Source: Candidatus Saccharimonadota bacterium
Lineage (GTDB): Bacteria > Patescibacteriota > Saccharimonadia > Saccharimonadales > UBA4665
DNA: 36,977 nt
Assembly: GCA_018062785.1 (NCBI GenBank)
Contig: JAGORO010000010.1
Span: 1 to 36,977 of the forward strand
Direction: 5' to 3'
Below, piece after piece: positions 1 to 36,977 of the stretch. Each line of letters opens with the position of its first letter. Positions within the stretch are counted from its first letter, which is position 1. Position numbers and translations under genes: made by a program. The notes below the pieces were generated by a model that worked only from the letters and a program-made list of their open reading frames with translations, ran no database searches and had not been told where the DNA came from.

Positions 1-45
1 AGCCAAATAAAAAACCGACCAAAAGGGTCGGTTTTTTATTTGGCT
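1..45. terminator. Bidirectional Rho-independent terminator
   Basis: A perfect 20-bp inverted repeat (1-20 against 26-45) surrounds a 5-nt loop (AAAAG). The GC-rich inner stem (ACCGACC/GGTCGGT) is flanked by A6 and T6 runs, so it can terminate on either strand. It isolates the gene that starts at 153 from whatever lies to the left. Confidence 0.9.
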
Positions 46-114
46 CTCTGATGCCAAGTTCATGAACTTAAGCGTAGCTATTAGTGTATAAGCGCTCTAG
101 CATCGGGGTAAATA

Positions 115-143
115 TTGCACAATAATAAAAAATATTCTATAAT
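115..143 (+). promoter_or_regulatory. Sigma70-type promoter, leaderless start
   Basis: TTGCAC (115-120), a 17-bp spacer and TATAAT (138-143). Only 9 nt separate the -10 box from the ATG at 153. Transcription should therefore begin about 0-3 nt before the start codon, and there is no room for a ribosome binding site. Confidence 0.75.
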
Positions 144-152
144 AAATACGAA

Positions 153-1397
153 ATGAAAATAACGACACCGGAGGATAACGCAAGACGCGCACATGGGCCC
201 CATTTGGATCGTTGTCGCAGAGAAATCTATAGCTCACAGGATCAGTATGGCGAAGTATTTATTCGGGAGGTCGCCGAATCATTACTGTTTGCGCGAAATT
301 TCTCTGCAGACCTTAGCGACATGCCGGACACTAGGGAATATATAGAGTACCCTCCTTTGGGGCCAGAAAGTCTTGCGCCACTATCGTTGCGTCCGCTTGA
401 ACGTGTAGCTCAAGTGATAGGCGCCGTAGGCCTACCTGTAGCCGGTATTGCCGTCGCCGAAGTTACATCGAATGGAGGCTTCACCGAGGACTTATTAGGG
501 ATGAGTGTAGGCATAGGACTAGCATACTTGCAACGCTTCACTGCAGAGCGGCGAGATGTTCGTCGTGTCATTAAGCAGTTAAACTCACTCGATGAAACAT
601 TTGGAAATGAAGCAATACAATTGCCGAAAAGAGAGAACGCACTTATGCCGCAGGACGAAGTATTCTGGGACGAGAGTGTTACCAGTACGATTGATGGCAT
701 TGAGTCATCACGAACACGCTATCACGTTCTGAGTAAGCTAAAGGGCGTAGCAGACTGGAGTCTAATCAGCTATGCTCGTTACGGACAACCTGTGACCAAC
801 GTAGAACATACGATAAATCCAGCACTATTCGTCAGGAGCTGTATCGAGCGTTCTCTTGACGTTAATAAATTATGGGAGTATATTCTGCCCGAACTTCTGG
901 ATTTGCAGCAAAACATTTCCGATTATGACAGAATCACGCACGAATTGAGTGCACGCAAGAGGCTTCAAGAGCACGCGGGATTAGTGAGCTCAGAGCTTAG
1001 GGCCGATGTTCAGGCCCTTGAGGATAAAAGATGCGAATCACAGAATAAGCAACTGGCGTCATATATCAAAATTGCCGCTATACACACCCGAGTTAATGAG
1101 ATAGAAGAATTTGCAGTAATGAAGAACGTTCTTGTCGATACGATCCAATCGAGTGAGAAAGCTGAAGCACAGGGTGAAGGTCTTTGGCTGATAAACACCG
1201 CCTTTGATGCGTTCTTACGGCACATGCCTGTTGACTCGGAGGAATCTACAAGACTAGGCAAGGAGCTGAGCGATTATCTTAAGGCAAGTATGGAATTCTT
1301 GACTCCAACCGCATCGAACCTTGGCTACGTGTACGAAGGTGTGAGAAGTAAGTTCCCTGCCCTGCAACTGCCTGAGGAGCCCCCAATCGCTGCCTAG
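153..1397 (+). CDS. Hypothetical protein, 414 aa, weakly hydrophobic hairpin
   Basis: I do not recognise this family. Residues about 87-127 contain two moderately hydrophobic, glycine/alanine-rich stretches (VIGAVGLPVAGIAVAEV, then LLGMSVGIGLAYL) that could form a membrane hairpin. The rest is charged and mostly helical-looking, with a likely coiled coil around residues 255-320. No signal peptide, catalytic motif or cysteine pattern is visible. It is a single-gene unit: a terminator lies upstream and it has its own leaderless promoter (TTGCAC-17-TATAAT), which supports the ATG at 153. After the stop, a weak hairpin (AAGGC/GCCTT, about 1409-1425) is followed by a T-rich stretch. The coding frame is long and continuous, so it is probably a real lineage-restricted gene; its function is unknown. 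Confidence 0.75.
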   Translation: MKITTPEDNARRAHGPHLDRCRREIYSSQDQYGEVFIREVAESLLFARNFSADLSDMPDTREYIEYPPLGPESLAPLSLRPLERVAQVIGAVGLPVAGIAVAEVTSNGGFTEDLLGMSVGIGLAYLQRFTAERRDVRRVIKQLNSLDETFGNEAIQLPKRENALMPQDEVFWDESVTSTIDGIESSRTRYHVLSKLKGVADWSLISYARYGQPVTNVEHTINPALFVRSCIERSLDVNKLWEYILPELLDLQQNISDYDRITHELSARKRLQEHAGLVSSELRADVQALEDKRCESQNKQLASYIKIAAIHTRVNEIEEFAVMKNVLVDTIQSSEKAEAQGEGLWLINTAFDAFLRHMPVDSEESTRLGKELSDYLKASMEFLTPTASNLGYVYEGVRSKFPALQLPEEPPIAA

Positions 1398-1494
1398 TAA
1401 ATTGATAAGGCAAATGAAGCCTTCCCTTCTTTATTCTCCCGCAACACTCGTGAATGTAGTACACTAAAGACAATATCTAACACAGGGGATGGTT

Positions 1495-2025
1495 ATGACG
1501 GACGCGGATAAAACGACTGCTGGTTCTAGCGCAAAGAGTAACGTGGCGATAGTACTTGGAATATTCTCGATCTTAACATGCTTAATCCCTCCTGCCGGCA
1601 TCGCTCTAGGCATCGTTGCACTTGTCTTGGGTGCCATCTCGCCCCATAAAAACAAGAAATCTATTGCCGCAATTACTCTGGGAGTTAGCGGGATCGTGCT
1701 AAGTGTAATGATGGTCTTTATTGTTTTTATGGCAGTGCCGAGCCTACAGCGAAATAGTAGAGACATGGCTCGAAAGGCTGATGTAGCTATGATTACCTCG
1801 CATATTCAAGACTATCGAAGTACTCATGCCGGTGCTTTGCCTTCTTCGGGGGAAATTCCGGTCGAGCATCTAAGCCGAGTCAGAACGATATCGGATGGGT
1901 CAGCGTTGGAGCTCGACAGTGCTAACTACCAAGCTGGAGTCGACTGTAGTGGCGCAGTCGGCAGCGGTAATTTCTCGGTGCGTATCAAACTAGAGAAAAA
2001 AGACAGCTACTGTCTTAATAACTAG
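1495..2025 (+). CDS. DUF4190-like/pilin-like membrane protein
   Basis: A 176-aa protein with two hydrophobic segments. Residues about 17-45 form a glycine-rich hairpin of the DUF4190 type (IPPAGIALGIVALVLG). Residues about 57-80 form a second transmembrane segment (ITLGVSGIVLSVMMVFIVFM). The sequence just after it (QRNSRDMARKADVAMITSHI, then Q-Y-R-S and GALPS) looks like the start of the alpha-helical region of type IV pilin-like proteins. The soluble C-terminus has two cysteines (DCSGA and SYCLNN), as in the disulfide loop of many pilins. I chose ATG 1495, because AGGGGAT lies about 5 nt upstream; an in-frame ATG at 1489 overlaps that ribosome binding site. It is followed 13 nt later by the CapA-like gene, so the two are probably co-transcribed. 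The domain reading is inference from motif resemblance. Confidence 0.7.
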   Translation: MTDADKTTAGSSAKSNVAIVLGIFSILTCLIPPAGIALGIVALVLGAISPHKNKKSIAAITLGVSGIVLSVMMVFIVFMAVPSLQRNSRDMARKADVAMITSHIQDYRSTHAGALPSSGEIPVEHLSRVRTISDGSALELDSANYQAGVDCSGAVGSGNFSVRIKLEKKDSYCLNN

Positions 2026-2038
2026 GCTGAAACAAAGT

Positions 2039-3265
2039 ATGCGCCACCCAAATCTTACCCGAAGACAAATAGCTACGATTACACTAGTAGTCTCGGTACT
2101 TGTTATTGGCATTTGTCTGTGGATTGGACTTCAGCGGCATAGTAACACGCCAGATACCACCAATGCTAGGACAGTAGCAAAGCCGGCGCCTGCAAAGTAT
2201 GATACGGCCAAACAGCCTCAGACTGTAACATTTGCAGCCATGGGCGATATGTTGGCGCATGACAGTATTGTTTCTAGTGCCAAGGCTGATACGGGATATG
2301 ACTTCGGTAAGTATTTTGCCAACATTCGCGGCCAGTACCAAGGTGTGGACGTGGTATTTTGCAACCCCGAAACGTTGGCCGTCGGGCCAGATTTTGGCAT
2401 TAGTGGCTACCCAACTTTTAATGGGCCCCATGAATTTGCCGATAGCCTTGTGCGCGATGGTGGTTGCAATCTTATAAACCTCGCAACAAACCACATAAAC
2501 GATAAAGGCCAAGCGGCGTTGGATGCCAATAGCAAGCTATGGGATGGCCGATCTGTGTTGGCTTATACGGGCGCGAATCGTTCTGCCGAGGAGCAGCAGC
2601 AGGTAAAATACTTCACCAAAAATGGGATGAAAATCGCATTTTTGGCCTTTGCCGATTACAGTAACAATACGTCGTTAACCCCCTACGGGCTAAACTCATA
2701 CCACGATACGGCGCTGTTTTCTCGGCTGCTCACCGAAGCACGTTCCAAGGCCGACTTGGTAGTGCTGTCTATGCACTGGGGTACGGAAGATTCTACCACG
2801 GTAAACACCGACCAGCAGCAAGCAGCGCAACTGGCGGCTGATCTGGGTGTGGATGTGCTGATTGGAACCGGCCCGCATGTGCTTCAGAAGACAACGTGGG
2901 TATCGGGCAAAAACGGCCACAAGACATTGGTGTGGTATAGCATCGGCAACATGCTTTCTTCACAGCTACAAGTAAACGAGCTGACAGGCATCATCGCCAA
3001 ATTCGAGGCACGAAAAGATCCTCAGACCTCTAAGGTAGCGCTTTCAAATCTTCAGGCACAAGCAACATTCATGAGCTATGCTTGGTCGAGTGCCGATCGC
3101 GCTGCTGGCCGACTCGACACACGCAATGATTTCAAACTGCAAACGCTTCAGAGCGCCGGCGATAATCCGGCTAAGATGTTTGGGCAGCAGTACTCATTCC
3201 AAGAAAGATTACAGTATATTCAGAGTACGCTTAGCACGGAGGCGGGCGTAAAAGTATTGCCGTAG
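2039..3265 (+). CDS. CapA-family (PGA_cap) metallophosphatase-like protein
   Basis: A 408-aa protein. Residues about 11-30 form an uncleaved-looking membrane anchor, followed by a Pro/Ala/Thr-rich linker and then a CapA/PgsA-type domain from about residue 62. Family motifs are visible in order: GDMLAHD (69-75), N-P-E in VVFCNPET, LATNH, SMHWG, GTGPHVLQ and YSIGNM. These are the metal-ligand positions of the calcineurin-like fold. CapA relatives act outside the cell in poly-gamma-glutamate or other surface-polymer assembly; the other genes of that pathway are not present here, so the substrate is unknown. The gene follows the pilin-like gene by 13 nt and converges with the VanY gene, with their stop codons directly adjacent (3263-3268). 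Confidence 0.88.
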   Translation: MRHPNLTRRQIATITLVVSVLVIGICLWIGLQRHSNTPDTTNARTVAKPAPAKYDTAKQPQTVTFAAMGDMLAHDSIVSSAKADTGYDFGKYFANIRGQYQGVDVVFCNPETLAVGPDFGISGYPTFNGPHEFADSLVRDGGCNLINLATNHINDKGQAALDANSKLWDGRSVLAYTGANRSAEEQQQVKYFTKNGMKIAFLAFADYSNNTSLTPYGLNSYHDTALFSRLLTEARSKADLVVLSMHWGTEDSTTVNTDQQQAAQLAADLGVDVLIGTGPHVLQKTTWVSGKNGHKTLVWYSIGNMLSSQLQVNELTGIIAKFEARKDPQTSKVALSNLQAQATFMSYAWSSADRAAGRLDTRNDFKLQTLQSAGDNPAKMFGQQYSFQERLQYIQSTLSTEAGVKVLP

Positions 3266-4066
3266 TTACTGTTCGTAGGCTTTGTCGAAGTATGGCTGGG
3301 CTTCGTCGAGGGTTAGGTTGCTTTTGGTCAATGCCTTGGCTAGCGGAATACCTACATAGCGAAAATGCCAAGGCTCGTACTGGTACTGCGTGACGGCTGT
3401 TTTGTCATTTGGGTAGCGCAGAATAAAGCCGTAGTTTGCCGCATTTGCTGCCAGCCACTTTCCGGCGGGCGTCTCGCCGAAGCAGATGTCTAGGTAACAT
3501 TGGGAGTTGGCGGTGCTTATATCTATAGCTAGGCCGGTCTGGTGCTCGCTTTGGCCGGGCAGCGCGCTATATGTGTTGGCTGCTGCAGCGCCATTGATAC
3601 TGGCGTAGCTTGTAAAATAGGTTTGTTGTAGCTCGTACGACCTAAAGCCACTAGCGACCATAAGGTCGTAGCCAGCTGCTGATGCATCGACAAACATTTT
3701 TTCGACTGAGGGAGCGATGGTGCTACGAACCATCTGCTCTGCCTCGCTTTTATCGGTTCTTGTTTTGACGTTGGGTTTTATCAGGTCTGTGGGAATGTAG
3801 TTAGCTGGTTGGATTGGACGGATTTTGGACACAAGTACCCAAGGATGGGTGGCCTGTTTTTGATCGCCAGCAAGGAGTGGAATGTCCGAGGTGTGGGACA
3901 GAGAGAGCGCCTTTGGCGTTGCGGCTGTGGAGCGGGGCAACTCGGCGTGGCTACTAGGGGCGTTGACGCTAGGTACGTGCAGGTAGACAGCTAGACCGCC
4001 AACGAGCAATCCGACTACACAAGCTACTAAAATACCAACTACAATTCGCTTCGTCATATATACCAT
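3266..4066 (-). CDS. VanY-type D-alanyl-D-alanine carboxypeptidase
   Basis: A 266-aa protein with an N-terminal signal anchor (about residues 6-29, IVVGILVACVVGLLVGGLAV), a linker, and a peptidase M15B/VanY domain in the C-terminal two thirds. Zn-peptidase motifs are visible: SGFRSYELQQ, SEHQTGLAIDIS (His and Asp ligands) and EPWHFRYVG (catalytic Glu and third ligand His). It should trim D-Ala from peptidoglycan stem peptides at the outer membrane face. The start is uncertain. M1 at 4066 and M4 at 4057 are both possible; for M4, TACTAT at 4065-4070 lies 7 nt upstream and would give a leaderless mRNA like others in this window. It is a single-gene unit. Confidence 0.9.
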   Translation of the reverse strand: MVYMTKRIVVGILVACVVGLLVGGLAVYLHVPSVNAPSSHAELPRSTAATPKALSLSHTSDIPLLAGDQKQATHPWVLVSKIRPIQPANYIPTDLIKPNVKTRTDKSEAEQMVRSTIAPSVEKMFVDASAAGYDLMVASGFRSYELQQTYFTSYASINGAAAANTYSALPGQSEHQTGLAIDISTANSQCYLDICFGETPAGKWLAANAANYGFILRYPNDKTAVTQYQYEPWHFRYVGIPLAKALTKSNLTLDEAQPYFDKAYEQ

Positions 4067-4153
4067 AGTAACAGCTTAGTATTCGTAAAAGAATCAATCC
4101 GAGCGTGAGACTCTCGCTGCTACATGTTCCTATACTTTTAATGGGGCTTATGC

Positions 4154-4183
4154 TTGCAACTAGTTACGAACTAAGGGTATATT
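4154..4183 (+). promoter_or_regulatory. Promoter of the hydrolase-glycosyltransferase operon
   Basis: TTGCAA (4154-4159), an 18-bp spacer and TATATT (4178-4183). The predicted 5' UTR before the ATG at 4232 is about 40 nt. Confidence 0.55.
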
Positions 4184-4231
4184 ACAGTATAGAATATAAG
4201 TGGCTCCATGTGAGTTGTTGGGACGTTCGGC

Positions 4232-5164
4232 ATGAAAAAAACAGATCAAGATGCGGCTGACTACATACAGCCGATACATATTAATGGCATGAATGGCCGA
4301 ATGCTCGTCGCGCCGGCATTAGGGGATGGTAAACGCGAAATACTCGTTATGTACGGCCACCACTCCAGCCTAGAAAGATGGTGGGGTCTGGTGCAGAACC
4401 TTCAGGATATGGGACGAGTAACAATGCCTGATTTTCCTGGCTTTGGCGGCATGGACAGCTTCTACAAAATAGGCGAAAAGGCTACAATCGACGACTTTGC
4501 CGACTACATGGCAGCCTTTGTAAAAATGCGCTACAAGCGTCGGCGGGTTAGCATTGTGGGTATTTCTTTTGGGTTTATTGTTGCTGTTAGGATGCTGCAA
4601 AAATACCCAGAGCTAGCTAAAAAAGTCGATATGTTCGTCAGCGCGGTCGGCTTTATGCACCATGATGAATTTCGGTTTTCGGCTAGTCGCATGCGAACGT
4701 ACCGCTTGCTTTCCCGAGTGATTGCCCGACCCAGCGTATCATACATATTTCGCTACGTTGCACTCAATAAATACATGCTGCGAGCGGCATATGCCCGAAC
4801 GCACAACGCCAAACATAAGTTTAAGCAAGCAGGCGGCGACAAAGCACTATTCGCTGCAATGATGGATCGTGAGATCGAACTATGGCAGTCCAACGATGTG
4901 CGAACACATTTTGTGACAACGGGAGAGATACTAACCATCAACAACCTCGACAGAACGATTGATCTTCCGGTATGGCATATCTTTACTCCGCACGACAATT
5001 ACTTCGATAATGAAGTAGTCGAGCAGCATATGAAGATTGTCTTCAAAGAGTACATTCCGGCACCGATTACTTCGGCGGCACATGCACCGAGTGTGATCGC
5101 CACCAAGGAAGAAGCGGCCATTTTGATACCGCGTAAACTTAGAACTGCCCTCAGAAAGTCCTAA
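4232..5164 (+). CDS. Alpha/beta-hydrolase
   Basis: A 310-aa alpha/beta-hydrolase fold protein. It has an oxyanion-side MYGHHSS segment (40-46), the MPDFPGFG strand-turn (65-72), a nucleophile elbow G-I-S-F-G with Ser112, a likely acid Asp in FTPHDNYFD and a likely catalytic His in SAAHAPS near the C-terminus. No signal peptide or membrane segment is seen, so it is presumably cytoplasmic. The substrate cannot be read from sequence. It is the first gene of a plus-strand cluster with two GT4 glycosyltransferases and an AI-2E transporter, which suggests lipid or envelope-glycan metabolism. A possible internal promoter separates it from the next gene. Confidence 0.85.
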   Translation: MKKTDQDAADYIQPIHINGMNGRMLVAPALGDGKREILVMYGHHSSLERWWGLVQNLQDMGRVTMPDFPGFGGMDSFYKIGEKATIDDFADYMAAFVKMRYKRRRVSIVGISFGFIVAVRMLQKYPELAKKVDMFVSAVGFMHHDEFRFSASRMRTYRLLSRVIARPSVSYIFRYVALNKYMLRAAYARTHNAKHKFKQAGGDKALFAAMMDREIELWQSNDVRTHFVTTGEILTINNLDRTIDLPVWHIFTPHDNYFDNEVVEQHMKIVFKEYIPAPITSAAHAPSVIATKEEAAILIPRKLRTALRKS

Positions 5165-5166
5165 AA

Positions 5167-5192
5167 TGGTATACTAGACGGTAAGGTCTAGT
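5167..5192 (+). promoter_or_regulatory. Extended -10 promoter with inverted repeat at the start codon
   Basis: TGGTATACT (5167-5175) is an extended -10 element with no good -35. Overlapping its end, ACTAGAC (5173-5179) and GTCTAGT (5186-5192) form a perfect 7-bp inverted repeat with a 6-nt loop, ending directly at the ATG of 5193. This could be an operator over the transcription start site or an mRNA hairpin limiting initiation. Confidence 0.5.
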
Positions 5193-6350
5193 ATGAAAAT
5201 AGGTTTAATCTGTCCGTACAGCCTCACCAAAGGTGGTGGCGTGCAGGAAGTCGTAAAAGAATTGAGTCTCGAGATGACGAGGCTTGGTCATGAGGTTGCG
5301 ATTATTACTCCCCAGCCCAAAGAGCCGTACGTCGATAAACGCTTTAGGGTTATTTTTCTGGGGTCTTTAGCGGATTTTAAATCCCCGACAGCCACTACCG
5401 TTCAGGTAAGCGCGAGCGTACTCACGGACGACATCGATGCCGTTCTGGAGCGTGAGCAGTTTGATGTTTTGCACTTTCATGAACCGTGGATACCGGTACT
5501 CAGTAGACAGATTCTTGCCCGAAGTAATACGGTCAATGTGGCTACCTTTCATGCCAAGCTACCAGAGACAATGGCGTCGCGGGCTATGGCAAAAATTGTT
5601 ACCCCGTATACAAAGCCGCTTCTAAAATATATCGATACCATCACGGCAGTGTCTCCTGCGGCAGCCGAATATGTCGGTACACTCACCGACGACGAGATCG
5701 TTATTGTACCGAACGGCATAAACCTACGAGACTTTCGAGTAAAACATGAAGTCAAGCCAAAGGATAGCAAGAAGACTGTGCTGTATGTGGGACGTCTAGA
5801 AAAACGTAAGGGCGTTAAATACCTTTTGCTTGCACACAAAGAACTTTTACGCAAAATGCCCGATGTACAGTTGCTGCTAGCCGGCGATGGGGTAGATCGT
5901 CTTAAGCTCGAAAGAATGGTCGAGGAGCTAGAAATTAACAATGTAGAGTTCTTGGGCTTTGTATCGGACAAAGAGAAGAAACGACTTTTGGCCTCGGCTG
6001 ACCTTTTTTGTTCCCCTGCTCTCTTCGGCGAAAGTTTTGGTATCGTCCTGCTCGAGTCTATGGCGAGCGGTCTTGTGACCGTTGCAGGCAATAATCCGGG
6101 CTATGAAAGCGTGATGAGTGGACTTGGACAACTTTCGCTTGTCAATCCTCGTGACACATCTGAGTTTGCAGATAGGCTACATCTGCTGCTGACCGACCAA
6201 GGCCTGCGGGCACTCTGGCAAAAATGGGCCAAAAAGCACGTTGCACAGTTTGACTACAACACGGTGGCGCGGCAGTACCTTAGCGTGTATGAATCGGCTT
6301 GTGCTAAGCCAACCAATGAAATACGTGCTAAACGACAAAATCGGCTATGA
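5193..6350 (+). CDS. GT4 glycosyltransferase, PimA-like
   Basis: A 385-aa GT-B glycosyltransferase of family GT4. The N-terminal domain starts with MKIGLICPYSLTKGGGVQE, the acceptor-side glycine loop typical of PimA-like mannosyltransferases, and carries HFHEPW. The C-terminal domain has YVGRLEKRKGVKYLL, LLLAGDGVDR and the donor-binding ESFGIVLLESMASG (E-x7-E). PimA relatives transfer mannose from GDP-Man to phosphatidyl-inositol at the inner membrane face; the acceptor here is inference only. The gene ends in TGA overlapping the ATG of the next GT (ATGA), so the two are translationally coupled. Confidence 0.9.
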   Translation: MKIGLICPYSLTKGGGVQEVVKELSLEMTRLGHEVAIITPQPKEPYVDKRFRVIFLGSLADFKSPTATTVQVSASVLTDDIDAVLEREQFDVLHFHEPWIPVLSRQILARSNTVNVATFHAKLPETMASRAMAKIVTPYTKPLLKYIDTITAVSPAAAEYVGTLTDDEIVIVPNGINLRDFRVKHEVKPKDSKKTVLYVGRLEKRKGVKYLLLAHKELLRKMPDVQLLLAGDGVDRLKLERMVEELEINNVEFLGFVSDKEKKRLLASADLFCSPALFGESFGIVLLESMASGLVTVAGNNPGYESVMSGLGQLSLVNPRDTSEFADRLHLLLTDQGLRALWQKWAKKHVAQFDYNTVARQYLSVYESACAKPTNEIRAKRQNRL

Positions 6351-7501
6351 AATCACTAAGAATTGGCTTTGTTCTCGACGGCGGCCTCGACTCGCCAGAT
6401 GGCGTGCAGCAAAATGTCTTAGCCTTCGGTGAGTGGCTGAGGTCAAAAGGTCACCAAGTGTATTTTTTGGTTGGCGGCGAACCGAAGCTCCGAGTCGAAG
6501 GCGCGTACGCAATGGCTCGAAATATCTCGGTCAAGTTTAATGGCAACAAGCTTACAATACCCTTACCGGCCAATAAGAAGCATATTGCGCGCACATTGGC
6601 CGAGTTACGGCTCAATATTCTACACGTTCAGACCCCCTATAGCCCACTCATGGCTGGCAGGATCATAAAGGCCGCGCACCATGAAACGGCGTGCGTCGGC
6701 ACGTTTCACATTCTGGCCTATTCCAAGTTGGTGGTTTGGGCTAATGTTGGCTTGGCTTTGTTAAATTTGCCCACGCGGCGTTTTTTTCGGCTGCACCTAG
6801 CAGTTTCTGAGCCGGCAGCTTTGTTCGCAAAAAAGACATATGGCTACTCTTGCCAGATTATGCCAAACCCATTTGCCATGCGGCGCTTTGAATCGGAGCT
6901 GCTGGCTAGCGCTAGCCAGACTCGATCGGAAGTATCGATTGTGTTTTTGGGCAGACTTGTGCCGAGAAAGGGTGCGTTAGAATTGTTGCGGGCCATCACC
7001 TATTTGCGTGATGATTTAGGAGTTAGCTCTGGGTTTCGCGTACGAATTGGAGGTAAAGGCGAGCAGGCTGAGGCTCTTCAGCGCTACGTTAAAAAACACC
7101 GGCTCGAATCTGTAGTTACCTTTGTGGGCTTTATTCCCGAAGAAGACAAGGCACAATTTTTGGCCAGCGCTGACATTGCGGTTTTTCCTAGTACGTCTGG
7201 CGAGAGTTTCGGCATTAGCCTACTAGAAGCCATGGCGGCTTCACGCGGAGTTGTACTTGGTGGCGATAACCCTGGCTATAGATCTGTGATGGCGCCAAAA
7301 TTTGAGACACAGTTGATCGACCCCAAAGATCCGAAGAAATTTGCACAGCACCTCTTTACCTGGATTAGGGATGCGCCAGCTCGGCATAACGCTGCAGTTT
7401 CCCAGGGTAGCTATGTGAAAAGATTCGATATTGAAACTCTGGGACCCGCCCTGCTCGAGTGCTACGCTCAAGCATTGCAAATGCGCAATAAACAGGCATA
7501 A
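6347..7501 (+). CDS. GT4 glycosyltransferase (second)
   Basis: A 384-aa GT4 enzyme and diverged paralogue of its upstream neighbour. The same landmarks occur: IGFVLDGGLDSPDGVQQNV at the N-terminus, HVQTPYSP, FLGRLVPRKGALELL, RIGGKGEQ and the E-x7-E donor site ESFGISLLEAMAAS, followed by GGDNPGYRSVM. The start overlaps the previous stop by 4 nt. Two coupled GT4 genes acting in sequence recall PimA/PimB-like or MgtA-like glycolipid steps, but neither acceptor nor sugar can be assigned from sequence. Confidence 0.9.
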   Translation: MKSLRIGFVLDGGLDSPDGVQQNVLAFGEWLRSKGHQVYFLVGGEPKLRVEGAYAMARNISVKFNGNKLTIPLPANKKHIARTLAELRLNILHVQTPYSPLMAGRIIKAAHHETACVGTFHILAYSKLVVWANVGLALLNLPTRRFFRLHLAVSEPAALFAKKTYGYSCQIMPNPFAMRRFESELLASASQTRSEVSIVFLGRLVPRKGALELLRAITYLRDDLGVSSGFRVRIGGKGEQAEALQRYVKKHRLESVVTFVGFIPEEDKAQFLASADIAVFPSTSGESFGISLLEAMAASRGVVLGGDNPGYRSVMAPKFETQLIDPKDPKKFAQHLFTWIRDAPARHNAAVSQGSYVKRFDIETLGPALLECYAQALQMRNKQA

Positions 7502-7509
7502 TTAAGCAC

Positions 7510-8631
7510 ATGGGAAAACTTATCAAAAAAGAAGATGCAGACTTTGAAGTCTCCGTTTCTACACATAGTATCGTTCGTTTTATCGCAATTGTCCTTGGGG
7601 CTGTTTTGTTGGTTCGCGCCGTACAGCAGGCTTCACATGTCCTGACTCTTATTGGCGTTGCATTCTTTTTAGCGCTGGCGTTGAATGCACCCGTGCGTTG
7701 GCTAACCAGAAAGCTACCGGGCAAGAAACAAAGCCGGCGTAACTTGGCGACTGCTCTGTCTATTGGCCTCATTGTGGCGCTGCTCATAGGATTTTTGCTG
7801 ACAATCGTTCCGCCGCTTACAAAGCAGACAATCAACTTTATACAGGCCGTACCTTCTCTTGTTGACGATACGCGCAACGGTAGTGGCCCTATAGGGGAAT
7901 TTGTTTCCCGCTACAACTTAGAGGATCAAGTCGACAAACTCTCTGGCCAGCTATCGAGCCGAGTTGGCAATATTGGTACGTCGGCACTGAGCACGGTTTC
8001 GAGAATAGGTAGTAGCCTCATTTCTTTACTAACAGTCTTGGTGCTAACAGTTATGATGCTTATTGAGGCGCCGGCTTGGCGTAAAGTACTTGAAGACATG
8101 GTACCTACCAAACAGCAAGTGCACTACCAAAAGCTTGGACGAGAGATGAACAAAGTTGTTCAGGGGTATGTTAATGGTCAGGTACTCTTGGCTGGCATGG
8201 CTGCCATATTCTTATTGCCTGTATTTATTGCAACCGGTGTAAGCTACCCAGTCGCGTTAATGGTCGTGGTATTTATTTGTGGCCTTATCCCAATGGTAGG
8301 CCATACCATAGGGGCGTTGATATGCACGCTGGTTGCACTGTTCCACTCCTTTACGGCGGCAATTATTGTCATGGGGGTATACATTCTGTACCAACAGGTC
8401 GAAAACTATGCCGTACAGCCCAAAATACAATCAAACTCCACCAATATGTCCCCGCTGCTTGTTTTTGTTGCCGTTTTGCTCGGCGGAAGTTTTGGCGGTC
8501 TCTTAGGAGCATTGGTTGCGATACCTGTCGCAGGTTGTATTAGAATCTTACTCCTCGATTACTTTGAACGACGTAATATTTTGAGCAGGTCGACCGTGAG
8601 CGACGCTAAAAAATCCGGTGGCACTATCTAG
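7510..8631 (+). CDS. AI-2E family transporter (PerM/UPF0118)
   Basis: A 373-aa polytopic membrane protein. Hydrophobic segments lie at about 21-40, 43-62, 76-100, a central pair at about 165-185, and a C-terminal cluster from about 220 to 350, with an amphipathic extracytoplasmic region around 105-165. The motifs GYVNGQVLLAGMAAIFLLP, GLIPMVGHTIGA and Q-Q-V-E-N-Y-A-V-Q-P-K-I are characteristic of PF01594. Members are proposed exporters (AI-2, Na+/H+); substrate prediction is unreliable. It starts 8 nt after the second GT and is the last gene of the cluster. Past its stop there is only a small hairpin (CTAGGT-CTGT-ACCTAG, about 8633-8648) before the convergent cysS. Confidence 0.9.
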   Translation: MGKLIKKEDADFEVSVSTHSIVRFIAIVLGAVLLVRAVQQASHVLTLIGVAFFLALALNAPVRWLTRKLPGKKQSRRNLATALSIGLIVALLIGFLLTIVPPLTKQTINFIQAVPSLVDDTRNGSGPIGEFVSRYNLEDQVDKLSGQLSSRVGNIGTSALSTVSRIGSSLISLLTVLVLTVMMLIEAPAWRKVLEDMVPTKQQVHYQKLGREMNKVVQGYVNGQVLLAGMAAIFLLPVFIATGVSYPVALMVVVFICGLIPMVGHTIGALICTLVALFHSFTAAIIVMGVYILYQQVENYAVQPKIQSNSTNMSPLLVFVAVLLGGSFGGLLGALVAIPVAGCIRILLLDYFERRNILSRSTVSDAKKSGGTI

Positions 8632-8679
8632 CCTAGGTCTGTACCTAGCTTCATCTTCAACTCAAGAAAACAGATGAGG

Positions 8680-10074
8680 CTATGCCCTATACCACAACGT
8701 ACCGTTAGCGGTGTCATTCAAGAATATGCCTTGAGATTGAAGTTCGTCTCGAATAGTATCGGAGGTCGCCCAGTCTTTTGCGTTTCTGGCATCTTCCCTA
8801 GATTTAATACGCATCTTTTGCTCGTCGGAGATATCATTGACATCGAGTTGTATGCCGAGAAGGCTATATATACTAGCAAAAATCGCATCGCAGCAGGCTG
8901 GGCACACATTGCCCTTTTGTATTTGGTCGCATGCTTCGTCTATAACCTGTAGCGCGTCGTTGGTGGCCAAATCGTTAGAAAGCGATTGCAGAATTTTATC
9001 CTCAAACATATCTCCACGATAATCAGTTTGTTTGGCGGGAAGTTTATCTTCTTGCCAGCGAAGCGCGGCTGCTTCTTGCCAGTTTTTGCGTCGGTTTGCA
9101 GCCGCTTCCAAGTTATCCCAGGTGAAGTTTCCCTCTGTTCTATAGTGCTTCCCAAATGCAAATACCTTAAAATCGTCGAGGCTATAACCCTTCTCAATAA
9201 TGTCCTCTAGCGTGTAAATAGTACCGAGGCTTTTGGCCATTTTTTGGCCATCCACCTTAACGTGATTATTGTGTACCCAGAGCTGACTAAACGGTTTTTC
9301 GGTAACCGATTCGGTCTGAGCAATCTCATTCGTGTGGTGGACGGGAATATGATCGATACCCCCTGTGTGTATATCGATCCGATCACCCAGAGTTTCGCGG
9401 GCGATGACAGAGCACTCGAGGTGCCAGCCCGGAAATCCAATGCCCCACGGGCTATCCCACTCCATGTCTCGCTTGGCGTTCGCTGGGCTAAATTTCCAGA
9501 CCGCAAAATCGGTGATGTTTCGCTTGCCCTCTACCGACACGCGAGCGCCGGCCTCGAGCCCTGCAATGTCGAGCCGAGCGAGCTTGCCATAGTCGGAGAG
9601 CTTTGATGTGTCGAAGTACATACCATCACCAAGTATCTCGTAGAGGTAGCCTTTTTGGTCGAGAATTTCTGCAAATTGAATTTGCTGCTCTATCATGTCG
9701 GTCGCACGCGTTAAGCTAGTTGGCCTAATGAGTGCGAGTAGCTCGTATGCTTCGTGGTCAGCTATAGCGCTGTATTTATTGGCTATATCCCAAGCAGTGA
9801 CGCCCTCGCTGCGCGCCCCTTTCTCCATCTTGTCTTCGCCGTTATCGTCGTCGCTGGTTAGATGACCAACATCGGTAATATTTTGTGTTCGCTCGACCTT
9901 GAACCCCTCTGCCTCGAGGGTGCGTACTAGGACGTCCCAGTATACATAGCCCAACCAGTTGCCGATGTGCGGCTGGCTATAGACAGTTAGACCGCAGGTG
10001 TAGATCTTGACAGCCCCTTCTTGAAGTGGCTTGAGCTCTTCGACAGAGCGGCTCATGGTGTTATATAGCCTCAT
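8680..10074 (-). CDS. cysS: Cysteinyl-tRNA synthetase
   Basis: A 464-aa class I aminoacyl-tRNA synthetase that charges tRNA-Cys in the cytoplasm. It shows the HIGH-type signature (TCGLTVYSQPHIGNWLG, with zinc ligand Cys27), WHLECSV with a second zinc cysteine, GGIDHIPVHHTNEIAQTE and the KMSKS loop as GQKMAKSLGT. The C-terminal anticodon domain is short but complete, ending in GTLWYRA. Its ATG overlaps the TGA of the upstream DHH gene (ATGA), so translation is coupled. Its length is typical for the family. Confidence 0.97.
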   Translation of the reverse strand: MRLYNTMSRSVEELKPLQEGAVKIYTCGLTVYSQPHIGNWLGYVYWDVLVRTLEAEGFKVERTQNITDVGHLTSDDDNGEDKMEKGARSEGVTAWDIANKYSAIADHEAYELLALIRPTSLTRATDMIEQQIQFAEILDQKGYLYEILGDGMYFDTSKLSDYGKLARLDIAGLEAGARVSVEGKRNITDFAVWKFSPANAKRDMEWDSPWGIGFPGWHLECSVIARETLGDRIDIHTGGIDHIPVHHTNEIAQTESVTEKPFSQLWVHNNHVKVDGQKMAKSLGTIYTLEDIIEKGYSLDDFKVFAFGKHYRTEGNFTWDNLEAAANRRKNWQEAAALRWQEDKLPAKQTDYRGDMFEDKILQSLSNDLATNDALQVIDEACDQIQKGNVCPACCDAIFASIYSLLGIQLDVNDISDEQKMRIKSREDARNAKDWATSDTIRDELQSQGIFLNDTANGTLWYRA

Positions 10075-11069
10075 GCAACGTCCTCATGAAGCAACAACTC
10101 ATTTACCAATCGCAATAATTCGTTTTTGGCTTCCTCGTATGGCCTGTCGGTAGTCTTAAAGCCACTGGCGTAATCATGTCCGCCACCACCCATAGCCTCT
10201 GCCAATTTGCCGCAGATAGGGTAACCAAGGTTGGCTCGTAGCGCTCCGGTAACACGGCCATCATCATAGCTTTTAAGTACTATCGCTATAGCGATATTCT
10301 TGATTTGGAGCATGTCGAACTGAATAAGGGCTGCGGGGTTATACAGAGGACTGAAGGTGTTGATTTCGTCTTGGGGTACATGTACTAGGGCAACTTTTCC
10401 GGCAGTATGAAGCTCGGTTTTAGCGATAAGATCGCCCTTGTAGCGGTAGATACTTTCGGGCATTTTGCCGTATTCTCGGCGCAATTCCTCTAGCTTACTG
10501 CGATCTGCGCCCACTTCGGTCAATGTTGCCATCAAACGGTAGGTAGTGGTGGTGGTGAGGTTATTTGTGAGACCCTGAGTGTCTCCGAGAACGGCGGCCA
10601 TAATGCATTCGGCAGCGTGGGCCGTGAGCGGCCAGTTTGATTCGGTTGCGAGCGAGTAAATCAGTTCACCCGTTGAAGAAATTGAGCCATCAACAAGCTG
10701 CAGATCGGTAAAGTCGAGCGGGTTTTCGACCGTGGCGTGATGATCTAGGACGACACAAGGCTTTGATTGTACTGTTGCCATACCACCAGAGGTGCATAGT
10801 TTATCAAAAAGCGTGTAAGTGCTCGCGTCGACAATAATCGACAAGTCAAAACCTTTCGGTAGTTCCTGTTCGATCCTATCCCACCCTTCGAGGTAGCGGA
10901 GGTATTCAGGCACCTGAACGCCACAGTACAGGGCAACGTGCTTACCCTGCTCTTCGAGGATTTCCTCGAGCGCAAGTGCAGAGCCAAGCGAGTCAGCGTC
11001 TGGATTATCAGCCTGAATAACTACTATATTTTTTGCATCTTGCACTGCTTGGGAGATCTCTTCCTTCAT
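10071..11069 (-). CDS. DHH/DHHA1 phosphoesterase, NrnA-like
   Basis: A 332-aa DHH-superfamily protein. The N-terminal domain carries ADNPDADSLGS (metal-binding D-x-D), IIVDAS and DHH within VVLDHHATVENP; the C-terminal DHHA1 domain carries AMGGGGHDYASGF. The layout matches NrnA-type enzymes, which degrade nanoRNAs and dephosphorylate 3'-phosphoadenosine 5'-phosphate. Single-protein members also act on cyclic dinucleotides, so the exact substrate is not certain. It is the first gene of an operon with cysS. TACAAT (11077-11082) ends 7 nt before the ATG, so the transcript is probably leaderless. Confidence 0.9.
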   Translation of the reverse strand: MKEEISQAVQDAKNIVVIQADNPDADSLGSALALEEILEEQGKHVALYCGVQVPEYLRYLEGWDRIEQELPKGFDLSIIVDASTYTLFDKLCTSGGMATVQSKPCVVLDHHATVENPLDFTDLQLVDGSISSTGELIYSLATESNWPLTAHAAECIMAAVLGDTQGLTNNLTTTTTYRLMATLTEVGADRSKLEELRREYGKMPESIYRYKGDLIAKTELHTAGKVALVHVPQDEINTFSPLYNPAALIQFDMLQIKNIAIAIVLKSYDDGRVTGALRANLGYPICGKLAEAMGGGGHDYASGFKTTDRPYEEAKNELLRLVNELLLHEDVA

Positions 11070-11076
11070 TACAGAT

Positions 11077-11106
11077 ATTGTACCCTGTTCAGTCTTTTGT
11101 CCGCAA
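11077..11106 (-). promoter_or_regulatory. Promoter of the DHH-cysS operon, leaderless
   Basis: On the minus strand, TTGCGG (11106-11101), an 18-bp spacer and TACAAT (11082-11077) lie with 7 nt before the ATG at 11069. Transcription should begin at or next to the A of the start codon. Confidence 0.6.
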
Positions 11107-11114
11107 ACTGAGTC

Positions 11115-11723
11115 TCATAGTAACGTCTGACGATTCTCGAGCGCACGACCCAAGGTAATCTGGTCAGCATATTCGATATCCACACCGATCGGCAGGCCTC
11201 TGGCTAGGCGCGTTATTGAGATGTCGAGGCCAGCAAGTTGCTGTTGGATATATAGCGCAGTCGACTCACCCTCCATGCTTGCGTTGGTTGCTAGGATGAT
11301 CTCGGTCACGCTGTCGGCTTCGATACGTTGTACTAGCTCTTTGATGTGGAGCTGCTCGGGCCCGACGTTATCTATGGGCGACACTAAACCACCCAAAACA
11401 TGGTAGGTACCCTTGAACAAAGCTGTTTTTTCTAGGGCCAAAATATCGAAAGGCTCGGCAACGACAGCGACGATAGTTTTATCTCGCTTAGGATGAGTAT
11501 ATAGTGGCGAAACTTCATCACTCGCATCAATGAGTGCAAATGTTTTCGGACAAACCTTGATACCAGCATGAAGATGCTCGAGCGCGCTAGAGAGTTGCTG
11601 TGCTTTGGCTGGGTCGTGCTTGACCAGAAAATAGGCATACCTCTCGGCAGTGCGCGACCCTACTCCAGGCAAATTTCCTAGTGCATCAATCAGTTTTTCG
11701 AGTGAGCTTGGAAGCAAGTTCAT
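11115..11723 (-). CDS. recR: Recombination protein RecR, zinc site degenerate
   Basis: A 202-aa RecR. It has an N-terminal helix-hairpin-helix (LIDALGNLPGVGSRTAERYA), a remnant zinc-finger segment, and a Toprim domain (VVAEPFDILALEKT, ILATNASMEGESTALYI) ending in the RecR signature LARGLPIGVDIEYAD. RecR works with RecO/RecF to load RecA at gaps. The oddity is the zinc finger. Canonical RecR has C-x2-C...C-x2-C, but here the segment reads VCPKTF...EVSPLYTHPKRDK: only the first cysteine remains and the others are Thr, Ser and Tyr. Zinc binding is therefore unlikely. It follows ybaB by 6 nt, the classical ybaB-recR pair. Confidence 0.95.
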   Translation of the reverse strand: MNLLPSSLEKLIDALGNLPGVGSRTAERYAYFLVKHDPAKAQQLSSALEHLHAGIKVCPKTFALIDASDEVSPLYTHPKRDKTIVAVVAEPFDILALEKTALFKGTYHVLGGLVSPIDNVGPEQLHIKELVQRIEADSVTEIILATNASMEGESTALYIQQQLAGLDISITRLARGLPIGVDIEYADQITLGRALENRQTLL

Positions 11724-11729
11724 GGACCG

Positions 11730-12023
11730 CTACAGGCCGAGACTGCCGAGTGCACCCATCATCGGCTGCGTTTTTTCTGCTGCCACTTTTTGACTTTCGG
11801 CGATAGCATCCTTGACCGCATCTTCGATCCATTGCTCGAGCTCACGAATGTCATCAAGGTCGACATACTCTGGGTCAATGTGTATACGCTTTATTTTTTG
11901 TTCGCCACTAATTTCGACGCGGACAGCTCCATCGCCCTTCTCTACGGCGATAACCATTTTCTGTAGTTCCTTCTGGATTTTCTTAACCTGCAAAAGCATT
12001 TTGGCTTGATCAAATCGACTCAT
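11730..12023 (-). CDS. ybaB: YbaB/EbfC nucleoid-associated protein
   Basis: A 97-aa protein of the YbaB/EbfC family, a small dimeric DNA-binding protein usually encoded next to dnaX and recR. It shows the N-terminal helix MLLQVKKIQKELQK, the central strand region VRVEISGEQKIKRIHI, and a C-terminal helix with DAVKDAIAESQK. The start has a good ribosome binding site (GAGGAGT, 5 nt upstream). It is the first gene of the ybaB-recR unit, with an extended -10 promoter. Confidence 0.93.
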   Translation of the reverse strand: MSRFDQAKMLLQVKKIQKELQKMVIAVEKGDGAVRVEISGEQKIKRIHIDPEYVDLDDIRELEQWIEDAVKDAIAESQKVAAEKTQPMMGALGSLGL

Positions 12024-12056
12024 CGTTACTCCTCTTCTCCATATTTTCTAGGAACT

Positions 12057-12065
12057 AGTATAGCA
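12057..12065 (-). promoter_or_regulatory. Extended -10 promoter of ybaB-recR
   Basis: TGCTATACT on the minus strand (12065-12057) is an extended -10 element. It predicts a 5' UTR of about 27 nt carrying the GAGGAGT ribosome binding site. Confidence 0.55.
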
Positions 12066-12073
12066 GAAAGTGC

Positions 12074-13282
12074 TTAGTTTTTGTTTGGTGCCGGTTGTGG
12101 CTCGACAAAAACCGCGTGAGTGTCGTCGTTGTGCGCCCACGCCACAAAGTACGAACGTACGTGGAACAGGCACGAGATGCTAACGAGTAGCACAATCATA
12201 CATACGGCAAATTTCTTGGCTATTGGGTTTTTGGGGAATATACGCAACCACTCGTTCAGCAAATAGTATATTCCTGCAGCAACGAAATAGTAGATCAGCG
12301 GTGCGGCCATAATAAGTTGCACGCTACCCCCAAGCGAAGCCAGTAGTAACGAGAGTACGAGTAGGCCAGAAACATAGTATGTCGAGGCGAGTCGCGGTTT
12401 TTTCCAGAGATGATAGGCACCAAAAATGGCAAATACAACATCTATGGCAGACAAAAGCGGCCCGCCAATAAGCGATAGCTCTGGATGCGAACTGCTTTCG
12501 TACACGAGGGCTCGAAGGTTGCTGTACAGCTCCCTAGCATACTCCTGAGGAGCCGGTAGGGTTGTTCCAAAGCCCAGTAATTCTTTGAGAATATCTAGAT
12601 TTTGTATACACGCCCATACGAGTGGTGCGAGCAGAGCTACTGCGAGCAGGCCCGAGATCGCAAGGTGTTTGTTCTGCATAGACCGAGTAACGATTAGGAG
12701 GTGTTTTCTGTAGACGATGATTGCAATGATTGCTAGCCACAAAACGCCAGGCACGTACAGGCACGCCACGCAGACGAAGATCATAATATAGGTGATTACG
12801 TTGCGTGGAATCCTAGGGCTGTACCAGAGTAGTGGCAAGAGGAACGGAATGAGAATGCACGTTTGCAGGATATACGGAGCGCCAAACCGTGATGCATAGA
12901 GGAATAGACTTGAAAGTGCAAAAATAGCTGTACCTAGAACTGCCTGCCGTTTGCTATAGCGTTGCTTAAGAAGTAAGAAAAATAAACAAATTGTCGCCAT
13001 CCCGAACACTCCAGACGCGATACGTGGAATGAGCGCACTTTCGCTAACCCACTTATAGGGCAGCCATACTAGAAGCTTGTACGGAGCATCCACTGGATTT
13101 TGCCAGATGGCAGTAAGGCTGCTACTTGCATGTAGCGTCTCGATCTCGGCGGATGCATACTCGGGTACAACGCTAGAAATTCGGAATAAAAATAATCCGT
13201 AGAATACTACAAGGGCTGCCAGCAGCCACCCAATCTTGCTGCGGTGAAGTGTATAGAGCGCGCCGAGGGTATGTTTTTTCAT
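12074..13282 (-). CDS. Polytopic membrane protein, possible GT-C glycosyltransferase
   Basis: A 402-aa protein with about ten hydrophobic segments (first at about residues 17-35, last at about 358-378) and a soluble, proline-rich tail. After the first segment comes an extracytoplasmic acidic stretch (PEYASAEIETLH), then R-I-A-S and TICLFFLLLKQRYSKRQAV. This resembles the first loop and early helices of GT-C lipid-linked sugar transferases (GT39/PMT type). The canonical D-D/D-E pair is not obvious, so this is a superfamily-level suggestion. Single-gene unit. The promoter's TATACT (13299-13294) is followed directly by a palindrome and the ATG. Confidence 0.7.
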   Translation of the reverse strand: MKKHTLGALYTLHRSKIGWLLAALVVFYGLFLFRISSVVPEYASAEIETLHASSSLTAIWQNPVDAPYKLLVWLPYKWVSESALIPRIASGVFGMATICLFFLLLKQRYSKRQAVLGTAIFALSSLFLYASRFGAPYILQTCILIPFLLPLLWYSPRIPRNVITYIMIFVCVACLYVPGVLWLAIIAIIVYRKHLLIVTRSMQNKHLAISGLLAVALLAPLVWACIQNLDILKELLGFGTTLPAPQEYARELYSNLRALVYESSSHPELSLIGGPLLSAIDVVFAIFGAYHLWKKPRLASTYYVSGLLVLSLLLASLGGSVQLIMAAPLIYYFVAAGIYYLLNEWLRIFPKNPIAKKFAVCMIVLLVSISCLFHVRSYFVAWAHNDDTHAVFVEPQPAPNKN

Positions 13283-13299
13283 TGCTACGTAGCAGTATA
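13283..13299 (-). promoter_or_regulatory. -10 box and 12-bp palindrome abutting the start codon
   Basis: Minus-strand TATACT (13299-13294) overlaps by one base the perfect palindrome TGCTACGTAGCA (13294-13283), which runs directly into the ATG at 13282. The expected 5' UTR is about 5 nt. The palindrome covers the presumed transcription start, as a repressor operator would. Confidence 0.5.
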
Positions 13300-13338
13300 C
13301 AACATATGCGACCCCTAGGTCACCGATGAGAGCATTAT

Positions 13339-14691
13339 TTAGCCGTCGAAGGGATCGGTAGAGTGGCGACTATCGATTGAGCGTATGCGCTGTTTCTCGC
13401 GATCAAAGTAGAGTTCGACGGCACCGGTTGGACCATTTCGGTGTTTCTTGATAAGTACATCCATGATGTTCTTTCGTTCACTTTCGGGATTGTAGTAATC
13501 CTCTCTATATAAAAACGCTACAACATCTGCATCCTGCTCGATTGACCCCGACTCTCTGAGGTCAGCAAGTTGTGGAATTTGTGGGTTTCGATTTTCGACC
13601 GATCGACTTAACTGGCTAAGGGCAACGAGTGGCACATTTAATTCTCGCGCCACTCCCTTTAGGCCTCGGGATATCTCCGATATCTCCTGTACCCTATTAC
13701 TGTCACCACCAAATCGGCTTCCGCCACTCATAAGCTGCAGGTAGTCAACGATAATGAGGCCGAGCTTCTGGGTGTGTGCCTCGCGACGAGCCTTGGTGCG
13801 CAAGTCGCTGACAGTGATGCTAGGTGTGTCGTCGATGAGGATTTTAGCCTCGCTAAGAGTGCCCATCGCCTCGGCAAGACTTTCGAAGTCTCTGTCGGTT
13901 AACTTGCCAGTACGTAGCGCCCACGCGTCTACCCCAGACTCCATGGCGAGTAATCGGTCGACCAATTGCTCCTTGCCCATCTCGAGGCTGAAGATCAGTA
14001 CTGACTCGCTAGCCTGTGTGGCGATTTTGTGTGCAAGATTAAGGACAAAGGCCGTCTTCCCCATGGAAGGTCGCGCTGCCAAGATGAATAGATCGCTCCG
14101 CTGCAAGCCCGCAAGCATGTTGTCGAGGTCTCGGTAGCCGGTAGGAATGCCGCGAAGACTGCCACTATCTTTGTGCAGCTGATCGAGCCGCTCAAAACTT
14201 TCGGACAGGATTGTCTCGATCGGCACGACACTTTGCTTTACATGCTGGTTACTTACCTCGAATAGTCGTGTCTCTGCTTCCTCGATCAGCTCTTGTATAG
14301 CCTTAGACTCATCCTTGCCTAGCTCGGCCATTTCTTGGCTAACACCAATCAGACGACGTCGCAATGATTTTTGAGCAACAATTTCGGCATACTGCTCGAC
14401 ATGCGCTGCCGTTGGGACGTAATTTGTAAGCTCAGCAAGGTACGCAGGGCCTCCAACCATATCTAAAAAACCGGTGCCTTGGAGCTGGTCTGCGAGGGTT
14501 AGAACATCAATAGCGGAGCGTTTTTCGTACAGAGCCTTCAATGCTTCATAGATTCGGGCGTGCCGAGCGTCATAAAAGTCGTCCACCCTAACTTTGTCGG
14601 CAACCTTGACGACCGCGTCGGTATCGATTAATATCGCGCCCAATAGTGAGGCTTCGGCATCAAGATTTTGTGGATCGGCGGAATCTTGCAT
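13339..14691 (-). CDS. dnaB: Replicative DNA helicase DnaB
   Basis: A 450-aa hexameric replication-fork helicase. The N-terminal helical domain (NLDAEASLLGAIL...) is followed by a RecA-like ATPase domain with Walker A in AARPSMGKTAF (about residues 208-218), LIFSLEMG, Walker B in GLIIVDYLQLM, and the C-terminal SQLSRSVENR and ADLRESGSIEQDADVV motifs. The length is normal and no intein is present. It starts 36 nt after dnaX in the same direction, so the two probably form one replication transcript. Confidence 0.97.
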   Translation of the reverse strand: MQDSADPQNLDAEASLLGAILIDTDAVVKVADKVRVDDFYDARHARIYEALKALYEKRSAIDVLTLADQLQGTGFLDMVGGPAYLAELTNYVPTAAHVEQYAEIVAQKSLRRRLIGVSQEMAELGKDESKAIQELIEEAETRLFEVSNQHVKQSVVPIETILSESFERLDQLHKDSGSLRGIPTGYRDLDNMLAGLQRSDLFILAARPSMGKTAFVLNLAHKIATQASESVLIFSLEMGKEQLVDRLLAMESGVDAWALRTGKLTDRDFESLAEAMGTLSEAKILIDDTPSITVSDLRTKARREAHTQKLGLIIVDYLQLMSGGSRFGGDSNRVQEISEISRGLKGVARELNVPLVALSQLSRSVENRNPQIPQLADLRESGSIEQDADVVAFLYREDYYNPESERKNIMDVLIKKHRNGPTGAVELYFDREKQRIRSIDSRHSTDPFDG

Positions 14692-14727
14692 GGATACAGT
14701 GTACTCTTCTACGGTTAGTTTGCTTTA

Positions 14728-16209
14728 TCATAGCAGTTCGGTGCTGCCAAAAATATTGTTAATGGTTGAAATATCTTTCTGCATTGGTTTGTCGGGGTCG
14801 CTTTCCTGTAGCTCGAGAGCGATGAGAATCGGTTTGCCAGAAACCTGCTGAACGGTCGACTGTAATACCTCGGCATTTTTTGCTGTATTAAGCTGCTTGA
14901 AGTGGAATTTAAACCGCAGAAGTAGCCGGAGTGTGTCACCGTCCAGAGACGGCTTCGCCATACGAGCAACGCCATAGAGGGTATTTTGTGTGCGCTTTAT
15001 TTTGTTTAGCGTTGCCTCCCAAATCTCGCTCGCTTCGAGACTGGTTGGCGCAGGCGACACCGCAGGTTTTTCTGCCTGCACAGTACTTGCAGATGTGGCT
15101 TCGGCTTTGATGGCTACTATCGGTGGTGTGTCGGGAGGCCTCTGTTCTACTGGGGTGGCTTGGGACGCATTCGTCTTGCTTTTGGCCATTTTGGCGGGTT
15201 GCGTTCGTGGTGTCGGGGCGTTTCTCGTCTCTTGTTTGCTTGCTTCGGGCGCCTTAAACGCATGCGACAGCAGGACTACCTCCAGCAATTGCTTGGGCTG
15301 CTGGGCGCTGGGTATATTTAGTAAATCTCTGAGAAGTTCGAGTGAAGTGTACGACGAAAAGACGTTCATATTGGGAAATACGATCGCTTCGCGAATTTTG
15401 GAGGCAAGCTGAAGCGAGATAATTGGCGCATCGTAGCCTGCCTCGTATAACGTCGAGAGAGCCTCAAGTAGTTCTACATGGTTATGGTTGTCGATTGCTG
15501 AAGCGATGGTGTCAATGGCATCCGCAGGAGCTCTGCCGAGAAGGTTTTCGACATGAGCTTTCGTTACTCTTTCGCCACTTGCTGCGGCCTGATCGAGCAG
15601 GCTGATGCTATCACGAAAACTCCCTTCGCCATGCTCCGCGATAAGTTTAAGGGCGTCGTTTTCGACAGAGATGTTTTCTTCGTTAGCAATGGTCTGGAGA
15701 TGCCCGACAACTTGCTCGAGCGGTATCGGACGAAAACTATACCGCTGCGTACGACTGATAATCGTCTCTGGCAGCTTATGCATTTCGGTCGTAGCTAAAA
15801 TGAAAATAACGTGTGCTGGCGGTTCCTCTAGTGTCTTAAGAAGTGCGTTAAAGGCCTCTTTTGTGAGCATATGCACTTCGTCGATGATAAATACTTTGTA
15901 TTTGGCGCTAGCGGGCGCAGCGTGAATGTGGTCACGCAAATCTCGAATCTCATCGATCCGCCTATTGCTGGCAGCATCAATCTCGATAATATCTAGGTGG
16001 GTATCTTCGCTATACGGCAGCTTATTGATCTCGTGCGCAAGAATGCGGGCAATAGAAGTTTTGCCGACACCTTTCGGACCTGTCAGTAAATAGGCATGGC
16101 TAAGCTTATCACTTTCGATGGCTCGTTTGAGCGTCGTCGTGATATGCTCTTGCCCGATGATCTCGTCCATGCTCTTAGAACGATATTTACGATATAGTGC
16201 CTTCCCCAT
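14728..16209 (-). CDS. dnaX: DNA polymerase III subunits gamma/tau
   Basis: A 493-aa clamp-loader ATPase. It begins MGKALYRKYRSKSMDEIIGQ, a standard DnaX N-terminus, with Walker A in LTGPKGVGKTSIA, Walker B/DEAD-type DEVHMLT and sensor-1 ATTEMHKLPETIISR. Canonical DnaX has a four-cysteine zinc module after Walker A; here the region (ILAHEINKLPYSEDTHLDII) has none. A Pro/Ala/Thr-rich linker (about residues 330-410) precedes a tau-like C-terminal domain. I set the start at 16209, not at an upstream in-frame ATG at 16296, because TATACT at 16224-16219 lies 9 nt before it. It ends in TGA. Confidence 0.93.
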   Translation of the reverse strand: MGKALYRKYRSKSMDEIIGQEHITTTLKRAIESDKLSHAYLLTGPKGVGKTSIARILAHEINKLPYSEDTHLDIIEIDAASNRRIDEIRDLRDHIHAAPASAKYKVFIIDEVHMLTKEAFNALLKTLEEPPAHVIFILATTEMHKLPETIISRTQRYSFRPIPLEQVVGHLQTIANEENISVENDALKLIAEHGEGSFRDSISLLDQAAASGERVTKAHVENLLGRAPADAIDTIASAIDNHNHVELLEALSTLYEAGYDAPIISLQLASKIREAIVFPNMNVFSSYTSLELLRDLLNIPSAQQPKQLLEVVLLSHAFKAPEASKQETRNAPTPRTQPAKMAKSKTNASQATPVEQRPPDTPPIVAIKAEATSASTVQAEKPAVSPAPTSLEASEIWEATLNKIKRTQNTLYGVARMAKPSLDGDTLRLLLRFKFHFKQLNTAKNAEVLQSTVQQVSGKPILIALELQESDPDKPMQKDISTINNIFGSTELL

Positions 16210-16218
16210 TGCTCTATT

Positions 16219-16224
16219 AGTATA
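16219..16224 (-). promoter_or_regulatory. -10 box of dnaX, leaderless
   Basis: Minus-strand TATACT with exactly 9 nt before the ATG at 16209. No convincing -35 is seen 17 bp upstream (TCGTTA). The spacing predicts a 5' UTR of 0-3 nt and excludes the upstream ATG at 16296. Confidence 0.5.
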
Positions 16225-16379
16225 GTCGGTTGAGCATCGAATAACGAGTGTAGTAATTACATTGCATGCAGCCTTTTGGCGCGGCAAAGCTGACACTTTG
16301 ATTTGTACTCGACGGTAGCTTCGCGGCTATTCACTGCGATGCACCAGAAGTATAACCTCGCTATAAAGTTAGTAGATAT

Positions 16380-16889
16380 CTACAGGGCGGCTTCGAGGGC
16401 GGCCCACTCGGCGGCACTATCGTCTTCTGGGAGGTTTACGCTGACTTGGTCGCCAGGTTTTGCCTTGAAGTAGGTAACGCTGGCGAGCAGCACACGGAAT
16501 TCTTTTGTTCCAACAGTCACGAAGTAGTGGCCATTCTCGAGCTTAAGTAGGCCAACAACTTGTTTTCGCGGTATTGGGCCAATTTGCTTGTAAAGGAAGG
16601 CGCCGTCGTCGGCAATGGTGAGCTTGAGGATGTCGCCCTGTACGAGCTTGGACTTACTGGCGTAGTTGGCAGGCACTGGATAGGTTTTGCCGTCGCTACC
16701 GACCATATTTTGGCCGTCGAAGACACCTTCGATCACTTTGCCGAGCGGCTCGTCTGAGGGTTTTACCTGCACAGTAGCATCATCGCCTACGAGGCTAATC
16801 AAAAGCTCGTTGGCGGCAGCAAGATTGGTCTCTGCTTCCTGAATAAGTGTGCGCAGTCTTTTGATTTGTTTCTCTGGTACCTCGGCCAT
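16380..16889 (-). CDS. Conserved-looking hypothetical protein, 169 aa
   Basis: I cannot name the family with certainty. Residues 1-32 form a helical, coiled-coil-like N-terminus (KQIKRLRTLIQEAETNLAAANELL). A beta-rich body from about residue 48 carries FDGQNMVGSDGKTYPVPANY, LVQGDILKLTIADDG and GPIPRKQVVGLL, ending in an acidic tail. Similar small proteins in CPR genomes are sometimes labelled L7/L12-like, but this one is clearly not rplL, which lies at 22137-22517. The 5' UTR of about 80 nt contains a GTGTAT-TGG-ATACAC hairpin and TTAGGA before the ATG. A TTGACT -35-like element lies near 16976-16981. A role in translation or nucleic-acid binding is conceivable but unsupported. Confidence 0.75.
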   Translation of the reverse strand: MAEVPEKQIKRLRTLIQEAETNLAAANELLISLVGDDATVQVKPSDEPLGKVIEGVFDGQNMVGSDGKTYPVPANYASKSKLVQGDILKLTIADDGAFLYKQIGPIPRKQVVGLLKLENGHYFVTVGTKEFRVLLASVTYFKAKPGDQVSVNLPEDDSAAEWAALEAAL

Positions 16890-17002
16890 TTCTATGTCCT
16901 AACTCTGTTTCTCTCTCACTTTTATGTCGTGTATCCAATACACCTTACCATAAAGGTAACACACGCACTCTAGCAAGTCAAAATAATTTTTCTGTAGACT
17001 GA

Positions 17003-17641
17003 TTACAGGGGTTGAGCGTCTTTGAACTGGTCGGCAATTTGTGCTGGTGTAATCTCTTTCCACGAGTTATCTGCACAAGATTTTGTGGAACCTTGATTGT
17101 TAGTGTAGTCCTTCTGTGCAAAAACGTGCATCACATGGCCTTTGCCATCTATATAATCGAGCTGATACTCTTCCCAAGGATTGAATGGAGTTGCGCTCGC
17201 GCCGCTAATCCGCACGGGCTGCTCGCAGGTCATCGTCTGCATACCCTTATCTTTGATTTTGGTCGATCGAATGCTGTACCTATCGGCTGAGGCACCTGAC
17301 GGTTCGAAAGTCACAGGGGCCTCTTGGTAGCTTAAGCTCTCGGTGATGTCATTCTTGGGTAGGCTAATGTTAAGGCCATAGAATTCTAGACGCCCCGTTG
17401 TCGAGTTATATCTTGGCGCAAGCCACGGGTCATCCTCTGCCTGTTTTTCGGGCATGGCTATGTCACTTGCCTCTGACTCAATGTCATTGTGCTGAGCATT
17501 GTAGGCCTTGTCCAGCAAAAAGAAATTAGCACAAAGCGACAAGAATAACGCTCCACAAAGCAATGCTACTAATGATCGTGGAGTACTTTTTGAATGAGGT
17601 TTTTTAGCTTGGTTTTTTGCTGCTGGAGGTTTTGTCTTCAT
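17003..17641 (-). CDS. Single-pass membrane protein, unknown function
   Basis: A 212-aa protein with a basic N-terminus (about residues 1-22, rich in Lys and Pro), one transmembrane segment (about 24-44, LVALLCGALFLSLCANFFLL), and an extracytoplasmic domain with two cysteines (MTCEQPV and KSCADN) that could pair. No family was recognised. TATAGT (17654-17649) lies 7 nt before the ATG, implying a leaderless mRNA. It is transcribed divergently from the AAA/vWA operon, whose promoter lies about 90 bp away. Confidence 0.7.
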   Translation of the reverse strand: MKTKPPAAKNQAKKPHSKSTPRSLVALLCGALFLSLCANFFLLDKAYNAQHNDIESEASDIAMPEKQAEDDPWLAPRYNSTTGRLEFYGLNISLPKNDITESLSYQEAPVTFEPSGASADRYSIRSTKIKDKGMQTMTCEQPVRISGASATPFNPWEEYQLDYIDGKGHVMHVFAQKDYTNNQGSTKSCADNSWKEITPAQIADQFKDAQPL

Positions 17642-17734
17642 ACCCGTAACTATACACCATTTACGTTATGGCACACTGGACTCGCTACCTGTCGCCCACT
17701 ACTCGTGCCACGGCAGTATGCACAAGAATAAATA

Positions 17735-17763
17735 TTGACAAAATTAAACAAAAGAAGTATAAT
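17735..17763 (+). promoter_or_regulatory. Perfect consensus promoter of the AAA/vWA operon
   Basis: TTGACA (17735-17740), exactly 17 bp, and TATAAT (17758-17763): both hexamers are perfect sigma70 consensus at optimal spacing. The ATG at 17773 follows after 9 nt, so the mRNA should be leaderless. It is the strongest promoter in the window. Confidence 0.9.
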
Positions 17764-17772
17764 AGAACTATT

Positions 17773-19290
17773 ATGTCAACCATGGAGTGTCTCGAGACAA
17801 ACGAATGTAGGAAGAACTGCAATGTACTACGGATGTTAGATGTGGCTCAGCGGTCTAGCATGCCCACCGCAGAGCTGACCGCGGACGGTAATGACTGTGC
17901 ATATGCCGACACCTTGCAGTTAGGCACCTTTGAGCCAACTCTTTTTTCCAACTCGGACTTAGCGACGAACGTTGCGGCGTCGCTAGAGAGAGTATTGCGT
18001 ACCGGTAACGAAGTCCGGGGCGCTATTGGACAAGTTGGAAATGAGTTACATGTTGCGTTATCGGAGCGTTCCAAGATAGATATGGCTCTTGGTACATTGT
18101 GGCAGCAGTATGTGGAAGCGTCGAGATCGGACCGCAAACTGACAGATGTGGAGGTGAACTACTTCTCTACCGAGCTTGCCAAACAGGCTCAATCGTCGGC
18201 GGACGTCATTGCCAACCTGGGGGTTGGGCAAGAAACCATAACGTTTGCTCAGGCAATTCTGGACGCAAGGTCCTTGGAGTCAATGGGCTTGGTGCTCGAT
18301 AGCGGCATGAGTAGGACGGTAACGGAGCTTTTTGCGAACGCAAACTCTGGGCAGTCAACGCTGCTCGTCGGCGACAAAGGTATCGCCAAAACCTTGGCTG
18401 CCAAATACGTCTCGGCCGCTTTCGCTCCAAATGGCAGGCCCCGCTTTATTAGTGGTGATGGTAGTCTTATGAAGGACGAATTTATTGGCAAGGTGGAGCT
18501 GAGTGTCGAGGACGGGGCAACCAAAACTGTTTTTCGCGAAGGTGTTCTTGTGGAGTGCATGGAGCAAGGCATCCCACTCGTTTTGGATGAGGTGAATCTG
18601 ATTGACCCAGCAATTGCTATGCGTCTGCAAGACATTTTGCTCCGTAAACCGGGTGATGTTATAACACTTCAAGAAGATGGTGGTCGGCCCATCACAATCA
18701 AGCGAGGGTTTACGGTGTTTGCAACGGCAAATGAAGCCAGCGAGCGCTACCAAGCTCGGGCCATACTTGATCCCGCATTCCGAGATAGGTTCGACACCCT
18801 TCCCATTGAGTATCCAGACGGTGGGACCGATATACTAGATAGCACCGTAACGCCAGAGGCGCTGACGCGGCTGGCATACGCAACAATCATTTCGCCTGAC
18901 GGCATAGCTAACCCTCGGGTGAGTGCAGACGATGCGCTGTGACTTGCTCGGCTCGCGCATGCCTCCCAGCAGTTGTATGCCAAGCCCCCAAAAGACATTA
19001 ACGGCAACTTACCTGGACGAGCGACTGCAAATTTTGTCGATACAGAGACACCGGTCCTTAAGGACTGCATAACTCCTCGAAAGATGGTCGAACTGCTCAA
19101 GCGTGTTTGTGACGGTAGTAATCCTTACGATGTCGGCGCAGGTTTGCGAGGAGTCGCGTATGAAGCTATCGGTGGTATGCAACACCGCTCGGATAGAGAG
19201 ACCATGCATGCGATTATTCTGCTTCTGTCGAACGATCCTGCAAGTGTTCAGACGGCTGCGGTGATGGATAAAATGAGGATCAAGCGATGA
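17773..19290 (+). CDS. MoxR/CobS-type AAA+ ATPase, interrupted by an in-frame TGA
   Basis: Read through, the frame encodes 505 aa; the TGA at codon 390 (18940-18942) stops it at 389. The start at 17773 is fixed by the perfect promoter; longer starts (e.g. 17668) lie upstream of it. Landmarks: Walker A GDKGIAKT (200-207), Walker B VLDEV with D272/E273, sensor-1 ATANE (317-321) and R-D-R-F (337-340) as candidate arginine-finger region. These fit the MoxR branch of AAA+ remodelling ATPases, closest in style to CobS/NorQ. After the TGA the same frame continues without another stop for 115 codons (LARLAHASQQLYAKPP...) and ends in a TGA overlapping the next ATG. That tail looks like the C-terminal lid of the same protein, so TGG (Trp) or CGA (Arg) was probably the original codon. 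Nonsense mutation, sequencing error and readthrough all remain possible. Confidence 0.85.
18940..18942 (+). other. In-frame TGA inside the AAA+ gene
   Basis: Codon 390 in the frame set by the start at 17773, with context GATGCGCTG-TGA-CTTGCTCGG. The reading frame is open on both sides, from 17773 to 19287. Other genes in the window end in TGA, so a general reassignment does not explain it. Confidence 0.9.
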
Positions 19291-20129
19291 GCTTTAATCC
19301 ATTCGATGCAGAACATTCCGTACAAACAAGCCCCGAGATTCCCGCTGGTTTTATTGCTCAGAGTGTAAATGACGGGACTGCGAGTGTAGTTGGCGAAACA
19401 AGCCCAGCGAAATCTGCTAGTGGCGCATCGCTCGCACGGCAGATTGCGGACATATACGTCGATATGTGCATCGGTGACCAGCAAAAGACAGTAGCCCCAT
19501 TTCCGCGCTGTGATACTATTGACCGTTTGCTTGAGGCTGCAGAGCTAATCGAGAAGTCTCCTCTAGGATTTGGACACGCTAACAGCAATGTAAACAAGCA
19601 CAGGCTAGTCGCCAATCAAGAATGGTCGGATTTTTTTGCTATGACTGTTGCCCGTTGGCGCGAAAAACAAGGCCTGGGTAGTAGTCAGGCTACCAAAATT
19701 TCTCTTGATCTCCCAGAATCAAAGTTATCACTGCCACTTTTCCCAAAAGTTTTGGGGCTAGACATAGCAATTACCGGTGATGTTACCGGTGAGCTTGCAC
19801 GAGGCGCTTTGTACTCTAGGTTTATAGTAGATGGCAGCGTGCAAAAGAGCGCCGTGATTGGCCAAAGTGCAACGAACTGCGGCTTTATTATTAAGGGTGA
19901 TTTCATGGCAGACAACAGCGGTTTAGTCCCCAGAAGCTTCAGTGATGCAACAGAAATTGATGTTCATATAATGGGTACCGCCCCGACAGGTGCCATCGGA
20001 CCTGTTGAAAGCTCAAAAATTCATTGCGATAACCCTACGATTAATTCCTACCGCGAAGTGGTTGGGATGACCTGTTGGTCTACGGGGTCTGGCAACGTGA
20101 TTAGTGGGCTGCAAACAAAGTACCGATGA
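19287..20129 (+). CDS. Unrecognised 280-aa protein of the AAA/vWA operon
   Basis: The family is not recognised. The N-terminal 45 residues are low-complexity (Ser/Thr/Ala-rich). Residues about 50-130 look helical, with a motif-like EWSDFFAMTVARWREKQG. The C-terminal half (about 140-280) is beta-rich and Gly/Ser-rich (SLPLFPKVLGLDIAITGDVT, KSAVIGQSATNCGFIIKGDF, EIDVHIMGTAPTG), as a beta-sandwich or beta-solenoid might be. No membrane segment or catalytic motif is seen. It overlaps both neighbours by ATGA (start on the AAA stop, stop on the vWA start), so the three products are made together. It may be an adaptor or substrate of the ATPase/vWA pair; that is inference from position only. Confidence 0.8.
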   Translation: MSFNPFDAEHSVQTSPEIPAGFIAQSVNDGTASVVGETSPAKSASGASLARQIADIYVDMCIGDQQKTVAPFPRCDTIDRLLEAAELIEKSPLGFGHANSNVNKHRLVANQEWSDFFAMTVARWREKQGLGSSQATKISLDLPESKLSLPLFPKVLGLDIAITGDVTGELARGALYSRFIVDGSVQKSAVIGQSATNCGFIIKGDFMADNSGLVPRSFSDATEIDVHIMGTAPTGAIGPVESSKIHCDNPTINSYREVVGMTCWSTGSGNVISGLQTKYR

Positions 20130-22072
20130 CGTGGTTTTCATCTCCGGAACAGCAAGCACCATTTGGGCAGCAATCCTTAACGGAAATTGCAACTCGAGTA
20201 GCCCGAATATTTGGCCACAATGGTCTGCGCGTTGAGGTGCATGATGGCCAAGGTTGGGCCACGCTTCGTGACGCAAACGGCATTACCCTACTCGCTGATC
20301 CTTCAATGCTAGTTCCGAAATCTATGATAGACGTCGATGGTGAGTGCGTCGATCAGGCCAGTATTCCCTCCCAATATCCCATGTATGGCATCTGCCACGA
20401 GCTGGGGCATATCGAGGATTATTTGGATCCGGTAAGCAGCTACGACACTCTTAAGAAGAGGTCGTCTTCGGAGCATTTCTTCTGGAATATCCTTGACGAT
20501 GGCGTTATAAATAATCGTCTACGACGTGTTCCGGTGCTCAACACACTTACCGACGAGATATACGAGAACACCTTGTTCCCAAAGTCCGATCTTCGCCAAA
20601 AGCCAAAACATGTCCAGCTCATGTACGGATACTTGCTCCGCCAAGTTACCCCCCAAAGGTCTATTGTGCTGTCCGATGATGTTGGCGAATTGCTCAAAGG
20701 TTTGGAGCGGTTCGAGGATACGAATGGGGATGTCATCAATGTTTACGCCGAGCTGATAAAGCGCGAAACGACCCTAGTGGAGCGTAGGCGGCTTGCCGAA
20801 GCGTCCATTCTGCCTCTATATAATCAACTCAAGGAAGAGGACCGCCAGCAGAAGCAGGACTCGGATAAAAATTCGGGTAGCGACACGTCCGATGGAGATG
20901 CTACCGACCAGAATGAAAGCGATAATGATACTGGTAGCAGTAGTGGCAACAGCGTAGAAGATGGGTGGGAAAATGACTACGCCGCTTACGAGCAATCAGC
21001 TGGTTGCTCTCATGGCGACCACGAGGATACAACGCCAGATTCATATGATTCTAACGCCGAAGATGAGGGTTCCAGCGAGGCTAGTCAAGCTGGCGAACAG
21101 ATGCGTGACGCCATGCGTGAGGCAGCCAAGCAAATTAGCGAGCAGCGCCAAAACGAGAATGATTCGGATAATCCTAACAACACGCAAAGTCCTTCAAAGG
21201 ACGCTGTTGCGGAAGCAGCTGGCAGTATCCAAGGCGAGCTTGGTATCAGTTTTGACAAAGCCTACCTCTATGCCGAATCTATCCAGCGATTGCGGGGCGC
21301 AATCCATGAGGTAGCCGAGGCGCTCCAACAATTGACAGTGCCGGCTGTTGAATATTCCAGCCCTAGATATAGGCGTAGGCCATCTGCATGGGGCAGTACG
21401 CTGTCTCCACGAGACTTGTTCAAGGTTGTGATTGCTCAGCAAACAGAAGATCAGCAGCCTGTAGTATGGAAACCGACCGAAATTAAGACTCGACGAGAAG
21501 GCTACAGCTTTAATGGTCTCGACATTCATCTGCTTGTTGATGTAAGCGGCTCGATGCACGGAGCAAAAGCTGAGGCTGCAGCGGACTGCTACGTACTTCT
21601 TGCAGAGGGTATTGATTTGGCTCGAAAGCTTGCCGCCGACCGCAATCCGTTGGCGCCCAAACCCGATGTGCGCCAGCAGACAATTGCCTTTGGTTCTGCG
21701 GCCGAAGTCTTGTCTCCTATTGCCCATACCGCGGTAGCGCAAGATAAGGGGGCGGCATTTAGCACGCTGCTCGATGCAAATAGCGGAGCTACGTACGTGG
21801 CCGATGCGATTCAAAGTGCAGCCCAAGTCGGCGCGAAGTATCCAGAAAGAACGCAGCTTGTGTATATTATCTCCGACGGTAGCTTTTCGGACAGTTCGGA
21901 TGCTACAAATGCGCTCCGAGCTTTGGGCCCGAATGCCTTTGCGGCGCAATTTGTCATTCAATCGCTGGGAACTCGGCCGATTACTCCTTCCTCGGCACAC
22001 GTGCAGGACGTGCTAGAGTTGCCTTCTCAGTTAAAGCAACACCTAGAACAAGTAGTCGCAAGCTTAGTTTAG
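20126..22072 (+). CDS. Zincin-like HExxH protein with C-terminal vWA domain
   Basis: A 648-aa protein. Residues 1-230 form a metallopeptidase-like domain with C-H-E-L-G-H (His91, Glu92, His95) followed by FFWNILDDGVINN (about 118-130). This resembles the N-h-L-E-D-x-R-I-E segment that follows HExxH in CobT/NorD-like vWA proteins. Residues about 245-375 are a low-complexity acidic linker (Asp/Ser/Asn/Glu-rich). A helical segment (about 380-420) leads into a vWA domain with MIDAS D472-x-S474-x-S476 (DVSGSMHG), a Thr in SGATYVADA and IISDGS. MIDAS plus HExxH, next to a MoxR-type ATPase, indicates an ATPase-driven chelatase or remodelling partner; a magnesium/cobalt chelatase role is unlikely because no large CobN/ChlH subunit is present here. 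The operon terminates just downstream (22088-22116). Confidence 0.88.
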   Translation: MTWFSSPEQQAPFGQQSLTEIATRVARIFGHNGLRVEVHDGQGWATLRDANGITLLADPSMLVPKSMIDVDGECVDQASIPSQYPMYGICHELGHIEDYLDPVSSYDTLKKRSSSEHFFWNILDDGVINNRLRRVPVLNTLTDEIYENTLFPKSDLRQKPKHVQLMYGYLLRQVTPQRSIVLSDDVGELLKGLERFEDTNGDVINVYAELIKRETTLVERRRLAEASILPLYNQLKEEDRQQKQDSDKNSGSDTSDGDATDQNESDNDTGSSSGNSVEDGWENDYAAYEQSAGCSHGDHEDTTPDSYDSNAEDEGSSEASQAGEQMRDAMREAAKQISEQRQNENDSDNPNNTQSPSKDAVAEAAGSIQGELGISFDKAYLYAESIQRLRGAIHEVAEALQQLTVPAVEYSSPRYRRRPSAWGSTLSPRDLFKVVIAQQTEDQQPVVWKPTEIKTRREGYSFNGLDIHLLVDVSGSMHGAKAEAAADCYVLLAEGIDLARKLAADRNPLAPKPDVRQQTIAFGSAAEVLSPIAHTAVAQDKGAAFSTLLDANSGATYVADAIQSAAQVGAKYPERTQLVYIISDGSFSDSSDATNALRALGPNAFAAQFVIQSLGTRPITPSSAHVQDVLELPSQLKQHLEQVVASLV

Positions 22073-22087
22073 TGCAGTCACAATACG

Positions 22088-22116
22088 AAAAGAAGCCCTT
22101 TGGTGGGCTTCTTTTT
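22088..22116. terminator. Bidirectional terminator between the vWA operon and rplL
   Basis: AAAAGAAGCCC (22088-22098) and GGGCTTCTTTT (22105-22115) form an 11-bp perfect stem with a 6-nt loop and T runs on both strands. It closes the AAA/vWA operon on the plus strand and rplJ-rplL on the minus strand. Confidence 0.9.
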
Positions 22117-22136
22117 CAGTACAATGACTAGAACTA

Positions 22137-22517
22137 CTAGGCGAGTTCGACAGTTGCGCCAGCCTCTTCGAGGGCTTTCTTGGCAGCTTCTGCGTCGTCT
22201 TTGCTTGCCTTTTCGAGAACAACCTTTGGTGCCTCGTCGACGAGAGCTTTTGCTTCGCCAAGACCAAGACCTGTCAATTCCTTAACAGCCTTGATGACTG
22301 CTACTTTCTGTGCACCAGCGTCCTTAAGAGTAACATCGTATTCACTCTTTTCGTCGCCACCAGCTGCCCCAGCGTCGCCACCAGCAGCAGGACCAGCAAC
22401 AGCAACAGCTGCAGCAGGCTCAATGCCGTATTCGTCCTTAAGGACAGTCTTGAGTTCGTTGACCTCAAGAACGGTTAGTTTAGTTAGTTCTTCTGCTAAT
22501 TTTTTTACATCAGCCAT
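22137..22517 (-). CDS. rplL: 50S ribosomal protein L7/L12
   Basis: A 126-aa stalk protein. It has the N-terminal dimerisation helices ([20 protein letters not shown]), an Ala/Gly-rich hinge (about 35-55) and the conserved C-terminal domain ([40 protein letters not shown]) that recruits translational GTPases. The Shine-Dalgarno AGGAG lies 6 nt upstream. It is co-transcribed with rplJ. The spacer between the two genes carries an unusual heptamer repeat (22538-22572). rpoB does not follow, unlike in many bacteria. Confidence 0.98.
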
Positions 22518-22537
22518 AATGTTCTCCTTATATAGAA

Positions 22538-22572
22538 TAGGTTATAGGTTTTAGTTGATAGGTTCTAGGTTG
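22538..22572. repeat. Five tandem copies of a 7-bp repeat (TAGGTTN)
   Basis: On the plus strand, TAGGTTA, TAGGTTT, TAGTTGA (degenerate), TAGGTTC and TAGGTTG follow one another at exact 7-bp steps. In the rplJ-rplL mRNA this reads as (NAACCTA)5, an unstructured C/A-rich stretch just upstream of the rplL ribosome binding site. Confidence 0.8.
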
Positions 22573-22597
22573 TTTAGACTGTGAGCCTAGGTCTACC

Positions 22598-23122
22598 TTA
22601 CGCGGTTGCTTTGGCTTCGACGCCATCGAGGAGAGCGTGGAGGTTGCCAGAAAGACCGTTGGTAATGTCGTGAACTGGAGAAAGCAGCGTTTCGACCACC
22701 TGACCAATGAGCACATCTTTGCTCGGTAGGTCGGCGAGAGTTTTTACTTCTTCGGCGTTCATGAATGTACCGTCTGCGCTATATGCACCGACGAACTGCA
22801 GAGTCGGGTTGGTCTTGGCAAATGCTTTGAGCGTTTGCGCAGGCGCAACTTCGTCCTGATCGTTGAAGGCGTAGAGCAACATACCGTTTAGTCCGGCGGT
22901 ATCTGCATCCTTCAGCTTGTCGTGACCGGCAAGAGCCTTGATGAACAAGCGGTTTTTGACCACCTGAACCTTTGTGCCCTGCTCTTTGGCGTCACGACGT
23001 AGTTGTTGCAAGGCTTTCACCGTAGTGCCTTGGTAGGCAGCAACAACCGTTAACTTAGAAGCGTCGAGAAGATCAGAGATCTTGCCTACGACGTCATCTT
23101 TTTGAGTTTTTGATAAAGCCAT
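22598..23122 (-). CDS. rplJ: 50S ribosomal protein L10
   Basis: A 174-aa L10, the stalk base that binds 23S rRNA and carries L7/L12 dimers. It begins MALSKTQKDDVVGKISDLLD, followed by VVAAYQGTTVKALQQLRRDA and VVKNRLFIKALAG, the typical L10 N-terminal domain, and ends in the L7/L12-binding helix region (NLHALLDGVEAKATA). AGGGG lies 6 nt upstream of the ATG. A leader of about 215 nt with an L10-type autoregulatory structure and an attenuator hairpin precedes it. Confidence 0.97.
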   Translation of the reverse strand: MALSKTQKDDVVGKISDLLDASKLTVVAAYQGTTVKALQQLRRDAKEQGTKVQVVKNRLFIKALAGHDKLKDADTAGLNGMLLYAFNDQDEVAPAQTLKAFAKTNPTLQFVGAYSADGTFMNAEEVKTLADLPSKDVLIGQVVETLLSPVHDITNGLSGNLHALLDGVEAKATA

Positions 23123-23193
23123 GTATTCCCCTTTTACGAATTGTAGGATGTGCTTCTTTTACGTGCGCAATCGACCTGTGCGCGTCGTACGTT

Positions 23194-23239
23194 ACAAAGA
23201 AAAGAGCTTTTGGATTATATAAAATTACCAAAAGCTCTT
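23194..23239 (-). terminator. Attenuator/terminator upstream of rplJ
   Basis: On the minus strand, AAGAGCTTTTGG (23239-23228) and CCAAAAGCTCTT (23213-23202) form a perfect 12-bp stem with a 14-nt A/T loop followed by TTCTTT. It sits inside the rplJ leader, between the L10-binding element and the gene, so it can work as an attenuator. Confidence 0.8.
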
Positions 23240-23337
23240 ATTGAAACAAAACAATAGTGATGTCTTGTTGCCTCGGCGACAAATTAAGGGTTTTGGCGAT
23301 GTTCACCACTACTCCAGTCGCTGTCTTTGGTAACCTA
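23240..23337 (-). ncRNA. Ribosomal protein L10 leader
   Basis: The minus-strand RNA contains AAGACAGCGACTGG (upper arm) and CTTAATTTGTCGCCGAGG (lower arm). GCGAC (23321-23317) pairs with GTCGC (23280-23276), followed by the internal-loop sequence CGAGG. This matches the known L10 leader, in which an L10-L12 complex binds a kink-turn-like site to repress its own operon (established for Firmicutes and others). Here it is followed by a clear terminator hairpin, so control is probably by transcription attenuation. Confidence 0.75.
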
Positions 23338-23343
23338 GGCTAG

Positions 23344-23372
23344 ATTATACCAAAATTACCATACATATTCAA
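23344..23372 (-). promoter_or_regulatory. Promoter of rplJ-rplL
   Basis: Minus-strand TTGAAT (23372-23367), 17 bp and a perfect TATAAT (23349-23344). The predicted start at about 23337 gives a leader of about 215 nt. Confidence 0.8.
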
Positions 23373-23398
23373 GTAATTACGGGGCCGATATAGCACTA

Positions 23399-23575
23399 CT
23401 AGGCACTAAATATTGCGAACTTTCCAAGTTGCTCTGTCGGGCCTGGTAGCGGAGTCTGATAGAACTCATTTGCTTCGCCGTGTGCCCTTGCGTCGTCAAG
23501 TGCTCGCGCAAACTCTTCTTGTGGGACGCCCCAGTTATGTCCATCTGTTTGAGGTTGCATGTTTGGTTGTGTCAT
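23399..23575 (-). CDS. Small protein, 58 aa, unknown function
   Basis: A short frame starting MTQPNMQPQTDGHNWGVPQE and ending in GKFAIFSA, with a stop at 23399-23401. The ribosome binding site AAGGAAA lies about 7 nt upstream of the ATG. The composition is hydrophilic; residues about 18-40 look helical (EEFARALDDARAHGEANEFY), and no membrane segment or cysteine is present. It lies 93 nt downstream of the 62-aa gene on the same strand, and the rplJ promoter begins just past its stop. The family is not recognised. The good ribosome binding site, natural composition and placement argue for a real gene. Confidence 0.65.
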   Translation of the reverse strand: MTQPNMQPQTDGHNWGVPQEEFARALDDARAHGEANEFYQTPLPGPTEQLGKFAIFSA

Positions 23576-23668
23576 CGTGTTTCCTTTGTCTATTGCTGCT
23601 TACAGTACTGTTTTATGGTATTCGCTTACTGCCCTCGTGACTGTGATTGATATCACGATGGGGGCAGA

Positions 23669-23857
23669 TTACATTCGGGCCTCTTGCCAGGCCTGCTCTG
23701 CGGTAGCCGCTCGCTGCATAGCAAACCGCATATCGGTTGGGCATACAACCGCCACGGTGTTGGCTGTCGAAACGCTGCCAACAACGTTCACTACCTGTTT
23801 GGTAGCCGAGTCAAACACCTCATACATTGGTTGATTGTGATTTGTTTCCATTTTCAT
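23669..23857 (-). CDS. Small protein, 62 aa, unknown function
   Basis: Residues about 9-45 look like a small beta-sheet (PMYEVFDSATKQVVNVVGSV, then TANTVAVVCPTD), and the C-terminus is an alanine-rich helix (FAMQRAATAEQAWQEARM). There is one cysteine and no signal peptide. The start is ambiguous between M1 and M3, because no strong Shine-Dalgarno precedes either. It lies about 30 nt downstream of a strong terminator and a candidate regulatory RNA (23886-24040). The family is not recognised. Confidence 0.55.
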   Translation of the reverse strand: MKMETNHNQPMYEVFDSATKQVVNVVGSVSTANTVAVVCPTDMRFAMQRAATAEQAWQEARM

Positions 23858-23885
23858 TTACTGCTTTCGTAAGTGGTTAATTATC

Positions 23886-24035
23886 TAAAAAAGGCTTCAT
23901 TTGGTTGAAGCCTTTTGTTCTTGGACTGTGCTATTCGGATTATTTTCTTCGATCCGATGCTTCAACCATACTGAAGCACAGCCCGCGGAGGCCTAGGAGA
24001 ATAATCACGACTTGCTTCAAGTTTGATTGCATGGG
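23886..24035 (-). ncRNA. Candidate regulatory RNA or small RNA with terminator switch
   Basis: A transcript of about 148 nt is predicted between a promoter (24068-24040) and a terminator (23917-23887). Its 3' half shows TCGGAT/ATCCGA (23935-23940 with 23952-23957), GCTTCA/TGAAGC (23959-23964 with 23972-23977) and an enclosing CTGTGCT/AGCACAG (23926-23932 with 23975-23981). Minus-strand GGTTGAAGC (complement of 23959-23967) is perfectly complementary to GCTTCAACC (complement of 23903-23911), which is the 5' arm of the terminator. That gives mutually exclusive terminator and antiterminator folds, as in riboswitches and attenuators. It could instead be a stand-alone small RNA. No known class was recognised. 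Confidence 0.5.
23887..23917. terminator. Bidirectional terminator upstream of the small genes
   Basis: AAAAGGCTTCA (about 23889-23899) and TGAAGCCTTTT (about 23906-23916) form an 11-bp perfect stem, with A/T runs giving U tracts on both strands. It separates tmk/thyX from the 62-aa gene. Confidence 0.85.
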
Positions 24036-24039
24036 TTTC

Positions 24040-24068
24040 ATGCTACGCCTCGAACAGGCTTGTGTCAA
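24040..24068 (-). promoter_or_regulatory. Promoter of the candidate regulatory RNA
   Basis: Minus-strand TTGACA (24068-24063, perfect), 17 bp and TAGCAT (24045-24040, 4 of 6). It lies 34 bp past the tmk/thyX stop codon, so transcription of the structured RNA does not depend on readthrough. Confidence 0.55.
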
Positions 24069-24101
24069 GCGCCAGAGCTGCTCGGGTGAGGCTACGTTGG
24101 G

Positions 24102-26465
24102 TTACCCAAGCTGTGAGAGCTTAAATTGGGTGTATTTTTCGGCGGCCAAACGGGTTAGGCTTGGGTCTTCGTCTTGGTTTACAAAGCGCATTGCTCCGGC
24201 GACGTTGGGGTGCACTTCGGCAATTTTTTCGTGCATCTCAAGCACAAGCTTGCGGTAGCCAGGGTGGCCCTGCGGACTGGTACGCAGCTCGTTAAAGTGG
24301 AATGCTTCCCTAGCATTCATGGTTACTTTCCACCTCATTTTGTGGCCGAGCAATGTAGCATATTGAGCTTCGAGCGTGTAGCCAGCTGCAACTAACTTGC
24401 TATGTAGTTGCAGGCTGATGTCGAAACAAGCATCGAATGCATCAGACAGGCCGGCTTCTTCGACGAGTGATGGGGTTTCGTAGCCGAGCCGTGGCGTTAG
24501 CTGCTGCCAAGTGAGGTCACTAACCATGCGGTGACGCTGCAAATCACGAAAAATGCCATAATCGCAAACAAGATCCCAAGTGTATGAGATGTTTTCGAGC
24601 GCACGACCGGGTTTTTGGCGTCGGTTGAGGCGCTCACCCATGTAGGTAGTAAAGACATGCAGTTTTTGCTTGTACGACCATTCTTGCACGGCATTTTTGA
24701 TATCTACAAGTGATGCGTCGTTGTGCTCGTATAGCATATAGGGTACGACATCGAGTTCATTGCGCGGAGTATAGTCAACGAGCGAAACAGCCTGCTGTAC
24801 CGAAGTATGTTGGGCTGGCAGTAATTCTTCGGCCAAATCCCGCACGGCGTGATGTGTGTTGGCGCGGTAGGCTACCATTGCGCCGCCACGCTCAGGCTTA
24901 TCTGCTCGCTCGAGTATGACTGGAATAACTTTGCGAGATTCCTCGAGGATTTTCTGGCCAACTTCGCGGGCTTCGGCTAGGTCGTCTGCGAGGAGGTGCA
25001 TAATTAGGCTTTCCAGTGCTTGGCCAGACGCGTAAATACCTACCGTCGACTTGGTGGCAACTGGCAGCAGCGGACGAATCGCATCACAGGCCTGTGCTTT
25101 GGTAGCACTACGCCAAGCCGCATCCTGTTCCTTTTTTGGCGCGTTCGACGTGGAGCGAATGTACTCGGTCATTTTCTCTACGAGCGCAGAGTAGATGTCG
25201 AAAATGGCATCCATCGAGCGTTCGTATTCCTTCTGTACGCTGTCACTCAGGGTTGTCGGTGTGTGGTAGCGGTATTTGCCGTGTTCGTCTTTTTGGTCGA
25301 AGTAAATGTAGCGAGTCGACTGCTCAAGATAGGCGGCAAGGCGCCCCCATTCCAGTTTTTTTGTAAGGAGGTTGCTGGCGTTTTCGACGACAATATGCTG
25401 TCCGACCAATTGCTGCACAGAATCATCGCCATAGGCAGTGATGACTCTTTGGAGCAGCTTACCGTCTTTGTCATCTTTGCCGATAAATTCATCGAGTAGC
25501 GTTACACGCATGTCGTCGCCACGACGGCTCAGTCGTGCCATTGCGGCTGCAATGGTAATGGGGGTAACCTTTTCGGTAAAGGCGTATACATCGCTCGTGG
25601 TTGAGGTGACTATAGGCTCTAGCTGCGACTCGCCTGCCACTGTTACGGAAGTCGAGCCATTCTTATTTTTGTGCAGCCAAGACTCAGTTGTGGTTGCTGC
25701 TGATGGAGCATGAGCGGCTTGTTCTTGGGTTGGGTTAGCTGCTGACAGCCGTGATTCCATTTCTGCAGGGTTCTGAGCGGTCCGATGAGCTAGTACTTCA
25801 GCGATAGACTGTGGCCGACCACTATCAGCTGGTGCGGTTCGGCCAGCAATGCACTTCTGAACAAAAGTATATATCTCAGCAAACACTTCATCGATGCCGC
25901 CCGTTGCGTAAATAAGGGGTAGCCCTCGCTGTTTGGCCTCCCAAAGATAGCCGGCACGTACGCGCTCTAAAAACTCTGCGTCCAAGTTGTCGAACCTATC
26001 GGCGCTGTAGCGATTTTTGGTTCGCTCCCTGACTACCTCCACCGGCGCATCAAGCACCATAAGCAGATCGGGCTGCATATCGCCGACAGCAAATTCAATA
26101 ATTTCGTTGATTTTCTGATAGTCTTGCACGTCACCACGGCCGTAGTACTGAATGGCTAGTGTCGTCAAATAACTTCGGTCAACAAGGCAGGTTACGCCAT
26201 TCTCCACAGCTTGACGGATTACCTCTAGCGACTGACTGCGAGCTGCATTGTACAGGAGTACCTCCGTTCTAGTACTCATCGGGTAGCGTGGGTCTTGCGT
26301 AAGGTGACGAATCGTGCGGGCTGTCAGGTCATTTTGGCTTTCTGGCTCGCGCATTACCTTAACGGGTATACCCTCAGAAGCTAGCTTTTCACCGAGCATC
26401 TGCACCATAGTAGTCTTGCCGACGCCCTCGAGCCCCTCGATGACGATGTACTTACCCTTATTCAT
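24102..26465 (-). CDS. dTMP kinase fused to a two-domain ThyX thymidylate synthase
   Basis: A 787-aa fusion. Residues 1-210 are thymidylate kinase: P-loop GLEGVGKTT (11-19), the DR-x motif in CLVDRSYL (94-100), and a lid with RERTKNR and SADRFDN. Residues about 211-285 are a Pro/Ala/Ser/Thr linker. Residues about 290-787 hold two ThyX-like halves. The first carries EWGRLAAYLEQSTRYIYFD (372-390), a degenerate RHR-x3-N-E-x-S-x-R-Y. The second carries QRHRMVSDLTWQQLTPRLGY, with the RHR triad near residue 643. ThyX makes dTMP from dUMP with FAD and methylene-THF, and Tmk makes dTDP, so consecutive steps share one chain. Its ATG overlaps the dcd stop by 8 nt (ATGAATAA), so translation is coupled. 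Confidence 0.92.
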   Translation of the reverse strand: MNKGKYIVIEGLEGVGKTTMVQMLGEKLASEGIPVKVMREPESQNDLTARTIRHLTQDPRYPMSTRTEVLLYNAARSQSLEVIRQAVENGVTCLVDRSYLTTLAIQYYGRGDVQDYQKINEIIEFAVGDMQPDLLMVLDAPVEVVRERTKNRYSADRFDNLDAEFLERVRAGYLWEAKQRGLPLIYATGGIDEVFAEIYTFVQKCIAGRTAPADSGRPQSIAEVLAHRTAQNPAEMESRLSAANPTQEQAAHAPSAATTTESWLHKNKNGSTSVTVAGESQLEPIVTSTTSDVYAFTEKVTPITIAAAMARLSRRGDDMRVTLLDEFIGKDDKDGKLLQRVITAYGDDSVQQLVGQHIVVENASNLLTKKLEWGRLAAYLEQSTRYIYFDQKDEHGKYRYHTPTTLSDSVQKEYERSMDAIFDIYSALVEKMTEYIRSTSNAPKKEQDAAWRSATKAQACDAIRPLLPVATKSTVGIYASGQALESLIMHLLADDLAEAREVGQKILEESRKVIPVILERADKPERGGAMVAYRANTHHAVRDLAEELLPAQHTSVQQAVSLVDYTPRNELDVVPYMLYEHNDASLVDIKNAVQEWSYKQKLHVFTTYMGERLNRRQKPGRALENISYTWDLVCDYGIFRDLQRHRMVSDLTWQQLTPRLGYETPSLVEEAGLSDAFDACFDISLQLHSKLVAAGYTLEAQYATLLGHKMRWKVTMNAREAFHFNELRTSPQGHPGYRKLVLEMHEKIAEVHPNVAGAMRFVNQDEDPSLTRLAAEKYTQFKLSQLG

Positions 26466-27171
26466 AACTTAGTCCCTCAACCTTTACGGGCAGTTCTCGC
26501 TTGTCTCGATAAGCCTGTGGCAGCATTAGGCTAGGTGACCAAGTCTTAATAAGGGTGTCCAGATCGGTACCCTGTTGATACTTGCCACTAAACCCGCCAT
26601 CGCGGCCCTCACCATAGTTGCCTTCTACCTCGCCAGTTTCGTGGAAAACGATTTGAGCAATTCGTTCGCCGACCGGCAGGACAACGGTTTCATTCTCGTT
26701 TAAGTTGTAGATTTCGAGGGTCAGGCGGTTGATGTAGCCTGGGTCAATCCATCCTGCATCGAAGCAGACCGCAACCCCATTACGGCCCCAGCTGCTCCGG
26801 CTTTTTACCTCACAAGCCCCAGGGGGTTTAATGCCAAAAAATTCGTGGGTATGGGCCAAGATCCGCTCGCCCGGCTTGAGCGCTATGACTGGGTGTTCAA
26901 GCGGGATGCCTGCCAGTGGTTTAAAGCCATTGAGGGCGGCCCACTCGCCGTGCGGCATGGCCTTGAATGGCCCATCGAAATACCTTTCTACGTCTTCGCG
27001 GTCAAAGGGGTTATAGATGGTGCGCTCATTGGCGCGCTCGGCTCGGTAGTAGTAGTAGCCGAGTGTGACATCGAGACTAGCGTGACTAACGTGTTTGTCA
27101 TCGAATGGATGACATACGATATGATCGTCTGCAACTGCTTGTCGAATTTGCGTATTACTGTATACACCCAT
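26458..27171 (-). CDS. dcd: dCTP deaminase (Dcd/dUTPase superfamily)
   Basis: A 237-aa enzyme of the trimeric dUTPase-like fold. It carries the signature KSRSSWGRNGVAV, then DAGWIDPGYINRLTLEIYNL with the catalytic Glu of TLE-x-x-N, and a C-terminal G-F-S-G-K-Y-Q-Q segment. It deaminates dCTP to dUTP; bifunctional members go on to dUMP, and sequence alone does not decide this. It is longer than the usual 180-195 aa because of an insertion around residues 35-75 (YYYRAERANERTIYNPFDRE). I start at M 27171 (MGVYSNTQIRQ); an upstream in-frame ATG at 27216 would translate the GGAGGG ribosome binding site, although that site sits a long 13 nt away. It feeds dUMP to the following ThyX. Confidence 0.92.
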   Translation of the reverse strand: MGVYSNTQIRQAVADDHIVCHPFDDKHVSHASLDVTLGYYYYRAERANERTIYNPFDREDVERYFDGPFKAMPHGEWAALNGFKPLAGIPLEHPVIALKPGERILAHTHEFFGIKPPGACEVKSRSSWGRNGVAVCFDAGWIDPGYINRLTLEIYNLNENETVVLPVGERIAQIVFHETGEVEGNYGEGRDGGFSGKYQQGTDLDTLIKTWSPSLMLPQAYRDKRELPVKVEGLSYE

Positions 27172-27237
27172 AACAAAAAAGAATCCCTCCACGCCTAGGT
27201 TGATAAACAGAAGCACCCGACCCGCTTTGTTGCTTCT

Positions 27238-27266
27238 ATTTTACGAATTTTCTTCTGGAATGAAAA
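27238..27266 (-). promoter_or_regulatory. Promoter of dcd-tmk/thyX
   Basis: Minus-strand TTTTCA (27266-27261), 17 bp and TAAAAT (27243-27238). The 5' UTR of about 60 nt begins with an AGAAGCA/TGCTTCT hairpin and then GGAGGG. Confidence 0.5.
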
Positions 27267-27307
27267 GCTAGTTGCACAATTTTACAATGAAGATGCAAGC
27301 TAATTCA

Positions 27308-27336
27308 TTGACATATAGCAAGCGGAAGCATACAAC
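27308..27336 (+). promoter_or_regulatory. Promoter of the LEDTG surface protein
   Basis: TTGACA (27308-27313, perfect), 17 bp and TACAAC (27331-27336). The predicted 5' UTR is about 53 nt and ends in AAGGAGGG before the ATG. It fires divergently from the dcd promoter. Confidence 0.6.
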
Positions 27337-27395
27337 TATAGGCACCACGTGAGATGGTTGTATTAACCTAAGGCACTTAGTAGCAAGGAGGGCCT

Positions 27396-28625
27396 ATGTC
27401 AAAAAGAAAGTACAACATATTACTCAAAGGAGCGTTACCACTACTGGTATTTGCGTTCCTTTTTGTATGGTATGCTCCGCAAGCGCATGCTGCACTTCCG
27501 GGTGACGATGGTGTTATTGTGACAACCGAAGACACTAACCCTTCCACCAATTCTGGAGCTGATGGATCGGCGGTTATTGCGGTCAATCCTGACACAGGCA
27601 GCACTACCACAGTTGCGACCAATACGGAAGGTGGGCTTATCTCGACAGCAACGGTTGGCCCTGCAATGGGTATCGACCCTACAACACAAACAAATAACGT
27701 GGCCTACGCCGAGGTTGTCTCCGGCGAAAATGAAACGGTTGTCGTAAATCAGGTGACCATTGATGTCAACGGTAATCCCGTGACCGCACCTAAGCCAGTT
27801 GCCACCATCGGCAGCGACCCCGATTATGCTGAGGTCGAAGACATGTCCTACGCCCCTGACAACAAGAATGTTCTCGTTACAACGTACTTCGGTGATGCGG
27901 GCGGCAATCAGGTCGATATGGTAGATATGACCAGCGGCAATGTAGCTTCTGTAATCCCACCAGAGATCGGCGATTACTACGTTAATGCGGTCTTTGGCGC
28001 AAACGGTAAGATTTATTTTTCGGACTGGCGCAATAATGGCTCTGATATCTATGTTATGAATGTCGGCGATGATTACATGTCTGCCCAAAACTTGACCAAC
28101 TCGGCAAATGCCGATGAGGTACTGCTTGATATATCGCCAGATGTAAGCAAGGCACTTGTTTTTAACTGGAACGATACTGAAGAGTATACTGTCGGTTACT
28201 ACTACCTCGATCTAGCGACTGGCGTACTGACCGTATTGAACGGCAGTGGGACTGATCTTCCAACCGCATTTAGCGCTAGTGGAACGTACCTCGTGGGTAG
28301 CAGCGAAAATACTGCTGTCACGCCGACCCTAGCTGCATTTAATGCTGCCGATACTACCCAAGTTCGAAATATTCGTTCACTCAAAACTGCGTTTGTATCA
28401 TGGCTTGGGGAAAACGATGTATTCTCGATGGCCGAGGTGGCTCCAAAATTGAAGCCAGTCGCTGTGACAACGCCTCAGGTTCTTGGTGTTACAGCATCTC
28501 GCGCTCCTCTTGGCGCAATGCTTGAAGACACCGGTGCTGACGTTGCATTCGCAGGTATTTTTGCAGTAACGCTTTTGGCAGCTGCACTGAGTGTTGGCGT
28601 ACAGAAAGAAAAAGAACAAAACTAA
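27396..28625 (+). CDS. LxxTG-anchored surface protein, beta-propeller-like
   Basis: A 409-aa secreted protein with a strong Shine-Dalgarno (AAGGAGGG, 5 nt spacing). The signal peptide is KRKYNILLKG, then LPLLVFAFLFVWY, with probable cleavage after AHA (about residue 32). The mature part has repeated Asp/Gly/Asn-rich strand units (DDGVIVTTEDT, VNPDTGSTTTVATN, DMSYAPDNKNVLV, AVFGANGKIYFSDW, DIYVMNVGDD, LDISPDVSKALVF), as in TolB/WD40-like propellers. The C-terminus has L-E-D-T-G, a hydrophobic span (VAFAGIFAVTLLAAALSVGV) and a charged tail (QKEKEQN), the layout of a sortase cell-wall sorting signal with Glu in place of the usual Pro. No sortase gene is in the window. It may be a host-contact or envelope protein. 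Monocistronic. Confidence 0.85.
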   Translation: MSKRKYNILLKGALPLLVFAFLFVWYAPQAHAALPGDDGVIVTTEDTNPSTNSGADGSAVIAVNPDTGSTTTVATNTEGGLISTATVGPAMGIDPTTQTNNVAYAEVVSGENETVVVNQVTIDVNGNPVTAPKPVATIGSDPDYAEVEDMSYAPDNKNVLVTTYFGDAGGNQVDMVDMTSGNVASVIPPEIGDYYVNAVFGANGKIYFSDWRNNGSDIYVMNVGDDYMSAQNLTNSANADEVLLDISPDVSKALVFNWNDTEEYTVGYYYLDLATGVLTVLNGSGTDLPTAFSASGTYLVGSSENTAVTPTLAAFNAADTTQVRNIRSLKTAFVSWLGENDVFSMAEVAPKLKPVAVTTPQVLGVTASRAPLGAMLEDTGADVAFAGIFAVTLLAAALSVGVQKEKEQN

Positions 28626-28642
28626 CCAACACTTTTTTTCAA

Positions 28643-28676
28643 AAAAATAGGTACCGCAAAGCCGGTACCTATTTTT
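28643..28676. terminator. Bidirectional terminator after the surface protein
   Basis: AAAAATAGGTACCG (28643-28656) and CGGTACCTATTTTT (28663-28676) form a perfect 14-bp stem with a 6-nt loop. It also serves the convergent rplK-rplA operon, whose last gene stops at 28690. Confidence 0.92.
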
Positions 28677-28689
28677 GTCTAGCTTAGGG

Positions 28690-29232
28690 CTATTGTTTGT
28701 ATATACCCTCGCCAGCAATTGCGAGTTTTGCCACAAGGTGTTGAACCGTAGCGTTTTCGGTAAACCCGACGACAAGTTCTGCAAAATGAGGCCCGATATC
28801 AACACTTGACGGTAGAGCCTCATCGGCATTTTCTGTAAACACGAAGCCGTCGTACCTACGGTCTCCGATGGTGCGCTCGAGGCCGAGTGAGCCACCAACA
28901 AAACTGTGCACGGTAAAGCCTTGGTGGTGGTGCAGTCCCCCCTCTTGAGCTAGCACCATTGCCCAGCCACTGAGGCAGTCGAGGCTTTGGCGTTGCAAGC
29001 TCACGCTTTCACGCCATAGGTTATGGTACGGAACAAGAAGCTTCTGTTCCGTGATAGGAGCAGCAATAGCTTCAAACTTACGTGCAAACTCTGCCCGCAG
29101 GCTATGGCTATTCTGCGTATCTGCCCAGTCGTTTATCGAAAGTAAGACAGATTTCCCGGGGTTCTCGTGTGTAAGTACCTCTACCGAATGGTTTGTTTCG
29201 CTCAGAGGATGACTAAATTCTATTGAACGCAT
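28690..29232 (-). CDS. Hypothetical protein, 180 aa, downstream of rplA
   Basis: The family is not recognised. It is a soluble, mixed alpha/beta protein with no membrane segment. Visible elements are a His-rich turn (GGLHHHQGFTVHSFVGGS) and D-R-R-Y-D-G-F-V-F in the middle, and a C-terminal helix (TVQHLVAKLAIAGEGIY). The clustered histidines and neighbouring acidic residues (VDIGPHFAE) could bind a metal or nucleotide, but no motif is diagnostic. It starts 10 nt after the rplA stop, so it is very probably the last gene of that operon. Confidence 0.7.
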   Translation of the reverse strand: MRSIEFSHPLSETNHSVEVLTHENPGKSVLLSINDWADTQNSHSLRAEFARKFEAIAAPITEQKLLVPYHNLWRESVSLQRQSLDCLSGWAMVLAQEGGLHHHQGFTVHSFVGGSLGLERTIGDRRYDGFVFTENADEALPSSVDIGPHFAELVVGFTENATVQHLVAKLAIAGEGIYKQ

Positions 29233-29242
29233 CGCATGCTAC

Positions 29243-30220
29243 CTAGAGGCTAGGCGTAACCGTAATGCTCGGACCCATCGTAGTAGTGACATGAACGGCC
29301 TTGATGTATATGCCCTTAACGCTGGCTGGTTTGTTGCTTTTGAGACTAGCGATGATAGCATCGGCATTCTTTTGCAATTTGACTGCCCCAAAGCTAACCT
29401 TGCCGATACCGAGGTGGATGATGCCAGTGCTATCGACGCGGTATTCTACGCGACCTGCCTTAGCTTCTGCCACGGCTTTATTGACGTCTGCTGTAACGGT
29501 GCCGCTCTTTGGGTTTGGCATGAGGCCGCGTGGGCCTAGCAAACGAGCGTACTTACCAAGCTTTGCCATATTGGTAGGAGTGCTAACCAGCACGTCGAAT
29601 GAAATTGTGCCCTTTTCTAGCTCCTTTGTAATTGCGTCTACGCCAGCGATATCTGCGCCAGTAACTTTGTCGTCGGTGAATGCTGCCACTCGGACGGTTT
29701 TGCCTGTACCTTCTGGAAGTACAATGCTGTTACGTATGTTCTGGTCTGCCTGTCGTGGGTCAACGCCGAGGTTGACGTGGAGCTCGACAGTTGCATCAAA
29801 TTTGACGCTGCTGGTCTTGGTGGCCAACTCGAGTGCTTCGTTTAGTTCGTAGGCTTTGCCCTTTTCGACAAGTTCAGCGCTCTTGCGGTAGCCCTTACTA
29901 CGTCGCTCAAGACGGCTACGCGTAGGAGTGACGGGCTGCTTTGGCTTTTCTGCCTCTTCGGCCGCTTCTTCATCACGGTGCTGTTGGTGGTCGATTTTCT
30001 CGGCCTTAGCCTCTGCCTCTTCGAGGCCTTTCTTACTGCGCTTACCAGATTTAGCAACCTTGGTTTCGTCTTTGGCTTCATCCTTGGATGGAGTTTCTGT
30101 CTCTGTAGACTCATTCGCATTTGTGATTGCGTCGGTAATCTCGGCGACAGTGTTTTTAGCTGTCATCTCGAGGTCGAGCGTCTTTGCTTCTTCGAGAAGC
30201 TCTGCTTTAGTTTTTGCCAT
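29243..30220 (-). CDS. rplA: 50S ribosomal protein L1 with SAP-like N-terminal extension
   Basis: A 325-aa protein. L1 is usually about 230 aa; here the L1 core begins near residue 105 (RSKGYRKSAELVEKGKAYEL). It shows the family signatures KFDATVELHVNLGVDPRQAD, LVSTPTNMAKLGKYARLLG and PRGLMPNPKSGTVT. The extra N-terminus has a helix-extended-helix at residues 1-35 (KTKAELLEEAKTLDLEMTAK), like SAP/Rho-N nucleic-acid-binding modules, and then a charged Glu/Lys-rich linker (36-100). L1 forms the ribosomal L1 stalk and represses the rplK-rplA mRNA. The extension may give an additional RNA contact (inference). GGAG lies about 9 nt upstream of the ATG. Confidence 0.95.
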   Translation of the reverse strand: MAKTKAELLEEAKTLDLEMTAKNTVAEITDAITNANESTETETPSKDEAKDETKVAKSGKRSKKGLEEAEAKAEKIDHQQHRDEEAAEEAEKPKQPVTPTRSRLERRSKGYRKSAELVEKGKAYELNEALELATKTSSVKFDATVELHVNLGVDPRQADQNIRNSIVLPEGTGKTVRVAAFTDDKVTGADIAGVDAITKELEKGTISFDVLVSTPTNMAKLGKYARLLGPRGLMPNPKSGTVTADVNKAVAEAKAGRVEYRVDSTGIIHLGIGKVSFGAVKLQKNADAIIASLKSNKPASVKGIYIKAVHVTTTMGPSITVTPSL

Positions 30221-30275
30221 AAATATATTCTCCTTTCGTGGTGCAAACGGTCAGTTTTGGCCTCCCACAAGTTAA

Positions 30276-30530
30276 TTAAAAATCGTAAAAGTCGCCAAGA
30301 GTATTTACGAATAAGCTTCCAAGGGTGCCGCTGACATGGTTTATGGGCTTTGGTTCGATAGTTCCCTTGCTTGGTTCGGTGTTCAACGGTTGTGACACAA
30401 CTTCTTGGGCTCGTTCTAGCACGTCTGTTGGATCAAGGCCATAGGTCTCGCATGCAGCTCTGGCTGCAACCTCGTTCGAAAACATCTCGACAATACTTAG
30501 AGCTTCCTGAAATTCTTCTGGGCTGGACAT
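30276..30530 (-). CDS. Small protein, 84 aa, coupled to rplK
   Basis: Family not recognised. The N-terminal half is helical (EEFQEALSIVEMFSNEVAAR), followed by YGLDPTDVLERAQEVV, which looks like a small three-helix or UBA-like bundle. The C-terminal part is extended. Its ATG lies 2 nt after the rplK stop codon, so translation is probably coupled, and rplA follows 55 nt later. The tight placement inside a ribosomal operon argues for a real gene. Confidence 0.65.
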   Translation of the reverse strand: MSSPEEFQEALSIVEMFSNEVAARAACETYGLDPTDVLERAQEVVSQPLNTEPSKGTIEPKPINHVSGTLGSLFVNTLGDFYDF

Positions 30531-30532
30531 GA

Positions 30533-30961
30533 CTAGCCTTCGATCTCTACGCCCATACTGCGAGCAGTGCCGGCGACCATTTTTTTCACAGCGTCGACAT
30601 CGTCAGTATTCATGTCGTGCGCTTTTTCGGTGGCGATTTGCGTGAGCTGTGTATCGGTAAGCTTTTTGGCTACCTTTTCGCTGTTTGGTCGGCCGGAACC
30701 CTTCTGAATTCCGAGTGCTGCACGAATGCGGTCGTCGGTTGGCTCGGCCACCACACGGAAGTCCATTGTGCGATCGTCGTAAATAACAATGTGCGCAGTG
30801 ACAGTCTTGCCCTGCATGTCCTTGGTGGCGTCGTTAAATGGCTGGATAAAATCCATCATATTTACGCCGTACTGACCCAGCGTGCTGCCGACTGGAGGCG
30901 CTGCACTGGCTTGTCCGCCTTTTAATTTCATCTTTAGATTGGCTTTTACTACTTTCGCCAT
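30533..30961 (-). CDS. rplK: 50S ribosomal protein L11
   Basis: A 142-aa L11. It shows the N-terminal MAKVVKANLKMKLKGGQASA, the PPVGSTLGQYGVNMMDFIQ motif and the rRNA-binding C-terminal domain (GSGRPNSEKVAKKLTDTQL, KMVAGTARSMGVEIEG). It is part of the GTPase-associated centre. A strong Shine-Dalgarno (AGGAAGGA) precedes it, along with a leader of about 160 nt from its own promoter. It is the first gene of rplK - 84 aa - rplA - 180 aa. Confidence 0.98.
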   Translation of the reverse strand: MAKVVKANLKMKLKGGQASAAPPVGSTLGQYGVNMMDFIQPFNDATKDMQGKTVTAHIVIYDDRTMDFRVVAEPTDDRIRAALGIQKGSGRPNSEKVAKKLTDTQLTQIATEKAHDMNTDDVDAVKKMVAGTARSMGVEIEG

Positions 30962-31123
30962 AGCGAATAATTCCTTCCTATTACGAGTTCATTTCAAGAC
31001 AAACCTCACGGTTTTTCTCGACGCGCAGGGCAAAAATGTCATTTTCGCTCTGGCTGCTCTTTTCCCTTCATGAAGCTGTGGGATCAAGCTAGAGACTCTC
31101 CTACCTTTTAAGTAGTGCGTAAC
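30962..31123 (-). promoter_or_regulatory. rplK-rplA mRNA leader
   Basis: A minus-strand leader of about 160 nt. It holds a hairpin with AAACC-GTGA-GGTTT (GNRA-type loop, about 31001-31015). L1 is known to repress this operon by binding a leader structure that mimics its rRNA site; this leader is the likely place, but I could not identify the L1 site itself. Confidence 0.4.
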
Positions 31124-31129
31124 GGTGTA

Positions 31130-31138
31130 ATTATAGCA
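31130..31138 (-). promoter_or_regulatory. Extended -10 promoter of rplK-rplA
   Basis: Minus-strand TGCTATAAT (31138-31130): a perfect -10 with the TGn extension. The start point is about 31123. Confidence 0.7.
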
Positions 31139-31174
31139 TATTCTCCAAAATTAGAAAATATTTTTTGTTCTGGG

Positions 31175-31435
31175 CTACTGGCCGTCAAGCTCATTATTAG
31201 GAACATCTGCAAATGGCAATGTGAACACTTGGTCCGTAAGACAGAGACTCGTCAGTGCAATGCAAACCCGCTGTCTGCGCACCTGGGCAACCCAATCCTC
31301 GTGACCACCGAAGTCGGTTACGGGCACGAGGAGTACTGGCAGCTTATCTAACGGCATACCTGAATTATCGCACTCAATAAGCTGTGGGTACTTGCCGCCA
31401 TCGGGTATGTCCACAATAAATTGCGTGCCCTTCAT
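31175..31435 (-). CDS. Small protein, 86 aa, coupled to nusG
   Basis: Family not recognised. It begins MKGTQFIVDIPDGGKYPQLI and continues with strand-like segments (LPVLLVPVTDF, VCIALTSLCL); two cysteines, no obvious membrane span. Its ATG lies 2 nt after the nusG stop, the same arrangement as the 84-aa gene behind rplK. Translational coupling is likely. It is the last gene of secE-nusG. Confidence 0.6.
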   Translation of the reverse strand: MKGTQFIVDIPDGGKYPQLIECDNSGMPLDKLPVLLVPVTDFGGHEDWVAQVRRQRVCIALTSLCLTDQVFTLPFADVPNNELDGQ

Positions 31436-31437
31436 GG

Positions 31438-31986
31438 CTACACGCGCTTGACTTGGAGACTGTCGAGTTCGACTGGTGTTTCGCGGCCAAACATGTTGAC
31501 GAGGACTTTGAGTTTGCCCTTTTGTGGGTCGATTTCGCTAATTGAGCCATCGAAGCCCTTAAATGGCCCATCAGTGATATTTACGACCTCGCCAATGGTG
31601 TAATCGATCTTGTGCTTTGGCTGCTCGAGTCCCATACGCTTTTGAATTTTCTCGATCTCTTCTTCGTCGACTGGGGTTGGCTCGGTGCCGGTGCCGACAA
31701 AGCCAGTTACACTCGGGGTATTGCGGACGATGTACCATGCGTCTTCCGTTAGCTTCATTTGCACGAGCACATAACCTTGGAAGATGCGCTTTTCGACAAT
31801 CTTGCGCTTACCGTTCTTGATCTCGATTTGCTTTTCTTTCGGTACGAGCGCGGTAAAAATCTTGTCTTTCATGTCAAGTGAGTCTGCGCGCTGTCGGATG
31901 CTTTCAGCCACCTTCTCTTCGTAGCCACTGTAGGTATGAATGGCGTACCATTGCTTGGTAGTATCGTATCGTTTTTTGCTGCTCAT
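31438..31986 (-). CDS. nusG: Transcription termination/antitermination factor NusG
   Basis: A 182-aa NusG. The NGN domain (KQWYAIHTYSGYEEKVAESI, IFQGYVLVQMKLTEDAWYIV, NTPSVTGFVGTG) binds RNA polymerase. The C-terminal KOW domain (IGEVVNITDGPFKGFDGSIS) contacts Rho or ribosomal protein S10. It follows secE by 32 nt in the usual secE-nusG order. Normal length. Confidence 0.98.
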   Translation of the reverse strand: MSSKKRYDTTKQWYAIHTYSGYEEKVAESIRQRADSLDMKDKIFTALVPKEKQIEIKNGKRKIVEKRIFQGYVLVQMKLTEDAWYIVRNTPSVTGFVGTGTEPTPVDEEEIEKIQKRMGLEQPKHKIDYTIGEVVNITDGPFKGFDGSISEIDPQKGKLKVLVNMFGRETPVELDSLQVKRV

Positions 31987-32018
31987 GTTAGGTAATTACT
32001 CCAATCCTGCCGCGATGG

Positions 32019-32402
32019 CTACTTTAAAATAACGTTTTCAAATATTTTATTGAGGCCAAAGTCGAGGATGGCGACGAATGTTCCAAATGCTACCGAAAAT
32101 ACCAAGACTGCCACTACTAGCCTAGCGCTTTCACGAAACGTAGGCCAAGATACTTGCCTAAGCTCTCTCCAGCTTCGAACGATGTACCGTATGCCGATAA
32201 CCTTGGCAACAAACTTAACTACGCGCATGTTCGCAATCTTCCGAATGAGGTGTCCGATCTGCTTGAATGGTGGCTTATGGCTAAGCCATGCTAGACATTG
32301 CCAGATGAAGCGGAATGGCCAAAAAAAGCCACGCCAAAACGCCTTAGAAATTGATTCTTCACTCTTTGACTCTGCTTGCAGCACTCGTTTTTTTGTAGCC
32401 AC
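32019..32402 (-). CDS. secE: Preprotein translocase subunit SecE
   Basis: A 127-aa SecE with GTG start (AGGAAAGG 11 nt upstream). The conserved core is at the C-terminus: SWRELRQVSWPTFRESARLV, the amphipathic helix and hinge, and then a transmembrane segment (VAVLVFSVAFGTFVAILDFG). The N-terminal half is an extension with an aromatic hydrophobic stretch (FWRGFFWPFRFIWQCLAWL, about residues 22-40) that may form an extra membrane-associated helix. It lies in the plasma membrane with SecY. Confidence 0.95.
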   Translation of the reverse strand: MATKKRVLQAESKSEESISKAFWRGFFWPFRFIWQCLAWLSHKPPFKQIGHLIRKIANMRVVKFVAKVIGIRYIVRSWRELRQVSWPTFRESARLVVAVLVFSVAFGTFVAILDFGLNKIFENVILK

Positions 32403-32444
32403 CTTGTTGTCTACCTTTCCTTTCCCACAAATTGTGAGCCAATT

Positions 32445-32468
32445 AAAAAACCTACAGTAACTGTAGGT
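32445..32468 (-). terminator. Terminator-like hairpin in the secE 5' region
   Basis: ACCTACAG/CTGTAGGT (32450-32457 with 32461-32468) forms a perfect 8-bp stem with a 3-nt loop, followed by U6 on the minus strand (32450-32445). It lies just before secE, within about 5 nt of a predicted start point. Confidence 0.7.
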
Positions 32469-32479
32469 CGATTACGTCA

Positions 32480-32509
32480 AGTTTAGCACCGATGGTACGT
32501 GAGAGTCAA
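32480..32509 (-). promoter_or_regulatory. Putative promoter of secE-nusG
   Basis: Minus-strand TTGACT (32509-32504), 18 bp and TAAACT (32485-32480). The predicted start (about 32473) lies directly before the terminator-like hairpin. Confidence 0.5.
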
Positions 32510-32620
32510 CGGTGACTTGAAGAAGCCTCGCGGCGATGTCCTATGCCTCGCCACGTCTAAGCCAGTGGGTTTGGACCGTGCCATGGCTCTCGATAGCGGT
32601 ATCATGGTACAGTTAATGGC

Positions 32621-34174
32621 ATGACGACTTGGTTTCTAGTCTGGCTTGCTCTCTCGGCCGTCGAGGGGGTTTCTTTGCTGTCGATCAATCGGTTTATATG
32701 CGACTACAAGCTCGTTAGAGGACTCTTGTGGCCGGTAGTGTTCTTGGCGTCGGTAGCAAGCATTGTCCCACTATTGATTGAAAATTGGCAACTATTCGGG
32801 ATACTAGGCTTTCTTCAGGCCTATAGGCTAGTAAATATTGCACGCATTATGCGCTGGCGATTACAGAGGCGTAGGTTACAAAACGCTAGCTTCAGTGCCT
32901 TTATTTGGGTTTTTCTTATGCAGTGTGCTGCCACCATCGTTATTCACCTACTGCTTCGACACATCTCCATGACATCTTTCATGATTGGACTGCTTGTCGC
33001 GAGTAGCGCCGTACTTCTCGTTATTCTTAAGACTACCTTTCAGACTTGGAGCTATACTCGACCGAAGGAACTCGATGAATACCTGTCGAGCAGCCAATTA
33101 CCTTCGCTCAGTGTTCTCATACCGGCTCGTAACGAAACAGACATGCTCCATGCGTGCTTAGAGTCGCTCGTCTCGAGTGATTACCCGAAACTAGAAATAA
33201 TCGTTCTAGATGATTGTAGCGTTACCAAGCGTACGCCCGAGATTATCAAGAGCTTTGCTCATGACGGTGTTCGTTTTGTCGCGGGCAAGGAGCCGGATAG
33301 TCGTTGGCTGCCAAAAAACTGGGCCTACGAAAAACTGCGAACCGAAGCCAGCGGTAAGCTACTGCTGTACTGTGGTGTAGACACGAGGTTTACACCAGTA
33401 AGCCTGCGAAGTATGGTATCGACATTTGTCGAGAAAGATCGAAAAATGATGAGTCTTATGCCGCAGAGGATTATCGAGGACACTGCCCGATTTTCTATAT
33501 TGCAGCCAATGCGCTATTTTTGGGAGCTTTGTCTTCCTAGGCGGCTATTTAAGCGACCGCCTGTCCTAAGTACGTGCTGGATGGTCTCACGTGATTTCCT
33601 GCACGATTTGGGCGGTTTCAAGGCGGTTTCGAGTTCTGTTACGCCCGAAGCATATTTTGCTCGACAGGCAGTGACTTCCGACTCGTACTACTTCTTAAGA
33701 AGCAATCGCTTTCTACCTCTTTTTAGCGCAAAGCCACACGAAGCACAGTACCAGACAACACTACGCGTTCGTTATCCGCAGTTACATCGGCGAATCGAAC
33801 TCGTAGCTTTAACTGCACTGTTCGAGTTAGCGGTATTCCTTGCGCCCTTTTGGTTTATTATTCACAGCATTATAACTGCAGAATTTTTTGTGCTACTTTT
33901 TGCGGCTCTGGCCTCGGCCTTAGTAACCGGTATTTACCTTATTGTTAGCGTTAAAACCGGTCTCTGTAAGCCTATATATGGCATTGCGTCCGCGCCGGTG
34001 GCATTTGTTCTCGATGTCATAGTGCTCCACGTATCTTGTTTGCTGTACGAATTCGGTACGGTTACTTGGAAGGGTAGAAATGTTTGCTTGCCTGTCATGC
34101 AGGTGATTTCTCGATTGCCATCGCTAGACGATGTGCGCGACGACCTGCCCGTGACACAAGGCGTTCAGCGCTAG
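32621..34174 (+). CDS. GT2 family membrane glycosyltransferase
   Basis: A 517-aa protein. Four or five hydrophobic segments lie before residue about 145. A GT-A catalytic domain (about 160-370) has SVLIPARNETDMLHACLESL, EIIVLDDCS (nucleotide-binding Asp pair) and LLYCGVDTRF at the DxD position, where the first Asp is Gly (G-V-D). Three or four C-terminal membrane helices follow (about 385-475). The layout matches processive or lipid-linked GT2 enzymes. The changed DxD and the lack of a clear Q-x-x-R-W leave activity uncertain. It is a single gene facing away from secE and converging with the histidine kinase. I saw no convincing promoter. Confidence 0.85.
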   Translation: MTTWFLVWLALSAVEGVSLLSINRFICDYKLVRGLLWPVVFLASVASIVPLLIENWQLFGILGFLQAYRLVNIARIMRWRLQRRRLQNASFSAFIWVFLMQCAATIVIHLLLRHISMTSFMIGLLVASSAVLLVILKTTFQTWSYTRPKELDEYLSSSQLPSLSVLIPARNETDMLHACLESLVSSDYPKLEIIVLDDCSVTKRTPEIIKSFAHDGVRFVAGKEPDSRWLPKNWAYEKLRTEASGKLLLYCGVDTRFTPVSLRSMVSTFVEKDRKMMSLMPQRIIEDTARFSILQPMRYFWELCLPRRLFKRPPVLSTCWMVSRDFLHDLGGFKAVSSSVTPEAYFARQAVTSDSYYFLRSNRFLPLFSAKPHEAQYQTTLRVRYPQLHRRIELVALTALFELAVFLAPFWFIIHSIITAEFFVLLFAALASALVTGIYLIVSVKTGLCKPIYGIASAPVAFVLDVIVLHVSCLLYEFGTVTWKGRNVCLPVMQVISRLPSLDDVRDDLPVTQGVQR

Positions 34175-34175
34175 G

Positions 34176-35303
34176 CTAATCGTTCTCTGGTTCGACATTA
34201 GGTATTTTAATAGTAAACGTCGAGCCAGTATTAAGTTCGCTGTCGATAGCTATTTCGGCGTGTAGCATGCGGGCCAATTTCATGGTGACATATAGGCCAA
34301 GTCCAGTACCACTATTTTGGCGAGTTCTAAAGTCTTCTGAGCGAAAGAACTTATCGAAGACACGCTCGGCATCTGCCTTGCTGATCCCGATGCCGGTGTC
34401 TCTAACCGTAAAGACTACGCCACCGCTATCCCATGGCTTGGCAGCCACAACAACACCGCCTTTTTCTGTGTACTTGATGGCGTTGGTTATAAAGTTCTGC
34501 AACACCTCTCGAACATACAGGCTGCTTGACTGCAAGGTTTCTAAGTGTGGGCTTAGCTCGCAGTGCAGCGTGAGGCCTTTGGCTACTGCGTCGGGAGTGT
34601 ACGTTTTGATCAGGGTTTCGGTTAGATCGTGAGGGTTGATATCCTCGACCTCGAGTTTCAGTACGCCGCGCTCAGCACGACTTAGCGTCGCAAGGTCGTT
34701 TATCATGCCGGCCAAAAACACCACTTGGTCATGTGCAACTTTTAGAGCGTCATCGAGCAAGGTATCGCGAGTTGCCGATCTGTCGGCGACGAGCTGTGCA
34801 TTGCTGATGTTGCCTTCGGCGATGGCAATTGGCGTTCTGAGTTCGTGGCTGACGACACTAATAAACTCGTCACGCTCCTCTTCGAGGGACTTTTCGCGGG
34901 TGATGTCTCGGAGTAAGAGAGTGAATCCTTTTTGTCCTTGCACGCCATAGCCAAGGCGTACCGGCGCAATGGAAAGGTAGAGGTTTACTTTGCTACCGTC
35001 ATCGTAGTGCAGCAGGTAGTCCCTAGTACTCTGTGATGTAGTAGTCCCCTTGATAAGGGCCGTTATGTTGACCGGTTGGCCGTTATTGTCAAATATTTTT
35101 ACTATCTTGGACAGATGCTGACCATCCGGAGTAATATTGGCGTCAAGAATATTCAGGGCAGCGCCGTTGTACAGGACGATATGTACTTTTTCGTCGACAG
35201 CAATTACGCCATCCGCCATGCTGTTGATGAGACTCGTAAGTCGTTCGTGTTCGAGAGCTATACTTTCGGCAGGATTTTGGGTTGTTTGTGCTGTGTTGGC
35301 CAT
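34176..35303 (-). CDS. Soluble PAS-domain sensor histidine kinase
   Basis: A 375-aa kinase from ATG 35303. A PAS domain (about 21-135; NSMADGVIAVDEKVHIVLYN) is followed by HisKA with phospho-acceptor His153 (VVSHELRTPIAIAEGNI) and HATPase_c with N-box NFITNAIKYTEKGG, G1 RDTGIGISKAD, F-box FDKFFRSED and G2 GTGLGLYV. No membrane segment is present, so it senses a cytoplasmic signal. No response regulator is adjacent. An ATG 7 codons upstream (35324) lies before the -10 box CATACT (35318-35313), which is 9 nt from ATG 35303, so the shorter start is preferred. Confidence 0.93.
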   Translation of the reverse strand: MANTAQTTQNPAESIALEHERLTSLINSMADGVIAVDEKVHIVLYNGAALNILDANITPDGQHLSKIVKIFDNNGQPVNITALIKGTTTSQSTRDYLLHYDDGSKVNLYLSIAPVRLGYGVQGQKGFTLLLRDITREKSLEEERDEFISVVSHELRTPIAIAEGNISNAQLVADRSATRDTLLDDALKVAHDQVVFLAGMINDLATLSRAERGVLKLEVEDINPHDLTETLIKTYTPDAVAKGLTLHCELSPHLETLQSSSLYVREVLQNFITNAIKYTEKGGVVVAAKPWDSGGVVFTVRDTGIGISKADAERVFDKFFRSEDFRTRQNSGTGLGLYVTMKLARMLHAEIAIDSELNTGSTFTIKIPNVEPEND

Positions 35304-35312
35304 GTCAAAACC

Positions 35313-35340
35313 AGTATGACACAATCAGTCTAGGCGGCAA
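35313..35340 (-). promoter_or_regulatory. Promoter of the histidine kinase, leaderless
   Basis: Minus-strand TTGCCG (35340-35335), 16 bp and CATACT (35318-35313), then exactly 9 nt to the ATG at 35303. Confidence 0.5.
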
Positions 35341-35351
35341 ACCCCTTACGC

Positions 35352-36047
35352 CTATAGCGATGTTTTGTACTGCTTGAGTTTGCTACGTGCCTTCTTGGCG
35401 CTCGGGTATAGTCGCTCCATACAGCGCCAGAATTCTGGTCCATGATTCATATGTACGGTATGCGTAAGCTCATGATACAAGACATAGTCAATCAGCTCGA
35501 AAGGCAACTGCATCAGGTAGAGGTTGAGAACGATATTTTTGTGCGAGTCGCAGCTTCCCCATCGGCTTTTGAGTTTCTTGATCTGGATACTCCCATACTG
35601 TAGGTTATGAAACTCGGCAAGTTCCTTGAGCCTAGGGGGAAGGACAATTTCGGCCTCTTTGCGCAAGGCACGTTCGGCTGCCTTTTGAGCGCGAGCCTGA
35701 ACGGTCGCATCTTCGGGCTTCTCGCCCCGCAGCAAAGGAACCACTATCTTAGTCCCCTTAACCCTTGTGCTAGCAGAATCTGTACTGGCCCTAGAAAACT
35801 CTAGCGTATGCAGTCTACCTATACGTTGCCCTTCGTGGAGCGCTACTGCATCATTTTTCGCTAGTTCATCGAGCACCCACGGCATATGATCTGTTAAGAA
35901 CCGTACACCCGCGCTGTATGGGACGAGGTACGGCATAGAGACGCGCACCGTGTCATTTCGGATCGATAGCCGAATAGACCGACTTTGTCGCGTTTTGGCG
36001 AGTACGACCTCGCCGAGACCCTCAATTGTTACTTTTTTTGTCGCCAC
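35352..36047 (-). CDS. YgjP/UPF0758-like M48-type metallopeptidase (DUF45)
   Basis: A 231-aa protein with GTG start. The N-terminal beta domain (VVLAKTRQSRSIRLSIRND) and the DUF45 catalytic helix YHELTHTVHMNHGPEFW, with HExxH and a third His, match the YgjP/WSS1-like zinc peptidase family. KLKSRWGSCDSHKNIVLN is a further family signature. It is cytoplasmic, and its substrates are unknown in bacteria. It starts 8 nt after the P-loop kinase stop, so the two form an operon. Confidence 0.92.
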   Translation of the reverse strand: MATKKVTIEGLGEVVLAKTRQSRSIRLSIRNDTVRVSMPYLVPYSAGVRFLTDHMPWVLDELAKNDAVALHEGQRIGRLHTLEFSRASTDSASTRVKGTKIVVPLLRGEKPEDATVQARAQKAAERALRKEAEIVLPPRLKELAEFHNLQYGSIQIKKLKSRWGSCDSHKNIVLNLYLMQLPFELIDYVLYHELTHTVHMNHGPEFWRCMERLYPSAKKARSKLKQYKTSL

Positions 36048-36055
36048 AGCAGGCC

Positions 36056-36715
36056 TTACTGAATTCGGACGTTGCGACGTGACATATCGACACGACCAGT
36101 GCCGGTGTTGGGAACAAGGTTAATGAGGCCCGGTTTGCTGAGATGATCCTGCGTGTCGCTGGTGACGAGCCGGCGTTCTTTGAGTGATCGAATGACAGCA
36201 TTTTTCTGAGTATTAAAAACGTGCTTGCCACTCAAGACGATTACCTTTTCTATGATCTCGGGATTTTGCATGCCACCAAGCAACTGTTTAAAACTAGGAA
36301 TGTCCATTACTTGGGCGTATTTGTCGTCTGCTTTACGCTTGTCTCGGTTGGAGGCGCGCAGATACGCAGAGTCAGGATCGATCTGCAGCCAAAGCAGCAG
36401 CGATTCTGCGCCCGATCGTACGGCCAAGTTGCGAAGTGCTCGACGTTGAGCAATGCGCATTGCGTTGGTGTCAAAAATCACGCTTACTCCGGCCTTCAGG
36501 AACTCCTCTGTCATGTAGAGCATGATGCTGGCAACAATATGGTTTTCGTCCTTGCTGTAGGTCGGATTTTGAAAAAGTTCGTTGCGTATGCGATCGCTCT
36601 GTACGTGAGCAAGCTTGACGTGCTCGGTGAGTTGTCGCGCGAAAAATGTCTTTCCGGAGCCCGGCATGCCGTAGAGCATAACTAAAAGCGGTTTTGTCGG
36701 AGTTAGTTTTCCCAT
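36056..36715 (-). CDS. P-loop kinase (AAA_33 type)
   Basis: A 219-aa predicted ATP-dependent kinase. Walker A is at LYGMPGSGKTFFARQL (about 14-29), followed by HVQSDRIRNELFQ, a Walker B-like VIFDTNAMRIAQRR and a lid with LRASNRDKRKADDKYAQVMD. This layout is that of the zeta-toxin/polynucleotide-kinase-like AAA_33 group, whose members phosphorylate small molecules or RNA ends. The substrate is not predictable. The -10 region TATACAAT (36734-36727) lies 11 nt from the ATG, again with almost no 5' UTR. Confidence 0.85.
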   Translation of the reverse strand: MGKLTPTKPLLVMLYGMPGSGKTFFARQLTEHVKLAHVQSDRIRNELFQNPTYSKDENHIVASIMLYMTEEFLKAGVSVIFDTNAMRIAQRRALRNLAVRSGAESLLLWLQIDPDSAYLRASNRDKRKADDKYAQVMDIPSFKQLLGGMQNPEIIEKVIVLSGKHVFNTQKNAVIRSLKERRLVTSDTQDHLSKPGLINLVPNTGTGRVDMSRRNVRIQ

Positions 36716-36935
36716 ATCTGCGTACTATTGTATACCAAAAGCGGCGGACGAAAAAGCCTGCTGGTATTTGAGGCACGCTACAGGTGTTTCCGAGAGCAGT
36801 CTCCTTCGGTGCGAGGCTCTTTCGCTCCCAAAGGGACATGAGCAAGCTCCCGTTTTCTTTGTCCGCTACACGACTCCCCACTTCTCAATCCTGCTTCGCA
36901 GTCTTGACGTGGGAAACCAAGCCTTCAGTCATAGG
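36716..36935. other. Non-coding stretch with hairpins
   Basis: About 220 nt without a credible gene. It contains the promoter of the P-loop kinase at its left end, several short inverted repeats (GAGC-AA-GCTC, CTGC-TTC-GCAG, GCGGAC...GTCCGC) and then the terminator at 36936. It may hold a small RNA, but no known class (SRP, RNase P, tmRNA) could be recognised. Confidence 0.4.
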
Positions 36936-36974
36936 CCATATAAAAACCCAGCCAAAAGCCGGGTTTTTATATGG
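36936..36974. terminator. Bidirectional terminator at the right end
   Basis: CCATATAAAAACCC (36936-36949) and GGGTTTTTATATGG (36961-36974) form a perfect 14-bp stem around an 11-nt loop, with A5/T5 runs on either side. Confidence 0.88.
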
Positions 36975-36977
36975 TGC

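Follow-up and report, generated by a model that had tools for sequence, protein, structure and literature searches.

A three-gene operon of Candidatus Saccharimonadota (contig JAGORO010000010.1, positions 17735-22116) carries a constant core, a MoxR/CobS-like AAA+ ring and a vWA co-chaperone that also bears a zincin-like domain, as established by sequence, co-occurrence and fold. The gene that accompanies this core is swapped in relatives for genes encoding CLec, beta-propeller, or LRR proteins or tandem paralogs, and in some distant relatives the slot protein is hypermutated by a diversity-generating retroelement (DGR) or fused to the ATPase. The trio may be a patchy, horizontally moving Patescibacteria system built from the AAA+/zincin-vWA core and an exchangeable recognition module, with conflict sensor/effector as the likeliest use; we regard this proposal as about evenly balanced.

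A three-gene operon inserted next to rplL

We analyzed a stretch of 36,977 nucleotides, referred to here as the window, in which all operon features lie on the forward strand. A sigma-70-type promoter (TTGACA-17-TATAAT, 17735-17763) agrees with the consensus at 12/12 positions and is the sole match with at most one mismatch across the window, against a chance expectation of 0.16. The ATG of gene 1, at 17773, follows the -10 box by only 9 nt, which predicts a nearly leaderless transcript. Genes 1 and 2 and genes 2 and 3 are joined by ATGA overlaps (19287-19290 and 20126-20129, respectively), and the unit is closed by an intrinsic-terminator-like hairpin at ~22088-22117 (folding energy, -18.5 kcal/mol; z, -6.0). 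The initial annotation had described a perfect promoter, ATGA overlaps, and a strong terminator, and all three were confirmed. Comparison with congeners revealed that the operon, together with a divergent gene encoding 212 aa (17003-17641), forms an insert of ~5.15 kb (16985-22134) between rplL and gene 16380. In four congeners (G017, G019, G020, and G021), the insert is absent and rplL directly adjoins gene 16380.

The ATPase gene contains an in-frame TGA

Gene 1 (17773-19290) spans 505 codons and encodes an AAA+ ATPase of the MoxR/CobS/NorQ/midasin type (AAA_5, 1.1e-15), with a Walker A motif, GDKGIAKT, at 18370-18393. Its profile matched midasin, NorQ (1.8e-7), and CobS in the PDB, and the ATPase also matched phrog_249 (2.2e-25). 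The N terminus contains a cysteine cluster (C6-x5-C12-x3-C16...C42, 17788-17898) whose C-x5-C-x3-C pattern and fourth cysteine are common to the ATPases of the closest homologous loci, L014 to L016; similar Cys-rich starts were found in L017 and L051. The cluster is a candidate metal or Fe-S site.

The gene had been annotated as a MoxR-like ATPase gene, which is correct as to type, but its frame is not open: a TGA at codon 390 (18940-18942), where L014 and L015 have Trp in the alignment, had been overlooked. The product ending at this stop would comprise 389 aa, and 115 more codons continue in the same frame to the ATGA overlap. The stop is unique to the window ATPase, since 0/6 family homologs carry one there and all six are intact. 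The region 3' of the TGA retains 46 to 48% identity to homologs. Recoding of TGA as Trp was rejected, since TGA is an ordinary terminator for 5/32 window genes (gene 2 and those at 5193-6350, 10071-11069, 11115-11723, and 14728-16296). With its ATPase cut short beyond the AAA core, the copy in the window may be inactive.

Gene 3 combines a zincin-like domain with a MIDAS vWA domain

The 648-aa product of gene 3 (20126-22072) consists of a zincin-like N-terminal domain, an acidic linker, and a C-terminal vWA domain. The combination of HExxH, NILDDGVIN, an acidic linker, and a MIDAS vWA domain in one protein, as originally described, was thus upheld, with HELGH at residues 91 to 95 (20396-20410) as the zincin-type metal motif, on a predicted active-site helix, and DVSGSM (DxSxS) at residues 472 to 477 (21539-21556) as the MIDAS motif, in which D472 and S476 are invariant. 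An alignment of 18 divergent homologs contained 14 invariant columns, among them H91, E92, H95, and D125. Asp125 (NILDD, 20498-20500) is a candidate third metal ligand and lies on the helix following HExxH, as in zincins; the predicted secondary structure places helices at 83 to 99 and 114 to 132 after three strands. On the basis of motif and predicted secondary structure, we consider the N-terminal domain zincin-like. The spacing is HExxxH instead of HExxH in 2/18 homologs (L018 and L019), which argues against catalysis in every family member.

A profile search of the N-terminal domain against the PDB returned nothing significant, with the minigluzincin proabylysin at only E 0.18. When the gene 3 protein was used in a fold search, the matches listed were filled by the vWA domain, and the N-terminal domain had no structural match among them. 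The best match of the vWA domain was the MIDAS domain of Rea1/midasin (Z 21.3), and the vWA domain of NorD scored Z 18.5. Foldseek gave full-length matches to phage VWFA/CobT-like proteins and also matched ORF892 of Acidianus two-tailed virus (ATV). At the sequence level, a tblastn search of 50,697 phage records with the vWA protein as query was empty, and its single-protein pattern searches of genome contigs and viral contigs found no relatives.

The core pair is conserved and its neighbor is exchanged

The ATPase and zincin-vWA genes occur in the identical 7/93 family genomes and are adjacent every time (chance, ~1e-10); the MoxR-vWA pairing proposed in the initial annotation therefore holds. 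The middle gene accompanies the pair in 3/7 of these genomes, lies between the two genes in 3/3 cases, and was found nowhere apart from the pair. The pair lacks it in the other 4/7 genomes, however, and the suggestion that it encodes a client or adaptor has to be revised.

Gene 2 (19287-20129) corresponds to the 280-aa ORF reported before. Its product had no match in Pfam, NCBIfam, or PHROG, and its relatives were found in L014 and L015 only, at 26 to 28% identity versus 41 to 50% for the flanking genes, indicating faster divergence. AlphaFold2 predicted a helical N terminus and strands over residues 136 to 249 (pLDDT ~62 to 86 there; whole-model mean, 54.8). A fold search with this low-confidence model gave a best match at E 1.3, and a sequence match to FwdC was weak (best domain i-E 0.056). 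The C-terminal part is probably a beta-solenoid, although this call is weak.

What is conserved is a slot with differing, often multiplied or hypermutated recognition-type proteins. Its content is beta-solenoid-like in the window, L014, and L015; CLec-like in L016, L051, and L059; WD40/propeller in L020 and L058; and LRR in L060, with tandem paralogs in some loci. Propeller-type repeats are encoded by separate genes, without fusion to vWA, in L020, L052 to L054, and L058. Even in the position between the ATPase and vWA genes, the proteins of the window, L014, and L015 are not homologous to those of L052, L053, and L054. Propeller and LRR accessories share an N-terminal helical segment (hhalign probability, 85% versus ≤3.7% in 60 shuffles); no shared segment was detected between L058-type and propeller-type accessories, and the accessory of L122 was left without a type. 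By inspection, the accessory proteins begin with charged or helical segments and have no obvious signal peptide. A gene at the edge of L061 was considered as an ATPase C terminus and was not supported. No TIR, caspase, nuclease, or other known effector was recognized in the loci examined, and PADLOC returned nothing for the three window proteins.

Retroelement diversification in distant relatives

It is remote members of the profile family, rather than close family relatives, that supply the evidence for DGRs. An RT together with TR-VR mismatches biased to template A was found in L059, L123, and L124, and not with the window copy. In L059, one copy has all of its mismatches (21/21) at template A; in the accessory gene that adjoins the vWA gene, 20/30 of those in the VR are at such positions. 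In L124 and L123, the proportions are 18/18 and 12/13, the VRs are at the ATPase C terminus, and HExxH is lacking. Accessory copies in L051 are identical over 360 nt and then differ in the VR, mostly at codon positions 1 and 2 (18/20/7). An RT lies within ~5 kb of the pair in 5/14 phylum loci, compared to ~1% expected; co-occurrence of RT and pair at the genome level was not enriched (5/14 versus 117/380), so that physical linkage alone is enriched. A DGR RT of the type tested (that of L059) had no match in the window genome (G000) or in close family relatives.

Relation to known MoxR-vWA systems

With NorQ-NorD, CobS-CobT, and midasin, the operon shares an AAA+ ring and a MIDAS vWA partner, and these are the systems structurally closest to its vWA domain and ATPase; a MIDAS vWA fold partnering a NorQ-type ATPase, as in NorQ-NorD, is indeed present. 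It differs from them by the extra zincin-like domain, by scores far under curated cut-offs (NCBIfam CobS model on gene 1, 24.4 bits versus 558.55; CobT_C on gene 3, 13.9 versus 21), and by the absence of the CobN large subunit, which was found in 0/7 pair-carrying genomes (control searches matched in 5/14; the window genome is ~97% complete). These results uphold the view that the trio is not a standard CobS/CobT set, one of the cases that the initial annotation had named against its own proposal.

The MoxR-vWA ternary conflict systems, of VMAP, iSTAND, FtsH, and beta-propeller types, combine a constant core with highly variable components, including DGR-diversified ones, and are patchily distributed; the survey excluded Patescibacteria from its multicellularity statistics (Kaur et al. 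2020, PMC7159879). The present loci likewise have a conserved MoxR-vWA pair beside highly variable genes, some DGR-diversified, and a patchy distribution. They differ in that the vWA protein carries an HExxH domain at its N terminus, in place of a fusion to effectors or a propeller, in an ATPase profile nearest midasin/NorQ/CobS, and in their Patescibacteria hosts. The middle and accessory genes had no Pfam or NCBIfam match to a VMAP, iSTAND, or FtsH third component, and no propeller is fused to the gene 3 protein, whose vWA domain is C-terminal. DGR-diversified sensors linked to a MoxR ATPase have been described (Dore et al. 2024, PMC10907252), as have CPR CLec-AAA DGR targets (Paul et al. 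2017, as cited in Dore et al. 2024, PMC10907252). Those sensors resemble our loci in having a DGR VR in a CLec domain and a link to a MoxR-type ATPase, and L123 and L124 are similar in that the VR is at the C terminus of a vWA-paired ATPase. There, the CLec target often includes vWA as a fusion, whereas here vWA usually belongs to a separate zincin-vWA protein, and the window copy has no DGR.

Jumbo phages encode a MoxR plus metallopeptidase-vWA pair with a proposed role in virion assembly (Iyer et al. 2021, PMC7824862). This pair and the MoxR-vWA pair of ATV have the same two-gene architecture, with an N-terminal metallopeptidase on the vWA co-chaperone, and the fold matches of gene 3 to phage VWFA proteins and ATV ORF892 add to the likeness. 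In contrast, our operon is chromosomal, has a third variable gene, and has no recognized virion genes nearby; the empty tblastn search gave no sequence-level relationship either. The vWA protein of Thermus phage P74-26, unlike gene 3, lacks HExxH.

Alternative explanations

A phage-like or domesticated MoxR-vWA chaperone pair could assemble a structure of filament, tail-like, or surface type in which the variable proteins serve as receptor-binding subunits for attachment to partner cells. The phage and ATV fold matches, the jumbo-phage precedent (PMC7824862), and the phrog_249 match of the ATPase speak for this explanation, which we nevertheless find rather improbable, since the loci contain no recognized structural, tail, or secretion genes, the accessory N termini are charged or helical without obvious signal peptides, and the vWA protein matched none of the phage records by tblastn. 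Still more doubtful is a CobS/CobT- or NorQ/NorD-like maturase that acts on the middle protein or on another enzyme, by metal insertion or by remodeling, and whose HExxH...D site would be structural or metal handling. It would account for the NorQ and CobS profile matches, the NorD-like vWA fold, the FwdC-like beta-solenoid hint, and the conserved Cys cluster; it is at odds with the lack of CobN, the low CobS and CobT scores, a mobile, sporadic distribution, and slot proteins that are unrelated, multiplied, or hypermutated, unlike an enzyme client. The replacement of the neighbor gene by such recognition-type proteins points to a machine that senses, not to an enzyme that inserts metal.

Another explanation concerns the window copy and would agree with whatever function the intact family has: the operon could be a decaying, non-functional remnant. 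The TGA within the ATPase and the recent insertion at a site that is empty in relatives are in its favor. However, promoter, overlaps, and terminator are intact, genes 2 and 3 are open, the ATPase sequence past the stop is still similar to that of homologs, and the TGA could possibly be a one-base assembly error, so we hold decay to be unlikely, though less so than the assembly or maturase functions.

A proposed model of a gated recognition system and its implications

Our best reading is that the system is a Patescibacteria variant of the MoxR-vWA conflict systems with constant core and variable component. In such a machine, as in NorQ-NorD and midasin, the vWA MIDAS would dock an acidic peptide or partner onto the ATPase hexamer. 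Tethered via its short N-terminal segment, the recognition protein would bind a variable non-self ligand, for example, a phage or partner-cell protein. ATP-driven remodeling might then release or present the zincin domain for target cleavage, or dismantle the recognized complex. More tentatively than for the system as a whole, we propose that Patescibacteria have their own class of MoxR-vWA recognition systems: an AAA+/zincin-vWA protease-chaperone gated by exchangeable, partly retroelement-hypermutated cytoplasmic antigen sensors directed against phages or partner cells.

The targets of CPR clade-2 DGRs have no recognizable domains (Roux et al. 2021, PMC8144416), and no link to conflict systems was found for clade 5F DGRs of CPR/DPANN (Dore et al. 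2024, PMC10907252). With DGR targets linked to an AAA+/vWA machine, and LRR, propeller, and beta-solenoid proteins linked to the same slot, the role of these hypervariable proteins can be tested directly by asking whether they bind to the ATPase-vWA pair and whether a bound ligand turns the pair on. Saccharibacteria can be cultivated on partner bacteria, which opens a role in host interaction or phage defense to assay. If correct, the antigen-sensor reading would give some domain-less CPR DGR targets a machine.

An ATPase-vWA operon with an interrupted ATPase gene

Comparison of the window operon with relative loci revealed a constant ATPase-vWA pair, an adjoining slot of exchangeable accessory genes, sequence variation and mobility. 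The initial annotation had described a single operon, which we confirmed at 17735-22117 with its perfect promoter, ATGA at both gene junctions, terminator hairpin, 280-aa middle gene and 648-aa HExxH-vWA gene. Its three-gene outline also held, except that the ATPase gene is not uninterrupted: an in-frame TGA at 18940-18942 (codon 390 of 505) had been overlooked. This stop is absent from six ATPase homologs of the same family, the two closest of which have Trp, whose codon is one base from TGA, at the aligned position. Since five other window genes terminate in TGA, this codon is a stop in the window genome. Identity to the ATPases of the closest homologous loci, L014 and L015, is 30-32% in the N-terminal part, 63% in the AAA core and 46-48% after the stop; as the last value lies between the other two, decay, if real, is recent. 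The TGA is either a nonsense mutation or a single-base assembly error, and the window copy of the system may be broken.

The ATPase is an AAA_5 protein, and a profile built from its relatives matched midasin, NorQ and CobS in the PDB. Its N-terminus carries a Cys cluster (17788-17898, C-x5-C-x3-C...C), conserved in the close clade, that is possibly a Zn or Fe-S sensor.

The N-terminal domain of the vWA protein is predicted to be alpha/beta, its helix 83-99 bearing HELGH and its helix 114-132 bearing Asp125. Fourteen columns, among them H91, E92, H95 and D125, are invariant across 18 divergent homologs; HExxxH spacing occurs in two homologs. Judged from motif and predicted secondary structure, the domain resembles a gluzincin-type arrangement in which Asp would be the third ligand. 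A PDB profile search with this domain gave nothing significant (proabylysin at E 0.18). At the C-terminus lies a MIDAS vWA domain, with Rea1/midasin and NorD as its best structural neighbours.

Sparse distribution and mobility

ATPase and zincin-vWA genes were found in the same seven of 93 family genomes, always as neighbours, and the pair recurs sparsely in the order and phylum. In four congeners, rplL directly adjoins gene 16380; in the window, an insert of ~5.15 kb separates them and contains the operon together with a divergent 212-aa gene (17003-17641) that has a hydrophobic N-terminal segment and no Pfam match. One genome of the genus, G017, which is among these four congeners, carries the system at another site, and at locus L016 the set lies near serine recombinases and ParB.

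An exchangeable slot adjoins the pair

The proposed MoxR-vWA pairing stood, and the idea of the middle gene as client is recast here as that of a variable slot, as the genes adjoining the pair differ between loci. The gene between ATPase and vWA genes is solenoid-type in the window, L014 and L015 and propeller-type in L052, L053 and L054. Accessories elsewhere are propeller-type repeat proteins (L020, L052-L054), an LRR protein (L060), four related genes (L017), a set of ten related genes surrounding the pair, of which one or more is WD40 (L058), and CLec-type proteins, judged by inspection of the C-terminal pattern without a domain match (L016, L051). Propeller and LRR accessories have a 65-residue helical N-terminus in common (hhalign 85%; shuffles at most 3.7%), and L058 and L125 accessories another (83%). 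We infer that such a pattern would be expected if recognition domains were swapped on a common docking segment. At L058 (773-15073), at least eight tandem paralogs of ~310-380 aa precede the vWA-ATPase pair and two follow it; their N-terminus is common and their C-terminal domains differ. An accessory protein adjoining the pair at L056 (7443-8234) contains a zincin-like HEMYH motif.

G088 and G017 were the only genomes found to carry homologs of the window's middle protein; these occupy the same place between the neighbouring genes and are 26-28% identical to it, versus 41-50% for the flanking genes. No known domain was recognised in it. Its repeats resemble the beta-solenoid of FwdC; AlphaFold2 predicted strands at 136-249 with modest confidence, and a structural search with this model gave no match. 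A short NPF(D/R) motif lies near the accessory N-terminus (19287-19310; L059:2193-3005). Its carriers, the middle proteins of the window, L014 and L015 and the DGR (diversity-generating retroelement)-targeted accessory proteins of L059, could have a common docking motif, or the likeness could be chance.

Accessory proteins and ATPases are hypermutated in some branches

At L059, a template repeat lies beside a reverse transcriptase (RT) gene, and its comparison with one variable repeat shows 21 mismatches, every one at a template adenine. This template repeat has 30 mismatches to the C-terminal end of the accessory gene that neighbours the vWA gene, and 20 of these are at adenines. In two other loci, the ATPase that is paired with a vWA gene itself has the variable repeat as its C-terminus, and 18/18 (L124) and 12/13 (L123) mismatches fall at adenines. 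DGRs (RT, Avd-like gene, template and variable repeats) directly adjoin the pair there (L123:4845-12398, L124:6624-14157), and the vWA protein lacks HExxH. At L051, two inverted accessory copies (1298-2197 and 5589-6494) flank the pair; their first 360 nt are identical before they diverge, which points to gene conversion or inversion exchange. The differences fall mainly on codon positions 1 and 2 within the final 45 codons. A search of the L051 genome (86% complete) found no RT.

RT genes lie within ~5 kb of the pair in 5 of 14 phylum-level loci, versus roughly 1% expected from a density estimated at about 230 RT pieces across 380 genomes. DGR-type RT homologs occur in 117 of these 380 Patescibacteria genomes, and co-occurrence with the pair is not enriched at genome level. 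The window genome has no RT of the L059 type; DGR variation is therefore a property of some branches of the system, not of this copy.

Possible function of the system

The main rival explanations are, jointly, virion assembly and metalloenzyme maturation. The former was proposed for jumbo phages with the same two-protein architecture (Iyer et al., PMC7824862). Among predicted viral structures, the zincin-vWA protein aligned over its whole length with phage VWFA/CobT-like proteins and matched Acidianus two-tailed virus ORF892. Against maturation by the ATPase-vWA pair, CobN was not found in the seven genomes carrying it.

Kaur et al. (PMC7159879) treat a constant NTP-dependent core with variable neighbours as a conflict-system hallmark, a pattern common to those systems and the present one. 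Dore et al. (PMC10907252) argue that MoxR-linked DGR targets are sensors, and they report CPR/DPANN clade 5F DGRs without conflict domains. We did not find the zincin-vWA type described in the portions of either paper that we consulted. The vWA domain would dock on the AAA+ ring, as its homology to NorQ-NorD and midasin suggests; the accessory protein would sense a variable ligand, and ATP hydrolysis would remodel the complex, so that the zincin domain may be exposed or delivered.
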